62,378 nt of DNA from Solobacterium sp. (GTDB lineage Bacteria > Bacillota_I > Bacilli_A > Erysipelotrichales > Erysipelotrichaceae): NCBI GenBank assembly GCA_017469355.1, contig JAFUGM010000035.1:1-62378 (forward strand). Reading direction: 5' to 3'. Within the stretch, counting starts at the first letter, position 1; every line of letters begins with the position of its first letter. The notes beneath the pieces are model-generated. The model was given only the letters and a program-made list of their open reading frames with translations. It had not been told where the DNA came from and did not search any database. Below are positions 1 through 62,378 of the stretch, piece after piece. Both the position numbers and the translations under genes were made by a program.

Positions 1-127
1 ACTTCGAGTATTCCAGCAGGATATTAAATTGTCACAATTGAATACCAAGCTTCAAAAGCTGGCACAGGACTCTGCCATATTCCAGGCAGATCAGAAAAAG
101 GATGATTCCGAAGAATCATCCAATTAG
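1..127 (+). CDS. 3' end of an unidentified protein (partial)
   Basis: Codons starting at base 2 stay open to the TAG at 125-127, giving about 41 residues. They are rich in Gln, Lys, Leu and Asp and look like a helical or coiled-coil tail ending in DSEESSN. The start lies outside the window, so no function can be given. The stop overlaps the stop of the convergent glycosyltransferase by a few bases, so the two genes meet tail to tail with no room for a terminator. The acidic charged tail would suit a chain-length regulator or other cytoplasmic tail in a polysaccharide locus, but that is only a guess from context. Confidence 0.5.
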   Translation, partial: LRVFQQDIKLSQLNTKLQKLAQDSAIFQADQKKDDSEESSN

Positions 128-1146
128 TCTTCCTTGAAGGTTCCTAGCTTCAGGTGAATCAGTTTCGTTAAACGGTCTTTGACGTAATCGCCATTGCCGT
201 TTTTTATATTGCGGTATACCGATTCAGCGTTACGGTAAGCAGTCACCATGGGATGACCGAATCCCATGATCCGGTTACGAACCTGTTCGTATCTGGTATC
301 TGGGAATACGTACTTGGGGTGGATTAATGGAAAGGTGAGTTCATACCGTTCCATATCGAATACTCGACGAATTCCTTTGGGAAGGTTATTGATATCTGTC
401 GCATGGGCAGCACTTGGATCACAACCAATATTGGTGATCATGTTGCGCTTGGGTATGATCAGAAGTTGATGCTGGGCATAGATCATAAGATTCATGAAGA
501 ACTCCCCACCGGGAATATGCCCATCATATTCTCCGTTTTTCGCAACACTGGCAATCTGGTCTTTATGGGCAGGAATGATTTCAGAAGCGGCTTCTTCTAA
601 TAATCCTAAGGTATAGGCATCCTCTCCGAATGCGTAGTCATAATACTGGTCATAGGTGCGTTTCCAGAACGCATGACCCCAGATACTTCCATAACGGGAA
701 AAGAAGTAGTCTGACGTCACTTCTTTGGATATTCCTTCATGATTCATTCCGCAGATCGCATAAATGCGGGTATCATCTTTATATTTTTCCAGAAGTTCTG
801 CACAATACTGGAAAAAACTGACGGAAGGCAGGATATCATCTTCCAGAAAGATGGATCGATCCACATGGGACCAGACAAATTCGTGCATCTTCTTGATAGA
901 GCCATAGGTACCAAGATTTGTGTCGCTGTAATAACGATAAATCGTACAGTTCCAGTCTACTTCCTCTTCATACATCTTTCGATTGATGTCAATCAATCGC
1001 TTCTCTTCTTCCGTTCTTCCGCCATCTGACATGATTAAAAGCGTGCTTGGGCGTGCTTCACGGATAATCTCAAATTGTTTTCGTTGCGCATCCGGACGGA
1101 TCCACAGCAGTACCGTTACCGGAACATCTACCAGATAATCTTTCAT
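124..1146 (-). CDS. GT-A fold glycosyltransferase, HlpA-like
   Basis: The 340-residue protein resembles the family annotated as hemolytic protein HlpA-like or glycosyltransferase. A Rossmann-like start (residues 8-40) is followed by an acidic metal/nucleotide-sugar motif EDD at about residues 102-104, just after a hydrophobic strand, as in GT-A enzymes. There is no signal peptide or membrane segment, so it should act on the cytoplasmic face, adding sugar to a lipid-linked glycan. It is divergent from the acyltransferase gene whose 5' end was duplicated by the IS1634-type insertion. No Shine-Dalgarno precedes the ATG, but TATAAT lies 8 bases upstream on the minus strand, so the mRNA may be leaderless. 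Donor and acceptor cannot be told from sequence. Confidence 0.75.
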   Translation of the reverse strand: MKDYLVDVPVTVLLWIRPDAQRKQFEIIREARPSTLLIMSDGGRTEEEKRLIDINRKMYEEEVDWNCTIYRYYSDTNLGTYGSIKKMHEFVWSHVDRSIFLEDDILPSVSFFQYCAELLEKYKDDTRIYAICGMNHEGISKEVTSDYFFSRYGSIWGHAFWKRTYDQYYDYAFGEDAYTLGLLEEAASEIIPAHKDQIASVAKNGEYDGHIPGGEFFMNLMIYAQHQLLIIPKRNMITNIGCDPSAAHATDINNLPKGIRRVFDMERYELTFPLIHPKYVFPDTRYEQVRNRIMGFGHPMVTAYRNAESVYRNIKNGNGDYVKDRLTKLIHLKLGTFKED

Positions 1147-1154
1147 ATAGAAGT

Positions 1155-1238
1155 ATTATATCGTTTGGAGATTGAGAAAGGATATAATAAACAGGTGGAA
1201 AAACAACGCGTATCTTATCTGGATAATCTTCGTGTTCT
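1155..1238. repeat. Left copy of 84-bp target site duplication
   Basis: These 84 bases are repeated exactly at 3337-3420 and flank the IS1634-type element. The duplicated stretch covers the ribosome binding site, GTG start and first codons of the acyltransferase gene. IS1634 of Mycoplasma is known for long target duplications of variable length, which explains the size. Confidence 0.9.
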
Positions 1239-1287
1239 CCTGAGTTTGGAAGTTGAGCATATCGAACATTTGATCCACGTGGCTTAA
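1195..1287 (+). pseudogene. Truncated 5' copy of the acyltransferase gene
   Basis: The left target duplication carries the GTG start and first 14 or so codons of the downstream acyltransferase (residues MEKQRVSYLDNLRV). It then runs into the insertion sequence and stops at 1285-1287. It encodes only about 30 residues and is a by-product of transposition. Any promoter upstream of the original gene now drives this stub rather than the intact copy at 3377. Confidence 0.7.
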
Positions 1288-3336
1288 CGGCCACGTTTTT
1301 CATGTCAATATATTTTAATTTTGTGTATAGCGGACTCTAGCGTACTGTGCTATAATCCTCTCAGGAGTGATTTCGTATTATGTCGATTAATATTCGTGAA
1401 ACTAAAAAGAATGGCCGCCCATACTTCGCCGTCTTCGATAACTATTGGGATGCGGATATGCATCGATCCCGCCAGAGGGTCATTAAAACACTTGGATATC
1501 TCGATAAATACATGCCCGACTTCGATTCTGATGATGATGTCGCACGGGAAGAAGCAGAGGCTCTTGCTCGTAAACGGGTAAATGAGCTTTATCTTGAAAT
1601 CAGAAAGGAATATGAGAAGCCTGAGATTGAACACATTCAAGCTGATCTCTCTGAACATATGGAAGTCGGTACTTCTGATCTCAAGAATGTCGGCTATGTC
1701 CTATTCAAGCTGCTATATAAAGAACTTGAACTTGATAAGTTCTGGAAGAAATGCGCCTCTGGCAGAAAATTCACTTACAATCCTGACAAGATTTTCCAGT
1801 TGCTCGTTTATTCCAGAATCATTAATCCGGGATCCAAGAAGTATACCTATGAGAAACGAGGCAGACTGTTCGAAGATTTTGGGGAGTTTACACTTGATGA
1901 CATCTACCATGCATTAGACTTCTTTGATGAACATGAAGAAGAACTACAGCAGTGGCTTTACGAACACTCTGTTACGAAATACAAACGGGATGTTAAAGTC
2001 GGCTACTTTGACTGCACGAATTACTACTATGACATTTCCAAACCTGATATAGATGAATTGGATGAAGACGGTAATGTCGTTCTTAAGCGCTATATCAAGA
2101 TGGGTCCAGAAAAGAATCACCGCAGAGATCCAATCGTTGAGTTTGGACTGCTCATGGACAAGTCACGAATCCCTCTTGCCTTCACTGTCTTTCCAGGTAA
2201 TGAATCCGAAAAGGTAAATATGTTACCTGTCGTAAACCGTGTGCGTACACAGTATCAGATGGGAAGAATGATCGTTGTGGCAGATCGAGGACTGAACACC
2301 TCGGACAATATCTATCTGCTCAACGGGAAGAATGACCATGATAATAACCCAAGAGATGGTTACGTGTATGGCCAATCTGTTCGTGGGGCTGACTCTGAGT
2401 TTAAGAAATGGGTATTGGATCAGGAGGGATATATCGATACATCGCTTAAGGATATCGACCCAAGCTTTGATGAAAACGATCAATCAGGAGATGTTGTGTT
2501 CCGACATAAGTCTCGTACCTATCCCAGGAAGATCTACATTAAACGAAAAAAGAATAACGGAAAGGTAGTGAAACAGACAATTACCGTAGATCAGAAACAG
2601 ATGGTCTACTACTCAGCCAAGTACGCAAAGAAACAGAAACTGGAACGGGATTGTGCTGTTGAGCGGGCGAAAGACTTAATCGCTCACCCGAAGAAGTATG
2701 ACAAGGTATCTGCCAAAGGTGCTTCCGGTTATGTCATGAATATCTCATTTAACAAAGATACTGGTGAAGTAATGGGAAAGAACCTGTTGTTGGATGAAGA
2801 GAAAATAAAGGAAGAAGAAAAATATGATGGATACTATTCCATCGTAACGAGCGAACTGAAGATGTCAGATATTGAGATGCGGGAAATCTATCGAGGTCTC
2901 ATCCATATCGAGCATACCTTCCGAATCACGAAATCTGAGCTTGATACTCGCCCGATCTTCGTGAAGACAAATGAGCACATAGATGCGCACTTCACAGTAT
3001 GCTTTACAGCACTGTTGTTGATTAGACTGCTGGAAAAACGCCTTAACGAGAAATATCCAGTTGGACAGATATTGGATTCCGTAAGGCAGTATGACGCAGC
3101 GTTATTCGACAAGAACATCTGGACATTCACTTATTATGATCAGATTCTGAAAGACTGTGGCGAGTCATTCAATATTGATCTATCCCTCAAATTAAGGAAG
3201 CGGGATGATATCCGCCACCTTCTAAAATACTGATAATTCAGGCCTATCCAGAATAACCTTCTGGTACGCTAGGCAGACAAAACGCCGAAGAGCGCATTAC
3301 TAAGCACTTTCCGGCGTTTTTACTTCAAAACTTGAG
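1239..3336 (+). mobile_element. IS1634-type insertion sequence
   Basis: The 2098-bp element is bounded by imperfect terminal inverted repeats (left CCTGAGTTTGGAAGT; right, read inward, CTCAAGTTTTGAAGT). It is flanked by an exact 84-bp direct repeat. It encodes a single 617-residue transposase. A hairpin at 1270-1303 lies upstream of the gene and may limit read-in transcription. Because the target duplication copied the acyltransferase start, the insertion did not break that reading frame. The intact transposase and identical target repeats suggest a recent insertion. Confidence 0.85.
1380..3233 (+). CDS. IS1634 family transposase
   Basis: This 617-residue DDE transposase catalyses movement of the surrounding element. 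The N-terminus (GRPYFAVFDNYWD) and the long charged linker are typical of IS1634/IS1549-type enzymes. A DCTNYYYD stretch near residue 213 carries the probable first catalytic Asp, ADRGLNT near residue 304 the second, and the E of RGLIHIEHTFR near residue 510 the third. Its length matches the family and no frameshift is visible, so it is probably active. Transcription is in the same direction as the downstream acyltransferase. Confidence 0.85.
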   Translation: MSINIRETKKNGRPYFAVFDNYWDADMHRSRQRVIKTLGYLDKYMPDFDSDDDVAREEAEALARKRVNELYLEIRKEYEKPEIEHIQADLSEHMEVGTSDLKNVGYVLFKLLYKELELDKFWKKCASGRKFTYNPDKIFQLLVYSRIINPGSKKYTYEKRGRLFEDFGEFTLDDIYHALDFFDEHEEELQQWLYEHSVTKYKRDVKVGYFDCTNYYYDISKPDIDELDEDGNVVLKRYIKMGPEKNHRRDPIVEFGLLMDKSRIPLAFTVFPGNESEKVNMLPVVNRVRTQYQMGRMIVVADRGLNTSDNIYLLNGKNDHDNNPRDGYVYGQSVRGADSEFKKWVLDQEGYIDTSLKDIDPSFDENDQSGDVVFRHKSRTYPRKIYIKRKKNNGKVVKQTITVDQKQMVYYSAKYAKKQKLERDCAVERAKDLIAHPKKYDKVSAKGASGYVMNISFNKDTGEVMGKNLLLDEEKIKEEEKYDGYYSIVTSELKMSDIEMREIYRGLIHIEHTFRITKSELDTRPIFVKTNEHIDAHFTVCFTALLLIRLLEKRLNEKYPVGQILDSVRQYDAALFDKNIWTFTYYDQILKDCGESFNIDLSLKLRKRDDIRHLLKY

Positions 3337-3420
3337 ATTATATCGTTTGGAGATTGAGAAAGGATATAATAAACAGGTGGAAAAACAACGCGTATCTTAT
3401 CTGGATAATCTTCGTGTTCT
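3337..3420. repeat. Right copy of 84-bp target site duplication
   Basis: Identical to 1155-1238. This copy remains joined to the rest of the acyltransferase gene, so it supplies the functional start codon at 3377 and an upstream AAAGGA that can act as ribosome binding site. Confidence 0.9.
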
Positions 3421-4375
3421 GGCGGAACTGGCTGTGATAATGATTCATGCATCGGCGCAGAACTGGAATTTACTTTCTCCCAATACACTGGCATGGAATG
3501 TTTTTAATATTACTGATGGTCTGTCCCGCTTTGCGGTACCCATATTTTTCGCAATCAGCGGCATTTTGTTTCTTGACCCAAAACGTGAAGTTTCCAGGAA
3601 GAAGTTGTATTCAAAGAATCTATTTCATCTGGTTACAGCTTATGCGGCATGGAGCTTGTTCTATGCACTTCTATATGGAGTTCGCTATGGATGGTCTCGT
3701 CCGGAAATCCTTCATGCGTGGCTGGTAGGACCATATCATTTCTGGTTTTTACATGTGATGTTCGGGTTCTATCTTCTTGTTCCACTTTTACGAAATATGG
3801 CGGTCTCAATGAAATGGGTGAAGCGTATTCTCCTGTTACTTTTTCTTGGGAGTGGTATTACTTATGTTTCACATGATACTGGTTGGCAATATCTTGTCTA
3901 TAGTTTGGATCTTGGGTTCTATTTCTTCCTTGGATATTATCTTCATTCCGTGGAACTGAGTGTTTCTCAGCAGCACATCTGTTATGGAATTGGAATTATT
4001 GGTGCAGTACTTACCATCCTGTTGACTGTAATCATTTCAACGTGGAATGGGGAACCGAATGGAATGTTTCTTGAGTACCTCAGTTTCAATGTCATGATGG
4101 AGTTTCTTGGAGTGTTTACATTTGGGAAGTATCAGCTATCAAAATTTCATTCCCCCAGTATCAAAAAAAGGGTAGGGATCCTTTCCGATCTTTGTTTTGG
4201 AGTGTATTTAATTCATGTGGTGATTCTGGATGCCTTACATATTGTTGGGATCACTACGTTATGGATTCATCCGATTGTGGGAATTACAGTTGTATTCGTT
4301 TTTACTTCGGTATCTTCCTTTTTCGCCTCCTGGATATTACATAAAATACCAGTGGTGAAACAGTATTTTGTTTAA
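3377..4375 (+). CDS. Membrane acyltransferase, acyltransferase-3 family
   Basis: The roughly 332-residue integral membrane protein has about ten hydrophobic segments. Its N-terminus, YLDNLRVLAELAVIMIHA, carries the family's conserved His in the first membrane helix. These enzymes move acetyl or other acyl groups onto surface polysaccharides or lipids, so it probably modifies the glycan made by this locus. GTG at 3377 is preferred because it lies inside the duplicated target sequence with AAAGGA upstream; the in-frame TTG at 3332 belongs to the insertion sequence. The element now separates the gene from whatever lay upstream. The next gene follows after 18 bases with a good ribosome binding site, suggesting co-transcription. 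Confidence 0.8.
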   Translation: MEKQRVSYLDNLRVLAELAVIMIHASAQNWNLLSPNTLAWNVFNITDGLSRFAVPIFFAISGILFLDPKREVSRKKLYSKNLFHLVTAYAAWSLFYALLYGVRYGWSRPEILHAWLVGPYHFWFLHVMFGFYLLVPLLRNMAVSMKWVKRILLLLFLGSGITYVSHDTGWQYLVYSLDLGFYFFLGYYLHSVELSVSQQHICYGIGIIGAVLTILLTVIISTWNGEPNGMFLEYLSFNVMMEFLGVFTFGKYQLSKFHSPSIKKRVGILSDLCFGVYLIHVVILDALHIVGITTLWIHPIVGITVVFVFTSVSSFFASWILHKIPVVKQYFV

Positions 4376-4393
4376 GGGCAGAGGAGATAGCTC

Positions 4394-5755
4394 ATGAAAT
4401 CTATGAAGCGCATAGCCTTGGGTATCACTTCACTTTGTCTGATGATTTCCTTTTCCGTAAAGGTGGTACGTGCGGAGGAAGTAGAAAATGCCTGGGATGA
4501 ACAGACAAGAGTTCACCTGCTTCGAAGAAAAGTGGCTACTGCAGTGAATGTATATACTGATGGCATTGCCGATGACATTACCCATGAAGAAGGAGTCATT
4601 GATGATGTGATCTATGATATCCTTCGGGTCACTCCCAGTGAACATACCTTCCTTCAGGTGGATTACAGTGAAACTCCAAAGTATGTGAATGAGATGAGAG
4701 ATCCTGATACAATTGCCCGAGGCTATCAGTATGCGGGAGGAATCAATGCCGGATATTTTTCCAATACAGAAGATAACTATGGCCGGCCTGTAGGTGCGGT
4801 ACGCAGAAATCATGCCTGGACTTCCTGGTATGGAGAAGAGAATACCCCTGCCTATGGCAATGGCTTCGCCACTGCTTATATTGATGACGAAGATCTCACA
4901 CTTCGCTACCATGGATGGGCCAACGGAATGTGGAATGGGGATACGTTCTGGCAATGGTGGACTGGATATACGATGGAAGAAGCGTACGCGGTATCCGGAT
5001 CCTTCACCTATTATGCGGATGGCGTACAGCAGGATATTACCCATGGGGATCATGGGGAGATTGATTATCGTACATTTGGAAGAGCGGTTACGATTCTTGC
5101 GCAGAAGATGGATCATCAGTATCTGTTAATTACTCTCTATGGGACGGTGGAAGAGGAACGCATTGTGGAGTTCCTTGGAGAACTTGGAGTTTGTGAAGCG
5201 ATACGTCTTGATGGAGGTGGCTCCACCCAGATGGTATATGAAACGGACCTTGTACGTGAAACAGAACCTGAATTATCCTGGACAAAGGAATCAATCGAAG
5301 AGGATATGGATAACCCCATTGGCTATGTGAGTGTTCATGTGGATAAGTTGCGTGTTCGCTCTGGACACCAGACCACGAGTCTTGCGAAAGGGGAAGCGGT
5401 AAATGGAGAACGCTATCAGGTTTATGATATCTATGAGGATGGAACCTATACCTGGTACCGGATCGGAAACCGGCGATGGATTGCGGGAACAGATGACTGG
5501 GTGACCTATGAGGAGATTGTGCTTCTTGATAAAACTCAGGAAAAAGAGAAGTCATTGACCGTCACGGTTCTTGTGGAGAATCTGAATATCCGTGATGGTG
5601 CAGGTATTGATCGGTCAATGATTGGAGTGGCTGTTAATGGAAAAAGCTATCAGGTTTATGAAACAATCCAGAACCAGGGATATACCTGGTATCGGATTGG
5701 TGAACAAGAATGGATTGCAGGAAACCCGGATTGGGTCAAAGTAACGGAGGAATAA
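4394..5755 (+). CDS. Secreted phosphodiester glycosidase with two SH3b repeats
   Basis: The 453-residue protein begins with a signal peptide (residues 1-28, Arg/Lys then a hydrophobic stretch, cleavage near VRA-EE). A phosphodiester glycosidase (NAGPA-like) domain follows, with the hallmarks GGINAGYFSN near residue 117 and AIRLDGGGSTQ near residue 273. Two bacterial SH3-type repeats follow, at about 318-375 and 393-450. Both share the pattern VRSG or IRDG, a YQVY strand and YTWYRIG. The family cleaves sugar-1-phosphodiester links, so the target may be a phosphosugar polymer of the envelope, with the SH3 units anchoring it to the wall. It sits between acyltransferase and sugar-nucleotide genes, suggesting trimming or quality control of the same polymer. 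Confidence 0.8.
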   Translation: MKSMKRIALGITSLCLMISFSVKVVRAEEVENAWDEQTRVHLLRRKVATAVNVYTDGIADDITHEEGVIDDVIYDILRVTPSEHTFLQVDYSETPKYVNEMRDPDTIARGYQYAGGINAGYFSNTEDNYGRPVGAVRRNHAWTSWYGEENTPAYGNGFATAYIDDEDLTLRYHGWANGMWNGDTFWQWWTGYTMEEAYAVSGSFTYYADGVQQDITHGDHGEIDYRTFGRAVTILAQKMDHQYLLITLYGTVEEERIVEFLGELGVCEAIRLDGGGSTQMVYETDLVRETEPELSWTKESIEEDMDNPIGYVSVHVDKLRVRSGHQTTSLAKGEAVNGERYQVYDIYEDGTYTWYRIGNRRWIAGTDDWVTYEEIVLLDKTQEKEKSLTVTVLVENLNIRDGAGIDRSMIGVAVNGKSYQVYETIQNQGYTWYRIGEQEWIAGNPDWVKVTEE

Positions 5756-5757
5756 CA

Positions 5758-6777
5758 ATGTCAATCTTTGAAAATAAGGTGTTGGTGATTACCGGAGGTA
5801 CCGGGTCATTTGGAAACGCAGTAGCGAAGCGCTTCCTGAATACGGATATCAGAGAAATCCGTATTGTCTCAAGAGATGAAAAGAAACAGGATGACATGCG
5901 GCATCTGTTTCAACAGAAAGACCCATCCACTGCGGATAAGCTGAAATTCTATATCGGAGATGTAAGAGAGTACCGTTCGATTGAAGGTGCCTTTAAAGGG
6001 GCGGATTATGTATTTCATGCGGCGGCACTGAAACAGGTGCCAAGCTGTGAATTCTATCCGATCGAAGCAGTAAAAACCAATGTACTTGGATCAGATAATG
6101 TTATTACCGCATGTGTGGAACATCACATCAAAAAAGCAATTTTCCTGAGTACGGATAAAGCAGCCTATCCGATTAATGCGATGGGAATGACAAAAGCATT
6201 AATGGAAAAGAATGTGGTAGCACGCTCCCGGCAGATGCAGGAAGGGGATCCGGTACTGTGTCTTACCCGTTATGGCAATGTCATGGCAAGCAGAGGAAGC
6301 GTAATTCCGTTATTCTGTGAGCAGATTGAATCCGGTAAACCGATTACCATCACAAATCCAGAAATGACGCGATTCATGATGACATTGGAAGATGCGGTGG
6401 ATCTTGTGCTGTTTGCGTTTGAACATGGGGAACAGGGTGATCTGTTCGTACAGAAGGCGCCAGCTGCCACCATTGACACTCTCGCAAAGGCAGTACTCGA
6501 ACTGAAGCCGAGTAGTGCTGGAATCAATTACATTGGAACACGTCATGGGGAAAAGTTATTTGAAGTTCTTGTGACAACGGAAGAAATGGTGCGTTCGGAA
6601 GATCTAGGCGGGTATTTCCGCATTGCGGCGGATAACCGCGATCTGAATTACGATAAGTACTTCACTAAGGGTAATAATAAAGTGGAACAGGCTACAGAAT
6701 ATGACAGTCATAATACCGAACGCCTGGATGTCGAAGGAATGAAACAGCTGTTATTGAAACTGGATTTATTTCAATGA
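5758..6777 (+). CDS. capE: UDP-GlcNAc 4,6-dehydratase/5-epimerase, CapE/FnlA type
   Basis: The 339-residue cytoplasmic SDR enzyme has the NAD-binding motif TGGTGSFG at residues 11-18. The catalytic stretch STDKAAYPINAMGMTK carries MxxxK in place of the usual YxxxK. That replacement is characteristic of CapE-like inverting UDP-GlcNAc 4,6-dehydratase/5-epimerases, which make precursors of rare sugars such as L-FucNAc. The downstream CapF and CapG partners are not in this window, so the final sugar is uncertain; they may lie elsewhere. ATG 5758 follows GGAGG closely and starts directly after the glycosidase stop. Its own stop overlaps the next glycosyltransferase start, indicating an operon. Confidence 0.85.
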   Translation: MSIFENKVLVITGGTGSFGNAVAKRFLNTDIREIRIVSRDEKKQDDMRHLFQQKDPSTADKLKFYIGDVREYRSIEGAFKGADYVFHAAALKQVPSCEFYPIEAVKTNVLGSDNVITACVEHHIKKAIFLSTDKAAYPINAMGMTKALMEKNVVARSRQMQEGDPVLCLTRYGNVMASRGSVIPLFCEQIESGKPITITNPEMTRFMMTLEDAVDLVLFAFEHGEQGDLFVQKAPAATIDTLAKAVLELKPSSAGINYIGTRHGEKLFEVLVTTEEMVRSEDLGGYFRIAADNRDLNYDKYFTKGNNKVEQATEYDSHNTERLDVEGMKQLLLKLDLFQ

Positions 6778-7967
6778 AATCTGTGCAGATCACCAATTCC
6801 AGTTCCGGAAGTATCGGGATGATTTCTCGATCTATTAGTGAAGCTCTCAAGGGAGCTGGGATAGAAAACCGAATTTATATTACCTATCAGGCCCCAGTTG
6901 GAACGGATACATTTAAGTATGCCTCGGATCGGGAAGTGAAATGGAATTCTCTGAAGTCCCATGTGTCAGGAAATTATGGGTTTCATTCCCGCAGGATAAC
7001 GGAGCGCTTAATCAATGAACTGGAGTCTTACGCACCAGATCTTGTGCATATTCATAATATTCATGGTCATGATGTAAATGTTGAGCTTCTGTTTCAATAT
7101 CTTCAAACAAAACAGATTCCTGTTATCTATACATTTCATGACTGCTGGGCATTTACCGGATATTGCCCACATTATGCTTATGCGGGATGCGAACAATGGA
7201 AAACGGAATGTAATACCTGTCCGATACGGAAGCGTTTTTCCTTTTTCTTTGACCACAGTTCGTTGAATTTTCAAAAGAAGCAGCGCACATTAGAACCAAT
7301 GAATCAACTGACGATTGTAACCCCCAGTCAATGGATGAAGGATCAGGTCGGTCAGTCATTTCTGCGTGACAAACAGGTTACCGTGATTCCTAATGGAATT
7401 GATCTACAAGTATTCCATCCGGCTTCCTCAGATATAAAAAAGGAACTCGGCATTACGAAACAATATGTCCTATTGAATATTGCGAATCAGATTTCTTCAC
7501 GAAAAGGGTATGACGATCTTGTGGAACTGTCTGCACGGCTCCCAGAGGAGTTTCAGCTAGTAATGCTAGGCTTAAAGGAACAGGAGATCAGTGAACTCCC
7601 TGAAGGTATTTTGGGCCTTCAGCGAGTGAGTGATACAGAAACACTAGTGAAACTGTATTCCATGGCTGATGCGTTTGTGAACCCGACGCATGAAGATACC
7701 TTTCCGACTGTGAATATCGAATCCATCGCATGCGGAACACCTGTGGTGACGTACCAAACGGGTGGGTCACCGGAGATTATCGATGCGAATACTGGAAAGG
7801 TTGTAAAGGAATATGATGTGGAGGGGCTCACAACCGCAGTTATCGATGTAGCGGAACATACCGCGGATTACAGTGCGGCATGTCGGGCTCGAGCGTTAGC
7901 GTTGTTTGATAAGGAACGATGCTTGAATCGTTATCTGGAATTGTATAAACAATTGTTGAATCACTAG
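6774..7967 (+). CDS. Glycosyltransferase family 4
   Basis: The 397-residue GT-B enzyme has an N-terminal acceptor domain (PDLVHIHNIHGH near residue 85, TFHDCWAFTGYCPHY near 120, a Cys-rich CNTCP stretch). Its C-terminal nucleotide-sugar domain carries VIPNGIDLQVFHP near residue 204 and the E-x7-E-like region FPTVNIESIACGTPVV near residue 310. It is a close paralogue of the protein at 14987. Its start overlaps the dehydratase stop by four bases, so translation is coupled. The stop overlaps the stop of the convergent YfhO gene, so no terminator separates them. It should add a sugar to the lipid-linked repeat unit in the cytoplasm. Confidence 0.85.
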   Translation: MKSVQITNSSSGSIGMISRSISEALKGAGIENRIYITYQAPVGTDTFKYASDREVKWNSLKSHVSGNYGFHSRRITERLINELESYAPDLVHIHNIHGHDVNVELLFQYLQTKQIPVIYTFHDCWAFTGYCPHYAYAGCEQWKTECNTCPIRKRFSFFFDHSSLNFQKKQRTLEPMNQLTIVTPSQWMKDQVGQSFLRDKQVTVIPNGIDLQVFHPASSDIKKELGITKQYVLLNIANQISSRKGYDDLVELSARLPEEFQLVMLGLKEQEISELPEGILGLQRVSDTETLVKLYSMADAFVNPTHEDTFPTVNIESIACGTPVVTYQTGGSPEIIDANTGKVVKEYDVEGLTTAVIDVAEHTADYSAACRARALALFDKERCLNRYLELYKQLLNH

Positions 7968-10237
7968 TTTTTATGGCTTCGGATTTGCAGGATAACTAAT
8001 CCTGCACAAAGCAGGATTCCTGCAATTGTGCAGGTTTTTCCGATGTTTAATCCTTTGGGTGAAAACCACATCTGAATATCGTTTTCTCCTGCCTCTACCG
8101 CAATACCTATCATCCCGCCATTGACCGAATAGGTGTTTGTTTTATGTCCATTAACCGTGACAGTCCAACCTTCATCAAAGGGGACGGAGAGTACCGCAAC
8201 ACCGGATTCACTGGTCAATAGCCCGGCGGAGACATGATTTCCTTCCGCATAGGCGCTGTAACACTGTACTTCTTCATTTCCTATGAGTGATTTGAGCTCT
8301 TCATAGTCACGTTCCTTACAGATAATGGTACTTGTGATCTCGGAACTCAAGGAAGGGTCATAGTTTTTTTCGTTCATAATGGAACGATAGGTTTTTCCAA
8401 GATTGATATAGTCCTGGTTTAAATAGACATTCCATGTATCGGCGTAATGCCCAATCAGTTCTCCATGAAGGAAGGGAGAGGGCTGATCCGCTCCGGTAAT
8501 CGCATATTTTGTGGAGACAAGATTCATGATATATGGGTTTTGGATATTGAATGTCCAGGGAAGGTAGTCAATCACCTGTTCGGGATCCAGTGCCACAAGA
8601 TCATTTGTACTTGCAAGATACGTGCTGTCATATGCCATAAGGCCTCGGATATTCGCATCCAGGTTATAGTTGGTGCCTCGTCCGAAATATACGGCCTGCG
8701 GGTCTATATAACTCCGATAAAAACTATGTTCATTGTCTGGATCCAGTGTCAGTGTCCATTCATTGAAGTAGTTCTTTTCTCCCATGATGGTAGTCATCCG
8801 ATCCGCGTCGGTTTTCTTTAACCCGTTCTGACTCGGATTTGCGTAGCAGGATAGAAAGGAAACCAGGGATAGTTCCACAATGACCGTGCCCAGTAACAGG
8901 GGACGGTGTTCTTTCGCTAATGCGATACCGGTAATCAGGATGGTAGGAATACATGCCAGTAACTGAACATATCCTACCTGTATCCCTGAAACTCCCAGTA
9001 AAGACGCAAATAACCATGGAGTGACTGCTAATAGCAGAGCGATTACAGGATAAGAGAGGTTCAATACCTTCTTATTGATGGAATGCATATCCTCAATAAA
9101 GGGAAGAACTGAACTGACTAAGAGAAATGTCACATTCGCCATCCAGCGGAAGGAAGGTTCACTGAACCCATGCATGATAGAGCTGAGGATGGGAATTAAC
9201 GCAAAGGCACTGACAAGAAGTGTAACAATGATACTCCGTTTTCTTGTCTGCTTATGTACGAATAACTGCGGGAACAGAATCGCACAGACACTTCCTGCCC
9301 ATACATAGACTGCCATTAATTGATGATTTGGAGTGTCGTAGAGATACAGGTTTGAAATCGTATCCGTTCGATAGGCGACAACGGAAGTAGGAGTAAATAA
9401 CCCACTCAGATAATTCAAATATGGTACAAGGCTTTCATAGAGAAGAACAGCACTGCGCTCACCTACTCTGGAGTTTCCAATGATATTGAGTATCTCAGGA
9501 ATTACGATCATTCCCGAAATCATGAATCCGACAAGATAATACCCGATAAGATAAAACGCGTGTTTCCACATTCCTTTGTGGGAATCATATTCCTGATTCC
9601 AGCGAAGAATGAAATACAGAATGGTAAACAGACTTGTCATATAGAACAGGTAATAACTGTTCAAAAACAGGAAGAATACCATGAATACAAAGAAGAATGG
9701 TTTCCGTTCCCGGATATACCGGTCTACCGAAAGGAAATACAAAGGAAGGAAGGAAATGAAACTGGCGAAGAAGGGATCCCGCATGATTTGAATCAGATAG
9801 ACACTGAAGGTAAAAAGTAATGATCCAAGAACGGAGGTATAGTCGGAATACTTCCGATACCGACAATACGCATAAAAACTTAATCCTGCTGTAATATAAC
9901 GCAGATAGGTCATCCAGATAATTGCGGTTGTATATGGCAGATCAGTAAATGCGAAGAAGTATTCAAAGAAGTCATTGAAGTAAAACAGTTTACTGGAATA
10001 GAAATCATTCCCAAGGAAGTTCACCCATGACCAGTAGGGAAGAGTTCCGGTTTCTTTCCATGCGGTGACCATGGTTCTTAAGTTTTCGAAGTTGGAGGAA
10101 TAGATGGTACGCATATCCCAGCCAAGAATAAAGGCGGTTCCCGTAGTGATATAGGGAAGACTGATAATAAGAAAGATTCCGGTAATGGCCAGAAGCAGCC
10201 ATAGAACGGTACGCCTGTTATGTGGTTTCATATACAT
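7964..10237 (-). CDS. YfhO family membrane protein
   Basis: The 757-residue protein has a dozen or more membrane helices, a first extracytoplasmic loop with GWDM near residue 40, and a long C-terminal soluble part (about 460-730) before a last helix. This is the YfhO architecture, a GT-C-like fold implicated in Bacillus and Listeria in moving glycosyl groups onto teichoic acid-type polymers outside the membrane. It runs against the neighbouring genes and meets the GT4 gene tail to tail. An acceptor on lipoteichoic acid or the local glycan is an inference from the family. Confidence 0.8.
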   Translation of the reverse strand: MYMKPHNRRTVLWLLLAITGIFLIISLPYITTGTAFILGWDMRTIYSSNFENLRTMVTAWKETGTLPYWSWVNFLGNDFYSSKLFYFNDFFEYFFAFTDLPYTTAIIWMTYLRYITAGLSFYAYCRYRKYSDYTSVLGSLLFTFSVYLIQIMRDPFFASFISFLPLYFLSVDRYIRERKPFFFVFMVFFLFLNSYYLFYMTSLFTILYFILRWNQEYDSHKGMWKHAFYLIGYYLVGFMISGMIVIPEILNIIGNSRVGERSAVLLYESLVPYLNYLSGLFTPTSVVAYRTDTISNLYLYDTPNHQLMAVYVWAGSVCAILFPQLFVHKQTRKRSIIVTLLVSAFALIPILSSIMHGFSEPSFRWMANVTFLLVSSVLPFIEDMHSINKKVLNLSYPVIALLLAVTPWLFASLLGVSGIQVGYVQLLACIPTILITGIALAKEHRPLLLGTVIVELSLVSFLSCYANPSQNGLKKTDADRMTTIMGEKNYFNEWTLTLDPDNEHSFYRSYIDPQAVYFGRGTNYNLDANIRGLMAYDSTYLASTNDLVALDPEQVIDYLPWTFNIQNPYIMNLVSTKYAITGADQPSPFLHGELIGHYADTWNVYLNQDYINLGKTYRSIMNEKNYDPSLSSEITSTIICKERDYEELKSLIGNEEVQCYSAYAEGNHVSAGLLTSESGVAVLSVPFDEGWTVTVNGHKTNTYSVNGGMIGIAVEAGENDIQMWFSPKGLNIGKTCTIAGILLCAGLVILQIRSHKN

Positions 10238-10435
10238 GACATTATAACGTGAACAGGGAGTGGGAAGAACGTCCTTCCTTGAAGGAATGAAAATTCACGA
10301 TAATGTCGATCATTCAAGGCATTAAAATAGGGAAGTACATATGGATCTGTAACGAAATAATATCTGCTATTATTTTATAACATAACAACTTATTTTGTTA
10401 CATATATGATATAATAACACCGGGAATACCGGTTT
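10238..10435. other. Intergenic region with probable ISAzo13-type left end
   Basis: This 198-base gap separates the YfhO start from the transposase. The AT-rich part from about 10345 probably belongs to the insertion sequence and has a TATAAT at 10410-10415 upstream of the transposase. I could not find clear matching terminal inverted repeats, so the element's ends are unresolved. Confidence 0.4.
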
Positions 10436-11674
10436 ATGTCTGTAAGTACTGAAACGAAAAATGCAGTAACAGAGTTGATTACCATCATGACTCCTGTTCT
10501 TAATGAAAAACAGAAAAGGATTCTTTATGGTGCAGCTGCCAAAGTGCTTGGACATGGAGGTGTTACAGCGGTACAGAAATCTGTTGGTCCGGCAAAAGAA
10601 ACAATCATTGCGGGAAAGAAAGAAATCGAAAAAATCCAAGGTTCTGAAAGCAGTGATCTTCCAGAAGGAAGAATACGCAGGCCTGGAGGAGGCAGAAAAA
10701 AAGCAAAGGATAAGAATCCATTACTGTACGATTATATTGAGGAGATTATAGAGGAATCCACATACGGAAGCCCGGTAAACATACTGAAATGGACAACTCT
10801 AAGTCTGCGTGACATAGCAGAACAGGTAAAAGAAAAGTTCGATATTGAGATAAGTCACAATATAGTCAGTAGAGCTCTTGAAGAATTAGGCTATAGTAAA
10901 CAGCAGAATCAGAAGAATCTTCAGGTAGGAGAACCACATCCCGACAGAAATGCACAGTTTTGTTTTATAAATAACAAAGCTCAGGAATTTATCGAAGCGG
11001 GAGATCCGGTTATATCCGTAGATACAAAGAAGAAAGAACTGATCGGAAACTTTAAGAATAATGGGTCAGAATATCGAAGAGAGCGAGATCCAAGACAGGT
11101 ACTGGATCATGATTTTGCGTTACCTGAATTGGGCAAAGTAGCACCATATGGAGTATATGTGTTAAACGATAATACAGGTTTTGTAAATCTGGGAACGGAT
11201 CATGATACGAGTGAATTCGCCGCTGAAAGTATCTGCAGGTGGTGGTTTACAGTTGGAAAGAATACATTTCCGAACGCAAAGAGAATTTATATCAATTCAG
11301 ACGGTGGAGGCAGTAACAGACCGAGAGGACTACAGTGGAAATATCAGTTACAGCAGATTGCGGACATCACCGGGCTAGAGATCCATATGTCACACTTTCC
11401 TCCAGGAACAAGTAAGTGGAATAAGGTTGAGCACAGACTGTTCTGCTATATCACAAAGAACTGGCAGGGAAAGCCACTGATAGATATAGAGACAGTAGTA
11501 AATCTGATATCAAGCACAACCACGAAAAAAGGGCTGAAAGTCAAATGTGTACTAGACACCAACAAATACGAACTAAAACAAAAGATCACAGATGAACAAG
11601 CTGATACAATCAACCTGGAAGAATGTGATCAATTTGGAAAATGGAATTATATTATTCTTCCTGCTAAAGGATGA
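10436..11674 (+). CDS. ISAzo13 family transposase
   Basis: The 412-residue protein matches the ISAzo13/Rhodopirellula-type transposases. It has an N-terminal helical region, a glycine/arginine-rich link (RRPGGGRKK near residue 83), then a DDE core. SVDTKKKE near residue 196 supplies the first Asp, INSDGGGSN near residue 286 the second, and HFPPGTSKWNKVEHRLF near residue 330 the third acidic residue. It is intact. A small hairpin (ACCGG...CCGGT) sits just before the ATG. Its stop region overlaps a spurious upstream extension of the next membrane protein, so the insertion probably removed that gene's original promoter or start region. Confidence 0.85.
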   Translation: MSVSTETKNAVTELITIMTPVLNEKQKRILYGAAAKVLGHGGVTAVQKSVGPAKETIIAGKKEIEKIQGSESSDLPEGRIRRPGGGRKKAKDKNPLLYDYIEEIIEESTYGSPVNILKWTTLSLRDIAEQVKEKFDIEISHNIVSRALEELGYSKQQNQKNLQVGEPHPDRNAQFCFINNKAQEFIEAGDPVISVDTKKKELIGNFKNNGSEYRRERDPRQVLDHDFALPELGKVAPYGVYVLNDNTGFVNLGTDHDTSEFAAESICRWWFTVGKNTFPNAKRIYINSDGGGSNRPRGLQWKYQLQQIADITGLEIHMSHFPPGTSKWNKVEHRLFCYITKNWQGKPLIDIETVVNLISSTTTKKGLKVKCVLDTNKYELKQKITDEQADTINLEECDQFGKWNYIILPAKG

Positions 11675-11724
11675 ATTTAATTTATGACAATTCCTATAGT
11701 ACTATATTAATTACGGTTCAATTC

Positions 11725-13503
11725 ATGCGCAGCGATCGACTCAAACAACTGAAACATCCAACCAACCGGCTGAAGGCGGCCGTTTTTCTGCTTCTCTTCG
11801 TGCTTAATTTTCTGACGGTAAAAACCTCAGATGATCTTGGTTATTCCATCAATCATGGCTTCCTGGATCTTTTCCGCCAAGAATATATTCAATACATGAC
11901 CTGGACAGGGCGGAGTGTGGCACATATCATTGCCCGCAGTTTTCTGGCTCTGCCAAAGGGAATCTTCAATCTGGCAAACAGTCTTATCTTCTGTATTCAT
12001 GTGGAACTGATCTGTATTCATGCCTCAGGGAAGAAAAACTATTCTCCTATACTCTATGCGCTCAGCGCATTACTGGTGTTTCTTTTCGTGCCGGTATTTG
12101 GCCAGACCGTATTATGGGAAACCGGTTCCTGCAATTACCTCTGGACCACAACGATCATTCTGGCCTTCCTGCTTCCGTATCGTCTTGATGAAGTGAAGGA
12201 ACGAACGCTTCCTTATGCGCTTTTGATGGGTTTATTTGGAATTCTTGCGGGGTGGACCAACGAAAATACCGGAGGTGCCTGTATTCTTGTGGCGATGGGG
12301 CTTACGTTCTATTCGTTTAAGAACACAAAACGATTCCCATCCTGGAAACTGATTGGCATTCTTGGGTCAATTGTTGGTTTTTTGATCATGATCAAAGCAC
12401 CTGGCAATGCGGTACGGGCAGCGGACTTTGTGGTAAGTGGGGGAAGGGCGTATGCCTTCGTTCATGATCTCTTTAATACCCTGAATGTGTTGGGCTCCCT
12501 CCATGGACAGTTGTTGTTATGGATCGGTATTGCGGTACTGTTAGGAGTACACGTCCATAATTCGGTGAAGGGGGTTATCTTACCGGCATCGATTTATTCC
12601 TTATCTGGGGCAGCTGCGGTAGGTGCCATTCTGCTTAGCCCGGTTCCGGTGGAATTTGACCGTTCCATGTATGGGGCGACCATCCTGGTGATTATCGGGT
12701 TCTTAACATTGCTTGCGCCAGTGAATGAAACTAAGACTGGGAAACTGAGTTGTGTGGTTCTTACTGCTGCGCTGGCTGGTCTCAGCATCTTTGACTATGC
12801 CCAGGCTCTTGTGGATCTCAGTTATACAAGATACCAATACCAGAATCGGGAATCCTGGGTGAAGGAACAGGCTTCCCTTGGGAATCGGAATCCGGTTGTT
12901 CCTGTGATTAACAGTGAATTCTTTACGACCTATAATGCGATGTATGGGTTAAATGATATTCTGGATTACCCGGAGTTTGTGAATAATGTGAATTATTCCA
13001 TTACGCATGGGTTAGATTCCGTGACTTCAACGACGGTGGAAAAGTGGAACGAGATCTACCGTAATGGGAGCCCAGAACTGATGAATGCGCGTACACTAAG
13101 CGACTATCTGACGCTGTTAAATGAGAACCCGGATTTCATTGGACTTGTGACATGTAATACGCTGGGTATTGAACATGGGGCGGTACTTGAAACCCTTGGG
13201 AAGGTATATGGGGAGCCATTGGAAGGCAGTTCCAATCTCTATGGAATCATTCATGATGGTGACTTTGAGGTAGAAGAAAACGGGGAACCAGGTGGTATTG
13301 CCTGGGTAATTCAGGACCATTATGTCTGGGTCTCCAGTTATGATGATCCAACCCAATCTGATATTCTGATGGATCAGGTGGAGTATACCAACGATAACTC
13401 CGGTCTTTCCATTGTGGTGTTTTCCCAGTCACAGGATCGTGTTGTCGATTCTGTTACCTGGAAAAACAGCGAGACACCAGATCGAACCTACAGGGAGTCT
13501 TAA
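11725..13503 (+). CDS. DUF6056-like multi-spanning membrane protein
   Basis: The roughly 592-residue protein has 10-12 membrane helices, an Asp-Asp pair just after the first helix (KTSDDLGY), TWTGRSVAH in the first loop and a soluble C-terminal part from about residue 390. This plan is typical of DUF6056 and GT-C lipid-linked sugar transferases, where the acidic pair lies at the outer membrane face. ATG 11725 is chosen because the open frame upstream consists of insertion-sequence DNA. No Shine-Dalgarno is visible there, so the insertion may have damaged expression. It is paralogous to the next gene, two bases downstream. Confidence 0.65.
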   Translation: MRSDRLKQLKHPTNRLKAAVFLLLFVLNFLTVKTSDDLGYSINHGFLDLFRQEYIQYMTWTGRSVAHIIARSFLALPKGIFNLANSLIFCIHVELICIHASGKKNYSPILYALSALLVFLFVPVFGQTVLWETGSCNYLWTTTIILAFLLPYRLDEVKERTLPYALLMGLFGILAGWTNENTGGACILVAMGLTFYSFKNTKRFPSWKLIGILGSIVGFLIMIKAPGNAVRAADFVVSGGRAYAFVHDLFNTLNVLGSLHGQLLLWIGIAVLLGVHVHNSVKGVILPASIYSLSGAAAVGAILLSPVPVEFDRSMYGATILVIIGFLTLLAPVNETKTGKLSCVVLTAALAGLSIFDYAQALVDLSYTRYQYQNRESWVKEQASLGNRNPVVPVINSEFFTTYNAMYGLNDILDYPEFVNNVNYSITHGLDSVTSTTVEKWNEIYRNGSPELMNARTLSDYLTLLNENPDFIGLVTCNTLGIEHGAVLETLGKVYGEPLEGSSNLYGIIHDGDFEVEENGEPGGIAWVIQDHYVWVSSYDDPTQSDILMDQVEYTNDNSGLSIVVFSQSQDRVVDSVTWKNSETPDRTYRES

Positions 13504-13505
13504 TC

Positions 13506-14978
13506 ATGAAGTTTCCTTCCTTGAAACAATTGCTTGAAGAACATGAGCGCCTGATTCTGGCGCTGCTTTGTGTTGTTGTATTTCTTTTTTTCGCACTCAT
13601 TACCCATTGGACGCCAGTATCTGGTGATGATTGGGTTTATGCGGTTGGGGGAACGTGGAATTCTCCGTTTTCTGAGACCCTGCTTATGTATCGAACATGG
13701 AGCGGACGGGTGCTCAGTGAACTCTGGGGATTTCTCGTTGCGCCCCATAAAGGACTCTGGAATCTTCTCAATCCGTTATTATTCACTCTGATTGGGGTGT
13801 TGTTGGTTGTTTTGACGGAAGAAAAGAATCATACGGTATTGAGTGCCTGTTTCCTGTTTTTGATGATGTTATCGGTGGGGAATCGGGTACGGATGCAGAC
13901 ATATACCTGGATTATGGGAACGACGTATGTCATTCCCTTATTCCTGTTTCTGATTCAGGTGTTTCTGTTGAAACGATGGGTGATCCGCAACCGGTTAACC
14001 AAACCCGCCTGGATTCTTTTATGTCTTTTGAACTTCTGTATTCCGCTTTATATGGAAAACGCGGCCGCATTAATCTGCGGGGCAGATGTATTGGTGCTTA
14101 TCTATCTATGGTGGAATGACCGCCGCAAGGTTGGGAAAATGGCAGTATTAACCGTGATTGCGATCTGCGGCACGCTCATCATTCTCTTATCTCCTGGGGC
14201 TGCAGCGCGTCTGGCGAATGATAATGCGGAGTTTCAGGCATTAACGTTAACGCAGAAGATTCTTCAAAACTGGCCCTCGTTTCTTTCTCATATGTATACC
14301 GAAAGCAGGGGAGTGACCACTGGCTTCTTCCTGATGTCGGCAGGCTGGGCCTTTGCCCATCGTGCTCATCATAAAAGCTTATATCTTTATATCCTGGTGA
14401 CACTGTTCGCACTGGTAGTTCATCAGGGAATCCTGTATCTTTTCCTTACGTTCTGGCTGATTGGAAATCTGATTGCCATGGAAGAGATTAAAAGTGAACG
14501 CTGGTTTCCGGTGTATCTGATTCTCTGCGCCTTAGGGGCGAATCTTGTGATGTTGGTTTCCCCGATCTTTGACAGCAGAAGTGGGCTTTATTCGCTGTAT
14601 TTATTGATCCTGGTTTCTGGGGTGATGTTTCAAAGCGTGGATTGCGGAAATAAGATCAAGCGAGTCACGCTTTATGTTGGTGTATTGGTTCTTCTAGGAG
14701 TTCGGATGGTTTCGTACTATGACATCTATCATATGGTTCATCTCATCAATATCCGCCGCAACCAGCAGATTGAATACTACCGGGTACGACCGGATGCCGG
14801 GGATGCCTGGTTACTGGCTTACCCGGATGAATCCATTCATTCTGCCAATGTGCAGGAAGGGGATGACACCCATATGTATTACTTCAAGGAATACTATTAC
14901 CTGAGTCAGGATCTTCATCTGGTATTCTATTATCTGGACGACTATAACGCGGATACGATATTCGCTCCTTCGGAGTAA
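13506..14978 (+). CDS. DUF6056-like multi-spanning membrane protein
   Basis: The 490-residue protein has about ten membrane helices. After the first helix it has VSGDDW, followed by MYRTWSGRVLSELW, matching the loop motifs of the preceding paralogue (SDDLGY and YMTWTGRSV). It lacks the long soluble tail of the first copy. The acidic pair outside the first helix suggests a GT-C-type glycosyltransferase using a polyprenyl-phosphate sugar, but the family is still named by number. The gene lies in a run where each neighbour starts within a few bases of the previous stop. Confidence 0.65.
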   Translation: MKFPSLKQLLEEHERLILALLCVVVFLFFALITHWTPVSGDDWVYAVGGTWNSPFSETLLMYRTWSGRVLSELWGFLVAPHKGLWNLLNPLLFTLIGVLLVVLTEEKNHTVLSACFLFLMMLSVGNRVRMQTYTWIMGTTYVIPLFLFLIQVFLLKRWVIRNRLTKPAWILLCLLNFCIPLYMENAAALICGADVLVLIYLWWNDRRKVGKMAVLTVIAICGTLIILLSPGAAARLANDNAEFQALTLTQKILQNWPSFLSHMYTESRGVTTGFFLMSAGWAFAHRAHHKSLYLYILVTLFALVVHQGILYLFLTFWLIGNLIAMEEIKSERWFPVYLILCALGANLVMLVSPIFDSRSGLYSLYLLILVSGVMFQSVDCGNKIKRVTLYVGVLVLLGVRMVSYYDIYHMVHLINIRRNQQIEYYRVRPDAGDAWLLAYPDESIHSANVQEGDDTHMYYFKEYYYLSQDLHLVFYYLDDYNADTIFAPSE

Positions 14979-14986
14979 TAAAACTT

Positions 14987-16198
14987 ATGAAGATCGCATA
15001 TATCAATTCGGTTGCGGGATATGGCAGTACCGGGAAACTGGTATCGATGTTGGCGAAGACCGAAGGAATTACCGGGAAACTCTATTATGGGCGTAAGAAT
15101 GACACCAGTGGCTGTGACAGTTTTCGTATTATTCATAACCCGCAGTTTGTCTCCCATGTCCTCTGGACATTTGTGACAGATGATCATGCCATGCATAATA
15201 CAAGGCAGACGGAAGCGATGATCGAAGATCTGAAACAGTTTAACCCGTATCTTGTTCACCTCCATAACCTTCATGGGTATTATCTTGATATCCGGCCATT
15301 ATTTTCCTACCTGAAGAGTTCCGGTATTCCGGTGCTATGGACCTTTCATGACTGCTGGCCTATAACTGGCCATTGCGCTCACTATACCAGTGTTCATTGC
15401 GAACAGTGGAAGACAGGCTGTAAGAACTGCCCGGCTTTACTTCACTACCCGCCAACGTTTTATGCGGGCAATATTGAACGCAACTACAAGTTAAAACAGG
15501 ATCTGTTTACGTCACTTCCAGTCAACCAGCTGCATATCGTGACCCCATCGGAGTGGCTTGCGGGAGAAGTAAGACAATCGTTTCTAAAATACTATCCAAT
15601 TCAGGTCATCCCAAATGGGATTGACCAGGAGATCTTCCATCCGGTGAAAAGTTCGTTTCGGAACGACCATCATCTGGAAGGGCAGTTTGTCATTCTTGCG
15701 GTGGCAGGAAACTGGTATAAGGAAAAAGGAACCGAGGATCTGGTTAAGTTATCGAAGCGGTTACCGGAAGGGTGCGTTCTTGTGGTAGTAGGGGCGAAGG
15801 GGGCTTTTGCCCGCCAGTTGGCAAATGACAATGTGGTGATTATCCCCCGCACAGAACAGGCATCGCAGTTAGCGGAGATTTATTCTGCGGCAGATGTCAT
15901 GATTAACCTTACCCAGGAAGATACCTTTCCAACGGTCAATATCGAAGCGATTTCCTGTGGCTGCCCGGTTGTGACCTACAAGGTCGGGGGAAGTGCGGAG
16001 ATTGCCGGGGAGTTGGCAGGTTGTTCGGTACCTTATGGGGATCTTGATGGGTTGATTCAGATCATTGAGAAGATGAAAGAAGGGACGATTTCCTTTGGGA
16101 AGGAAGCCTGCAGGATTCAGGCTTCTCAGTACTCCAGAACAATGATGCTTGAAGAATATCGTCATATCTATGAAGAACTGCGAAAGGAACAGCGATGA
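14987..16198 (+). CDS. Glycosyltransferase family 4
   Basis: The 403-residue GT-B enzyme is closely similar to the protein at 6774. Both have the N-terminal VHLHNLHGYY or VHIHNIHGH motif, TFHDCWPITGHC near residue 120, a CKNCP metal-like Cys cluster, VIPNGIDQEIFHP near residue 207 and FPTVNIEAISCGCPVV near residue 317. The Cys cluster may stabilise the acceptor domain. The pair probably adds two related sugars of one repeat unit, or one arose by duplication for a branch. The stop overlaps the HAD gene start by four bases. Confidence 0.85.
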   Translation: MKIAYINSVAGYGSTGKLVSMLAKTEGITGKLYYGRKNDTSGCDSFRIIHNPQFVSHVLWTFVTDDHAMHNTRQTEAMIEDLKQFNPYLVHLHNLHGYYLDIRPLFSYLKSSGIPVLWTFHDCWPITGHCAHYTSVHCEQWKTGCKNCPALLHYPPTFYAGNIERNYKLKQDLFTSLPVNQLHIVTPSEWLAGEVRQSFLKYYPIQVIPNGIDQEIFHPVKSSFRNDHHLEGQFVILAVAGNWYKEKGTEDLVKLSKRLPEGCVLVVVGAKGAFARQLANDNVVIIPRTEQASQLAEIYSAADVMINLTQEDTFPTVNIEAISCGCPVVTYKVGGSAEIAGELAGCSVPYGDLDGLIQIIEKMKEGTISFGKEACRIQASQYSRTMMLEEYRHIYEELRKEQR

Positions 16199-16755
16199 AC
16201 GTCTACGATTGGGATGACACAATCTATCGGGGAGATTCTACGTTTGGGCTGGTGTTGTATGCCTATGTTCATCGTCCCCGTACGCTATGGAGTATTCCCC
16301 GCACCCTTGGATGCGGTCTTCTTTATGCGCTTCATCTGATGCCAAAACAATCCTTTAAGGAACAACTGTTTCATATGTTTACGATGGTTAAGGACATGGA
16401 AGAGTTTGTGGAGGCGTATACCGCTTCCCATATGGATCATGTCAAAGCGTGGTATCTCGCACAACAGAAGGAAGATGATGTCATCATCTCCGCTTCACCT
16501 GAGTTTTTGATCCGCTCATTTGCCAGACGCTTAGGAATCGCCCACGTCATGGCAAGCCCGGTCGATCGTTCTACCGGGAAGTACCAGGGGGAAAACTGCC
16601 ATGGGGAAGAGAAGGTGCGGCGGTATCGGGAAGTTTATGGTACTCAGCCAATTGATCAGTTCTATTCCGATTCGAGAAGTGATACCCCATTGGCGAGACT
16701 TGCGAAGAAGGCCTATCTTGTGTCAGGAGACCAGTTAAAGGAGTGGAAGCTATGA
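16195..16755 (+). CDS. HAD-superfamily phosphatase
   Basis: The 186-residue hydrolase has motif I as DWDDT at residues 5-9 (nucleophile Asp5, general acid Asp7), motif II as IISAS near residue 100, and motif III/IV as SDSRSDTP near residue 160. This layout is that of the HAD-IB/PSP-like group that dephosphorylates small molecules or lipid head groups. A helical cap lies between motifs I and II. It overlaps both the GT4 gene and the MBOAT gene by ATGA-type junctions, so it is tightly coupled to glycan assembly, perhaps removing phosphate from an intermediate. Confidence 0.75.
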   Translation: MNVYDWDDTIYRGDSTFGLVLYAYVHRPRTLWSIPRTLGCGLLYALHLMPKQSFKEQLFHMFTMVKDMEEFVEAYTASHMDHVKAWYLAQQKEDDVIISASPEFLIRSFARRLGIAHVMASPVDRSTGKYQGENCHGEEKVRRYREVYGTQPIDQFYSDSRSDTPLARLAKKAYLVSGDQLKEWKL

Positions 16756-18125
16756 GTGTCATTTCACTTCCTTATCTTAGCTTTATTGGGCTTTCTGCGG
16801 TATTGATTGGGTTATTGCCAAATCAGAAGCGTAAGATTCCTGTCCTGCTATTAAATGGTGTCTTTCTTTATCTGCTTTCTGCCAACTGGAATGATGTAGG
16901 ATATGTGCTTGGCTTATGGGCATGGACGTATCTCAGTCTTCTTGTATATCAGAAGACCCGGATTCATGGGGTTTATGTGGCATCGATTGTGGTGCCGATA
17001 CTTGGACTTGCGTATTACAAATATGCCGGGTTCTTTGGGGCGACAAGTGTATTCATGCCATTAGGGATCTCGTTTTATACCTTCAAGGCCATCAGCTATC
17101 TTGTCGATGTAAGGCAGGGGAAGGTCAATGCGCAGGATTCGATTGCCTTATTTGACTATCTGGTATTCTTTCCGGTATTCATGGCTGGTCCGATACATCG
17201 TTCCTCTTCCTTTTTTGAACAACTGGAAACACCGGTGATCTTTGACTATAAAAAGGCGAAGAAAAGCTTTGTGTTAATCCTGTTTGGAGTTGTGGAAAAG
17301 ATGGTGGTGGCGGATCGCCTTGCCGGATGGGCAGTAGAATTTCTTTCACCATCTTTTACCGGATGGGTAACCGTTCTTGGGGTGGTTTTATATGCGTTTC
17401 AGCTCTATGCGGATTTTGACGCCTATTCTAATATTGCGATCGGTACGGCAGGACTGCTTGGCTTTGACCTTGAACGGAATTTTCATTCCCCGTATTGTGC
17501 GGCCTCGATTCCTGAATTCTGGCGCCGTTGGCATATCTCGCTTTCTTCCTGGATCCGGGATTATGTTTATATTCCTCTTGGCGGAAACCGGAACGGGGAA
17601 CTGCGTACCTGTATTCATATTCTGATCGCATTTCTTGTCTCCGGGCTCTGGCACGGCTCTACGGTGCTGTTTCTTGTCTGGGGTTTAGGTCATGGTGTGC
17701 TCAATGTTCTCGAAGCACAGGTGCTGAAGCACCTCCCGAAGAAGGAATGGATGAAGTGGCTGCGGCCAGTTGCGGTACTTGTGAACTTTGTACTTGTGGC
17801 ATCACTCTGGGTGTTTTTCCGCTCTGCCAGTATGGAAGAAGCACTTAGCGTATTTACACGCATTGGCACAATTAACTCCCTGCCTCATCTTTCCTATGTG
17901 GCAATGGGGCTTACCTTCAATGAATGGATCTGGATGTGGTGCTTGCTTGGTGTGATGGTGCTTACAGATCTTTTCCGTTATTTCATTGATGGAATGGAGT
18001 GGTTATCAAAGCAGTTATTTATCGTGCGTTGGGTTGTTTATGCGGCGCTAATCATCGTTACGATCATCTTTGGGGTCTATGGGCCTGGATTCCATCCGGA
18101 GGATTTCATCTATGTCACGTTCTGA
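16752..18125 (+). CDS. MBOAT O-acyltransferase, DltB/AlgI-like
   Basis: The 457-residue polytopic enzyme has the MBOAT hallmark SGLWHG near residue 298, with the conserved catalytic His, and a second His in GLGHG near 313. The central helices include PLGISFYTFKAISYLVDV, typical of AlgI/PatA-like proteins. It takes an acyl group, usually acetyl, and passes it across the membrane to a surface sugar with a periplasmic-type partner. That partner is probably the next gene, which overlaps its 3' end. ATG 16752 overlaps the HAD stop and is preferred to 16743. Confidence 0.88.
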   Translation: MSVISLPYLSFIGLSAVLIGLLPNQKRKIPVLLLNGVFLYLLSANWNDVGYVLGLWAWTYLSLLVYQKTRIHGVYVASIVVPILGLAYYKYAGFFGATSVFMPLGISFYTFKAISYLVDVRQGKVNAQDSIALFDYLVFFPVFMAGPIHRSSSFFEQLETPVIFDYKKAKKSFVLILFGVVEKMVVADRLAGWAVEFLSPSFTGWVTVLGVVLYAFQLYADFDAYSNIAIGTAGLLGFDLERNFHSPYCAASIPEFWRRWHISLSSWIRDYVYIPLGGNRNGELRTCIHILIAFLVSGLWHGSTVLFLVWGLGHGVLNVLEAQVLKHLPKKEWMKWLRPVAVLVNFVLVASLWVFFRSASMEEALSVFTRIGTINSLPHLSYVAMGLTFNEWIWMWCLLGVMVLTDLFRYFIDGMEWLSKQLFIVRWVVYAALIIVTIIFGVYGPGFHPEDFIYVTF

Positions 18126-19557
18126 TTGGAAAACGATGATCCTGGGGATGGTTCAGGCAGTAGTGAAACTGGTACTGCTTGGGGCGATTGCGATTGTTTC
18201 GTGGGTGAAACTGACCCCATATTTCCGTCTTGATCGCAATATTGACGGCGATCAGATGCGCAACTTCCCAAAAGGGACGATTGATGTATTGGCATTAGGG
18301 TCTTCCCATATTCAGTATGCGTTTAATCCAGGTGTACTCTATGCCAGAACCGGCTACTATGGCTATGTGTTCGGGTCGGTCTGCCAGCCGTTTTCCGAGT
18401 CTTATTATCTTCTGGAAGAAGTGCTGAAAACCCAACACCCGGAAGTAGTAGTGGTGGATGTATTTACCTTACTTCCCCAAAGTCAGGTCTGTTATGCGGA
18501 TGGCACGTATTATATCGCTATGGATATGATGAGCGGGGAAACCCGGTATGCGGCTTCTAATGGGATTCCTGCGGATGTGGATGAAGAAACCGTACTTGGC
18601 TATACCTATGACCTCTATATGAATCACGATAACTGGAAATCCATGGATCTCTCTCAGTTTGAGGAGATTGTAAAGAACGGAAGCCCGGATGATGGGATTG
18701 CGTGGGGACTTGGCTATGTGGATCAGGAACCCGAAGTGATTCAGTATACCCCACTTGAAGTATATGAGCCGGAAACCGTGGTTGAACTCTCAGAGCGGGA
18801 GAAGTACTGGATTGATCGGTTTCAGCAACTTTGCGAAGAAGAACAGATTCATCTGATCTTTGTGAAGACACCATATCAGGAAGATCAGGCCGATGCGGAT
18901 AAGCTGGCTGGAATCTGGAAGTATTTGAAGGAGAAGAAGATCGAATATATCGATTTCCTTGATCTTGCGGAGGAACTGGAGTGGTTCCTCGATATGGATG
19001 GGGATACCTGGCATAACAATACCTGGGGTGCGGAAATCGTAACGAATTATCTTTCTGACTATATTGAGTCAAGAAAATATGTGCGCTCCCACCAGAAAAA
19101 TGAGGATGTGGAACGGGTATACATAGAAGCTTCTCATCGTACCGCAAAGTACCTGCTGGACTATAAGAACGAAAATATCTACCGCCTCATGGATGAGGCT
19201 TCGCTTTACCCATGTATGATTCTCTTCCGTTATCAGGGCGAAGCTACATCTTCGATTGGGGAGTATGAAGCAGAGGCGCTTAACAAGCTTGGCTTATCTC
19301 ATGACTTTCTGGAAGACAAGGAAGAAGACTACTATGCGATTGTGGTTGATGGGGTGAACATCAAAGATGATTCCGAACCATTTGAGACGATTATCAATGG
19401 AAAAACCATCACATTTACAAAAGAGGATATTCTGATTGATGGGGCTTCAACCGGGCAATTAGGAGAGATGCAGATAATATTCCTGGATGAAGACTGGGAA
19501 TGGATTAACCCGATTGCGATTGATTACGCCTCGGGCTGGTTCTGGAAGAAGTCCTGA
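18112..19557 (+). CDS. SGNH/AlgX-like partner of the MBOAT acyltransferase
   Basis: The roughly 481-residue protein has one N-terminal membrane anchor (residues 10-35) and then an extracytoplasmic domain. VLALGSSHIQYAF near residue 58 carries the Ser of an SGNH-type block I, and WHNNTWG near residue 305 matches the block with the catalytic His. Such proteins finish the O-acylation begun by MBOAT partners. ATG 18112 has GGAGG eleven bases upstream and overlaps the MBOAT stop, fixing the start. The last 130 residues form an extra acidic domain that I do not recognise. Confidence 0.7.
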   Translation: MSRSDWKTMILGMVQAVVKLVLLGAIAIVSWVKLTPYFRLDRNIDGDQMRNFPKGTIDVLALGSSHIQYAFNPGVLYARTGYYGYVFGSVCQPFSESYYLLEEVLKTQHPEVVVVDVFTLLPQSQVCYADGTYYIAMDMMSGETRYAASNGIPADVDEETVLGYTYDLYMNHDNWKSMDLSQFEEIVKNGSPDDGIAWGLGYVDQEPEVIQYTPLEVYEPETVVELSEREKYWIDRFQQLCEEEQIHLIFVKTPYQEDQADADKLAGIWKYLKEKKIEYIDFLDLAEELEWFLDMDGDTWHNNTWGAEIVTNYLSDYIESRKYVRSHQKNEDVERVYIEASHRTAKYLLDYKNENIYRLMDEASLYPCMILFRYQGEATSSIGEYEAEALNKLGLSHDFLEDKEEDYYAIVVDGVNIKDDSEPFETIINGKTITFTKEDILIDGASTGQLGEMQIIFLDEDWEWINPIAIDYASGWFWKKS

Positions 19558-19626
19558 GGCTTATCACAGCTTATTCCAAACAATGTCGCTTTTCTTTATA
19601 ATAGTAGGGAAGGATCACTTCATAGA

Positions 19627-21147
19627 ATGAAACGATTTGAGAAGGTCTTACTTGTCATCACATTACTCAGTGAATTACTGGCGTATGGCTCAGCTCTTTT
19701 CATGCGTTATGTCGTTCTGAATCCACTGTATTCCAACCCCACACGCATTCCGCAGTTCTACAAGATGTTAGTGATTGTCGTACTGCTGGTACGCTTCCTG
19801 TTATTTGCCTATTTCAACCGAAATCAGGCAGACGAACCCTTCTGGCGCCAGGAACCGATGGATCTTTTTGTGACGGCGGTCCGCCAACATGGGCTGTTAT
19901 TAATCTGCCTGACCCTGTATCTCTTCTTTATTGGCTCCGAACTCCAGGTATCCCGTACGGTAATGGGGTTCCTGATTCTCTTTGGCATTCTGTATGATGT
20001 GCTGAGCCGGGTTCTGGTTGGAAAACGCATTCGTCAGGGCAAGGATGCCGGGGGAAAGGAAACCAAGGTGCTTCTGGTTTATGAAGGGGAGGAAAAGGAT
20101 ACCCTGGAAGCGAACCTTCTTCGCTATGGCTATCGCATTCCTGCCAAGGGAATTCACCTTGATATCACAGCTATTCATCCTATTCCAGTTGGCTCAGTAT
20201 CCGATTACCTTCCTCTTTATGTAAGTTCTGGCGATTATATTTATCTTTCTTCTAAGGCAAAAAAGCGGATCTCAGAAGGGGATTGTTACATGATTCAGGA
20301 AAGCGGCCTGCCCCTGATTCAGGAACTGTCTTATCATGATCATCCGTTACCGGAAGGAAGGGTTGTCTCCTGTGGTGGGTCAGCAGCGGTGCTGGATACC
20401 TTCCTCAAGGAAACCTGCGATGTGCTTGGGGTGAAGTTTACCGCTTCTGAGTGTTATGAAACCGTACATTACGTATTAACCCATACCGAAGAACTGAAGG
20501 GGCAGTATATCTGTTTCTCTAATGTTCATACCACCGTCATGGCTCATGATGAAGAAGACTATCGAACCATTCTCAATGGGGCAGCGCTTGTCATGCCAGA
20601 TGGAAAACCGATTGCGGCACGGATTCGCCAGAGTGGGTATCCTGAGGCAGAACGGGTTGCCGGGCCGGATTTCATGGATGCGGTGTTCCGTCTCAGTGCG
20701 GAGTACGGCGTCAGCCATTACTTCTATGGCGCCTCGCAAGAGACCATTGAGCAGCTGGGACTGCGTCTGAAGGAACGGTATCCCGGCATCTCCATCGCCG
20801 GGATGGTTTCTCCTCCATTCCGTGAATTAACAGATGAAGAGGATGAGGAAGCAGTTCAGGCAATCAATGACAGTGGTGCTTCCTTGATCTGGATTGGCTT
20901 AGGCGCCCCAAAACAGGAAAAATGGATGGCTTCCCATCAGGGACGTGTCAATGGTGTGATGTTAGGGGTAGGCGCAGGATTCGATTTCCATGCGGGAACG
21001 ATCAAGCGGGCACCCAAGGTATTACAGAAGCTTGGGTTAGAGTGGCTGTACCGCCTGTTTCAGGATCCAAAACGCCTGTTTAAACGGTATCTTGTGACAA
21101 ATACCAAGTTTCTTCTCTATACCCGAGGAAAACCAGAACAGAAGTAA
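19627..21147 (+). CDS. Membrane protein fused to WecB/TagA/CpsF glycosyltransferase
   Basis: The 506-residue protein has four to five membrane helices in residues 1-140. A short linker domain follows, then a WecB/TagA/CpsF domain from about residue 255: NVHTTVMAHDEED, the catalytic-type VMPDGKPIA, and GLGAPKQEKWM near residue 430. TagA-type enzymes add ManNAc or a related sugar to a GlcNAc-lipid to start teichoic acid or capsule chains. The N-terminal helices look like those of polyprenyl-phosphate sugar transferases (WbaP/WcaJ type) but the catalytic cytoplasmic part of that family is absent. TATAAT at 19597-19602 and AAGGA precede the ATG. Most relatives lack a membrane domain, so the fusion may hold the enzyme at its lipid substrate. 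Confidence 0.8.
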   Translation: MKRFEKVLLVITLLSELLAYGSALFMRYVVLNPLYSNPTRIPQFYKMLVIVVLLVRFLLFAYFNRNQADEPFWRQEPMDLFVTAVRQHGLLLICLTLYLFFIGSELQVSRTVMGFLILFGILYDVLSRVLVGKRIRQGKDAGGKETKVLLVYEGEEKDTLEANLLRYGYRIPAKGIHLDITAIHPIPVGSVSDYLPLYVSSGDYIYLSSKAKKRISEGDCYMIQESGLPLIQELSYHDHPLPEGRVVSCGGSAAVLDTFLKETCDVLGVKFTASECYETVHYVLTHTEELKGQYICFSNVHTTVMAHDEEDYRTILNGAALVMPDGKPIAARIRQSGYPEAERVAGPDFMDAVFRLSAEYGVSHYFYGASQETIEQLGLRLKERYPGISIAGMVSPPFRELTDEEDEEAVQAINDSGASLIWIGLGAPKQEKWMASHQGRVNGVMLGVGAGFDFHAGTIKRAPKVLQKLGLEWLYRLFQDPKRLFKRYLVTNTKFLLYTRGKPEQK

Positions 21148-21154
21148 TCAAGCA

Positions 21155-21180
21155 AGAAGTGTCTGCGGGCACTTCTTTTC
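21155..21180 (+). terminator. Rho-independent terminator
   Basis: AGAAGTG at 21155-21161 pairs with CACTTCT at 21170-21176, followed by a T-rich run. It ends the polysaccharide transcript after the CpsF-fusion gene. Confidence 0.75.
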
Positions 21181-21189
21181 GATTTCCAG

Positions 21190-21218
21190 TTGACTTAGAC
21201 ACAAATCAGCACTAAACT
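21190..21218 (+). promoter_or_regulatory. Promoter of the 21280 gene
   Basis: TTGACT at 21190-21195 and TAAACT at 21213-21218 are separated by 17 bases. A dyad CTAATA...TATTAG follows at 21220-21237 and could be an operator or transcript hairpin. Confidence 0.55.
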
Positions 21219-21279
21219 TCTAATACATAATTATTAGTGATGAACATAACTAATAGATTGAACAATACAGGAGGAAGGT

Positions 21280-21939
21280 ATGAAGGAAACCATGTTAATG
21301 ACACAGGCACTGGATGAGAGGGATCTTCTAGTAAAAAAGATCAATGACAAGCTGGAGCGCCTGGAGGCGGCAGATGTGAAGAAACGAAATGAATCTAAGG
21401 GAATGAACTATATTCATACACCTGAAGAGTTTAAGAAAGATACCACATCTGCTTACCAGCAGATCATGGATCTGATCCGCCGTTACCAGCGGTTGGATGC
21501 GGCAATCATTTCATCCAATGCGGCGACAACGGTGGAAACGAGTTACGGAACACTGAGTGTCGCTTCGGCAATCGCCTTACGAAATCGTCTGAATAAAAAG
21601 GGGATTTATGGTGAACAGGGGTATTTTGAAGAGAGGTTGATTAACCAGCTGGAGAATTCCTATGAATATGCGCTTACGCAGGCAAAAGCGATGAACCAGA
21701 GGCTGGAATCACAGGCAGAATCCATGCGGTTAAGCATTCTTGGCAAAGATGCGAGAGGTAAGGAAGATAAACCACTGGAAGTTGTTGAAGCCTATGTGAA
21801 AGAAAACACAGCGGAAGTAATGGATCCGCTGGATGTGAATGCGAAAACAAAGGAACTGCAGGAGATGATTGATCGGGTACGCAGTGAACTGGATACCAGA
21901 ATCAAAGTGGCGAACGCCACCACAGTGATTGAGTTTTAA
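21280..21939 (+). CDS. Hypothetical coiled-coil protein, vaguely DIP1984/septicolysin-like
   Basis: The 219-residue soluble protein is highly charged with helical N- and C-terminal parts. A central stretch SNAATTVETSYGTLSVASAI followed by ALRNRL resembles the pattern of the DIP1984 (septicolysin) group, in which an Asn-Ala-Ala-Thr turn leads into an ALxxR helix. That group is usually shorter, near 150 residues, so I treat the likeness as weak. It has its own promoter and a strong AGGAGG before the ATG and stands alone between the glycan operon and the structured RNA region. No signal peptide is seen. Confidence 0.6.
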   Translation: MKETMLMTQALDERDLLVKKINDKLERLEAADVKKRNESKGMNYIHTPEEFKKDTTSAYQQIMDLIRRYQRLDAAIISSNAATTVETSYGTLSVASAIALRNRLNKKGIYGEQGYFEERLINQLENSYEYALTQAKAMNQRLESQAESMRLSILGKDARGKEDKPLEVVEAYVKENTAEVMDPLDVNAKTKELQEMIDRVRSELDTRIKVANATTVIEF

Positions 21940-21944
21940 AAAAG

Positions 21945-22465
21945 ATGTCTTCCATACGAAAACTTCAAACCCGCTTCCCCATCAGCTGGGTGACGCTGAA
22001 ATCTGCCTGCCCGAGGCGAATCGGGCTTAAACTTGCCAAGGTGAAGTAGTTCAGAGGCTGAACATATGACTTGTACTCATAAAGACGCGGGTTCGAATCC
22101 TGCCTTTACTAAAACTGGCGTACGAATAGAACGGATAATTGTGAAATAACACCTGGTACTTTGTAACAGTAAACGATGAATGAAGATAACTAAGACGAGG
22201 GAACGTTGCTTGGTGAAGCAGACATACCCATAAGGGGAATTGTCGAAATCCATGAGAGCTGGTTCTGCGCTGAAGCGGTTGGCGTGAAGTTCCCACATGG
22301 CTGTATGGCAGACATCACTTCAATACTCAAACCTGTTTCAGCCGGAACTTCCAAGCATGACACGGAAGGGCCGGCTGAGTTTTATTATGAGGATAAACAT
22401 TGTCCGGAACTGCTATTTTGCGGTTCCTATCGGTTGAAAACCCTTACACGAAAATCGTAAAATAA
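21945..22465 (+). ncRNA. Candidate large structured RNA containing a tRNA
   Basis: About 520 bases lack a credible gene but are dense in hairpins. GCCCGA...TCGGGC pair at about 22010-22027, then comes the tRNA at 22040-22111. TGCTT...AAGCA pair near 22206, CCATG...CATGG enclose 22250-22300, TGAAGT...ACTTCA pair at about 22285-22322. CAGCCGG...CCGGCTG at about 22339-22377 is followed by TTTTATT, and GGAAC...GTTCC near 22404-22427. ROOL and GOLLD RNAs of Firmicutes and their phages are several hundred bases long and often sit beside or around tRNAs, so they are the first families to test. Sequence identity to either is not claimed. Confidence 0.45.
22040..22111 (+). tRNA. tRNA-Thr (anticodon UGU), atypical
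   Basis: The 72-base cloverleaf has a 7-bp acceptor stem (with G-U at positions 1-72 and 4-69), U8-A9, a D stem GTTC/GAAC with GG in the loop, and an anticodon stem TATGA/TCATA around CTTGTAC. A 5-base variable loop and a T arm GCGGG-TTCGAAT-CCTGC follow. Anticodon TGT reads ACA, and A37 follows U36 as expected for Thr. CCA is not encoded and the two G-U pairs in the acceptor are unusual. It is a lone tRNA with no tRNA neighbours, embedded in a structured gene-free region. Confidence 0.7.
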
Positions 22466-22515
22466 ACGCAAGGCATACATTATGTTTTTTAGTCATGTAA
22501 GAAAGCGGGTGTTGT

Positions 22516-24204
22516 ATGAAATATAAACGATTAGGTGAAATGCTGGTAGATGTCGGAGCGATCTCCGAAGAGCAGCTGGAAGAAGCGCTTGCCGGGCAGA
22601 AGGGCTCCGGGAAACGTCTTGGTACGTACCTGGTAGATGAAAAGTATATTTCGGAAGATCAGCTGATTGAAATTCTGCGTATGCAGTTGGGTATTGATTT
22701 TGTCGATCTGAATAAGGCAAAGATTGATCCTTCGTTAGTAACTCTTGTCCCGAAGAATATCGCAAAGACCAACCGTGTCATTCCGGTCAAACTGGATAAG
22801 GATACCCTGTATCTTGCGATGGAAGACCCCATGAACTTCATGGCGGTGGAAAACGTCAAGAATACCACGAGAAAACGTGTCATTCCGATGATCGCTTATT
22901 CCCGTGCCATTGACCGTGCATTGTCGGTCCTTTATGAAAATGAAGGTGCCGCCAAAGCGATGGAAGAGATGCGGGAAGAGCAGGGGTATACCACCATTGA
23001 TATGTCTTCGGCCAATGTGGTTGATAATGACGATACCAATGCGGCTCCTACCGTCAAGCTCGTCAATTCCATTCTGGAACGCGGTATTGTGGAGAAAGCC
23101 AGTGATATTCACGTAGAACCACGTGAACATGATATGGTCGTACGAATCCGTGTCGACGGCCGTCTGAATGAAGTGCTCCAGATTCCCAAGGAGCTTCAGT
23201 CCGCGGTCATCTCACGCTTCAAGGTCATGGCAAATATGAATATTGCGGAGCGCAGAATTCCGCAGGATGGCCGTGCCATTGCCCGTAGACCTGACGGTAC
23301 CAATATCGACCTCCGTCTGAACTCGCTTCCTACCATTTACGGGGAGAAGATCGTTATCCGTCTTCTTACCCGGGAACAGTCCATTCTGAATCCCCATGGC
23401 ATCGGTATTACCGATGAAGACATTCCAAAGTTTGACCGTCTTATGAAGAACACCTCTGGCGTGGTACTCATTGTCGGTCCGACTGGAAGTGGTAAGACGT
23501 CTACGCTTTATACCATGATCAACGCGCTGAAGAGCGATACCGTCAATATGATTTCTCTTGAAGATCCGGTGGAATTCCAGATTGATGGCGTTACTCAGGT
23601 AGCGATTAATGAAAAGGTTGGCCTGACTTTCGCCAGTGCACTTCGTGCCTGCCTGCGTCAGGACCCGGATATCATCTGTATCGGAGAAATTCGTGATGGT
23701 GAAACAGCAGAAATTGCAATGCGTGCTGCTATGACCGGTCACTTTGTTCTTTCTACTATTCATACGGAAGATGCCTGCTCAGCGATCGACCGTCTGAAGG
23801 ATATGGGGGTTGAACCGTATCTGATTGCCGGATCGGTGCGTGGTGTCATCTCACAGCGTCTGGTTCGCAGAATCTGCCCGAACTGCCGGACCGAAACCGT
23901 TCCGGATGCGACCTTGCTTGATTATGCGGGAATTCAGAATACCGTAGGTCAGAAGTTCTTCCGTGGACGTGGGTGTCATCAGTGCTTCGACAGCGGATAC
24001 CGTGGCCGTACCGGTGTATTTGAAATCATGACCATGAATTCCAAGCTGCGGGATATCGTAGCTTCTGGCGCAACTGGAACCGAACTGCGGCGTCAGATCG
24101 CATCTACCGACTTTACCCCGATGATCGTCAATGGACGAAAACTGATACAAAGCGGTGTAACCACCGTAGATGAAGTCGTAAGAACCATCGTGACTCTGGA
24201 GTAA
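22516..24204 (+). CDS. pilB: Type IV pilus extension ATPase PilB
   Basis: The 562-residue secretion ATPase powers pilus assembly at the inner face of the membrane. Residues 1-60 hold two RLGxxL(V)...Q repeats typical of the c-di-GMP-binding MshEN domain. The core has ASDIHVEP near 195, Walker A GPTGSGKT near 320, the Asp box SLEDPVE near 350, Walker B IICIGEIRD near 386, a His box STIHTEDA, and a zinc pair CPNC...CHQC at about 453 and 490. Length is normal for the family. It starts the pilB-pilT-pilC operon; pilT follows after four bases. The MshEN repeats imply control by c-di-GMP, which fits the two GGDEF/EAL proteins nearby. Confidence 0.95.
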   Translation: MKYKRLGEMLVDVGAISEEQLEEALAGQKGSGKRLGTYLVDEKYISEDQLIEILRMQLGIDFVDLNKAKIDPSLVTLVPKNIAKTNRVIPVKLDKDTLYLAMEDPMNFMAVENVKNTTRKRVIPMIAYSRAIDRALSVLYENEGAAKAMEEMREEQGYTTIDMSSANVVDNDDTNAAPTVKLVNSILERGIVEKASDIHVEPREHDMVVRIRVDGRLNEVLQIPKELQSAVISRFKVMANMNIAERRIPQDGRAIARRPDGTNIDLRLNSLPTIYGEKIVIRLLTREQSILNPHGIGITDEDIPKFDRLMKNTSGVVLIVGPTGSGKTSTLYTMINALKSDTVNMISLEDPVEFQIDGVTQVAINEKVGLTFASALRACLRQDPDIICIGEIRDGETAEIAMRAAMTGHFVLSTIHTEDACSAIDRLKDMGVEPYLIAGSVRGVISQRLVRRICPNCRTETVPDATLLDYAGIQNTVGQKFFRGRGCHQCFDSGYRGRTGVFEIMTMNSKLRDIVASGATGTELRRQIASTDFTPMIVNGRKLIQSGVTTVDEVVRTIVTLE

Positions 24205-24208
24205 ACAT

Positions 24209-25288
24209 ATGAGAAAGACACTGGAAGAAATTATCGTACAGGCCGCATATGACGGCGCAAGTGATATTCACTTAACGGCTGGACAACCGCCAAAGTATCG
24301 CCTTCATGGACAGATTCAGTCCATGAATGACGAGGTGCTCTCTGCCCAGGATTGTGTGGAATACGCAAAGGAACTGGTTGGGGAAGAGTGGAAGACTATT
24401 GAGAATATCGGTGAACTGGATTCCGCAAAGACGGTTGCCGGACACCGGATTCGTATCAACCTGTATAAAGTAAGCGGAACGATCTCCGCGGCACTCCGAC
24501 TCTTATCTGACTATATTCCCCGGATTGAAGAGCTGAATCTTCCTCCGGCAGTTGCGCAGTTTCCTACTTACCAAAAGGGCATTGTCTTAGTAACCGGGGA
24601 AACCGGTTCCGGTAAGTCCACGACGCTTGCGGCGATTCTCGATCAGATCAACCATACAAGAAATGAACATATCATTACTCTGGAAGACCCGATCGAATAT
24701 GTATACCAGCCAGATAAGTGTGTCATTTCACAGCGTGAAGTAGGAACGGATACCCGCTCCTATGCGGATGGCTTACGGGCGATTCTTCGGGAAGACCCGG
24801 ATATCATTCTGATTGGGGAAATGCGTGATGGGGAAACCATTGAAACCGCATTAACCGCTGCGGAAACCGGACACCTGGTATTTGCGACATTGCATACCAA
24901 CAGTGCCAGTGATTCCATTGACCGTATTGTCGGTACCTTCCCCGCAGAACATCAGTCTCAGATTCGTTTACAGCTTTCCACAACGATCAAGGCAGTACTC
25001 TCCCAGCAGCTCCTTGTCCGTAAGGGAGGAAAGGGAAGAGTCGCCGCATGTGAAGTTATGATTTCCACCCCGGCAATCCGTAATCAGATTCGGGAAGGAA
25101 AGACACCGCAGATGGAATCTGCGATTCTTACCTCTGCCAAGGAAGGCAGTGTCACGATGGACAACTACCTGGTAAAACTGGTCAAGGATGGCATGATTGA
25201 CCCGGAAACTGCGGTGGAAGCTGCCAATAAGCCGGATTATGTAAAACAGAATACCCAGGGCGGATATGGGATGAGTTACCGGAGGTAA
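24209..25288 (+). CDS. pilT: Type IV pilus retraction ATPase PilT
   Basis: The 359-residue ATPase has Walker A GETGSGKST near residue 130, the Asp box TLEDPIEYVY, Walker B IILIGEMRD near 203, the His box FATLHTNSA and a C-terminal AIRNQIREGK, close to the AIRNLIRE signature needed for retraction in PilT. It lacks the N-terminal MshEN domain and zinc pair of PilB, which separates it from extension motors. Its presence implies that the pilus retracts and may drive twitching or DNA uptake. It is spaced four bases from both neighbours. Confidence 0.95.
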   Translation: MRKTLEEIIVQAAYDGASDIHLTAGQPPKYRLHGQIQSMNDEVLSAQDCVEYAKELVGEEWKTIENIGELDSAKTVAGHRIRINLYKVSGTISAALRLLSDYIPRIEELNLPPAVAQFPTYQKGIVLVTGETGSGKSTTLAAILDQINHTRNEHIITLEDPIEYVYQPDKCVISQREVGTDTRSYADGLRAILREDPDIILIGEMRDGETIETALTAAETGHLVFATLHTNSASDSIDRIVGTFPAEHQSQIRLQLSTTIKAVLSQQLLVRKGGKGRVAACEVMISTPAIRNQIREGKTPQMESAILTSAKEGSVTMDNYLVKLVKDGMIDPETAVEAANKPDYVKQNTQGGYGMSYRR

Positions 25289-25291
25289 GCT

Positions 25292-26506
25292 ATGGTCACA
25301 TATAAGTACAGTGCAATGTCTCCGGATGGCGCAAAGGTAAACGGCGTCATTGAGGCAATCGATGAATTTGCGGCGGTTGAACGCATTAAGGCAACCTGCC
25401 CGATCGTTCTCAGTATCAGTGAAGTAAAGAGCGCGGATCCTAATTCCATACTGAATATGGAAATCGGATCAAAGAAGGTGGACCCGAAAGCTCTTTCGGT
25501 CATGTGTTCCCAGTTCTCTACGATTCTTACCGCCGGTGTGGATGTGGCGACATGCATGGAGATGATCGCTGGGCAGACCGAAGACAAGAAACTCAAGAAG
25601 ATGTTAAGCAACGCCGCCAAGGATGTGGCGCAGGGTAATTCCATCGCCTTGAGTATGCAGAAAAACTGCGAGGGACTCCCTGTTACCTTCATTGAAACCG
25701 TGCGGGCAGGAGAGCTCTCCGGCACCCTGGAAGACAGTTTCAAAACCCTGCAGACTTACTTCGAGCGCAACTATCAGTTAAAGCAGAAGATCAAGTCCGC
25801 ATTATCCTATCCGATGTTTGTGGTCGTAGTTGCGGTTGTGGTTGTGATTGTTGTTATGGTAAAGGTCGTTCCGACCTTAACCATGGTATTTGGTGAGATG
25901 GGAGGAGAACTTCCCTTTATCACCCGGCTGTTAATTTCCATATCCAACTTCTTCACCAAGTGGTGGGTAGTGATGGCACTGGTATTAGTGCTTGGATATC
26001 TTGGCTTCAAATTCTGGACCAGAACGGAACAGGGAAAAGATCAGTGGGGCAGAGCCTTATTGAAAATGCCGGTACTTGGGAAGATTAATGTCTTCTCTGG
26101 AAGTGCTGACTTTGCGGCAACGATGGCTGCCTTACTCAGCGCAGGTCTTCCGGTAACGGATGCCTTAACGGTAACGGGAAAGACCTTGGATAACTATGTC
26201 TATTCCGTAGAGACAATGAAACTTTCCGATAAGGTACAGACCGGTGTCAAACTGGGTGATGCGATGCGTGCCGCAGAGGTATACCCGCAGACCTTAACCG
26301 AGATGACAGCGATCGGAGAGAATACTGGTGAACTGGAAAAAACATTGAAAACCGTAGGGGACTATTACTCCAATGAAGCCAACTATGCAATGACCCAGGC
26401 AATCAGTAAACTGGAACCTACCTTACTGGTATTCCTTGCGGCATTTGCGGGATTCATCGTTCTGGCGATTTATATGCCGATGTTCACGATGTACAACCTG
26501 TTCTAA
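25292..26506 (+). CDS. pilC: Type IV pilus platform protein PilC (GspF family)
   Basis: The 404-residue inner membrane protein has two GspF-type cytoplasmic repeats, at about 65-190 and 265-390 (LSVMCSQFSTILTAGVDV and FAATMAALLSAGLPVTDAL). Three membrane segments lie near 170-190, 215-240 and 375-400. It couples PilB and PilT to pilin insertion. The motif GELSGTLEDS in repeat 1 and GENTGELEKTL in repeat 2 are family hallmarks. It closes the first pilus operon; the pilin gene has its own promoter 50 bases downstream. Confidence 0.93.
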   Translation: MVTYKYSAMSPDGAKVNGVIEAIDEFAAVERIKATCPIVLSISEVKSADPNSILNMEIGSKKVDPKALSVMCSQFSTILTAGVDVATCMEMIAGQTEDKKLKKMLSNAAKDVAQGNSIALSMQKNCEGLPVTFIETVRAGELSGTLEDSFKTLQTYFERNYQLKQKIKSALSYPMFVVVVAVVVVIVVMVKVVPTLTMVFGEMGGELPFITRLLISISNFFTKWWVVMALVLVLGYLGFKFWTRTEQGKDQWGRALLKMPVLGKINVFSGSADFAATMAALLSAGLPVTDALTVTGKTLDNYVYSVETMKLSDKVQTGVKLGDAMRAAEVYPQTLTEMTAIGENTGELEKTLKTVGDYYSNEANYAMTQAISKLEPTLLVFLAAFAGFIVLAIYMPMFTMYNLF

Positions 26507-26554
26507 ACTTGTCCCACAAATTGATAATTTGTTCGTAGATAAGGAATAAATTTA

Positions 26555-26583
26555 TTGAAAATACAGCAGTTAAATGATATTTT
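26555..26583 (+). promoter_or_regulatory. Promoter of the expressed pilin gene
   Basis: TTGAAA at 26555-26560 and TATTTT at 26578-26583 are separated by 17 bases, with AGGAG upstream of the ATG at 26630. This is the only promoter and ribosome binding site combination seen in front of any short pilin copy in the region, which marks it as the expression locus. Confidence 0.6.
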
Positions 26584-26629
26584 GATTAAGTCAATAAGGG
26601 GTAACCCAACATAGAAAGAGGAGATGACA

Positions 26630-27031
26630 ATGAAGAAGAACAACAAAAAAGGTTTCACACTTGCCGAGCTTCTGATCGTTGTTGCGATTATCGGCGTATT
26701 AGTAGCAATTAGCATTCCCATTTTCACAAGCCAGCTTGAGAAGAGTAGAGAAGCGGTAGACCTTGCTAACATTCGTGCTGCATATGCTGAATGCACAGCA
26801 GAGGCAATTACTGGAACAGAAGCCGGTTATTCTAAGAAGGTTGAAATTAAGCAGAGCGATAAAAGCGGTTGGATTACTGATGCATCTAATGTCGCAGGAG
26901 AAGATATTTCTACTGAGACTCTTAAAGATGATATGTACGTAAATGTTTCAAGCGAAGGAGTATTCACATTTAAAGACGCAATGGAAACGGAATTCGTAGA
27001 TATCGATGCCTCCGCTTCCACAAACCAGTGA
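26630..27031 (+). CDS. pilA: Major type IV pilin (expression locus)
   Basis: The 133-residue prepilin has leader MKKNNKKG cut before Phe, then mature FTLAELLIVVAIIGVLVAIS with Glu5 for assembly and N-methylation by PilD. The helix continues to about mature residue 45, and the C-terminal part is a short variable globular domain lacking a Cys pair. ATG 26630 is preferred to 26624 because AGGAG lies seven bases before it. From mature Gly14 (base 26693) its sequence begins a block shared with five truncated cassettes downstream. It is the only complete member, so it should provide the fixed 5' end for any cassette switching. A hairpin terminator follows. Confidence 0.93.
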   Translation: MKKNNKKGFTLAELLIVVAIIGVLVAISIPIFTSQLEKSREAVDLANIRAAYAECTAEAITGTEAGYSKKVEIKQSDKSGWITDASNVAGEDISTETLKDDMYVNVSSEGVFTFKDAMETEFVDIDASASTNQ

Positions 27032-27044
27032 TAATTAGCTATTA

Positions 27045-27066
27045 AAGTCCTCTTTGGAGGGCTTTT
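27045..27066 (+). terminator. Terminator of the pilin gene
   Basis: AGTCCTC and GAGGGCT pair with one G-U and are followed by TTTTT. Nine bases later cassette 1 begins, so pilin and cassette are separated only by this terminator. Confidence 0.7.
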
Positions 27067-27074
27067 TCAGTTCC

Positions 27075-27413
27075 GGCGTATTAGTAGCAATTAGCATTCC
27101 CATTTTCACAGCGCAGTTAGAAAAAGCTAGAGAAGCTACTGACCTCGCAAATATTCGTGCTGCTTATGCGGAAGTGGTTTCTGCAAAATTAACTGATGAA
27201 TCAGCTACACCTACAGCCACAGTTGAATTAAAGCAGCAGAAGGATGGATGGGAGACTGCTAATCCTGAAGTTGCTGGTGCCGTTTTACCAGATACCGTTG
27301 CTGTAGCAGGTGACTCCGTAGTTATTACTTTTGATGCAGATGGTGATGTGACTATTGGTGGAGTGAAAACTAAAGGTTCAGCTCTTAATTCTTCCACACC
27401 TTCAGGTGACTAA
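27075..27413 (+). pseudogene. Silent pilin cassette 1 (direct orientation)
   Basis: The 339 bases read as 112 codons plus stop, beginning at the Gly14 codon with GVLVAISIPIFTAQLEKARE. There is no leader, start codon or ribosome binding site; the bases before it are the pilin terminator. The first 36 bases are identical to the expression locus, then the sequence diverges in the globular part, which ends NSSTPSGD. The frame is open throughout, which argues against simple decay. Recombination with the expressed gene would delete 382 bases and replace the pilin body. Its own terminator lies at 27430-27456. Confidence 0.85.
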
Positions 27414-27429
27414 AGATTCTCAAAATGAT

Positions 27430-27456
27430 CCTCCGGCAATACCCGGAGGTTTTTTA
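27430..27456 (+). terminator. Terminator of pilin cassette 1
   Basis: CCTCCGG at 27430-27436 pairs with CCGGAGG at 27443-27449, followed by seven T. Confidence 0.8.
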
Positions 27457-27683
27457 TTTGACATAAGTCATTTTGATCCCCATTATTACTGCTTATGCCT
27501 ATGTAGGTATCCAATAAACATCATTAATAAACGAAGCTGGATCCTATCAGACTTATCTTGTGCTGAAAGGAATTGGTATTTAATTGCGATGTAGCGGACG
27601 ATTAAGTAATGAAAAATCATGCTGATGGATATAATCCGGATAATGACTAATTTTTTTAGTACATCGTTGCTGCGTTGCAATAG
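27457..27683. other. Gene-free spacer between cassettes 1 and 2
   Basis: About 230 AT-rich bases between the convergent terminators of cassettes 1 and 2. Only short unsupported frames are present. I see no repeat or gene remnant in it. Confidence 0.4.
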
Positions 27684-27717
27684 AAAAACTCTCTGTTTAA
27701 ACAGAACCAGAGAGTTA
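27684..27717 (-). terminator. Terminator of pilin cassette 2
   Basis: AACTCTCT at 27687-27694 pairs with AGAGAGTT at 27709-27716; on the minus strand the stem is followed by a T run. It lies 40 bases beyond the stop of cassette 2. Confidence 0.7.
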
Positions 27718-27756
27718 TCATTGTTTTGAATCATCTTTTACTGTAAAGCAAAATCA

Positions 27757-28128
27757 TTAAGGATTTGAGCTAGCTGGAGTTCCTGCGCCAAAGGTGACTG
27801 TGTCATTTACGCCAGCCTTCGAACACGCATCAACTTCTACATTAGGATATGCATCCGCTGTACCTTTAGTAAATGTGACCTTTACGATCCCAGAAAAATC
27901 AAATGTACTAGATGAACCATCTCCGTTAGTTACTGTAATTGTTTGCTTAGTACCACTAGCATTAACATTTTCACTTATCGCAAAACTAGTGCTGTGACCT
28001 CCATCATTAGCCAAATAATCTGCAACCATTTCCGCATAGATACTACGTGCATTAGCTTCATCAGCCGCATACTTTGCCTTATTTAGTTGAGCTGTAAAAA
28101 TGGGAATAGATACTGCTACTAATACGCC
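27757..28128 (-). pseudogene. Silent pilin cassette 2 (inverted)
   Basis: The 372 bases start at the same Gly14 codon (GVLVAVSIPIFTAQLNKAKY) and stay open for 123 codons to a stop, ending GAGTPASSNP. Its 5' block is the most diverged of the five, with seven mismatches in the first 36 bases, including a run of differences after base 15. The cassette begins 12 bases after the Fic stop codon on the same strand and has no start signals of its own. Inversion between 26693 and 28128 would place it behind the pilin promoter and park the old pilin body here. Confidence 0.85.
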
Positions 28129-28140
28129 GCTCCTGATCTA

Positions 28141-29052
28141 TCAGTAAGGAATTTTAAGCATATCCAATAATTCAATGAATGTATCCTGCCCATCTTTACA
28201 GGTATCAATTAACCATCCATGGTTTTCATTCCATTTGGAAAGGCCTCTGTAATAGTAGGCCTTCTTTTGATCTTCAATCAGGAATGGAATGATGTTGTGA
28301 TGTAGGCATTCCTTCAATGCAACTAATCGCCCAACACGACCGTTACCATCATCGAAGGGATGGATTCTTTCAAACAAGACATGAAATGAGATGATATCTT
28401 CTAATGTCGTTGTTTGAAGGGAATGGTATGACTTCAATAAGTTCTTCATTTCCCGGTTAACATCTTTTACTGGCGTCGTTTCTCTTCCGCCAACTGTGTT
28501 CTCTTCTCTCTTATACTCTCCAGCATTCTGAAATAACTTCTGAACGGCTGTGGTATCCCGTTTCAGAATGAAATGTATATTCTTAATAATGTCTTCTGTA
28601 AGTGGTTCTTCAGCTCTATCAATAACATAGTTTAAGGCGGAGAAATGATGGATGGTTTCCAGGATATCATCTGTTGGTATTGCAATATCGGTAAGCAGAC
28701 TTCTTGTCTCATAGATCATACGTGTCTGTTCTTCGGTAAGCATTGATCCTTCGATATGGTTGGAGTTATATGCCATACGTACTTGTAATTCGTGATACAG
28801 GCCTCCGGAACTACCGGTTTCTTTTTCTGTTCTTAATCTTCGCAATATCAGATTATCTGCCTCAATGTGATATAGAGAATGAACATCAGTATCAAGATAT
28901 GTCGCAATCCTATCCAAGGTGCGATCGGATAATTTTTCGTTCTTTGCAATTTTAGCTACCGTACGTGAGGATAGACCAAGATCTTTCACTAGATCTGTTT
29001 TCTGTATTCCCTTTTCCAGAAGTATTTGTTTCAGTTCATCGTATATATACAT
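28141..29052 (-). CDS. Fic/DOC family protein with N-terminal HTH
   Basis: The 303-residue protein has an XRE-type helix-turn-helix at residues 8-55, an inhibitory-type helix with SNHIEG (S/TxxxEG) at 97-102, and a complete Fic motif HPFDDGNGRVGR at about 231-242. Fic enzymes transfer AMP or another nucleotide part to target hydroxyls; the inhibitory motif before the core makes this an autoinhibited class II protein. The HTH suggests that it regulates its own gene. It stands alone, and the stop is followed after 12 bases by pilin cassette 2. It may be a self-regulating toxin-like module. Confidence 0.88.
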   Translation of the reverse strand: MYIYDELKQILLEKGIQKTDLVKDLGLSSRTVAKIAKNEKLSDRTLDRIATYLDTDVHSLYHIEADNLILRRLRTEKETGSSGGLYHELQVRMAYNSNHIEGSMLTEEQTRMIYETRSLLTDIAIPTDDILETIHHFSALNYVIDRAEEPLTEDIIKNIHFILKRDTTAVQKLFQNAGEYKREENTVGGRETTPVKDVNREMKNLLKSYHSLQTTTLEDIISFHVLFERIHPFDDGNGRVGRLVALKECLHHNIIPFLIEDQKKAYYYRGLSKWNENHGWLIDTCKDGQDTFIELLDMLKIPY

Positions 29053-29099
29053 AGATTTGAATCTCCAGATACATAAAAATATGTAGCTCTTTAATAATA

Positions 29100-29165
29100 G
29101 TAAAGATTCGAAAAATAATGAATTAAAAAGTAAAGATTTTGAATCGTTTGCTCTAGTATCTTTAC
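29100..29165. promoter_or_regulatory. Three GTAAAGAT boxes upstream of the Fic gene
   Basis: GTAAAGATT occurs at 29100 and 29130 in direct orientation, 30 bases apart, and ATCTTTAC (inverted) at 29158-29165. They lie 48-113 bases upstream of the Fic start and could be operators for its HTH domain. Function is inferred. Confidence 0.45.
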
Positions 29166-29395
29166 ATTGGTAGCATTCATTGGTTATAACGAGTTACGAA
29201 ACCATGATTTTAGAGCGGATACGGCGGAAAATATGGAATGTGCGCCGCTATGAATTATGCCATGAAAATCGGCCAATCAGTGCCACTTACGTCCGAACCG
29301 TTTAATAATAATGGGGGGTTCAAGTTTGATCTACTTATTGAATTCTCTTGAAAACAGATGAAAGATACACTTTGTAAGTGACCATAAAAACACAG
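29166..29395. other. Gene-free spacer between Fic and YefM-YoeB
   Basis: About 230 bases separate the divergent promoter regions of the Fic gene and the YefM-YoeB pair. No open frame with start signals and no clear repeat is seen. Confidence 0.35.
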
Positions 29396-29398
29396 AAT

Positions 29399-29427
29399 TT
29401 GACGTACAGAATTCTGTACGCTATATT
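29399..29427 (+). promoter_or_regulatory. YefM-YoeB promoter with palindromic operator
   Basis: TTGACG at 29399-29404 and TATATT at 29422-29427 have 17-base spacing. Between them lies an exact 18-base palindrome at 29403-29420 (CGTACAGAATTCTGTACG). YefM-type antitoxins bind operators with TGTACA-like cores between or beside the promoter boxes, so autorepression is likely. Confidence 0.8.
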
Positions 29428-29447
29428 ATTTGTATCAGGAGGAAATT

Positions 29448-29711
29448 ATGATTGCTGTTAACTATACACAATTTCGCGATCAGATGAAAACACATTTGGA
29501 TCTTGTTACAGATGACTTTGAATCGTTGGTTGTTACAAGGAAGGGAAACAGAAATGTTGTTATTCTTTCTGAAGAAGCCTACAACAATCTTCTTGAAAAC
29601 ATATATGTAATGGGTAATAAAGCCAATTATGATTGGCTGATGGAATCTAAAGCTCAGCTTAATATGGGTAAAACTAAAGTCCATGATTTGATTGAGGTTG
29701 AGGATGAATAA
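29448..29711 (+). CDS. yefM: Antitoxin, YefM/Phd family
   Basis: The 87-residue protein begins with the Phd/YefM N-terminal fold (VNYTQFRDQMKTHLDLVTDD), a basic strand VVTRKGNRNVVILSEEAYN and an acidic C-terminus that would wrap the toxin. It binds the palindromic operator upstream and neutralises the next gene's product. ATG 29448 has GGAGG eight bases upstream. Its stop overlaps the toxin start by eight bases, so translation is coupled, as usual for the family. Confidence 0.9.
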   Translation: MIAVNYTQFRDQMKTHLDLVTDDFESLVVTRKGNRNVVILSEEAYNNLLENIYVMGNKANYDWLMESKAQLNMGKTKVHDLIEVEDE

Positions 29712-29967
29712 GCGCTTTACTGATAATGGATGGGATGACTATACATATTGGCAAACAGAAGATAAGAAGACCTTAAAGAGAATTAATGCTTTGCTGAAGG
29801 ATATCGATCGTAATGGTAATGAAGGTATAGGTAAACCTGAACCTTTATCCGGAGATCTTGCGGGGTTCTGGAGTCGTAGAATAAACGATAAAGATCGATT
29901 GATCTATCGGATCATTGATGATGAAATTGTTGTTCTAGCATGCAGAACTCACTATGGCGATAAATGA
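29704..29967 (+). CDS. yoeB: Toxin, YoeB family mRNA interferase
   Basis: The 87-residue RelE-fold toxin has the family sequence WDDYTYWQTEDKKTLKRIN, a KPEPLSGDLAGFWSRRIN stretch with the catalytic-region Arg residues, DRLIYRI and a C-terminal ACRTHYGDK with the conserved His and Tyr. It cleaves mRNA at the ribosome when free of YefM. ATG 29704 inside the yefM end is the natural start. Pilin cassette 3 begins 124 bases downstream in the same direction, with no gene between. Confidence 0.92.
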   Translation: MNKRFTDNGWDDYTYWQTEDKKTLKRINALLKDIDRNGNEGIGKPEPLSGDLAGFWSRRINDKDRLIYRIIDDEIVVLACRTHYGDK

Positions 29968-30090
29968 ATATTCTGCAAAGAATAGTAATGCTAACCAAAC
30001 TCTGCAGGCGCAACTTGCGCTTTAATTACTGTTACGCCTTAGCGATTATCAGCAGAACGTAATGTTCCCTAAGCAGGAGCATTTTACGTA

Positions 30091-30417
30091 GGCGTATTAG
30101 TAGCAATTAGCATTCCCATTTTCACAAGCCAGCTGGAGAAGGCAAGAGAAGCTACAGATATGGCAAACATTAGAAACGCATATGCCGAAGTTGTATCAGC
30201 ATACTTAAGTGACAATAGCACAGAACCTAAAACTGTAAAACTGACACAGACTGTAAAGGGATGGAAAACTGCCGAATCTAATACTGATGCTAATATTGCA
30301 GGTGTAAAGCTTACTGAAATTCCTTCTGAAGGATCGGTTGAAGTAAAAGCTGATGCTACTGGAAAAGTTACTATTGGTGGTGTTACAGTCCCTGAAAATG
30401 AGGGAGAAGGCGAGTAA
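30091..30417 (+). pseudogene. Silent pilin cassette 3 (direct orientation)
   Basis: The 327 bases start at the Gly14 codon and read GVLVAISIPIFTSQLEKARE through 108 codons to TAA, ending PENEGEGE. The first 44 bases match the expression locus exactly. No start codon or ribosome binding site precedes it; the 123 bases before it hold a GCGCAA/TTGCGC hairpin only. Recombination with the expressed gene would delete about 3.4 kb, including the Fic and YefM-YoeB genes. Confidence 0.85.
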
Positions 30418-30439
30418 CAACGAATATTTCTCTGAAAAG

Positions 30440-30476
30440 GATTCTTGAAGTTTTTACTAAGCAAGAATCTTTTTTT
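30440..30476 (+). terminator. Terminator of pilin cassette 3
   Basis: GATTCTTG at 30440-30447 pairs with CAAGAATC at 30462-30469, followed by a run of seven T. Confidence 0.75.
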
Positions 30477-30552
30477 CTGCTTATGCATAAGATCTAATTT
30501 AACATTTTGTTAAAAGGAATATTTTGAAATATGCACTAGTATACAGAGCAAT

Positions 30553-30594
30553 TGAAAAACGCACTACATCACATACAGCTTTGTAGCGCGTTTT
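30553..30594 (-). terminator. Displaced terminator of cassette 4
   Basis: AAAACGC-CTACA and TGTAG-GCGTTTT arms pair between 30555 and 30594, with a T run on the minus strand. It faces cassette 4 but is now separated from it by the miniature element at 30625-30966, which inserted between stop codon and terminator. Confidence 0.55.
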
Positions 30595-30624
30595 CGGATA
30601 TATTAAACAATATAGCGGTTAAGC

Positions 30625-30966
30625 TGCAAATTCCGGAGCGGCGGAGCTATTAATCCGGTGAAATCGGAACCAGCATTCCGGTAAAACTGGTACCGTACCT
30701 GTGAGGTGCTTTATGCCGAGAAAGCACTTCTGTACGGGAATCCCCCTGTTACACTGGTGTTCCAGGTGCCCGGGAAGGGTTCACTTACCGGGACGGCTGT
30801 CTTTTGGGGTTACAGGGGGATAGGGTCCCATACAGAAGTGTCTTGGAATAAACACCGAACAGGAATACGTCTCTTCTTCACAGTAGTTCTTCAGCGGTAC
30901 CAATCAAACCGGAAATGCGGTACCAGCTCTTACCGGAATCCCTGGTCCAAAATTCCGGAATCTGCA
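30625..30966. mobile_element. IS21-like miniature element (MITE), 342 bp
   Basis: The element is flanked by a 7-bp direct repeat GTTAAGC at 30618-30624 and 30967-30973. Its ends are inverted repeats: TGCAAATTCCGGA on the left and, read inward, TGCAGATTCCGGA on the right. Both ends carry repeated CTGGTACCG units (30687-30695 and, inverted, 30918-30926), as in terminal repeat arrays of IS21-type elements. The centre folds into a long imperfect hairpin (CACTTCTGTA at 30725 with TACAGAAGTG at 30831; TCCCCCTGT with ACAGGGGGA). No transposase is encoded, so it would need one in trans. Confidence 0.7.
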
Positions 30967-30977
30967 GTTAAGCTACT

Positions 30978-31283
30978 TTACCATGAAACTGTTGGTGCAG
31001 CATCAGAATTTGCCGTCCAAGTAAATGTAACTTCATGCTCGCCAGCCGCAGGCTCTGTTAGGGAGCTTACATCAAAAGGAAGCTCTGATGCTAATCCACT
31101 AAAGTTATCAGAAGATACCTGTCCTTTAAATGAAACGGTCTTTTTCACTTCTAATGTATTAGATGTCAAAACTTCTGTGGCAGCTTCTGCATATGCTGAT
31201 CTTAAATTAGCAACAGACACTGCATCACGGCTTTTCTCAAGCTGGCTTGTGAAAATGGGAATGCTAATTGCTACTAATACGCC
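30978..31283 (-). pseudogene. Silent pilin cassette 4 (inverted)
   Basis: The 306 bases start at the Gly14 codon and stay open for 101 codons (GVLVAISIPIFTSQLEKSRD...), ending DAAPTVSW. The first 50 bases are identical to the expression locus, the longest match of any cassette. The bases before it are the terminator of cassette 5, the same arrangement as between the expressed pilin and cassette 1. No start signals are present. The miniature element sits five bases past its stop. Confidence 0.85.
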
Positions 31284-31288
31284 GAAAT

Positions 31289-31320
31289 GAAAAACCCTCA
31301 TAAGACATATGGTAGAGGGT
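31289..31320 (-). terminator. Terminator of pilin cassette 5
   Basis: ACCCTC at 31294-31299 pairs with GAGGGT at 31315-31320; on the minus strand it is followed by a T run and then cassette 4. Confidence 0.7.
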
Positions 31321-31340
31321 TTCAAATATTTATTCTGCGT

Positions 31341-31700
31341 TTATTTGGCAATTGATATCGTTGGTGCAGAGCCATCACTTTTTACTGTAATAGTAGCTGT
31401 CCCAGTTGTAAATTGAGCGGAAGTTAACGTAACACCACCAATATTGATAGATGCACTATCACCAGCTTCTAAACCATCTTTTTGTTGAGTCATTGTATAT
31501 GTTGCAGTGCATGTTAACACCTTATCATCTCCCTGAGTGATAGTTACTTTTCCGTCCGCTGACGTTCCAGTTGCAGTTGCAGTGAGAGCCTCTGAGGCGC
31601 ATTCAGCATACAATGAACGAATATTAGCCTCATCAGTAGCTTCTCGAGCCTTCTCTAACTGCGCTGTGAAAATGGGAATACTAATTGCAACTAATACGCC
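31341..31700 (-). pseudogene. Silent pilin cassette 5 (inverted)
   Basis: The 360 bases start at the Gly14 codon (GVLVAISIPIFTAQLEKARE) and stay open for 119 codons to a stop, ending GSAPTISIAK. Two of the first 36 bases differ from the expression locus. The stretch after it matches cassette 1 closely (AQLEKAREATD), hinting at past exchange between cassettes. It begins 10 bases after the HigA-type stop on the same strand and lacks its own start signals. Confidence 0.85.
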
Positions 31701-31710
31701 GATGTATGAT

Positions 31711-32025
31711 TTATAAGCGAATGTTTAGACTGGTATTAATATCGATAGGTGAAATATTATCCAGTTCTTTACTGATTATTTCCTTTTCATTCCGTATGTC
31801 TATATCACTCTGAATGTTTAGAAAATACCGATCGGATACCCCGAAGTATTTACCTAGGCGGAGTGAAGTGTCCACAGTGACTTTTCTTCTATCATGCAAG
31901 ATATCCTGAATACGTGATACAGGAACTCCTATATCATTTGCTAATTTATATGCGGATATATTTAATGGCTCCATAAATTCTTCATATAACACTTCACTCA
32001 TTTTTGGTGTTTTGATTCTGGGCAT
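31711..32025 (-). CDS. HigA-type HTH antitoxin, apparently orphan
   Basis: The 104-residue protein has the HigA pattern: an N-terminal PKMSEVLYEEFMEPLNISAY, then a helix-turn-helix KLANDIGVPVSRIQDILHDR, then DTSLRLGKYFGVSDRYFLNI. HigA binds HigB and represses the shared promoter. No HigB-like gene is seen upstream, where only a 19-27 codon fragment ends 16 bases before the ATG. The toxin may be lost or encoded elsewhere. Pilin cassette 5 follows immediately. Confidence 0.85.
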   Translation of the reverse strand: MPRIKTPKMSEVLYEEFMEPLNISAYKLANDIGVPVSRIQDILHDRRKVTVDTSLRLGKYFGVSDRYFLNIQSDIDIRNEKEIISKELDNISPIDINTSLNIRL

Positions 32026-32405
32026 AACGTCTTCCTTCTCATTGGATTAATCATATCGATGGGTTTCCTCTATAGCAAGATAAGACAGCTTGTTAAACGG
32101 ACTCATACCATCAAAGTACTCTGGATAGATTTAGAATTAGCGGAAGAGAATGATTCCCGTATTAGTTGCTCAATTTGGGTTTTACAGCCCAGTAAATGAA
32201 AACTGAATTAGTTGCTAACTACTCTGATGTTACAGCGACATATGCAGATTAAGTTGAAATGGGTTTTGATCCGGTTGATTTCGTTCCTGATGAATGACCG
32301 TTAATTCAATAGTCAATGAAAACAATACCTGATGTTACCTATAACGTTCAGCGGACACAATAATCTCTTTAGAGAAGTATATGTAAGAGACTATTAAAAT
32401 CTGCC
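32026..32405. other. Gene-poor spacer with gene fragments
   Basis: On the minus strand a short frame reading MSPFNKLSYLAIEETHRYD stops just before higA and may be the tail of a lost gene. On the plus strand 32196-32297 holds a 34-codon fragment with one internal stop (listed separately). No intact gene is present. Confidence 0.4.
32196..32297 (+). pseudogene. Decayed small gene fragment
   Basis: ATG at 32196 opens MKTELVANYSDVTATYAD, meets a stop, then continues in the same frame as VEMGFDPVDFVPDE before a second stop. The continuity suggests one nonsense change in a small gene or gene start. I do not recognise the family. Confidence 0.3.
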
Positions 32406-33749
32406 TCACGCTAAAAGAAAGATTTCAACAGCATCTTTCCATACCTTGACTTCCTGCACCGCAGAGCGGAAGAATTCATTTAACGAAAGCAATGGACTGC
32501 AATGAATGATTGAAGTAATCAAACAGGCATGAAACTGTTCCAGAGGAGCACCGTACTGTTCTTTTAGATACCAGCGAAGTTCATGGAAGGGGAGAGAGAT
32601 CAGATATTCATTCATTGCGATCTGAATGAGATTCCAGAGATGATCTTCTTTGATATGAAAGGAGCATTCATTGGAGGAGCACTTCCAATAGAAATAACCT
32701 TCTTCTGTATTATTGCTGAAAGAACGGCGCAATGGCCTGCCACATATCCCACAGAATACCTTTCCGGTTAGAACACAATCACTTCCTCCGGAACATTGTC
32801 TTGTTCCGTGAATCGAACTGAAGTGCTTCCTTCTTATGATTTCCATCTGTACCAGTTCCCAGAATTCTGGATCAATGATCGGTTCATGATTCTGTACTAA
32901 AAGGTATTGAGGAAGTTGTCCGGTATTAAGAACCGGACGCTTGGTAATGAAGTCTTTGGAATATGTTTTCTGCATCAGCACATCACCTTTATACTTCTCA
33001 TTCGAAAGAATTCTCTGAATAGTAGAAGAACACCATCTTGGTTTCCCATAGATACCATTCACATTTGCTTTGTTTAATTGCTTCGCAATCGCATGGAAGG
33101 TATAACCTTTCATGAACTGTTCATAGATGAACTTTACAATCAGAGCCTGATCCTCATGGATGATCAGATTTCCGTCTTCATCTTTCTCATATCCCAGCAA
33201 TACATTGGCATTGATATGCGGAATTCCTTTCTTGAAGTTAGAGCGGATTCCCCATTTTGTATTCTCGGAAATATTGCGAGATTCCTCCTGTGCAAGGGAG
33301 CTGAGAATGGTAAACAGAAGTTCTCCGCTGGTATCCGTAGTCAGAATGTTCTCTTTCTCAAACAGGACCCCAATATCAAGATCCTTTAACATCCTGGAAT
33401 AACGAAGACAGTCCTGTGTATTCCGGGCAAATCTGGAAATAGACTTAGTCAGAATCAGATCGATCTTTCCGTTTCTGCAGTCCTCAATCATGGACATGAA
33501 CGCTTTGCGCTTTGATGCGGTAGTTCCTGAGATCCCTTCATCCACATAAATACCCGCATTGATGTAATTGGGGTTGGAATCAATATAGTTCCGGTAATAG
33601 TCGATCTGATTCTGACAGCTTCCAAGCTGTTCCTCATGATCAGTGGATACCCGACAATATGCCGCAACTCGAAGTTTTTCGTTTCTCGTATCCTTCTTAT
33701 GCATTGCGGCTACTTCCGTTGCGGGAAAAACAATCACGTCTTTATTCAT
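32406..33749 (-). CDS. Large serine recombinase
   Basis: The 447-residue recombinase has the serine catalytic core (AAYCRVSTD near residue 33 with the nucleophile Ser, then DEGISGT, and the LTKSISRFAR loop near residue 105). A Recombinase-type domain follows around 170-280, then a zinc ribbon CGICGRPL...CSSNEC around 340-370. ATG 33749 has AGGAGGAG ahead of it and is preferred over the longer frame. Relatives excise or integrate mobile elements, and some invert DNA. No phage or conjugation genes lie nearby; instead it borders the pilin cassette bank. It is divergent from the long pilin-like gene, 86 bases away. Confidence 0.88.
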   Translation of the reverse strand: MNKDVIVFPATEVAAMHKKDTRNEKLRVAAYCRVSTDHEEQLGSCQNQIDYYRNYIDSNPNYINAGIYVDEGISGTTASKRKAFMSMIEDCRNGKIDLILTKSISRFARNTQDCLRYSRMLKDLDIGVLFEKENILTTDTSGELLFTILSSLAQEESRNISENTKWGIRSNFKKGIPHINANVLLGYEKDEDGNLIIHEDQALIVKFIYEQFMKGYTFHAIAKQLNKANVNGIYGKPRWCSSTIQRILSNEKYKGDVLMQKTYSKDFITKRPVLNTGQLPQYLLVQNHEPIIDPEFWELVQMEIIRRKHFSSIHGTRQCSGGSDCVLTGKVFCGICGRPLRRSFSNNTEEGYFYWKCSSNECSFHIKEDHLWNLIQIAMNEYLISLPFHELRWYLKEQYGAPLEQFHACLITSIIHCSPLLSLNEFFRSAVQEVKVWKDAVEIFLLA

Positions 33750-33835
33750 TACAAACTCCTCCTTTTTCTTCATCCTGAAAGATAAAAGGGAGTATATGGA
33801 TATCAATTCTTCTTAATACATGGTTGAATACTCGT

Positions 33836-34729
33836 ATGAGACGGAATCGAAACGGATTTACACTTGCGGAACTGCTGATTGTTGTCGCAATCATTGGAGT
33901 GCTTGTTGCGGTAAGTATTCCCATTTTCACATCGCAGTTGGAGAAATCACGTAAGGCGGTAGATCTGGCAAATATGAGAAATGCCAAAGCAGCGGCAGTT
34001 GCTCAGTATTATTCGGATGGAATGCCTGAACAGGCGCTTTATTACTATGATGCTTCGAAAGGGATTGCGGTTTCCTCTCCCTCTGGGATTACTGGATATG
34101 GAAAGTCTTCTTCTGCAATAGAAGGGGCTAATGGCATTCCGAATCCAGGTGGAAGTACACCACGGGTAGTAAATGTTCAGATTACGGAAGGCGGTTCGCT
34201 CATTCGTCTTAACTGGGGCGCAACGGCAGACCGGTCTATTACTTCCATGTCAGAGATCGGAGAAAACGGAGTGAATGATGCGGCTAGAGTCGCGCAGGAC
34301 ACAACACTCCTGAATGCCCTTCAAGAATCCATTCAGGGAATGACTGCAGGGGAATTGAAATCAATGATTGAAGGGAATACAAACAGTAAGGATTTTGTTC
34401 TTGCGATGACTAATTCACGCGTTGTTGGACAACAGACATCACTGAATGTGAATACACTTCAAAAACAATATATCAATGCGGGCTTTACTGACTTGTTTGC
34501 GTCGATTGGAGTGGATGCCGATAAGGTGAATGCTAAGGAAGAAGTGCTCATAACGACTGCTGGAAGCGGAAATGATGTCCGTATCAAAGTGAATGTAGGG
34601 AATAGGGATCTTTCTCAGCTCAGTGATGATACGGTGCTCACAAATGCTTATGTTTACCTTGATGCCCAGGATGCTCAGGATAAGAAGTATTCATCTCTTT
34701 ATACCGCAGAGCGTTCGAAGACAAAGTGA
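33836..34729 (+). CDS. Long type IV pilin-like protein
   Basis: The 297-residue prepilin has leader MRRNRNG, then mature FTLAELLIVVAIIGVLVAVS with Glu5. A helix follows to about residue 50, then a large globular part with no Cys pair. Residues 70-110 (YYYDASKG, GYGKSSS) resemble the next gene, so the two are paralogues. Its size and position after the cassette bank suggest a minor or tip pilin. ATG 33836 is chosen for the leader; no Shine-Dalgarno is seen. It shares only a short base stretch with the cassettes (ATTCCCATTTTCACA), so it is probably not part of the switching set. Confidence 0.8.
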   Translation: MRRNRNGFTLAELLIVVAIIGVLVAVSIPIFTSQLEKSRKAVDLANMRNAKAAAVAQYYSDGMPEQALYYYDASKGIAVSSPSGITGYGKSSSAIEGANGIPNPGGSTPRVVNVQITEGGSLIRLNWGATADRSITSMSEIGENGVNDAARVAQDTTLLNALQESIQGMTAGELKSMIEGNTNSKDFVLAMTNSRVVGQQTSLNVNTLQKQYINAGFTDLFASIGVDADKVNAKEEVLITTAGSGNDVRIKVNVGNRDLSQLSDDTVLTNAYVYLDAQDAQDKKYSSLYTAERSKTK

Positions 34730-34776
34730 AGTTCGTAGTATAAGTAATAAGAAGATTTTGCGTTGAGGTAGTGATA

Positions 34777-35907
34777 ATGCGAGAAAGAAGGATAAATCAG
34801 GGATTTACTCTAGGGGAGCTGTTAATTGTAGTGGCGATTATTGGAGTGCTGGTGTCAGTCAGTCTTCCAACCTTTACTCGTCAACTGGAGCGTTCCAGAC
34901 AGAGGGTAGATGAATCAAATATGAGATCCGCGAAGGCAGTTGCGGTGGCGGAATATCTTGCAAATGGATATTCCGATACTCCATTGAAATACTACTATGA
35001 CGCTTCCAGTGGTGACCTGGTGTTGGAGGCGCCAGAAGGATATGGAAAATCCAGAAGCCTTACCTTTGAAAACAAATTCTATGAACCGTTAGATAGTTTT
35101 ATATATATCGAAGTCTCTAAAGACGGAGTCACGCTCGAATGGAAGAAGACTGGAGATACGCTATCTAATGGAGAAAGTGGTTCACCAAGTGGATCCTCGC
35201 CTGGTTCCACTACACCTGTGACACCTCCTGAAGGAGGTGGGGAACCTTCATCTTCAGATCCTGTCGTAGATGCCTATGAACATCAACTTTCAGTAGCAAA
35301 CGACAGAATCAGAGAACTGGAGGAATTACTTGCGCAGGCACAGGGTCAAAACGCAGAGGACAATAGCAGTGAGTTGTCTTCACTTCAATCCCAGCTTGAT
35401 ACTGCAAATGCTCAGCTTGTGGAATTGTTAGTGGAAAATGAGAGACTAAGAAATCAATTGAATTCACAATCCGGTGAGTTTTTTGACTATTCTTCACTAA
35501 CAGGAGGTGCTGCAACGATTTATCAGAATGCAACAAATAAAGATGAATTTATGACGATTGAGCAACAAAAGAAAGATGGTGGAGTAATTCAATACAGCAA
35601 AGGTGATGTGATTACATATAACGGTGAGGTTTATGTTGCGATTACAGATATATCCCAGGAAGTGAATCAGTATAATAATGGAACTCCTGAAGGAAATATA
35701 TTCAGTGGTAGAATAGTTAAACTCTCATCAAATCCTATTCGCACTGATGACGACTTAGTAATAGAGTGGGGCAATTCTTATTTGGATGATGTTTCTACCG
35801 GAGATGTTTATCAAGATAAAGATGGGAATTACTATGTATGTGTGTATTTATCCCACGCGAAATCTGATCCTAAGGATACCAATGTGTGGAAATTAATCAA
35901 CATGTAG
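34777..35907 (+). CDS. Pilin-like adhesin with coiled coil and carbohydrate-binding-like tail
   Basis: The 376-residue prepilin has leader MRERRINQG, then FTLGELLIVVAIIGVLVSVS with Glu5. After a pilin-like part (YYYDASSG, GYGKSRS) comes a Ser/Thr/Pro/Gly linker at about 135-165, a coiled coil at about 168-230 (RIRELEELLAQAQ), and a C-terminal region with two segments resembling type 3 chitin-binding modules: YSKGDVITYNGEVYVAI near 270 and STGDVYQDKDGNYYVCVY near 340, the latter ending WKLIN. A pilus subunit that carries such modules at the end of a coiled stalk would suit a tip adhesin for host or food glycans. The binding role is inferred. Confidence 0.75.
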   Translation: MRERRINQGFTLGELLIVVAIIGVLVSVSLPTFTRQLERSRQRVDESNMRSAKAVAVAEYLANGYSDTPLKYYYDASSGDLVLEAPEGYGKSRSLTFENKFYEPLDSFIYIEVSKDGVTLEWKKTGDTLSNGESGSPSGSSPGSTTPVTPPEGGGEPSSSDPVVDAYEHQLSVANDRIRELEELLAQAQGQNAEDNSSELSSLQSQLDTANAQLVELLVENERLRNQLNSQSGEFFDYSSLTGGAATIYQNATNKDEFMTIEQQKKDGGVIQYSKGDVITYNGEVYVAITDISQEVNQYNNGTPEGNIFSGRIVKLSSNPIRTDDDLVIEWGNSYLDDVSTGDVYQDKDGNYYVCVYLSHAKSDPKDTNVWKLINM

Positions 35908-36118
35908 TTTTGGGCTGGTTATTTACTTCTGGTTTAACGTCTGACTCTGCTATCTTGTTATCGTCTTCGGCTTAAATGACCGGTGTTAAACATAATATAT
36001 AACATATTTAGTTGAAATTCGGTTTGAAATGATGATTGAAAAATCTTTAGACTGTGTTACTATATAAATGAAGAAGGGTCACCGATGACGGTTGTCCTAC
36101 AGATAAAAACGGTCGCTT
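35908..36118. other. Gene-free region with antisense RNA promoter
   Basis: After the pilin-like gene, about 210 bases hold no gene. TTGAAA at 36036-36041 and TACTAT at 36058-36063 form a plausible plus-strand promoter for the antitoxin RNA of the type I module that follows. Confidence 0.4.
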
Positions 36119-36306
36119 TTATTTGTAAGTGTTAGAGCGGTCGTTTTTTATATTGGATATCGTTGTACCAATCGCATATCCTAATGCGAAACATGTAATC
36201 GCCAAGGATAGAATTGAAACAAATTGTTCAATATTCATCACAACACCTCCTTTCGGTTAAAATCATTTAACCAGGAGAAGGTTGTTATGCCTTCTCTGGT
36301 TTTTGC
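36070..36306 (+). ncRNA. Candidate type I antitoxin RNA, copy 1
   Basis: A promoter ends near 36063, and a hairpin of AACCAG-AGAAGG with CCTTCTCTGGTT followed by TTTT ends at 36306. The RNA in between is antisense to the small toxin gene on the minus strand. The start region GTCACCGATGACGGTTGTCC is an inverted partner of a stretch at about 36325-36350, giving the paired ends common to such modules. Confidence 0.5.
36119..36238 (-). CDS. Small hydrophobic type I toxin candidate
   Basis: The 39-residue peptide starts MNIEQFVSILSLAITCFALG, has one membrane helix (about residues 7-27) and a polar Lys/Asp/Arg tail. AGGAGG lies seven bases before the ATG. Size, single helix, polar tail and an overlapping antisense RNA match the putative holin-like and Fst/TxpA-like type I toxins of Firmicutes. 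A GC-rich stem (AACGACCGCT with AGCGACCGTT) overlapping the 3' end serves as terminator. Membrane depolarisation on overexpression is inferred from the family. Confidence 0.65.
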   Translation of the reverse strand: MNIEQFVSILSLAITCFALGYAIGTTISNIKNDRSNTYK

Positions 36307-36401
36307 CAAAGAAGGACAACCGCCACCGTTATCGTGACCCGAGATTATTATAACTCAAAATACTAATAAAATAACTAAAATATGTCTATTTCATCTTGAA
36401 A

Positions 36402-36660
36402 ACAAATTAATTGTTGTTACAATCAAGAGCGAAGAAGGCTTAGCGATAACGGTTGCCCTAGTTGAGAAAGCGATCGCTATTACAAACTGGAATTGGAGCG
36501 GCCGTTTATTATATTGGATATAGTTGTGCCAATCGCATATCCTAAAGCGAAATTTGTGATCACTAAGAATGAATTGAGAACAATTGTTCAATATTCATCA
36601 CAACATCTTCCATTGGCTAAAACCATTTAACCTAAGGAAAATCGTTATGCCTTCTCCTGG
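36402..36660 (+). ncRNA. Candidate type I antitoxin RNA, copy 2
   Basis: This is a diverged duplicate of the unit at 36036-36306. TTGAAA at 36396-36401 and TACAAT at 36418-36423 have 16-base spacing, and a hairpin of ACC-AAGGAAAATC / CCTTCTCCTGGT type with TTTTG ends near 36665. The toxin frame opposite it is broken, so the RNA may persist alone. Confidence 0.35.
36480..36598 (-). pseudogene. Frameshifted second copy of the small toxin
   Basis: It starts identically (MNIEQ) to the intact toxin at 36119-36238 but lacks one base within codons 6-16, so the frame stops at codon 12. Beyond the shift the DNA still matches the first copy through GYAIGTTISN. It is a decayed duplicate of the toxin gene. 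Confidence 0.65.
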
Positions 36661-36748
36661 TTTTGACAAGAGAAGTAACAGCTGCCATGATTTGTGGCAG
36701 CTATTACTTCGTATAAATGATCTGAGTTGATAGTGGGAAGTGAATCTC

Positions 36749-38041
36749 TTACATTCTTATCAGTTTCTGATAGATTCCTTCAGGGTCAACTTTGATTCCA
36801 TCGATATAACGTTCCAGGATATCTCTGTCATCGCCGATATAGCAGAATCGTTCTAACGCTTCTAGTGGTGATATTTGAAACCCTTCATCCTGCATTGGTC
36901 TCAATATCAGCGCATTAAATCGGTAACCAGGTTCAATCTTACCGATATTCCCAAATACTTCACCGCCATTTGCGGTAGCCATCCAGAATGCTTCTGCGAA
37001 GGAAAGACGATGATTCTCCGGTTCATAGAACTCTTTGAGCTTGGATAACTGCACACTATGACTGATGGAACGGTAAACGGCAGGGGAGTGCCCTCCGCCG
37101 ATATCAGTTCCTTCTGCGATGTGATACTTCTGATCGAGCAGTCTGCTTACCGGCATGATTCCTGCGGTAATGTTTGCGGTCGCATCCGGGCAATGTACCG
37201 CAACCGCATGATATTGTTCAAAGATGCGGTCTTCCGTTTCCGTAGGAAAGATAACATGAGCGAAGATTTTCGGTCCACTCACATTCAAGAGGCCAGTACG
37301 CTCATAGATTTCTCCATCTGATGCACATTCTGGAAACAGTTCTTTACTCCATGCGGCTTCTCCGATGGATTCCACAAGATGGGTGTGGAGCCCCGCATTT
37401 GTTGTTTTCGCAAGGTTACCCAGACCTTCCAGCAGTTCTTTTGTACATGTTGGCGCAAAACGGGGAATGATCATCGGTTTTACATGATCACTGTTTTGAT
37501 GTTCCTGTAAGAATCGTTCTGTTTCATGAATCGAGGTTTCCGTATCTTCGACATAGTAGTCTGGAGAATTTCGATCCATGTTGATCTTACCGGTAAATGC
37601 ATACATTCCGCTTTCTTCTAACATGTGGAAGAACAGATCACAGGAATCATAGTGAATTGTGGTAAAGAAGTTTGCCTGGGTTGTCCCATGACGCAGTAAA
37701 TCACGAATCAATTGCGCATAGATGGTTTTGGCGTAGCGCACATCCTGGAATTTCGCTTCCTGAGGGAAGGTATAGTTGTTGAGCCAGTCAAACAACAGAC
37801 AATCCATTCCTACTCCACGCTCGGTATATTGAGGTGCGTGAATGTGAAGATCGGAAAAGGAAGGGATAATGATCGCATCCTCAAGATCTGTGACGGGAAG
37901 ATGCTGGTAAGGTTCTGAGCGGTGCTGTGCGACTTCCTGAATGATTCCATCTTCAGTAACAATTTCCGCATGTTCCAATACGGATAATTCATGACGTGAT
38001 TTTGCGGTGATGACCGTTCCTTTGATTACAGTTGTACTCAT
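36749..38041 (-). CDS. guaD: Guanine deaminase
   Basis: The 430-residue amidohydrolase converts guanine to xanthine in purine salvage. It has the metal-binding DLHIHAPQY near residue 64, RGVGMDCLLFDWLNNYTFP near 75, the Arg-containing PRFAPTC near 200, GLHTHLVES near 225, FAHVIF near 265, HCPDATANI near 290 and the terminal metal Asp in EGTDIGGGHS near 320. All match GuaD. Length is as expected. It is on the minus strand after the GGDEF/EAL gene, separated by a terminator, so it is likely transcribed alone. Confidence 0.9.
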   Translation of the reverse strand: MSTTVIKGTVITAKSRHELSVLEHAEIVTEDGIIQEVAQHRSEPYQHLPVTDLEDAIIIPSFSDLHIHAPQYTERGVGMDCLLFDWLNNYTFPQEAKFQDVRYAKTIYAQLIRDLLRHGTTQANFFTTIHYDSCDLFFHMLEESGMYAFTGKINMDRNSPDYYVEDTETSIHETERFLQEHQNSDHVKPMIIPRFAPTCTKELLEGLGNLAKTTNAGLHTHLVESIGEAAWSKELFPECASDGEIYERTGLLNVSGPKIFAHVIFPTETEDRIFEQYHAVAVHCPDATANITAGIMPVSRLLDQKYHIAEGTDIGGGHSPAVYRSISHSVQLSKLKEFYEPENHRLSFAEAFWMATANGGEVFGNIGKIEPGYRFNALILRPMQDEGFQISPLEALERFCYIGDDRDILERYIDGIKVDPEGIYQKLIRM

Positions 38042-38075
38042 GGGCTACCTCTTCGTATGTTCATCCTAACAAAAA

Positions 38076-38102
38076 GCGGTTCTGTGCTGAACACAAAACC
38101 GC
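38076..38102 (-). terminator. Terminator of the GGDEF/EAL gene
   Basis: GCGGTT-TGTG and CACA-AACCGC arms pair, with TTTTT on the minus strand, just after the stop of the 38106-41180 gene. Confidence 0.75.
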
Positions 38103-38105
38103 AGA

Positions 38106-41100
38106 TTATCCGAGAATTTCAACTTCTCTCAAAGATATGAAATAGAACCTTGCCTGATCCGTACGGGAGATAGGATAGATCGTTGCCTCAAGCAGGGAAG
38201 TAGTCCCATCTGCCTTATGGAAGGCGGCGGAAGATTTATATCCTGGTGACTCATCTGCTTTGAGGAAGTTCTCCCGCACATTCTGTTCGGAATCATCCAA
38301 TTGATCCATGAAGTTATATCCGTCATTGAGACGTTCCGTACTTTCTGATAGAATCGCCGCATATTTATCATTCATCTGAAGGATATGAATGGAGTCTGGT
38401 GTGATCTCAAAGATTGCGATCGGTCCGGTGATGTCATTGATCTGAGCAGGGGTAAGCAGACCTTCATCAATGAGTTCCGCAAAGCTCAGTCTGCCAAAAC
38501 GCATACCGGAAATGAATGGTGGTGCTTCCTGAATGAGGCTGGCGTCATGGATCAGTACTTCTGCTTCCTCCTTGGGAAGAGGGCGATAGAAATAATATCC
38601 CTGACAATAGTGGCAGTTCAGCTTCATCAATAGTTCTGCCTGTTCTGGTGTTTCGACACCTTCTGCGACAACCAGAAGTCCAATCATATGCGCCATACGA
38701 ATGACAGATTCCACAATACGGCGGTCTTCTTCCTTATTTAACGCATCGATGAACTGCTTATCCAGTTTCAATACATCGAAATTCATGGAATGCAGGGAAT
38801 TGAGAGAAGAGAATCCTTTCCCGAAATCATCCAGCAGAATCTTATGGCCGTGTTCCTGCAGGAAGGCTACACTTCGGCTGATTTCTCCATCATCTTCATA
38901 GAAGGCACTTTCCGTAATCTCAATCTGCAATAGATGGGGTGGAATATTGCTGGAACGCACAGTGTCAGACACCTGACGTGCTACATCGCCATAAGCAAAG
39001 TCAGCCCGGGAAAGGTTGACCGAAACTGGAATGACCGGAAGATTATGGTCAATGCGATCTTTGAGCCAGGCACAGACCTGATGCAGTACCAGCATGTCGA
39101 GTTTATGAATGATGTTTGCTTTTTCCATCGGTTCCACAAACCGGGCAGGGGAGATAATTTCACCGCTTCGGTTCCACCGTACCAGGGCCTCAAAGCTGAT
39201 CAGATGCCCGGTCTTCATATTTACCTTAGGCTGGAGGAAGAAGGTGAATTCTTCCTTGGCCAAGCCATCTTCAATATCCAATAACAGGAACTGTTCTTCT
39301 TTCCTGCGGTCATATCGTTCCCGGTTAAAAATAGATACATGGGTATTCAGATCACCACTCACTTCATCTAACGCAAGACTTGCGAATTCATACTGTTCTG
39401 ACGGCAGTTCGCTGAAATCCTCACAGATATAAACTCCCGCACATGGCATGAACAGGGTAGGAATTCGGAATTCCCGTAACTGCTGTTCCATGCGCCGTAC
39501 CGCTTCTTCCATGGATATTTGATACATCGGCAATAACATTGCGAAGTTGTCATTGCCCATATATCCTGAGATTCCATGATAGTCACGGGAAAGCCGTAAC
39601 AGGGTATCCTGAATCATTTCCAGCATCCGGTTTCCGGCTTTTCTGCCAAACATGTTGTTATAGAGTTTGAAGTGGTTGATATCCACTGCGATCATTGCGA
39701 GTTTCGCCGCATCGGTCTGTGACATCCAGGAAGCGGCCCGATGGAAGAACTCCCGGTTTCGATACATCGTAACCGAGGCTCTTGCATGGCTTGCTTCTTC
39801 TATGACTGCGTCATGAATCGGATGGAATGGCCGCATGGCCTGATCCATTCGTACAGTCACAAGCACCCGGAACCCATCGCTTCCTTCTTCCAGTAACTCC
39901 ATGGATTCCTCCGTCCAGATCCATTCTTCTCCCCGTTTTACACGATAGACAATGGCAGGAGAGCTTTGAGGTTTGCGATGAAACTGAGAGCGGATTTTCT
40001 CTTTATCCCAGAAGGAACGATAAAGACTCTGATCTTCCGGGTGAATTTTAGCCGCATGGCTTTCACATACGTCAGATAGATGGATTGGGTGAGGGTCATG
40101 GCCATCTTCTTTCGGCTGAAAGAGAGGTGCGACCGTTTCGCTAACAAGATCCAGTAATAACAGGGTCTTGCGGTAGTGGTCTTTTGAGACTTTTGTTTCC
40201 TGATCATTGTGGCGAAGTAATGATCGTTTTTCTTCATAGAGTGATAAATCCAGCCTTCGCAGCAGTGTATCAAAGTCTGTTACCCACGGATTTTCATAAC
40301 AGTAACTACATGCGGCGGAAATCCCTTCCGCGTTTAATGCGTTCATGAGTTCTCTGTTCCGTTCCACAAGTCCATCTTCCTGAGGCTCAAGATACAGCGC
40401 AAGGAATTCGTCTCCATCAATACGGAACACATAGTTTGGCCCAAAGGACTGGTTTAGCAGTTCGGTCATCCGCTGTAACAGTTCATCCCCCGCATGGTGA
40501 CCCTGCAGGTCGTTGATCTTTTTCAGGTTAATGACATCCACCGCAAAAAGTCCTAAGGCTTCTCCTTTTGGTAATCGTTCTAACAGATCATTGAGGGATA
40601 ACCGGTTTCCAGCCCCAGTCAATCGGTCCAGATAACCGGATTCCGTCATCATTCGCTTCATATTGCGGCTTTCCAGTAAGGAAGAAAGATATGGTCTCAG
40701 CGTGGTAAGCACATCTTTGATGTGTTCAATCTCATCTGGGGATGGATTATCAATTCCAATCAACCCGAAATCTATGCCATGAAAGCGAATCTGGTCTACC
40801 ACAACGGTATGAATCTTCTGCCGGGAAAGTAGATAATACAGGTTCAGATCCTCCTCCTTTAGGTCTTCTACATCCTGGACAATGACACTGCGCTCTTTTT
40901 CAAAGCGTGCATACCATACCGCATAGGTAGAAGAAGGGCTGTTTTGAAACAGATCCTTTTCACTGATGACATCTTCTGCACACCACTCATAGGTATTATC
41001 AAAGGAGCCATTCTTACGGCGCTCACAGATGAATACCCGGTCACACTGAAACCTGCTTCCTAACATGGAGAGCAGTGTGTTTACCGGATCACTTCCCTGG

Positions 41101-41180
41101 ATGTGTTCAGATTGTTCTGTAATCTGCTGAGCCAGCTCGCTTATGGTCGAGGATTCCGGCACGTAAGTGGTATGTCCCAT
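38106..41180 (-). CDS. Large GGDEF/EAL c-di-GMP enzyme
   Basis: The roughly 1024-residue cytoplasmic protein has a GAF-like N-terminus (about 1-175), a GGDEF-type domain with RIDGDEF near residue 257, a PAS-like part, a second degenerate GGDEF domain (YMGNDNF near 540), then an intact EAL domain. The EAL domain shows FEALVRWN near 655, LLDDFGKGFSS near 775 and VVAEGVETPEQ near 840. A PAS-like C-terminus ends the protein. The EAL motifs point to c-di-GMP hydrolysis; the altered GGDEF sites may be regulatory. ATG 41180 follows GGAAAGG, while the longer frame lacks such a site. PilB has a c-di-GMP-type domain, so this may act on the pilus. Confidence 0.85.
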   Translation of the reverse strand: MGHTTYVPESSTISELAQQITEQSEHIQGSDPVNTLLSMLGSRFQCDRVFICERRKNGSFDNTYEWCAEDVISEKDLFQNSPSSTYAVWYARFEKERSVIVQDVEDLKEEDLNLYYLLSRQKIHTVVVDQIRFHGIDFGLIGIDNPSPDEIEHIKDVLTTLRPYLSSLLESRNMKRMMTESGYLDRLTGAGNRLSLNDLLERLPKGEALGLFAVDVINLKKINDLQGHHAGDELLQRMTELLNQSFGPNYVFRIDGDEFLALYLEPQEDGLVERNRELMNALNAEGISAACSYCYENPWVTDFDTLLRRLDLSLYEEKRSLLRHNDQETKVSKDHYRKTLLLLDLVSETVAPLFQPKEDGHDPHPIHLSDVCESHAAKIHPEDQSLYRSFWDKEKIRSQFHRKPQSSPAIVYRVKRGEEWIWTEESMELLEEGSDGFRVLVTVRMDQAMRPFHPIHDAVIEEASHARASVTMYRNREFFHRAASWMSQTDAAKLAMIAVDINHFKLYNNMFGRKAGNRMLEMIQDTLLRLSRDYHGISGYMGNDNFAMLLPMYQISMEEAVRRMEQQLREFRIPTLFMPCAGVYICEDFSELPSEQYEFASLALDEVSGDLNTHVSIFNRERYDRRKEEQFLLLDIEDGLAKEEFTFFLQPKVNMKTGHLISFEALVRWNRSGEIISPARFVEPMEKANIIHKLDMLVLHQVCAWLKDRIDHNLPVIPVSVNLSRADFAYGDVARQVSDTVRSSNIPPHLLQIEITESAFYEDDGEISRSVAFLQEHGHKILLDDFGKGFSSLNSLHSMNFDVLKLDKQFIDALNKEEDRRIVESVIRMAHMIGLLVVAEGVETPEQAELLMKLNCHYCQGYYFYRPLPKEEAEVLIHDASLIQEAPPFISGMRFGRLSFAELIDEGLLTPAQINDITGPIAIFEITPDSIHILQMNDKYAAILSESTERLNDGYNFMDQLDDSEQNVRENFLKADESPGYKSSAAFHKADGTTSLLEATIYPISRTDQARFYFISLREVEILG

Positions 41181-41303
41181 GCGTTTCTTTAAACCTTTCC
41201 GTTCATGACATGCATGAATCGTTATCCGTAGGGTAACAGATTTATACGAAAAAAGAAACAAAAACCGACAATTTTATACAAGTGTGAACATTAGTCCATA
41301 TCA

Positions 41304-41317
41304 CTGACATTTGTCAG
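41304..41317. promoter_or_regulatory. Palindrome in divergent promoter region
   Basis: CTGACATTTGTCAG is an exact 14-base dyad between the divergent GGDEF/EAL and zinc-ribbon genes. An operator role is possible but no regulator is identified. The remaining gap (41181-41403) shows TTATATT near 41373 and AAGGAGG before the 41404 gene. Confidence 0.35.
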
Positions 41318-41403
41318 CTAGAAACCCACAGGATTTTCTGTACAAATGCCCAAGGGAATTGCAGGTGCGAAATGTTATATTTTCCCCATAAGGAGGACAA
41401 ACA

Positions 41404-41931
41404 ATGATCTGTTCACATTGCGGGAAATCAATTCCTAATACAGCACAAACCTGTCCTTATTGCGGAAAGCCTGTAAAACATCATTCGCATACTCCCATTT
41501 CCTGGTATAAGTTCATTGCGCTGGCTGGGGCGGTGCTGGTCCTTCTGAGTGCCTTTATTCCAGCGGTATCTTTGAATGTTTCGAGTATACATTTCTCTAT
41601 CGATTGGAGTGATATGCGCAAATGGGTCATGATCGTCGCCGGAATCCTTTCGATCATAGCGATGCTGGTGCCTTCGCTGGAACTGTTATATCCGGTATGT
41701 ACGTTATTTACCGGAATTGTCTTCTATGATCTCTTAAAGTATACCTGGGAGTTTTTTCAGATGTATTCCGCGCTTCGTAAACTCATCACCATCCCGGAAC
41801 TCAAGGGATTGTTTTCTCTGCTTTCTGCCGATTATCCCGCATTATTTCTGATCGGTTTTCTGATCATGTGCATCTGCTCGATCTTTGTTGTGCTGAAATA
41901 TACTATTGGTCGGTTTTTCTCGAAACATTAA
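41404..41931 (+). CDS. Zinc-ribbon membrane protein
   Basis: The 175-residue protein has an N-terminal zinc ribbon (CSHCGKSIP...CPYCGKP at residues 3-22), a basic linker, and four membrane helices from about residue 35. The family is common in Firmicutes and of unknown role. It has AAGGAGG seven bases before its ATG and begins a transcript with the small gene that follows. Membrane and metal ribbon suggest a small sensor or scaffold, without a specific assignment. Confidence 0.7.
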   Translation: MICSHCGKSIPNTAQTCPYCGKPVKHHSHTPISWYKFIALAGAVLVLLSAFIPAVSLNVSSIHFSIDWSDMRKWVMIVAGILSIIAMLVPSLELLYPVCTLFTGIVFYDLLKYTWEFFQMYSALRKLITIPELKGLFSLLSADYPALFLIGFLIMCICSIFVVLKYTIGRFFSKH

Positions 41932-41949
41932 GCAGAAAAGAGGAAGCTC

Positions 41950-42135
41950 ATGAATTCATTTCTCAATGCGCAGATTAATAACATGATCAATACCCTTCAG
42001 GTATTCCTCACCGGATGTGAACTTGCGGCGAAGCAGGATGATGGGAAGATTGACCGGTCAGAAGAAAAGACATTGAAGAAGGTCAGAAAGGCGACGGAGG
42101 ACTATATTAAGGTCCTGAAGTCGATTCGAGGCTGA
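41950..42135 (+). CDS. Small hypothetical protein
   Basis: The 61-residue soluble helical protein starts MNSFLNAQINNMINTL and ends in a charged helix KTLKKVRKATEDY. It has GAGGAAG six bases before the ATG and follows the zinc-ribbon gene by 18 bases. I do not recognise it. It may be a small partner of the upstream membrane protein. Confidence 0.55.
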   Translation: MNSFLNAQINNMINTLQVFLTGCELAAKQDDGKIDRSEEKTLKKVRKATEDYIKVLKSIRG

Positions 42136-42150
42136 AATTTATACCGAATT

Positions 42151-42181
42151 CTGACAGGCATGAGATCATGCCTGTTATACT
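42151..42181 (+). promoter_or_regulatory. Promoter of second pilus operon with operator-like palindrome
   Basis: CTGACA at 42151-42156 and TATACT at 42176-42181 are separated by a 19-base spacer containing most of an exact palindrome (ACAGGCATGA/TCATGCCTGT, 42154-42175). The ATG at 42190 is eight bases after the -10, with no Shine-Dalgarno, so the mRNA may be leaderless. The dyad could alternatively be a terminator for the 41950 gene, but it lacks a T run. Confidence 0.5.
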
Positions 42182-42189
42182 TATTACAT

Positions 42190-42633
42190 ATGGTTAAGAA
42201 AAAACTGAACGGGCAGGAAGGCTCGGTAAATCTTCTGGAGTTTGGACTGATTACGGCGATTGTACTTATGGCCGCAGTCTATTTCTTTCTTGGTGGTTCG
42301 TGGATGAAAATCCGCATGAATCATGGAAATGATTCTCTGGCAGTCAATACGGCAGACTCGGTTGCCAGAATCAATTCCAATAATGGATTGAATTGTGTCG
42401 TTGACGGATGTGGGTCTTCCGGACATTGTCCGCACTGGTCTTCCATTGGCTATATTGGTTATTTCGATAATGTGGCGAATAAGATTGTCGGTGAAAAGCC
42501 AAAAGGCTATAACGAATACTCCACGATGGAGATCGACCGAAACCAGTTTCATGGGGACCCTGGAACGATGGTAATTAAGGTCATTGCCAAAGAAGGAGAG
42601 ATGGTGCTCTCCTGGGAGCTGGGAAGACAATGA
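42190..42633 (+). CDS. Pilin-like or pilus accessory protein
   Basis: The 147-residue protein starts MVKKKLNGQEG, then SVNLLEFGLITAIVLMAAVY, a hydrophobic helix with Glu six residues after Gly. This looks like a prepilin site of unusual type, between type IVa (Glu5) and Flp-like patterns. The rest is soluble, with a CxxxxC...C cluster (CVVDGCGSSGHC). It overlaps the prepilin peptidase start, as if co-regulated with its processing enzyme. A minor pilin or PilP-like accessory role is plausible. ATG 42190 is used because the longer frame crosses the palindrome. Confidence 0.6.
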   Translation: MVKKKLNGQEGSVNLLEFGLITAIVLMAAVYFFLGGSWMKIRMNHGNDSLAVNTADSVARINSNNGLNCVVDGCGSSGHCPHWSSIGYIGYFDNVANKIVGEKPKGYNEYSTMEIDRNQFHGDPGTMVIKVIAKEGEMVLSWELGRQ

Positions 42634-43415
42634 GTCTTGCGCTGTTTGACCCCTGGATGCGGGTAGTACTGCTTGTATTTACCTTTCTGCTTGGCAGTGT
42701 CTTTGCCAGTTTTTTTGCGTGTGTTGGTGGTCGGATCGCTTCAAAGCGGGATTGGGTCAAAGAACGCAGTATCTGTGAATCCTGTGGTCATGAACTTAGC
42801 CCCAGGGATCTGGTTCCTGTATTCTCCTATCTTTGTTCAAGAGGGAAGTGCCGCTATTGCGGGGCAAAGATTCCCATCAGCTGCCTGATCTATGAAGTGG
42901 TGCTTGGCTTGTATTGGGTCATTGCGTTATTTCGCTTTGGGGTTAGCATAGAGACATTACGGTGTATGGGTCTCTCAGGGCTTCTGCTGGGATTATCAGT
43001 CGTGGATCTTGAGATATATGAAATACCGGATGGATTCATTCTTGCGGGAATTATCTTCTGGGCAATTACAGCACCCTTCATGCCGGGAAGCTTGCTTGCG
43101 GAAGTGAAGCGGGGTCTAATTGGTGGCCTTTCGATTGGCGGTGGGATGTTAGTACTATCATTGATCTTTGATCGGATTGTGAAAAAGGACAGCCTTGGCG
43201 GCGGAGACATCAAGCTGTTCTTCATGACTGGCCTTTATATGGGCGCTCTTACCGGCTTTTTCAACCTCATACTTTCCTGTTTGGTGGGTTTGGTTTTCGT
43301 GGTATTATTAAAAAAGTCAAAAATACCATTTGGCCCGTCCATCAGTATTGCGACATGCATTTCGATGTTATGGGGATCGATGGTAGTTTTCTGGTATCTG
43401 GGGTTATTTTTGTGA
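42630..43415 (+). CDS. pilD: Prepilin peptidase PilD
   Basis: The 261-residue polytopic aspartic protease cleaves prepilin leaders and N-methylates the new end. It has the cytoplasmic zinc pairs CESCGHEL and CRYCGAKIP at about residues 49-75, the first catalytic Asp in SVVDLEIYEIPD near 130, and the second in GGGDIK near 192. Length and about eight helices match the family. It overlaps the preceding pilin-like gene by four bases and is followed after 12 bases by pilM. It should process the pilin at 26630 and the long pilin-like proteins. Confidence 0.93.
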   Translation: MSLALFDPWMRVVLLVFTFLLGSVFASFFACVGGRIASKRDWVKERSICESCGHELSPRDLVPVFSYLCSRGKCRYCGAKIPISCLIYEVVLGLYWVIALFRFGVSIETLRCMGLSGLLLGLSVVDLEIYEIPDGFILAGIIFWAITAPFMPGSLLAEVKRGLIGGLSIGGGMLVLSLIFDRIVKKDSLGGGDIKLFFMTGLYMGALTGFFNLILSCLVGLVFVVLLKKSKIPFGPSISIATCISMLWGSMVVFWYLGLFL

Positions 43416-43427
43416 TCGGGAGTAATT

Positions 43428-44423
43428 ATGGCAAAGAGTATATTGGGAATTGAGTTTGGCTCCAGCCGGATAAAGATTTCCGAAGTGAAAAACGGAAATG
43501 TGGTCCGGTTTGTAAAAGAAGATATGCCCGAAAATATCATTCAGGGAGGGGAAGTCGTCTCCTGGGATGCGTTATCCGAGTTCATGTCTCAGCTGATAAA
43601 GAAGAGCCGCTTCGGTACGAAGAATGTCGCACTGGTCGTGCCGGATTCGGTGACCTATACCAGACGTCTTTCGCTTCCGTTAATGACTGCAGCACAGCTG
43701 AAGGTGAACCTTCCCTATGAATTCCGTGACTTCATCTCGGATGACAAGGATGCGTTTATCTATGATTATGCGGTGGTTGGAATTGAGCAGGATGAAAACG
43801 GTACGGATACCGGGCTCGATGTACTTGCGGTTGCGATCCGTAAGGAACTGATGGAGAACTACAGGAATCTGTTTCATTCCCTGCGGATGAAGCTGGTTAT
43901 GGCGGCACCACAATGCCTTGCGTTTGGGTCGTTGATTAATCAGATTCGGCCAGAACTTTCCGATCGGGATTTCATTATTCTGGATCTTGGCTATTCCGCA
44001 ACCCGCATCAACATCTTCTCCCAAGGGATCTTCGATACCACCCGTTCGATTGAACTTGGGTGTCAGGCATTGGCACGTCGAGTAGCGGATACGCTTGGTT
44101 GTGATGAACATATCGCAGCGCTGTATCTGGTACAGAATACCAATGGTGTCATGGATACTGAAGGCCCAAGAGATGTCTGCGGAGATATCGCGGTCGATGT
44201 TATGCGGGCGGTAAACTACTATACATATGAGCGCAGAGACAACACACTGGAAACTATTTATGTCTGCGGCGGGGGTGCCTTGATCCCTCAGTTAGTAGAA
44301 GAACTGCGGGACAGTGTTCCGTTAGAGATCGTATCACTGGCAGAGTTCGCGGATGATTCAGCAGATGAGGACGCATTGACCAATGGTCCTGCTTCCGTAG
44401 GAATCTGCTGGAATGGAAAGTAG
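43428..44423 (+). CDS. pilM: Type IV pilus assembly protein PilM
   Basis: The 331-residue actin-like cytoplasmic protein begins GIEFGSSRIKISEV, the PilM/FtsA phosphate-1 motif. It continues with VVPDSVTYTRRLSLP near 70 and FIILDLGYSATRINIF near 180, and ends with an adenosine-type motif VCGGGALIPQL near 277. PilM binds the N-terminal tail of PilN and links the motor to the alignment complex. It lies between pilD and pilN with short gaps. Confidence 0.88.
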   Translation: MAKSILGIEFGSSRIKISEVKNGNVVRFVKEDMPENIIQGGEVVSWDALSEFMSQLIKKSRFGTKNVALVVPDSVTYTRRLSLPLMTAAQLKVNLPYEFRDFISDDKDAFIYDYAVVGIEQDENGTDTGLDVLAVAIRKELMENYRNLFHSLRMKLVMAAPQCLAFGSLINQIRPELSDRDFIILDLGYSATRINIFSQGIFDTTRSIELGCQALARRVADTLGCDEHIAALYLVQNTNGVMDTEGPRDVCGDIAVDVMRAVNYYTYERRDNTLETIYVCGGGALIPQLVEELRDSVPLEIVSLAEFADDSADEDALTNGPASVGICWNGK

Positions 44424-44437
44424 GAGGAGACAGGGAA

Positions 44438-45070
44438 ATGAGTGAGAAAAAACAGAGTTTCCTCTCGCAGGAGATCTCCTTCGGAAAAAAAGGTGGAAAA
44501 TCCGGGCGAGGAAAGTATCCTGATAAGACGTATATCAACCTGGTACAGGATGAAAACAAGGGGAGTAACCGCCGGGCCATCCTCTGGTTCTTAGTGTTCC
44601 TGGTCTTCCTTGGCATCTTCACTAAGTTTGCGGTGCTGGATCAATTGGACAAGGTCGCCCAGGCAGAGCGTCAATACCGTTTGATGGAAACACAGGTACG
44701 TGCCGTACAGGAAGCTAACAGTGAATATGATGCGGTTAAGGCAGAGTATGACGAAGTGACGGACTGGTATATGACAGAGGATGAGAAGTCCGAAGTGGAT
44801 AAGTCGAATGTCTTCCGGATGTTGGAAGATGACATGATGCCATATGTTGGTATTCAATCCGTTCAGATTGCTGGAAATACGATCGCGGTACAGACTACAG
44901 TTACAGATCTTCAGACGGTATCCATGTTTCTGAGCCGGCTTCAGAATGACAGCCGGAACGGATTCGTTACCGTGACTACGGCCTCCGCAAACAACGGCAA
45001 GGAAGAAACAAAGAATGATGTTATCGCATCGGTCGTCATTACTTACGGCGGCACGGAAGGGGGTAACTGA
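44438..45070 (+). CDS. pilN: Type IV pilus assembly protein PilN
   Basis: The 210-residue bitopic protein has a short cytoplasmic tail with YINLVQDE near residue 30, resembling the PilM-binding INLLP motif of PilN, then one membrane helix at about 50-70, a coiled coil and a small ferredoxin-like outer domain. It should dimerise with PilO. AGGAGG precedes the ATG. The Gly/Lys-rich extension before the INLV motif is longer than in most PilN proteins. Confidence 0.8.
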   Translation: MSEKKQSFLSQEISFGKKGGKSGRGKYPDKTYINLVQDENKGSNRRAILWFLVFLVFLGIFTKFAVLDQLDKVAQAERQYRLMETQVRAVQEANSEYDAVKAEYDEVTDWYMTEDEKSEVDKSNVFRMLEDDMMPYVGIQSVQIAGNTIAVQTTVTDLQTVSMFLSRLQNDSRNGFVTVTTASANNGKEETKNDVIASVVITYGGTEGGN

Positions 45071-45072
45071 TC

Positions 45073-45717
45073 ATGTTGAAACGGGAATTCAGCGCGAAAG
45101 AAAAGATTCTGATCCTGGTCGCAGCGATTCTGGCATTAGGCCTCATCTATTACAACTTTGTCTATAAATATTTCCAGAATCAGATGGTATTGTATGATAC
45201 CGCAACCCTGGAAGATCAGCTGATCATCGAGCAGTCCAAAGCAAACCGGATCTCACAGATGAAGCAGATCATTGAGGAATCAAAAGACCGTGTTACCGGA
45301 GACCTCTCCGTTTATAACAACCAGTCGGCAGAGATCATCGAAATGGGTATGATCTTTGACGAAGATGGGAATAATGTCAGTATCTCCTGGAGTGACCCGG
45401 TGCTCAGTGGAACGATTATCCGCCGGGATGTGAATATCACATTCCGTGCCTCCTCCTACCAGAACTTCAAAAATATTCTGCGTAAGATGAGTGAAATGCG
45501 TTACCGCTGCCTGATTCGAAATGTAACGGTATCAGCCGCAACCCAGAACGCGGAGGGCGGTGTAGAGAAGGCGGAAGAATTAAACGCTTCGATCTCCGTT
45601 ACCTTCTTTGAAACCTCGGAAGGAGCGTCCAGCCTGGCAGGTCTTACGATTGACAATGCGGGTGGAACCGATCTTTCTGACAGTGAGCTGGCACAGCGTG
45701 CCCATGCGTATGACTGA
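45073..45717 (+). CDS. pilO: Type IV pilus assembly protein PilO
   Basis: The 214-residue protein has a short N-tail, one membrane helix at about 10-30, a coiled coil at 35-75 and a C-terminal alpha/beta domain, the PilO plan. It starts three bases after pilN and ends the operon at a strong terminator. The monoderm system has no PilP/PilQ. The PilN-PilO pair aligns the platform and motor. Confidence 0.78.
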   Translation: MLKREFSAKEKILILVAAILALGLIYYNFVYKYFQNQMVLYDTATLEDQLIIEQSKANRISQMKQIIEESKDRVTGDLSVYNNQSAEIIEMGMIFDEDGNNVSISWSDPVLSGTIIRRDVNITFRASSYQNFKNILRKMSEMRYRCLIRNVTVSAATQNAEGGVEKAEELNASISVTFFETSEGASSLAGLTIDNAGGTDLSDSELAQRAHAYD

Positions 45718-45722
45718 TTCTG

Positions 45723-45745
45723 ACCCGGAGAAATCCGGGTTTTAT
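45723..45745 (+). terminator. Terminator of the second pilus operon
   Basis: ACCCGGA at 45723-45729 pairs with TCCGGGT at 45734-45740 around a GAAA loop, followed by TTTATT. Confidence 0.8.
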
Positions 45746-45781
45746 TCTGCTTTTTTATGAAATTACGGTAGAATGGATGCG

Positions 45782-46750
45782 ATGAAACAGATACCGAAAC
45801 TATATATTGTGATTCCCTGCTATAACGAAGAGAAGGTATTACCGATTACCGCACCGTTATTTCTGGAGGAATTGAATCATCTGATTGCGGCAGAGAAGGT
45901 TGACCCGGACAGCCGGATTCTTTTCGTCAACGACGGAAGTAAGGATCGTACCTGGGAGTTGATTCAGGAATATGCAGGACAGGATGCGAAATACATTGGA
46001 ATTTCCCAATCCCGCAACCGTGGTCACCAGAGTACGGTGCTGGCGGGGCTGTTAGAGTCAAAGGATAAGTGTGATATTACCATTTCGATTGATTGTGATG
46101 GGCAGGATGATATCTCCGTCATGGAACAGATGGTAGATGCGTATCTGGATGGTTGTGAGATTGTCTATGGTGTCCGATCCAACCGGGACAGCGATACCTG
46201 GTTCAAGCGCACCTCTGCGGAAAGCTTCTATAAGATCATGAATCGGATGGGCGTGGAAACCGTATTCAACCATGCGGATTACCGTCTTGTGTCTTCGCGG
46301 GTACTGAACCAGTTTGCGGATTATGAAGAAGTGAATATCTTCCTCCGTGGCATGTTTCCATTAGTGGGGTTTAAGAGTACGAGTGTTTACTATGAGCGAC
46401 ATGAGCGTCTGGCGGGGGAAAGTCATTATCCACTGAAGAAAATGATTGGCCTTGCGGTTGATGGTATTACCAGTCTTTCCATTGAACCGATTCATCTGAT
46501 CGCAAAGATGGGCGTAGGAATTTCCGTGATCGGTATTGTTGGAATCATCTGGGTATTGATTCGTGCCTTCACAGGTCATACCGTTGTCGGATGGGCTTCC
46601 ATGATGTGTATCATCTTCTTCCTTGGGGGTCTTGTGCTGTTAAGCCTTGGGGTGATTGGGGAATATGTTGGTAAGACGTATCTGGAAACCAAGCACCGGC
46701 CTCGCTATATTATTTCCGAAACGACGGAAGACCTGCACAGCGACAATTGA
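45782..46750 (+). CDS. Glycosyltransferase family 2, DPM/GtrB-like
   Basis: The 322-residue protein has a GT-A domain (VIPCYNEEKVLP at the start, FVNDGSKDRTW near 45, SIDCDGQDD near 100 with the metal-binding acidic residues) followed by two C-terminal membrane helices at about 230-290. This is the polyprenyl-phosphate glucosyl- or mannosyltransferase layout. It would load a sugar onto undecaprenyl phosphate for GT-C enzymes such as YfhO or DUF6056 proteins. TAGAAT at 45769-45774 lies seven bases before the ATG at 45782, so the mRNA may be leaderless; 45773 is the alternative start. Confidence 0.85.
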   Translation: MKQIPKLYIVIPCYNEEKVLPITAPLFLEELNHLIAAEKVDPDSRILFVNDGSKDRTWELIQEYAGQDAKYIGISQSRNRGHQSTVLAGLLESKDKCDITISIDCDGQDDISVMEQMVDAYLDGCEIVYGVRSNRDSDTWFKRTSAESFYKIMNRMGVETVFNHADYRLVSSRVLNQFADYEEVNIFLRGMFPLVGFKSTSVYYERHERLAGESHYPLKKMIGLAVDGITSLSIEPIHLIAKMGVGISVIGIVGIIWVLIRAFTGHTVVGWASMMCIIFFLGGLVLLSLGVIGEYVGKTYLETKHRPRYIISETTEDLHSDN

Positions 46751-46758
46751 ATCTATAA

Positions 46759-46795
46759 AAAACACAGTCTGTAGAAGAATCGCAGGCTGTGTTTT
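46759..46795. terminator. Bidirectional terminator
   Basis: AAAACACAG at 46759-46767 pairs with CTGTGTTTT at 46787-46795, serving the convergent GT2 and mannose-1-phosphate guanylyltransferase genes. Confidence 0.75.
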
Positions 46796-46808
46796 ACTGA
46801 TGCTTGTT

Positions 46809-48086
46809 TTAAGGCTCGTAGTCGGGCTCGATTTCAAATTCAATCATGGTTTCAATCAGTTCAATGTCGGTATCCGCATTGATCTGCCATTTTTCTCCAT
46901 CCTGAATGGTGAAGATCGTTCCCGGTTTCATGGCTTCTCCTGCCCCATGTAATACGGTCAGTGTCTTCCGTACGCCAACATCGGTCTTGATCGTAACGGA
47001 GGAGCCGGCTTTTACCGTAAGCAGGGAAGTTTCACTGTGATCCGAGCGGTAGAGCACTTCCTTTCCGCCATAGCGCTTCCCGATGACTCTAGGTTCAAAC
47101 CAGACATCATCTACCCGTTCCTTAAGCAGAGATTCCTTGTCTTTACTGCAGACAAGAATTCCATCTCTTCCGGCTGCGACAACCATGTCATGAACACCGA
47201 TCGCAAGGACCGGGATATCCAGATGATTGACGATCAGGGAGTTGCGGCAGGAGTTATCCCGCACGACCTGGCCAACCGTCGCATTGCCAAGGAGATTGGC
47301 GATATTATTCCAGGTTCCCGCATCGGCCCATTTGCCATGATAACGGAGAACGGAAATGCTGGATTCCCGCTCTACAACCGCGTAGTCGAAACTGACTGCT
47401 TTGAGCTCTGGATAATGCTGGACTAAGTAAGAATAGCTGGAATTGCCAAAGACACGTTCTGCCCTCTTTAACAGATAATTCAACCGGCAGGCAAATACTC
47501 CCGCATTCCATAGCGCATGATCTTGTTCGATATACCGGGTTGCGGTAGAACGGTCCGGTTTTTCTTTAAATTCCTTTACATCAGAAACAGGATCCTCACT
47601 GGCAGGGATGATATATCCGTATTTTTCACTTGGTTCATCGGGTTCGATTCCCATCAGAACAAGATTGGAACGGCCGCTCTCCACGATCTTGCCAAGCTCG
47701 AAGAGGCTCTCATAGAACGAGTGATCCGCATAGCTGTCAACCGAAAAGATAACAACCGGCTCTTCCGGGTCAACCCGATCATGGTCTTTAAGGTATGATG
47801 CGGCTAGTGAAATCGCCGGAAAAGTATCACGGCGGCTTGGCTCTTCGGTCATACTGACATCATAGCCAAGCTGACTGCGTACTTCCTCGGTCTGAATTCG
47901 ACCAGAGGCGATCGTTACCTGGATATCCGGATCGATTTCATGGATTTCACCAATGACCCGTTCCAGCATTGAACGGTAACCGCCGTTACCATCATCAAAT
48001 AAGCGTATGAACTGCTTGGAGTGAACATTATTGGAAATGGGCCAGAGACGTTTTCCGCCGCCTCCGCATAACAGAATCATTCTCAT
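46809..48086 (-). CDS. manC: Mannose-1-phosphate guanylyltransferase
   Basis: The roughly 425-residue enzyme makes GDP-mannose from mannose-1-phosphate and GTP. The N-terminal nucleotidyltransferase site is LLCGGGGKRLWPISN, then SKQFIRLF, with FSVDSYADH near 118, FKEKPDR near 175 and WNAGVFACR near 190. A C-terminal cupin-like region (about 320-425) replaces the phosphomannose isomerase domain of bifunctional ManC/AlgA; it keeps the SVTIKTDVGVRKTLTVLHG pattern. ATG 48086 is preferred because the motif begins right there. It would feed the glycan and the adjacent GT2. Confidence 0.85.
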   Translation of the reverse strand: MRMILLCGGGGKRLWPISNNVHSKQFIRLFDDGNGGYRSMLERVIGEIHEIDPDIQVTIASGRIQTEEVRSQLGYDVSMTEEPSRRDTFPAISLAASYLKDHDRVDPEEPVVIFSVDSYADHSFYESLFELGKIVESGRSNLVLMGIEPDEPSEKYGYIIPASEDPVSDVKEFKEKPDRSTATRYIEQDHALWNAGVFACRLNYLLKRAERVFGNSSYSYLVQHYPELKAVSFDYAVVERESSISVLRYHGKWADAGTWNNIANLLGNATVGQVVRDNSCRNSLIVNHLDIPVLAIGVHDMVVAAGRDGILVCSKDKESLLKERVDDVWFEPRVIGKRYGGKEVLYRSDHSETSLLTVKAGSSVTIKTDVGVRKTLTVLHGAGEAMKPGTIFTIQDGEKWQINADTDIELIETMIEFEIEPDYEP

Positions 48087-48236
48087 AATAACAGTCCTCA
48101 ACCTTCGTAATCATTATAACGGGAAGAGGTCCCTTGCGACTATAGCAGGGTGGGTCAAAAATCCCCTGCCACAATGAAACTTTCCCGTCATGCATGTTGG
48201 TTTTATTGTATGATGATTCATGCAGGAACTCTTTAT

Positions 48237-51104
48237 ATGGCTAGTATAAAAGAGCTATTTCAAACGATTCTTCATTTTTTCCGGCTCGATAAGAAGAGCC
48301 CTTTTGTACGTGACTGGGTCGATAGGAATAACATGCGCGCTTCCATCGCGATAACGATCTATACCGTAATCATGGAGCGGTTCATGTATAACCGGACGGT
48401 GATGTTGTGGGGGTTAATTCCAAGAAATCTCTACAATACCGCATTCTATGTCCTTGGCTTCAGTACACTGCAGTTATTTATCGTAGCGCTTCTGTATCTT
48501 TCTGGTAAGGTACGCAGCCATCGCTTAACCGCCATCAGCCTATCTATCTTTGTGCTTGCGTGCTGTATTGTCGGGCAGGGGATTTCCGTCTACGACTATG
48601 CGATTGGAAAACAGACGATCGTCTTCCTTCCGTTAGTCGCATGGATTTTCGCATTATTACTGTTGAATCCGTTTGCCAGCGGGATTCTCGCCTGGCTGAG
48701 TTTCATGGTGATCCCGGATTATACGAATAACCGGATTATCATTTCCACGTATGTAGACCGTATCCTGATTGTCTTTGCGGTCATGTTAATCATCATTTCC
48801 ATTGTGCGCTGGGTTTCCCAAATTCGCAGTGCCGAAGGGGATGAGAAACTCAATCAGATGAACACCCGTCTGGAACATATTTCAAGGCGCGATGAATTGA
48901 CCGCAGTCAAAAATCGTCATGGGCTTCAGACAGATACCGATGGGTTGATTGGCAAAGAGATCTTCTTAGTCATGTCGGATATTGATGACTTCAAATACTA
49001 TAACGACACCTATGGCCATGACACGGGTGACCTTATTCTGAAACATATGTCCGATACTATGGTTCAGGTATTCGGGGATGAAGCGGTATACCGGTTTGGC
49101 GGAGATGAATTCCTGTTAATTGTAAGAGATGGCAGTGAAGCAGAGCTGATTTCCCGACTCAAGGAATGGAAACAGGCCTTCCATAGCTTCGTGCTTGAAG
49201 GAAAGACGCTTCATCTTTCTTCAACCTCCGGTTATGCGATGGGCAAGGTTCATGCGCCTTCCGATCTTTCTGCCATGGTTTCGCTTGCGGACGCGAAGCT
49301 GTATGAGGGAAAGATGAACCATAAGGGTGGAATTTCCGGAGAAGCATATGACCCGGAAAAGAAGAACGAGGGATCTAAGCTCAGTCGACTGGAATCCGGC
49401 TTACGCAGTGGGGAAGTGGATGGATTAACAAAACTGCCCAATATGTTCTATTTCCGCTCCCGAGCGGAATTAACCGTCGATGTGCTTCGCTCCTCCAATC
49501 ACGAACCCGTACTTGTGTATATCAATATTGCCGGATTCAAGGACTATAACCGGAAGTTTGGCTTTGAGGCAGGGGATGACCTGTTGAAGCAGTTAGCAGA
49601 GTTATTGACGGTAACGTTTGATCAGGATCTAGTATGTCGGTTTGCGGATGATCACTTTGCGGTAATTACCTCCGATGGGACGATTGAAGAAGAAATTAAG
49701 GAAGTAAACCAGAAACTGCAGGAACGTGCGGGTTCCAATGCGAAGGTTTCGGTTCAGGCAGGGTTATACCGACTGAGCGATGAGACGGTGGATGTCTCCT
49801 TAGCCTGTGATTGCGCGCGTCAGGCTATGGCAAATCACCATGGGTCGGAGATTGTCGGATGGTATGACGAAGAAATGCGTGCCAATCTGGAACGCAGACA
49901 ATATATTACCGACCACCTGGATGAGGCACTGGAACAGGGCTGGATTGAAAATGAATATCAGCCAATCTTCCGTTCGATTAACCGGAAAGTATGCGGGTTT
50001 GAAGTGCTTCCCCGCTGGAATGACCCAACCTATGGTGTGTTAGAGCCGGAACTGTATGTGCCGATTCTTGAAGAAAGTCGACAGATCAATGAACATGATC
50101 TCTATGTGCTGAAACTTGCGGCAGAAGAATTCCGGATCTATCAGAGTCATACGAAGTCGCCTGTTCCTGTGGTGGTGAATCTTTCCTATCGGGATCTTGA
50201 TCTTGAAGATATCACAGAGCGGATTTTGAGCAGCACGGAAGGCATTGATCATTCCCTGATTCATTTCGATATCAACGCGGCTGCACTTCATAAAATGAAT
50301 CCGCATATCCATCAGGTACTGGAAGAACTTACAACGGAGGGATTCCAGTTCTGGATGGATGGATTTGGCACGGAGAACTCAACCGTGGACATCCTCTATA
50401 ACTTCCAGATGCATGGTGTAAAGATCGATATTCGCATGTTGAGAGAGAAGCGTCATGACTCCAGTTATCTCATTTTCCTCAGCCATATCATCTCCATGTG
50501 TAAACAGATGGGAATTGCGACCCTGGCTCTTGGGGTGGAAACCGAGCAGGAAGCGCAGTTTCTGACGGAAGCAGGCTGTGAATATATGCAGGGGTATTTC
50601 TTCTATGAAAATGTGACCCTGGCAGAATTCAAGGAGCGCAACTTCATCCCTACTCTCCCAACGGAAGATGTAAGTGAAGAGGCTTATTATTCTGCCGTAA
50701 GTCGTGTTGATCTTTCCAAACCCGCAAGACTTGACTATGACGAAGAGATCGAAAGTGTTACGGAAGAACTTCCTGCGGCGATCTGTGAATATCGTGATGG
50801 CACATTCGTTTGTATGACCTCCAACCAGGCCTTCCGATCCTTCCTAAAAACCAGGAAGATCGGAGATGTGGAGGAATTCACCCGGTTGATGAACCGCAGG
50901 GACTACTACATTCATGACATGTTGGAACAGATGAATCAGAAGATTCTTGAGACAAACCGCTGGGAAACCATGGATATCGGTACCGGTGGAAAGGCATGTA
51001 CGTGTTCCTTCCATGTGATTTCACGGAATGACAAGGCACATGCCAACACGATCATTGGTGTCGTTGTGGATATGAATCTTTACCGTGAGGTGAAAGAAGC
51101 CTGA
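48237..51104 (+). CDS. Membrane-bound GGDEF/EAL c-di-GMP protein
   Basis: The roughly 955-residue protein starts with six or so membrane helices (about 35-200). A complete GGDEF domain follows with SDIDDFKYYNDTYGHDTGD near 245 and FGGDEF near 287, then a second degenerate one (FADDHF near 470). The EAL-like domain has lost the signature (FEVLPRWN in place of FEAL.RW near 590, MDGFGTENS in place of DDFG) but keeps ALGVETEQEAQFL and GYFFY. It probably synthesises c-di-GMP, while its EAL part may only bind it. ATG 48237 follows AGGAA. A PAS-like C-terminus is present. Confidence 0.85.
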   Translation: MASIKELFQTILHFFRLDKKSPFVRDWVDRNNMRASIAITIYTVIMERFMYNRTVMLWGLIPRNLYNTAFYVLGFSTLQLFIVALLYLSGKVRSHRLTAISLSIFVLACCIVGQGISVYDYAIGKQTIVFLPLVAWIFALLLLNPFASGILAWLSFMVIPDYTNNRIIISTYVDRILIVFAVMLIIISIVRWVSQIRSAEGDEKLNQMNTRLEHISRRDELTAVKNRHGLQTDTDGLIGKEIFLVMSDIDDFKYYNDTYGHDTGDLILKHMSDTMVQVFGDEAVYRFGGDEFLLIVRDGSEAELISRLKEWKQAFHSFVLEGKTLHLSSTSGYAMGKVHAPSDLSAMVSLADAKLYEGKMNHKGGISGEAYDPEKKNEGSKLSRLESGLRSGEVDGLTKLPNMFYFRSRAELTVDVLRSSNHEPVLVYINIAGFKDYNRKFGFEAGDDLLKQLAELLTVTFDQDLVCRFADDHFAVITSDGTIEEEIKEVNQKLQERAGSNAKVSVQAGLYRLSDETVDVSLACDCARQAMANHHGSEIVGWYDEEMRANLERRQYITDHLDEALEQGWIENEYQPIFRSINRKVCGFEVLPRWNDPTYGVLEPELYVPILEESRQINEHDLYVLKLAAEEFRIYQSHTKSPVPVVVNLSYRDLDLEDITERILSSTEGIDHSLIHFDINAAALHKMNPHIHQVLEELTTEGFQFWMDGFGTENSTVDILYNFQMHGVKIDIRMLREKRHDSSYLIFLSHIISMCKQMGIATLALGVETEQEAQFLTEAGCEYMQGYFFYENVTLAEFKERNFIPTLPTEDVSEEAYYSAVSRVDLSKPARLDYDEEIESVTEELPAAICEYRDGTFVCMTSNQAFRSFLKTRKIGDVEEFTRLMNRRDYYIHDMLEQMNQKILETNRWETMDIGTGGKACTCSFHVISRNDKAHANTIIGVVVDMNLYREVKEA

Positions 51105-51134
51105 CAGGATGATCTGAAATATGTATATAACGAG

Positions 51135-51166
51135 CGAGCAGGGAATCAGCATCCTTGTTCGTTTTT
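51135..51166 (+). terminator. Terminator of the membrane GGDEF gene
   Basis: CGAGCAGGGA at 51135-51144 pairs, with two G-U pairs, with TCCTTGTTCG at 51152-51161, followed by TTTTT. Confidence 0.7.
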
Positions 51167-51273
51167 GTATCGGCTGACAGTAAATTATGTTGATGATGTA
51201 AGCTGGGTTTATTCATCAATGAATCCGATATGATAGAAGACCATTTCTTCTGCGATTTGGACCATCAGATCTC

Positions 51274-51359
51274 AAAGTCGCTTGGAAAAGTGTGTTCTCA
51301 GTAGAAAAAGTCGCTTGGAAAAGTGTGATGAAGGGGACAAAAGTCGCTTGGAAAAGTGT
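51274..51359 (+). repeat. Three direct repeats, exact 33-base period
   Basis: The 20-base unit AAAGTCGCTTGGAAAAGTGT starts at 51274, 51307 and 51340, an exact 33-base period (about three helical turns). The intervening 13-base spacers differ. The last copy ends at a TATAAT (51359-51364), so the array lies directly upstream of the ATPase promoter and may be a regulator binding array. Confidence 0.85.
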
Positions 51360-51364
51360 ATAAT
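51359..51364 (+). promoter_or_regulatory. -10 element directly before the ATPase gene
   Basis: TATAAT is six bases from the ATG at 51371, with no ribosome binding site, so transcription would start at or next to the start codon. No good -35 box is present; the repeat array may substitute for it through an activator. Confidence 0.55.
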
Positions 51365-51370
51365 CTTTGT

Positions 51371-52708
51371 ATGTTCAAGCGTAAAATCACAGAAGAAATG
51401 GAAAAGTGGAAACGGCTGCCTAACAGAAAAGCTTTGATCGTTAAAGGCTTGAGGCAGGTTGGGAAGACCACCAGTGTCCGTGCGTTTGCCAAAGAAAACT
51501 ATGAAAATGTTGTATATGTCAATTTCAAAAGCAATAATTCCGCAAAGATGATTTTTGATGATGATCTGAATGTTGATCGAATTATAACTGACTTATCTGC
51601 ATTAATCCCAAATGTGAAGTTTGTCCCAAATAAAACAGTTATTATATTTGACGAGATTCAAGAATGCATAAACGCAAGAAGCAGTATCAAGGAATTTGTT
51701 GAGGATGGAAGATTTGATGTGATAGGTACTGGTTCACTGCTGGGAATTAAAGGTTACAACAAGAAAAAATCAAAAGGCGTTCCGGTTGGATTTGAACGAA
51801 CGATATATATGAAGCCTATGGATTTTGAGGAATTCTTATGGGCAAAAGGCATCCAGGAAACCGTTATAGATTATCTAAAGGGCTCTTATAAAAATCTGAC
51901 ACAAATCAGTGAACCAACACATAAGGCGATGATTCGTTATTTTAAGGAATATATATGTGTTGGAGGAATGCCAAGAGTTGTAGATACATTTGTCAGTACA
52001 AGTGACATGAACGCTGTATATGATGAACAGAGAGATCTGATTGAAGAATACAAAGATGATTTTGGAAAACATCTGGATGAAAATGAGCAGGAAGAAACGA
52101 ATCTGGTTTTATTGACACGAATAAATAACGTATTTGACTCTATTCCCGCGCAGTTAGCAAAAGAAAACAAGAAATTTGTTTTTTCAGCTATTTCCAAAAA
52201 AAGCAGATCCAGCGAATATATGCCAGCGATTCAGTGGCTTAAAGATTATGGACTCATTGATATTTGTTACAATCTGAGCACAATAGACAGGCCCTTGGAA
52301 GGATTCAAGATTGATAATCTATTTAAGCTGTATTTTGTCGACAGCGGTCTGTTCGTTTCAATGCTGGGCAGGGGGACTGCCAGTAAGATCCTCAGTGATG
52401 AACTCAATATTTATAAAGGCGCAATTTACGAAAATATCATCGCGGATGCCTTTTCTAAGAATGATATCCCTCTATATTATTTCCACAAAGAAAGTGGTCT
52501 GGAAATTGATTTTGTGACTGTTGCCAATGACTCGTTGAGTATTGTGGAAGTAAAAGCAAAATCAGGGAATTCGAAGTCTGCGAAGACGGTGTTGAATGAT
52601 AAGGCAAAGTATAAAGCTGACAATCTTATTAAGCTTGGTGAATACAATATTGGCAAGATGGGTAATATGATAACTCTTCCGTTTTATCTTTCTTTTCTGT
52701 TGAAATGA
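51371..52708 (+). CDS. AAA ATPase with DUF4143 domain
   Basis: The roughly 445-residue protein has Walker A GLRQVGKTTS near residue 28, Walker B VIIFDEIQE near 92, an arginine-type sensor region, and a C-terminal DUF4143 domain with an E-x-D...E-x-K pattern (GLEIDFVT...IVEVKAKSG near 380-400) typical of PD-(D/E)XK nuclease-like folds. These proteins are common in gut bacteria and archaea; their role is not settled (defence or mobile element functions have been suggested). The gene stands alone behind the 33-base repeat array. Confidence 0.8.
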   Translation: MFKRKITEEMEKWKRLPNRKALIVKGLRQVGKTTSVRAFAKENYENVVYVNFKSNNSAKMIFDDDLNVDRIITDLSALIPNVKFVPNKTVIIFDEIQECINARSSIKEFVEDGRFDVIGTGSLLGIKGYNKKKSKGVPVGFERTIYMKPMDFEEFLWAKGIQETVIDYLKGSYKNLTQISEPTHKAMIRYFKEYICVGGMPRVVDTFVSTSDMNAVYDEQRDLIEEYKDDFGKHLDENEQEETNLVLLTRINNVFDSIPAQLAKENKKFVFSAISKKSRSSEYMPAIQWLKDYGLIDICYNLSTIDRPLEGFKIDNLFKLYFVDSGLFVSMLGRGTASKILSDELNIYKGAIYENIIADAFSKNDIPLYYFHKESGLEIDFVTVANDSLSIVEVKAKSGNSKSAKTVLNDKAKYKADNLIKLGEYNIGKMGNMITLPFYLSFLLK

Positions 52709-52985
52709 AAACAAATTATATTCACTAATTCCACGTGCTGAGTATTAAAACTTTTTAGTAACGGTTTACAGATAACCCATTAGAAATGAAATTTAAAGCA
52801 AGTGATTGGTTTTCAAAATAACCTTCACATGGCTTTAGACAAATAGAAAAACTCGCAGATGCCGATCGGTTGATATGATCAGTATCTGCGAGTTAATGCG
52901 ATTGATTTTTGTTTAACAGAGCACCCTGTAATATGAGACAGGGTAATGGCTCCAGATTGGCATATCCCGTAATACGTTTGCTGAT
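52709..52985. other. Intergenic region before the Feo operon end
   Basis: About 277 bases between convergent genes hold no gene. The only clear structure is the strong terminator at 52850-52894. Confidence 0.5.
52850..52894 (-). terminator. Terminator of the AraC-feoAB operon
   Basis: AACTCGCAGAT at 52850-52860 pairs exactly with ATCTGCGAGTT at 52884-52894, with a T run on the minus strand. It could also stop the ATPase transcript from the other side. Confidence 0.8.
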
Positions 52986-53135
52986 TCAGTTTCTTTTGGG
53001 TACTTTTGAATCAGAACAGTTACAGTGCCCGCACCCACAATCGCCATGGTTTCTCTTTTTGATCATGTTTCTGATAATGAGAACTACAACGATGAAGATG
53101 ACAAGAGTCGCAAGTAATGTTGGCATAAGTTTCAT
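52986..53135 (-). CDS. FeoB-associated Cys-rich membrane protein
   Basis: The 49-residue protein has one membrane helix (about residues 5-24) and a Cys-rich tail CGCGHCNC at 33-40. Small proteins of this kind follow feoB in many Firmicutes (FeoB-associated Cys-rich family). ATG 53135 with AGGAA upstream is the start; the longer open frame is an artefact of overlap with feoB. The Cys cluster may hold iron or sense it. It lies eight bases after the feoB stop. Confidence 0.85.
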   Translation of the reverse strand: MKLMPTLLATLVIFIVVVLIIRNMIKKRNHGDCGCGHCNCSDSKVPKRN

Positions 53136-53143
53136 GACTATTC

Positions 53144-55177
53144 CTAGAAAACAAGCAGCGCAAGATGATAGACAACACACGCAAGAAGTAATGAAACGCC
53201 AATGTAATACAATGCGATGCGGAGCGGCCATTTGAGAGAATGTGTTTCATGCACTGCGGAGGAAAGCGCCATGATACATGGCATGTTGAAATAGAATGCG
53301 ACAATGAATGCCAGGGCTTCCGGCTTGTTCAGTGTGGTGGAAAGTGCTGCTCCGATTGCGTTGCTGTCGGGGGAAGCGATAGACATATTCGCGACTGCGC
53401 TCATTACACTTCCGCCATTGAAGATGGAAGCCAGTGCTCCAAGAGAGCCTTCCTTTCCCATCCAGGACGCAAGCCAGGCAATGAAGGTCTGCCAGCGAAG
53501 TCCAAAGAACAGTGTGACTGGTTCAATCGCACTTCCAAAGCGATAAAGAATACTGTTGGCAGCTTCACCAGTACCGCTGTAAGAAAGCAGACACAGAATA
53601 ATGGAAATGAGCGTGACAATGCCAATAGCTCGTTTGAAGGCATCCCACATACGAATCAGGGATGTTTTTATCAACGCTCCCCAATGCGGTTTATGATAAG
53701 GCGGCAGTTCCATGATGAGACCGGTGCGGTCAGAGTCACTCAGGAACCGTTTTCCATAGATGCGTGCGGTTAATTTAAGATGCAGTAGGGATATCGCAAA
53801 CAGAGCCACAATAATGGCTGCGGCACCCGGAACCCCGAAGAATACCGTACTGACAAGTCCTACAACCGCCCAGGTAGATCCACACGGTACGACCCATGAC
53901 ATGGCTATGGCAGTCATACGCTGACCCCAGCTGTCCAGTACTCGGGAGCCACTGCTTCCCGCAATGTTACAGCCAAAGGATACCAGGAATGGCATGACGG
54001 CCTTACCATGGAGACCAAGCTTGCGCATCGTACCGTCATAGACATACGATACACGGGCCATATAGCCGATATCTTCAATAAATCCAAATACCAGTGTTGC
54101 GCCAAAGATATAGCCGCACATCATGATGGTAAAGGCAATCCCAGTCAACAATGCTTCTGAGATCAGTGATACCAGAAGCGGATGAACGCCAACGCTTAAC
54201 ATCCAGTTGGATAGCGGAGCCCCAAACATTGGCAACATACTTCCTACTGCCATCAGGGGATATCCGACAAGGATGGAGACAATGAGACTGGTAAGGATAA
54301 TTCCTGCCGCGATCCATTTACCTCCTTGTTTGGAAAGCGCCAGGTGGTCAAATCCGCTCTTTGATAACGATGCTGGTTCTGTATTCAACGCACCTTCCAG
54401 CAGGCTGTCGATCCATTGGAACTTACAGTTGCCAGTACGGGAAGAACCATTTGGAATCGCATCCCGCAGGGCGATAAGCTTCTTGAAGGACACTTCATCT
54501 ACCGCATCCTTGATAATGCCTTCCGCAACTGGATCACGTTCCACGAGCTTCGCGAATAACCAGCTGTTTTCATATACTGAGATGCCCTCGTTTGGAAGAA
54601 GCGCTGTGATGTTTTGATAACTGTCCCCAAATTCCCTAGCGTAGAGTGAGGCGAGCGCTTCATCTGAGATGATGGATTGGTACGTATCACGTTGGCTTAA
54701 CAGGTCATAAAAGCTGCCATAGTTCTTTTTATCTGATGCCACAAAGGGAAGCACGGGAATGCCGAGCTTGGATTCGATGGCTTTAGCGTTTACGGACTTG
54801 CCATGCTGGGTTGCGACATCCATCATATTGAGGATCAATGCGGCAGGAACACGAATTCCCGCATAATCCGCCAACATGAACAGGCTTCGCTCCAGTTGAG
54901 ACGCATCGGCCAGTAGACATACCAGATTCGCTTCGCCAGAGGCGATATAATCCCGGGTAACAATTTCTTCATCGGAATTTGCGGCCAGGGAATAGGTGCC
55001 GGGAAGATCTACAACGTTGATGGTATTTCCATCATGACGGAAACTTCCCGTACATTTTTCGACGGTTTTGCCAGGCCAGTTTCCCACATGTTGTCTGGCA
55101 CCAGTCAACGCATTATAGAAAGTGGACTTACCGGAATTGGGCTGTCCTAACAAAGCAATGGTCATTGTGTTATCCAT
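53144..55177 (-). CDS. feoB: Ferrous iron transporter FeoB
   Basis: The 677-residue transporter has an N-terminal G domain (GQPNSGKST near residue 11, DLPGTYSL near 52, NMMD near 115) and a helical linker. Two Gate motifs follow in the membrane part (PFLVSFGCNIAGSSGSR near 400 and the later Gate half near 620). It imports Fe2+ and is normal in length. ATG 55177 overlaps the feoA stop and has GGAGG nine bases upstream. Confidence 0.95.
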   Translation of the reverse strand: MDNTMTIALLGQPNSGKSTFYNALTGARQHVGNWPGKTVEKCTGSFRHDGNTINVVDLPGTYSLAANSDEEIVTRDYIASGEANLVCLLADASQLERSLFMLADYAGIRVPAALILNMMDVATQHGKSVNAKAIESKLGIPVLPFVASDKKNYGSFYDLLSQRDTYQSIISDEALASLYAREFGDSYQNITALLPNEGISVYENSWLFAKLVERDPVAEGIIKDAVDEVSFKKLIALRDAIPNGSSRTGNCKFQWIDSLLEGALNTEPASLSKSGFDHLALSKQGGKWIAAGIILTSLIVSILVGYPLMAVGSMLPMFGAPLSNWMLSVGVHPLLVSLISEALLTGIAFTIMMCGYIFGATLVFGFIEDIGYMARVSYVYDGTMRKLGLHGKAVMPFLVSFGCNIAGSSGSRVLDSWGQRMTAIAMSWVVPCGSTWAVVGLVSTVFFGVPGAAAIIVALFAISLLHLKLTARIYGKRFLSDSDRTGLIMELPPYHKPHWGALIKTSLIRMWDAFKRAIGIVTLISIILCLLSYSGTGEAANSILYRFGSAIEPVTLFFGLRWQTFIAWLASWMGKEGSLGALASIFNGGSVMSAVANMSIASPDSNAIGAALSTTLNKPEALAFIVAFYFNMPCIMALSSAVHETHSLKWPLRIALYYIGVSLLLACVVYHLALLVF

Positions 55178-55403
55178 TTGCATTTACCTCCACCATGATT
55201 TCTTCACAATCGCTGCGATTCACCGCAAGCATTGTGCTGCGGACATTTAACAACATCGGATACTTCGCATCATTCTTCACGACCGAAAATCTGCCGCCGG
55301 GGGTAATACCGACCGCCGTGATACGGCGCTGAAACTCCGGTTTCCCTCCAACCGCAAGTACCTGGCCGCCTTCGCCGGCCTTTACCTGACTCAATTTCAT
55401 CAT
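55170..55403 (-). CDS. feoA: FeoA domain protein
   Basis: The 77-residue SH3-like protein supports FeoB. It has the usual strands GQVLAVGGKPEFQRRITAVG and ITPGGRFSVVKND near its middle, and ends in VEVNANG. It overlaps the regulator's stop at its start (ATGA) and feoB at its end, so regulator, feoA and feoB are translated together. Confidence 0.9.
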   Translation of the reverse strand: MMKLSQVKAGEGGQVLAVGGKPEFQRRITAVGITPGGRFSVVKNDAKYPMLLNVRSTMLAVNRSDCEEIMVEVNANG

Positions 55404-56407
55404 TCATTCTTCTCCTTTGCTTTATAGTTCAGACGTCGATATTCCAAAGGCGTACTTCCTGTTGCTTCCCGGAATACCTCGCCAAACTTTCCCTGATGAC
55501 TGTAGCCGCAGGACGCGGCGATCTCACTTACTTTCCATGTGGTTTCTGAAAGCAAACGCTTTGCGTACTCGATACGCTGTTCCTTCAGATAATGGGAAAT
55601 GGGCTGCCCATAGACTTTTTCAAAGTATGCCTTTACGGAAGATGCACTGATTCCATAGTCCCTGGCCAGCGTTGTGACTGGGATATGCTTTGATAAATCC
55701 TGGGTGATTCGCTGTTCGATTTCTGAGATGATCATCCGCTGTCCCTTTGTGACATAGACCGCCTTGGAATAAGGAGTCATTGCCCCATGCATCAGATGAT
55801 AGAGAAGGGTAAGGGTATGAAACCGATGGTCTTCCATAGTGTGCTCTGCTTGCTGAAGGGATTGAAAACAGGTTGTGATCAGCTTGTGACAATCTTCATT
55901 CACATAAGCCAGATGACTCCCGTTTCCTTCCTGCAGCAGTGTTTCGATCCATGTGCTGAACTGACCATAGTCGCTTAATGCCTGGGGTGAATGATCACGC
56001 AATGCGTCAAGGTCAAATGCGAGTTCCAGCCCGGTATATTCACCCGTTGGATAGTGATAGCCGTCCATTGGTTCATTACAGCTGATGCATATCATTCCGG
56101 GTTCCATATAGATATAGGTATCGTGTGAAAGATAAACTTCACATCGGCCGGACAAACAGTAATTAATGGTCGCATATCGGTATCCCGGAGATTCACCGAA
56201 GGGAAGGTGCCGATCGCCAATGCGGTTTGCCCAGATATAGAAGTTTTCCCACAACATACAGCGATAGATATGGCTGTTTTTACCGATAGAAAGGTGAGTC
56301 ACCGCATCATTCAACGGGGTGATATCTTTAATTTCTGCGTTCAGAACAGCTTCCCATTCGGGGATGTCACCGGGTGTTGAGTTCTTAGTCTTCCTTGAGT
56401 TAGACAT
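55400..56407 (-). CDS. AraC family transcriptional regulator of the feo operon
   Basis: The 335-residue protein has an N-terminal cupin-like sensor region (about 60-150) and a C-terminal pair of helix-turn-helix motifs at about 235-330. ITTLARDYGI-type helices become PVTTLARDYGISASSVKAYF, then VSEIAASCGYSHQGKFGEVF, the AraC signature. Its stop overlaps the feoA start, so it is the first gene of the Feo operon, which is unusual because such systems are normally controlled by Fur-type proteins. The inducer is unknown. Confidence 0.85.
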   Translation of the reverse strand: MSNSRKTKNSTPGDIPEWEAVLNAEIKDITPLNDAVTHLSIGKNSHIYRCMLWENFYIWANRIGDRHLPFGESPGYRYATINYCLSGRCEVYLSHDTYIYMEPGMICISCNEPMDGYHYPTGEYTGLELAFDLDALRDHSPQALSDYGQFSTWIETLLQEGNGSHLAYVNEDCHKLITTCFQSLQQAEHTMEDHRFHTLTLLYHLMHGAMTPYSKAVYVTKGQRMIISEIEQRITQDLSKHIPVTTLARDYGISASSVKAYFEKVYGQPISHYLKEQRIEYAKRLLSETTWKVSEIAASCGYSHQGKFGEVFREATGSTPLEYRRLNYKAKEKNE

Positions 56408-56698
56408 ACCTAACTATCATAGCTTCAGGGTACTTCGAAATTCTATTAACTTCTGACGAAATTGCTCCAAAGGACATCCGTTTTGTGACGTGATACACGA
56501 TGAAAGGGTCAGTTTTCAGGATGGATTTAGGTCTGGCGGGAGTAATGATTCTGAGATTTTGATGGGCTCAAATGTGTCAGGGATTGAAACTCATTTCATC
56601 AGTTTTTGAAGATTCTAGGATTGCAGTTTTCGTCTGGTATCTGTGGCCTTTGTTGAGTCCTTGACAGCCTTTTTGAGATGATAGATTTGTTCTATAAT
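56408..56698. other. Intergenic promoter region
   Basis: About 290 bases separate the divergent AraC regulator and the second ATPase. TTGACA at 56662-56667 and TATAAT at 56694-56699 are present but 26 bases apart, so a different -35 may be used. No gene is seen. Confidence 0.4.
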
Positions 56699-56735
56699 TT
56701 ACCAGAATTAAGAAAAATAATGAATTCTGGTAAAA
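56699..56735. repeat. Inverted repeat upstream of second ATPase
   Basis: TTTACCAGAATT at 56699-56710 and AATTCTGGTAAA at 56724-56735 are exact inverted copies around a 13-base loop. They overlap the end of the -10 box, as an autoregulatory operator might. The same pair occurs after the gene at 58178-58214. Confidence 0.8.
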
Positions 56736-56749
56736 TAAGGAGAATAATG

Positions 56750-58177
56750 ATGGTTGGCCGTGAAAAAGAGCAGGAAGAATTATTGCGACGTTATGAGCGA
56801 AATCATGCGGAATTTGTCGCTGTATATGGGCGCAGGCGTGTTGGTAAAACCACTCTTATAGACGAGACCTTCGCCAGTCATTTTACATTTCGCCACACCG
56901 CATTATCTCCGATAGAACAGAAAGGCCATGGGACAAAGGCTGCGCAGCTGACACATTTTTATCATTCTCTGAAGCAGTATGGATTATCGGATGAAAAAGC
57001 CCCTGAAAGCTGGCTTGAAGCGTTTTACCTTCTGGAAAAACTGCTGGAACAGAAAGATGATGGATCAAAACTGTTGGTTTTTCTAGATGAGCTTCCATGG
57101 ATGGATACGCCGCGATCGGGTTTCATTACAGCTTTAGAAGGATTTTGGAATTCATGGGCGTGCTATAGGAAAAACCTGATGCTGATTGTCTGTGGCAGTG
57201 CCAGCTCATGGATCCTGGATCATTTGATCAATAACCATGGTGGGTTATATGGCCGTGTGACATGCGAAATCAAATTATCGCCATTTACACTTCATGAATG
57301 TGAACTGTTTTTTCAGGACAAGGGAATCCGTTTTTCAAGGTATGACATCATGCAGTGCTACATGATCCTTGGTGGCATTCCTTACTACCTGGATGCGTTG
57401 GATGAACGTCTGAGCCTGGCACAGAATATTGATAACCTGTTGTTTTCAAGAACGGCACGGTTCCGGGATGAGTTTGATCGCCTGTTTACATCGGTATTTA
57501 CCAATCCCGAATCAATGAAGTCGATCGTTAACATCCTTCACACGCGAAGAGGGGGGTATACCCGAAAAGAATTAAGTGCTTATCCAGGAATTCCTACCGG
57601 TGGGGCATTGACTTCCGCATTGAAGGCCTTGGAGGGAAGTGATTTTATTGAAACGTATGTTCCATTTGGGAAAGGGAAACGGGATACGCATTATAAGCTC
57701 GTCGATCCGTTCTGTCTTTTCTATCTGCACTTCATAGCGAATATGCAGAAAGAAGATGAACAGTTCTGGACGCACAACCAGTCCACGCATGCAGTTATAT
57801 CCTGGCGGGGACTAATGTTTGAAAATGTGTGCTTCAGGCATATTCCACAGATTAAACAGGTGTTAGGTATCAGCGGTGTTCGAACTTCGCAGTCGCAGTG
57901 GCTTATTCGTGGGAATGAGAAGAATGCACAAATTGATCTCCTGATTGATCGAGATGATCACGTATTAAATGCCTGCGAAATCAAATTCTACAGCAATGAA
58001 TTTTCCATTGAAAAAGACTATTATCAGGAACTTCTAGCTAGACAGGAACTATTGCTTCAGATGCTTTCTCCTAAAACAGCAGTGTATCAGACATTGATCT
58101 CTGCGTATGGCATAAAGCGAAACGAGTACAGCAGTATTTTTACACAGGTAGTAACCATGGATGATCTGTTTGCTTAA
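56750..58177 (+). CDS. AAA ATPase with DUF234-type nuclease domain
   Basis: The 475-residue protein has Walker A YGRRRVGKTTLID near residue 25, Walker B VFLDELPWMD near 107, a long helical middle and a C-terminal DUF234-type region with an AQIDLLID...ACEIKF pattern near 395-420 that fits PD-(D/E)XK folds. It is a different subfamily from the protein at 51371 but has a comparable plan. ATG 56750 follows AAGGAG. The gene is bracketed by the same TTTACCAGAATT inverted repeat on both sides. Confidence 0.8.
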   Translation: MVGREKEQEELLRRYERNHAEFVAVYGRRRVGKTTLIDETFASHFTFRHTALSPIEQKGHGTKAAQLTHFYHSLKQYGLSDEKAPESWLEAFYLLEKLLEQKDDGSKLLVFLDELPWMDTPRSGFITALEGFWNSWACYRKNLMLIVCGSASSWILDHLINNHGGLYGRVTCEIKLSPFTLHECELFFQDKGIRFSRYDIMQCYMILGGIPYYLDALDERLSLAQNIDNLLFSRTARFRDEFDRLFTSVFTNPESMKSIVNILHTRRGGYTRKELSAYPGIPTGGALTSALKALEGSDFIETYVPFGKGKRDTHYKLVDPFCLFYLHFIANMQKEDEQFWTHNQSTHAVISWRGLMFENVCFRHIPQIKQVLGISGVRTSQSQWLIRGNEKNAQIDLLIDRDDHVLNACEIKFYSNEFSIEKDYYQELLARQELLLQMLSPKTAVYQTLISAYGIKRNEYSSIFTQVVTMDDLFA

Positions 58178-58214
58178 TTTACCAGAATTCATCGAAAATT
58201 CTGATTCTGGTAAA
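58178..58214. repeat. Inverted repeat downstream of second ATPase
   Basis: TTTACCAGAATT at 58178-58189 and ATTCTGGTAAA at 58204-58214 repeat the upstream pair with a 14-base loop. The stem is not followed by a T run, so it is an unlikely terminator. It starts one base past the stop codon. Confidence 0.8.
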
Positions 58215-58353
58215 TTTAAACCATTCAACATATAGATTCTTCTGACACATTGATGGGTAAATACAGCCCACCTTTAGACCAGATTATCGTTGAAAACAAT
58301 ATGCGCTGGGTTCAATCAAACCGGAGGACGCTTCATGCGTAGAGCGCGTGTGG

Positions 58354-59226
58354 TCAATATTCATTCAATTGGAGTTTATGAAGAAGATAGCCTTCTCTGA
58401 CACAGCCTTCTGAGATGCGCAGCTGTTCCGCCTGATAGGCTTCCATAACACCACATAACATATTTAACCCCGGCGCAAGTACACTCCATCGACCAGGTGT
58501 GATGACTTCTTTCATGACGGATATCATATGCGGATCTTCGCTCAACAATCCATTCAAGATGGTTTTGATGTGTGTTAAGGTCAATAACTCTCCTGGAAAT
58601 AACCGGGCTCCCATTAAACCAGCTGCCCGACATGTACCACCGATTCCGATTAACGTTTTGGAAGGGGTATCCATAAGGCCAGGGCACGCTTCGAATGCCT
58701 TGTTCATCCATTGTTTAGGAACTTCCGGGGTTATCGGGAGTTCTTTCAGACGAACGCATCCTACAGGAAGGGAAATCGCCTCATGAATGATTCCATTATG
58801 AAACGAGATCAGCTCGGTGGAACCGCCTCCGATATCACAGGCGTTTCCGGTTAAGATATCATCACAATCCATCCGTGAACCATAGAAGTCATATTCTGCT
58901 TCCTGAACACCGGATAATGGTTCAATTGGAATTCCTGCTTCACTGAATCTTGTTAACATGTAGTCCGCATTGTTCAGTCTGCGCCAGGGTTCGGTAATGA
59001 ATCCATAAAACTCATTGATATTCATGGAAATAAGAAGTTCATGGTAGCGATGAAGCACGCTCAGGGTGGTGTCAATGCCTTCTTCTTTCATGATTCCATT
59101 CTGATTGTAGCTGACTAAGTGAACCGGCTCGCTGTAATACTCCTTTACATGAATCGGGGAGATGGAGTCATAGATGATTAACACCACTGTATTTGACCCG
59201 ATATCAATGATTCCGACTGGATTCAT
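58354..59226 (-). CDS. Ppx/GppA family phosphatase
   Basis: The roughly 290-residue actin-fold hydrolase begins VGIIDIGSNTVVLIIYD (phosphate loop 1). It carries CDIGGGSTELISF near residue 135 (phosphate loop 2) and an adenosine-region LIGIGGTCRAAG near 195. It is shorter than two-domain Ppx enzymes and likely hydrolyses polyphosphate or (p)ppGpp. ATG 59226 has GGAGG upstream. It is divergent from the Stealth gene. Confidence 0.85.
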   Translation of the reverse strand: MNPVGIIDIGSNTVVLIIYDSISPIHVKEYYSEPVHLVSYNQNGIMKEEGIDTTLSVLHRYHELLISMNINEFYGFITEPWRRLNNADYMLTRFSEAGIPIEPLSGVQEAEYDFYGSRMDCDDILTGNACDIGGGSTELISFHNGIIHEAISLPVGCVRLKELPITPEVPKQWMNKAFEACPGLMDTPSKTLIGIGGTCRAAGLMGARLFPGELLTLTHIKTILNGLLSEDPHMISVMKEVITPGRWSVLAPGLNMLCGVMEAYQAEQLRISEGCVREGYLLHKLQLNEY

Positions 59227-59379
59227 AACCGTATTCCTCCTGATCAATACATTACACGATTCCCTGCGTTATGTTGGTCAAAAGTTGGCAGTTCTTGTCA
59301 TGGGATGGGACGTTGTAAGGGGAAGATTCAGTGCTATGATAAAACATAGTTGGTTAAGGGTAAGGGGTCGAAGACGACA

Positions 59380-60369
59380 ATGAGCGTAGATATCGTTCTG
59401 CCATGGGTTGATGGAAGTGATCCGGAATGGCGGAAAATCAAAGCGCAGTATCAGGAAAACGGAGACGCAAGAGACGAGCGGTTCCGTGATTTTGATTTAC
59501 TTCGATACTGGTTCCGCGGGATTGACCAGTGTATGCCATGGGTGCGTACCGTTCATTTCATTACGATGAACCAGGTTCCTTCCTGGCTGAATGTATCGAA
59601 TGAAAGGCTTCATATCATTGATCACAGGGATTACATCCCCGAAGCATACCTTCCGACCTTTAACTCCAATGCGATTGAACTGAACGTGTATCGAATCCCG
59701 GAACTGTCCGAGCAGTTTCTGTTACTGAATGATGATGTGCTTTTTCTTCGTGAAACAAAGGAAACAGACTATTTCCGTGATGGAAAGCCAGTGGATATGC
59801 TGGCATTACAGCCGGTTGTAGCCAATGCGGACAATGAAGTGATGTCTTACATTTATTTGAATAATTCCATTGTGCTTGCCCGTCATTTTGATAAGCGGAC
59901 AACGATGAAGCAGTTTCCCAAAGCTTATTTCTGTTCTTCCTATCCACTTATGTATCTGGGATATAACAACCTGGAGCGGATGTGGCCTAGGTTTACCGGC
60001 TTCTTTACCGCCCATGGGCCTTCGCCATTACTGAAATCACAGCTGGCAGAGCTTTGGGAAATGGAATATGAAGTCATGGATACCGCTTCCCGAAATCATT
60101 TCCGTGATAAGACAGATGTCAATCAGTATTTGGTACGGGAGTTTAATAAACTGAAGGGAAACTTTATTCCCGCAAATATCCTGAAGGACTTTGCGTATTT
60201 TGATCTAGCGGAAGATAATCACAAGTTATATGAATGTCTTGATCATCCGAAGGTTTCTTCCATCTGTATTAATGACAGTAATCGGGAAATCCCGTTTGAA
60301 GATATAAAGAAGGAATTACATGAGCGGATGGAACGCCTGTTTCCGAAGAAGAGTTCATTTGAGCGATGA
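59380..60369 (+). CDS. Stealth-type sugar-phosphate transferase
   Basis: The 329-residue protein has the Stealth conserved regions: DIVLPWVDGSDPEW at the N-terminus (CR1), RFRDFDLLRYWFRGIDQ and FLLLNDDVLFL near 45-120 (CR2), with CR3 and CR4 after it. Such enzymes transfer a hexose-1-phosphate to a growing capsule chain, making phosphodiester-linked sugars, the kind of bond cut by the phosphodiester glycosidase at 4394. It overlaps the flippase start by four bases. Confidence 0.88.
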   Translation: MSVDIVLPWVDGSDPEWRKIKAQYQENGDARDERFRDFDLLRYWFRGIDQCMPWVRTVHFITMNQVPSWLNVSNERLHIIDHRDYIPEAYLPTFNSNAIELNVYRIPELSEQFLLLNDDVLFLRETKETDYFRDGKPVDMLALQPVVANADNEVMSYIYLNNSIVLARHFDKRTTMKQFPKAYFCSSYPLMYLGYNNLERMWPRFTGFFTAHGPSPLLKSQLAELWEMEYEVMDTASRNHFRDKTDVNQYLVREFNKLKGNFIPANILKDFAYFDLAEDNHKLYECLDHPKVSSICINDSNREIPFEDIKKELHERMERLFPKKSSFER

Positions 60370-61907
60370 GTAACCAGCAACTGAGCACACGAACAAAGTA
60401 TTCCGTTAAGAATGCCGGGATTGCGATGTCCACTAAAATTCTGGCCATTGTTTTCGGCTTTTTTGCGCGTATGGTATTTACGCATACGCTGTCCATGGAA
60501 TATGTCGGTGTAAATGGCTTATTTACCAATATCCTTGGTGCACTGAACTTTGCGGATCTCGGAATTGGAACAGCGCTTGTCTATACGATGTATGAGCCGG
60601 TAGCCAAAGGGGATGTTTCGAAACAAAAGGCACTCATGAAGCTGTATGACCGGATGTATCGCATCATTGCGCTTGTGGTATTTGTGATCGGCGCTCTCAT
60701 GTTTCCGATTATCCGGGTGCTGGTTCATGATACGGATGGCGTTCATGGTGTGATGCTTATTTATTTCATGTTTCTGGCAAGGACGATCTTCTCCTATGTC
60801 ATGATGTATCGCTCCATGATCTTCCTGGCAAATCAGCGCAATTACGTCAATGACATGCTGGACAGCTTGTTTCTGGTTCTGCAGAACATCATTCAGATCA
60901 TCCTGCTGTTGGTTACCCGGAATTACTTCCTGTATCTTGCGGTATATGTCATTACCGTATTATTGCGAAATACCGTGATTTATCATCGGGCAGAACAGGA
61001 GTACCCTGAGGTGTTTGAACCATGTGAGGATACGGTGCCGGAAGAAGAACAGAAGGGGATTTACCGGAATCTCAAAGCGATGTTAATGCATAAGATCGGT
61101 GAAGTTCTCATCAATAACATCGATAACCTTACCCTGACAGCCATTGTCGGAATTACCGCGGTAGGAATGTATTCCAACTATTACCTGATTATCGGCAGTG
61201 TGCGTCAGATTATTGACCGGATCATTTATGGGATTGCCGGGTCGGTTGGGAATCTTGGGGCGACTGAAAAGAAGGAACATGTCCGGGAAGTGTTCCTCGG
61301 TACGTTCTTTCTTGTGGCGGCAGGGTATGGCCTTGCGGCGATCGCCTTATATGAACTGCTTGATATCTTTGTGGCCTCAAGCTTTGGGGCACAGTACGTA
61401 TTCCCGAAACTTGTGACGATGGTGTTATGCATCAACTTCTTCCTGAATGGGGTGCGCAGAGTGTCATTGATCTTCCGTGATTCGCTTGGGCTCTTCTGGA
61501 ATGATCGGTATAAAACGATTGTGGAATCCCTTGTCAATCTTGTGACCTCCATCATTCTGGCAAGAAAGCTGGGAACTGCAGGAGTATTTATTGGCACCTT
61601 CATCAGTATTGTCGGGGTATCCATGTGGGTAGAACCGCTGGTTCTGTATAAGGACTACTTTCAGGCTCCGGTATCTGAGTATTTCAGAAAGCTTGCAAAA
61701 TACTGCATTCTCTTTGCGCTGGCCTGGGGCGCTACCGATAGTCTTAACCGGGTAATTCCCTGGGGGAGTGAACTGATTCAGTATCTTGGAATGATTGTGA
61801 TCAGTATTGTGATACCGGTATTCTTCCTGGTAGTGATCAATCTCCGTACCCCGGAGTTCCGTTTTGTCATGTCTCATCTTCATCCAAAACAGGAGGAACA
61901 CGCATGA
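60366..61907 (+). CDS. Polysaccharide flippase (Wzx-like)
   Basis: The 513-residue protein has about 12-14 membrane helices. Its N-terminus matches Wzx/oligosaccharide translocases (VKNAGIAMSTKILAIVFGFF, then TLSMEYVGVNGLF). It moves lipid-linked repeat units across the membrane. Overlap with both neighbours shows translation coupling. Together with the Stealth gene it marks a second capsule block. Confidence 0.87.
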   Translation: MSNQQLSTRTKYSVKNAGIAMSTKILAIVFGFFARMVFTHTLSMEYVGVNGLFTNILGALNFADLGIGTALVYTMYEPVAKGDVSKQKALMKLYDRMYRIIALVVFVIGALMFPIIRVLVHDTDGVHGVMLIYFMFLARTIFSYVMMYRSMIFLANQRNYVNDMLDSLFLVLQNIIQIILLLVTRNYFLYLAVYVITVLLRNTVIYHRAEQEYPEVFEPCEDTVPEEEQKGIYRNLKAMLMHKIGEVLINNIDNLTLTAIVGITAVGMYSNYYLIIGSVRQIIDRIIYGIAGSVGNLGATEKKEHVREVFLGTFFLVAAGYGLAAIALYELLDIFVASSFGAQYVFPKLVTMVLCINFFLNGVRRVSLIFRDSLGLFWNDRYKTIVESLVNLVTSIILARKLGTAGVFIGTFISIVGVSMWVEPLVLYKDYFQAPVSEYFRKLAKYCILFALAWGATDSLNRVIPWGSELIQYLGMIVISIVIPVFFLVVINLRTPEFRFVMSHLHPKQEEHA

Positions 61908-62164
61908 AACAGATTATCATTCGTGAAGCTGGTGGGGTCTACTGGCTGATTAAAGCAGATCAGAGTGGAACTTATGTTCCTCCAATGATGGTCAATGACA
62001 GCGCCGCGGAATTGATCCGCCTGCTTCTGGAAGGAAACACGCCGCAGGAGTCTGCCCGTATTCTTTCCGAAGGGGAGGATGATCTTATTCCGGTAATTCT
62101 TAACGACATTCAATCGCTGTGTGAGGAAGTGCAAAAACAGCTTGGTGTACCCATCGGAGCTTGA
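61904..62164 (+). CDS. PqqD-like protein
   Basis: The 86-residue protein resembles PqqD/RRE-type peptide chaperones: a strand-rich start with VYWLIKADQSG, MMVNDSAAELIRLLLEGNTPQE, then a helix SARILSEGEDD and a C-terminal helix. PqqD proteins usually feed peptides to radical SAM enzymes or stand beside HPr-kinase-like proteins. Finding one overlapping a flippase gene is unusual. It overlaps the flippase stop by four bases. Confidence 0.75.
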   Translation: MKQIIIREAGGVYWLIKADQSGTYVPPMMVNDSAAELIRLLLEGNTPQESARILSEGEDDLIPVILNDIQSLCEEVQKQLGVPIGA

Positions 62165-62230
62165 ATATCTGTGCTGATTTTTGCCGGAATTAGGTAGTGA
62201 AGTTTCGCCTGTTTCGTCATAGAATAAATA

Positions 62231-62378
62231 GTGCATTGCACTGCACTTGTGTCTATTGCCGGGATTGTGATGGAGTTTACAGGTGATGCCAGGGCGATAC
62301 CAAAGCAGCTGGAACCATTTTATGTGTCCTCCGCAGAACATGTGGACCTTTCCATTCGAATTGTCTCTGGAAAGGGTG
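62231..62378 (+). CDS. Start of a gene, possibly HPr-kinase-like (partial)
   Basis: A frame open from 62228 to the window end reads SIAGIVMEFTGDARAIPKQL, then EPFYVSSAEHVDLSIRIVSG. This fits the N-terminal strand pattern of HPr-kinase-like proteins often found after PqqD. The start is unclear: GTG 62231, GTG 62249 and ATG 62270 are all possible and none has a good ribosome binding site. The rest lies outside the window. Confidence 0.4.
   Translation, partial: MHCTALVSIAGIVMEFTGDARAIPKQLEPFYVSSAEHVDLSIRIVSGKG

Follow-up and report, generated by a model that had tools for sequence, protein, structure and literature searches.

A phage-linked structured RNA family with an embedded tRNA and a putative protein partner, found upstream of pilB in Solobacterium sp.

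The window analysed here, 62,378 nucleotides from a contig of Solobacterium sp., contains between a gene for a 219-aa protein and pilB a spacer that encodes a folded RNA. The protein gene lies directly 5' of the RNA and pilB on its other side. We place the functional RNA at 21946-22314, with a terminator extending to 22379. The features of the locus are, in window coordinates:

21280-21939 (protein 21280-21936), plus strand: gene of the 219-aa partner protein; matches phrog_1491, with a DIP1984-like fold and two SNAxT motifs conserved in the family
21946-22314, plus strand: structured RNA, from closing helix to closing helix, 369 nt; Lachnospiraceae and phage alignment, covariation
21946-21958, plus strand: closing helix P1, 5' strand, UGUCUUCCAUACG; pairs with 22302-22314 and covaries
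21978-21980, plus strand: pseudoknot stem A, 5' strand, CCC; pairs with GGG at 21988-21990, invariant in 16 sequences
21982-21986, plus strand: pseudoknot stem B, 5' strand, UCAGC; pairs with 21995-21999, two-sided changes at 5 of 5 pairs
21988-21990, plus strand: pseudoknot stem A, 3' strand, GGG; same 16-sequence alignment
21995-21999, plus strand: pseudoknot stem B, 3' strand, GCUGA; same 16-sequence alignment
22040-22111, plus strand: embedded tRNA-Thr(UGU)-like module; ARAGORN and Rfam, same site in relatives with other anticodons
22129-22191, plus strand: 7-nt repeat array, about NNTNAAN; family profile score, periodicity across the family
22221-22244, plus strand: helix P2, GACA/UGUC; covaries in relatives, where it is often a GNRA-type hairpin
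22245-22300, plus strand: conserved 3' domain GAAAUCC...CAUGG; near-invariant across the family
22250-22254 with 22296-22300, plus strand: helix P3 within the 3' domain; covaries
22302-22314, plus strand: closing helix P1, 3' strand, UGUAUGGCAGACA; alignment, covariation
22337-22379, plus strand: terminator-like hairpin with a weak U tail; z -5.0

An earlier note, made from the letters of this DNA, had described the spacer as a structured, gene-free region enclosing a lone tRNA-Thr(UGU), and much of this holds. The spacer has no convincing gene: its 84-aa open reading frame (22206-22460) has no match in Pfam, NCBIfam or plasmids and only one at E 0.19 to phrog_27419, and was rejected as coding. 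The tRNA is real, being both called by ARAGORN and matched by the RF00005 cloverleaf model over all 71 positions (64.6 bits). The region is more stably folded than its shuffled versions (z -3.1; 1 of 100 did as well), and the terminator-like stem proposed near 22339-22385 corresponds to the hairpin listed above. The tRNA is not a separate element enclosed by the region, however, but sits inside one folded RNA. This placement, the partner gene upstream and the 7-nt array had all been overlooked.

The partner protein matches phrog_1491 over its full length (residues 1-219, E 4.7e-34). This family is labelled ‘tail fiber protein’. In the phage copies that we inspected, the gene lies among tRNAs and small genes, outside any annotated tail module, and the label is probably wrong, a propagated error. 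The AlphaFold model of the protein is mostly helical (mean pLDDT 82, pTM 0.60). Its best match among solved folds is 3KDQ, the Corynebacterium diphtheriae protein DIP1984 of unknown function, with a Z score of 10.8 and an rmsd of 5.0 over 150 of 152 residues (next match, 7.6); helical folds inflate Z, and the match is thus of moderate strength. Sequence matches to DUF6847 and DIP1984 are weak and below the curated cut-offs of both families (15.1 against 27 bits and 15.3 against 70 bits), and the partner protein is about 65 residues longer. We know of no RNA partner of DIP1984. Within the phrog_1491-related family, an SNAxT-like motif occurs twice, near the middle and at the C-terminus, and residues N80, T83, D182, P183, N212 and T215 are invariant. 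The window protein has no Pfam match above cut-off, no PADLOC match and no match to an enzymatic family, and no function could be assigned to it from Pfam, from PADLOC or by searching the sequences of solved structures. Weak CARF/Csx1 calls by PADLOC on one phage homologue were absent from the other four proteins scanned and were set aside.

Homologues of the protein led to homologues of the RNA. We found 23 protein homologues at 51–57% identity, mostly in Lachnospiraceae genomes; the protein is nearly missing from the window's own genus. It is also encoded, at 49–61% identity, in four further genomes from the window's own family, each time followed by the RNA with an internal tRNA. By tblastn, distant homologues occur in 146 phage records, among them Vequintavirinae, Demerecviridae, Otagovirus and Jenstvirus, and in 11 plasmid records (130-kb elements of C. 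difficile, Deinococcus and Bacillaceae). Among the annotated records that we inspected, a gap of 250–640 nt comes after the gene, and in several phages the setting is a tRNA island. The same RNA core is present in these gaps and in viral contigs found by protein alignment. The RNA follows the gene in the same orientation, usually at a distance of no more than about 100 nt and, in most members, within tens of nucleotides of the stop codon; the homologue set was gathered protein-first, and the frequency of this pairing is conditional on that. In most of the 23 homologue loci a tRNA follows about 100 nt downstream, again on the same strand, and blastn joins the window RNA to Lachnospiraceae loci at two conserved blocks. 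Taken together, these comparisons indicate that the RNA family is almost certainly real and linked to the protein. The protein lineage is widespread in large phages, often in tRNA islands, and scattered among Lachnospiraceae and the window's own family, and its horizontal spread is therefore likely.

Searches that started from the RNA were far less productive. By blastn, neither the 316 genomes searched from the order, nor the 395 from the class, nor plasmids contained a credible non-tRNA homologue of the RNA, and in phages it gave tRNA matches alone. Short matches in two further loci (L063 and L064) fell inside an ABC transporter gene and were discarded as chance. A single-sequence covariance model produced one weak match, inside a coding gene; an RNA-first pattern search returned chance-like matches only, and exact DNA patterns found no relative in viral contigs. 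In the two closest relatives, whose pilB is 92% identical, the sequence preceding pilB has about 55 bases in common with the window and is otherwise unrelated. These loci had suggested an orphan region, a reading overturned by the protein-led homologues.

Several smaller observations were made at related loci. A small helix-turn-helix gene (motif like YLGLSCPQPIYRW) lies near the module, within roughly 500 bases, in about 12 of the 23 Lachnospiraceae loci (L092, L094, L096, L099-L102, L108-L110, L112 and L113, the gene being farther off in L113). In the Brevibacillus phage Jenst, a skipping-rope RNA (RF02924, 67.6 bits; L115:4628-4705) sits between the protein gene and the RNA. Another genome of the window's genus (G059) has a phage-like tRNA island on the minus strand of L078, at about 935-760 and 672-555, in which a structured spacer with the closing pair AAGUCC/GGACUU occurs twice between tRNAs; Rfam finds only tRNA there.

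From 5' to 3', the RNA opens with the closing helix P1, which ends in ...CG(A). Next come an H-type pseudoknot (UUCCCUGUAACAGGGUUACGUUACA in one example, UUCCCCAUCAGCUGGGUGACGCUGA in the window), a variable region holding hairpins or a tRNA, the 7-nt array, hairpin P2, which is GNRA-type in Lachnospiraceae, and then GAAAUCC, helix P3, GGCUG and the partner strand of P1. The window copy of P2 carries an extra CCC/GGG stem. Members are 250–420 nt long and have a conserved AAAUCC...GGCUG domain; a hairpin and U run follow P1 in 22 of 54.

The long-range helix is only modestly unusual on the window alone (10 of 500 shuffles); it was the relatives that made the case. Across 16 aligned RNAs, 99.0% of cells in the named structure pair, against 91.0% after shuffling, and two-sided changes occur at 19 of 32 pairs, against 6.0; none of 500 shuffles reached the observed value on any covariation measure. 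Sliding the partners by 1–3 columns lowers pairing to 27–43%. For P1, 458 of 495 cells pair in 45 non-redundant sequences, compared with a mean of 264 (maximum 300) when partners are swapped. P1 had been chosen by best score, and a selection-matched control was therefore made: the full helix of 11 out of 11 pairs forms in 2.4% of mismatched pairs but in 21 of 36 real ones. Under automatic anchoring, about 11 of the 54 members have fewer than 10 of the 11 P1 pairs. The earlier note had proposed a covariation test on aligned homologues, and had taken missing covariation and conservation as the signs that would speak against it. The signal is strong and the RNA is conserved in relatives, so that the evidence points the other way.

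The RNA also carries a repeat array. Among 50 RNAs, a lag of 7 nt gives the top z score in 37 and a lag of 14 in 8; the mean z is 4.0 at lag 7 and at most 1.3 at lags 4–6 and 8–13. Lag 7 equals or beats all 60 shuffles in 41 of the 50, and the fitted repeat unit is about NNTNAAN. The window array is degenerate, with a plain lag-7 test that is not significant, and becomes clear only by the family profile, which was fitted on the 50 RNAs with the window among them: it scores 10.0, against -1.9 ± 3.5 for shuffles, none of 500 reaching it. We infer that this is a protein-binding array.

In the embedded tRNA, CCA is not encoded, the acceptor stem begins with a G1-U72 pair, and sequence identity to the ordinary tRNA-Thr(UGU) of the host is 65%. 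Elsewhere the host has Thr tRNAs with anticodons UGU, CGU and GGU, so that decoding does not need the embedded copy. In 18 of 54 RNAs ARAGORN detects an internal tRNA, at the same position in Lachnospiraceae, with anticodons for Thr (UGU, AGU, CGU), Ile (GAU, AAU, UAU), Met and Tyr (AUA); in the four additional genomes of the same family they are Thr GGU, Ile GAU twice and Ser UGA. Acceptor stems are alike among members with differing anticodons. About two-thirds of the RNAs have no tRNA by ARAGORN, and the tRNA is thus not essential to the RNA. Four Lachnospiraceae members (L105, L108, L109 and L114) lack it and keep all other parts, and in many phages a tRNA directly follows the RNA instead of lying inside it. 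Anticodons with A34, present in some relatives, are unusual in bacteria. Together with the G1-U72 pair, these variable anticodons argue against a strict decoding role, as far as sequence comparison can tell, and an optional, exchangeable module would fit better. In one further locus (L155), about 90–180 nt after the protein stop and in the usual insert's place, an apparent circularly permuted tRNA with the T arm before the D arm was spotted on visual inspection, but was not borne out by a simple fold.

Given its good tRNA model score and the failure of blastn to find a credible homologue of the spacer in the order and class genomes, the locus could also be read as an ordinary horizontally acquired tRNA gene in an unremarkable spacer. 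Such a reading is contradicted by the covarying helices, the conserved core and the gene linkage in relatives, as well as by the four tRNA-less members, and we consider it extremely improbable.

The earlier note had pointed to large ornate RNAs that occur beside tRNAs, such as ROOL and GOLLD. The kind of RNA was right, with strongly covarying homologues, but the identification was not. Against Rfam, tRNA is the sole family in the window RNA, with one further chance-level lncRNA fragment at E ≤ 10. The ROOL model is unmatched at gathering or at E ≤ 10 in the window and at E ≤ 10 in L102, a better-conserved relative; its exclusion covers the window locus, L102 and the retrieved loci scanned. Likewise, the GOLLD model, which represents the conserved 3' region, and the OLE and raiA models have no match at E ≤ 10 in the window or L102. 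Thus, by their Rfam models, the RNA is not ROOL, GOLLD, OLE or raiA. Bacterial Y RNA (YrlA) is likewise a structured RNA with a tRNA-like part; here its model scores at chance level (14.4 bits, gathering 69), and the partner protein is not Ro60.

When comparing the RNA with known systems, large phage RNAs near tRNA islands are the nearest kind. ROOL is a large, pseudoknotted RNA of phages and prophages, often near tRNA islands (PMC12286853), and phage tRNAs sometimes lie in the linker of GOLLD (Kretsch et al., PMC12286853). With ROOL the RNA shares size class, pseudoknot and tRNA-island setting, and with GOLLD it shares a large structured RNA in phages and prophages near such islands and a tRNA in a linker. 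Whereas tRNAs lie near ROOL, they lie inside the RNA described here; compared with GOLLD, it is about half the size and has an upstream protein gene and a 7-nt array. The setting is shared, the model and the architecture are different, and the dedicated protein and repeat array set the module apart from GOLLD and ROOL. To our knowledge, no protein partner has been identified for ROOL. An RNA-only particle of this type, with the protein an accessory and the tRNA a passenger as in some GOLLD linkers, would agree with a large phage RNA near tRNA islands whose variable linker tolerates a tRNA. The unmatched models, the smaller size and the linkage to a dedicated protein and a repeat array make it an unlikely account.

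In most members the RNA starts within tens of nucleotides of the stop codon and shares the strand of the gene. The same arrangement would be seen if the RNA were a 3' element that regulates the mRNA of the protein, bound by the protein to control its own synthesis and with no separate job. However, its size, pseudoknot, repeat array and tRNA insertions are more than an autoregulatory site typically has, tRNAs embedded in an mRNA ought to be removed from it by processing, and L111 retains the RNA despite a broken protein frame. Autoregulation therefore seems to us a poor bet. The protein frame is disrupted in two Lachnospiraceae loci, L105 as well as L111, with the RNA still there; this may reflect decay or an assembly error.

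Type III toxin-antitoxin and AbiF systems are compact protein-RNA pairs with repeats and a pseudoknot on mobile DNA. A pair of this type, in which the RNA neutralises a toxic protein or the two act in abortive infection, would share with our module its compactness, its mobile setting, the pseudoknot with tandem repeats and the helix-turn-helix gene close to it in about 12 of 23 Lachnospiraceae loci. Here, however, the RNA lies 3' of the protein gene and has 7-nt repeats instead of repeated folded units, the window protein matches no nuclease, HEPN-type or known defence family, and its six invariant residues do not suggest a nuclease. We regard this explanation, too, as improbable.

We consider a phage-derived ribonucleoprotein module with an exchangeable tRNA-like part to be the best reading of these data, and probably the correct one. 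The region would encode the RNA of a two-component module. Gene and RNA may be transcribed together, with the closing helix and terminator stabilising the transcript. Several copies of the protein would then bind the RNA, in the simplest case with one subunit on each 7-nt repeat, and build a multi-subunit particle on the folded core. That the protein physically binds the RNA is a reasonable expectation, held with somewhat less confidence than the overall reading; a stoichiometry of one subunit per repeat is a tentative proposal. The tRNA module could be an exchangeable tRNA-like domain on the particle, not mainly used for decoding, which might engage a tRNA-binding factor or bait tRNA-targeting nucleases in phage-host conflict. 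A role as bait is rather doubtful. It would also be speculative to claim the whole combination, namely a new phage-born ribonucleoprotein class in which a DIP1984-like protein lines 7-nt repeats anchored on a pseudoknotted core, with one subunit to each repeat, and presents an exchangeable tRNA-like domain as bait or ligand when phage and host compete over tRNAs.

The module, carried by gut bacteria and large phages, is apparently undescribed: the RNA family is absent from Rfam 15, and no description was found in the searchable literature. A structured RNA family new to Rfam is thereby tied to a protein that occurs in 146 phage records. For a phage protein family that is uncharacterised and apparently misannotated, this provides a concrete partner to test. 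It is unusual to see a 7-base array within a folded RNA, and the array predicts a protein-RNA stoichiometry that can be counted. Moreover, with a swappable built-in tRNA, the reason for the presence of tRNA islands and nearby large RNAs in large phages can be tested directly on a single small gene and its RNA.

Beyond pilB-proximal features, the window holds several type IV pilin-like genes at 26624-35907 with near-identical N-terminal coding segments. Among them, at 26692 and 27074, are 100-nt direct repeats with 82% identity, and a large serine recombinase gene (32406-33806, minus strand) is flanked by pilin-like genes. Pilin variation by recombination is possible at this site.
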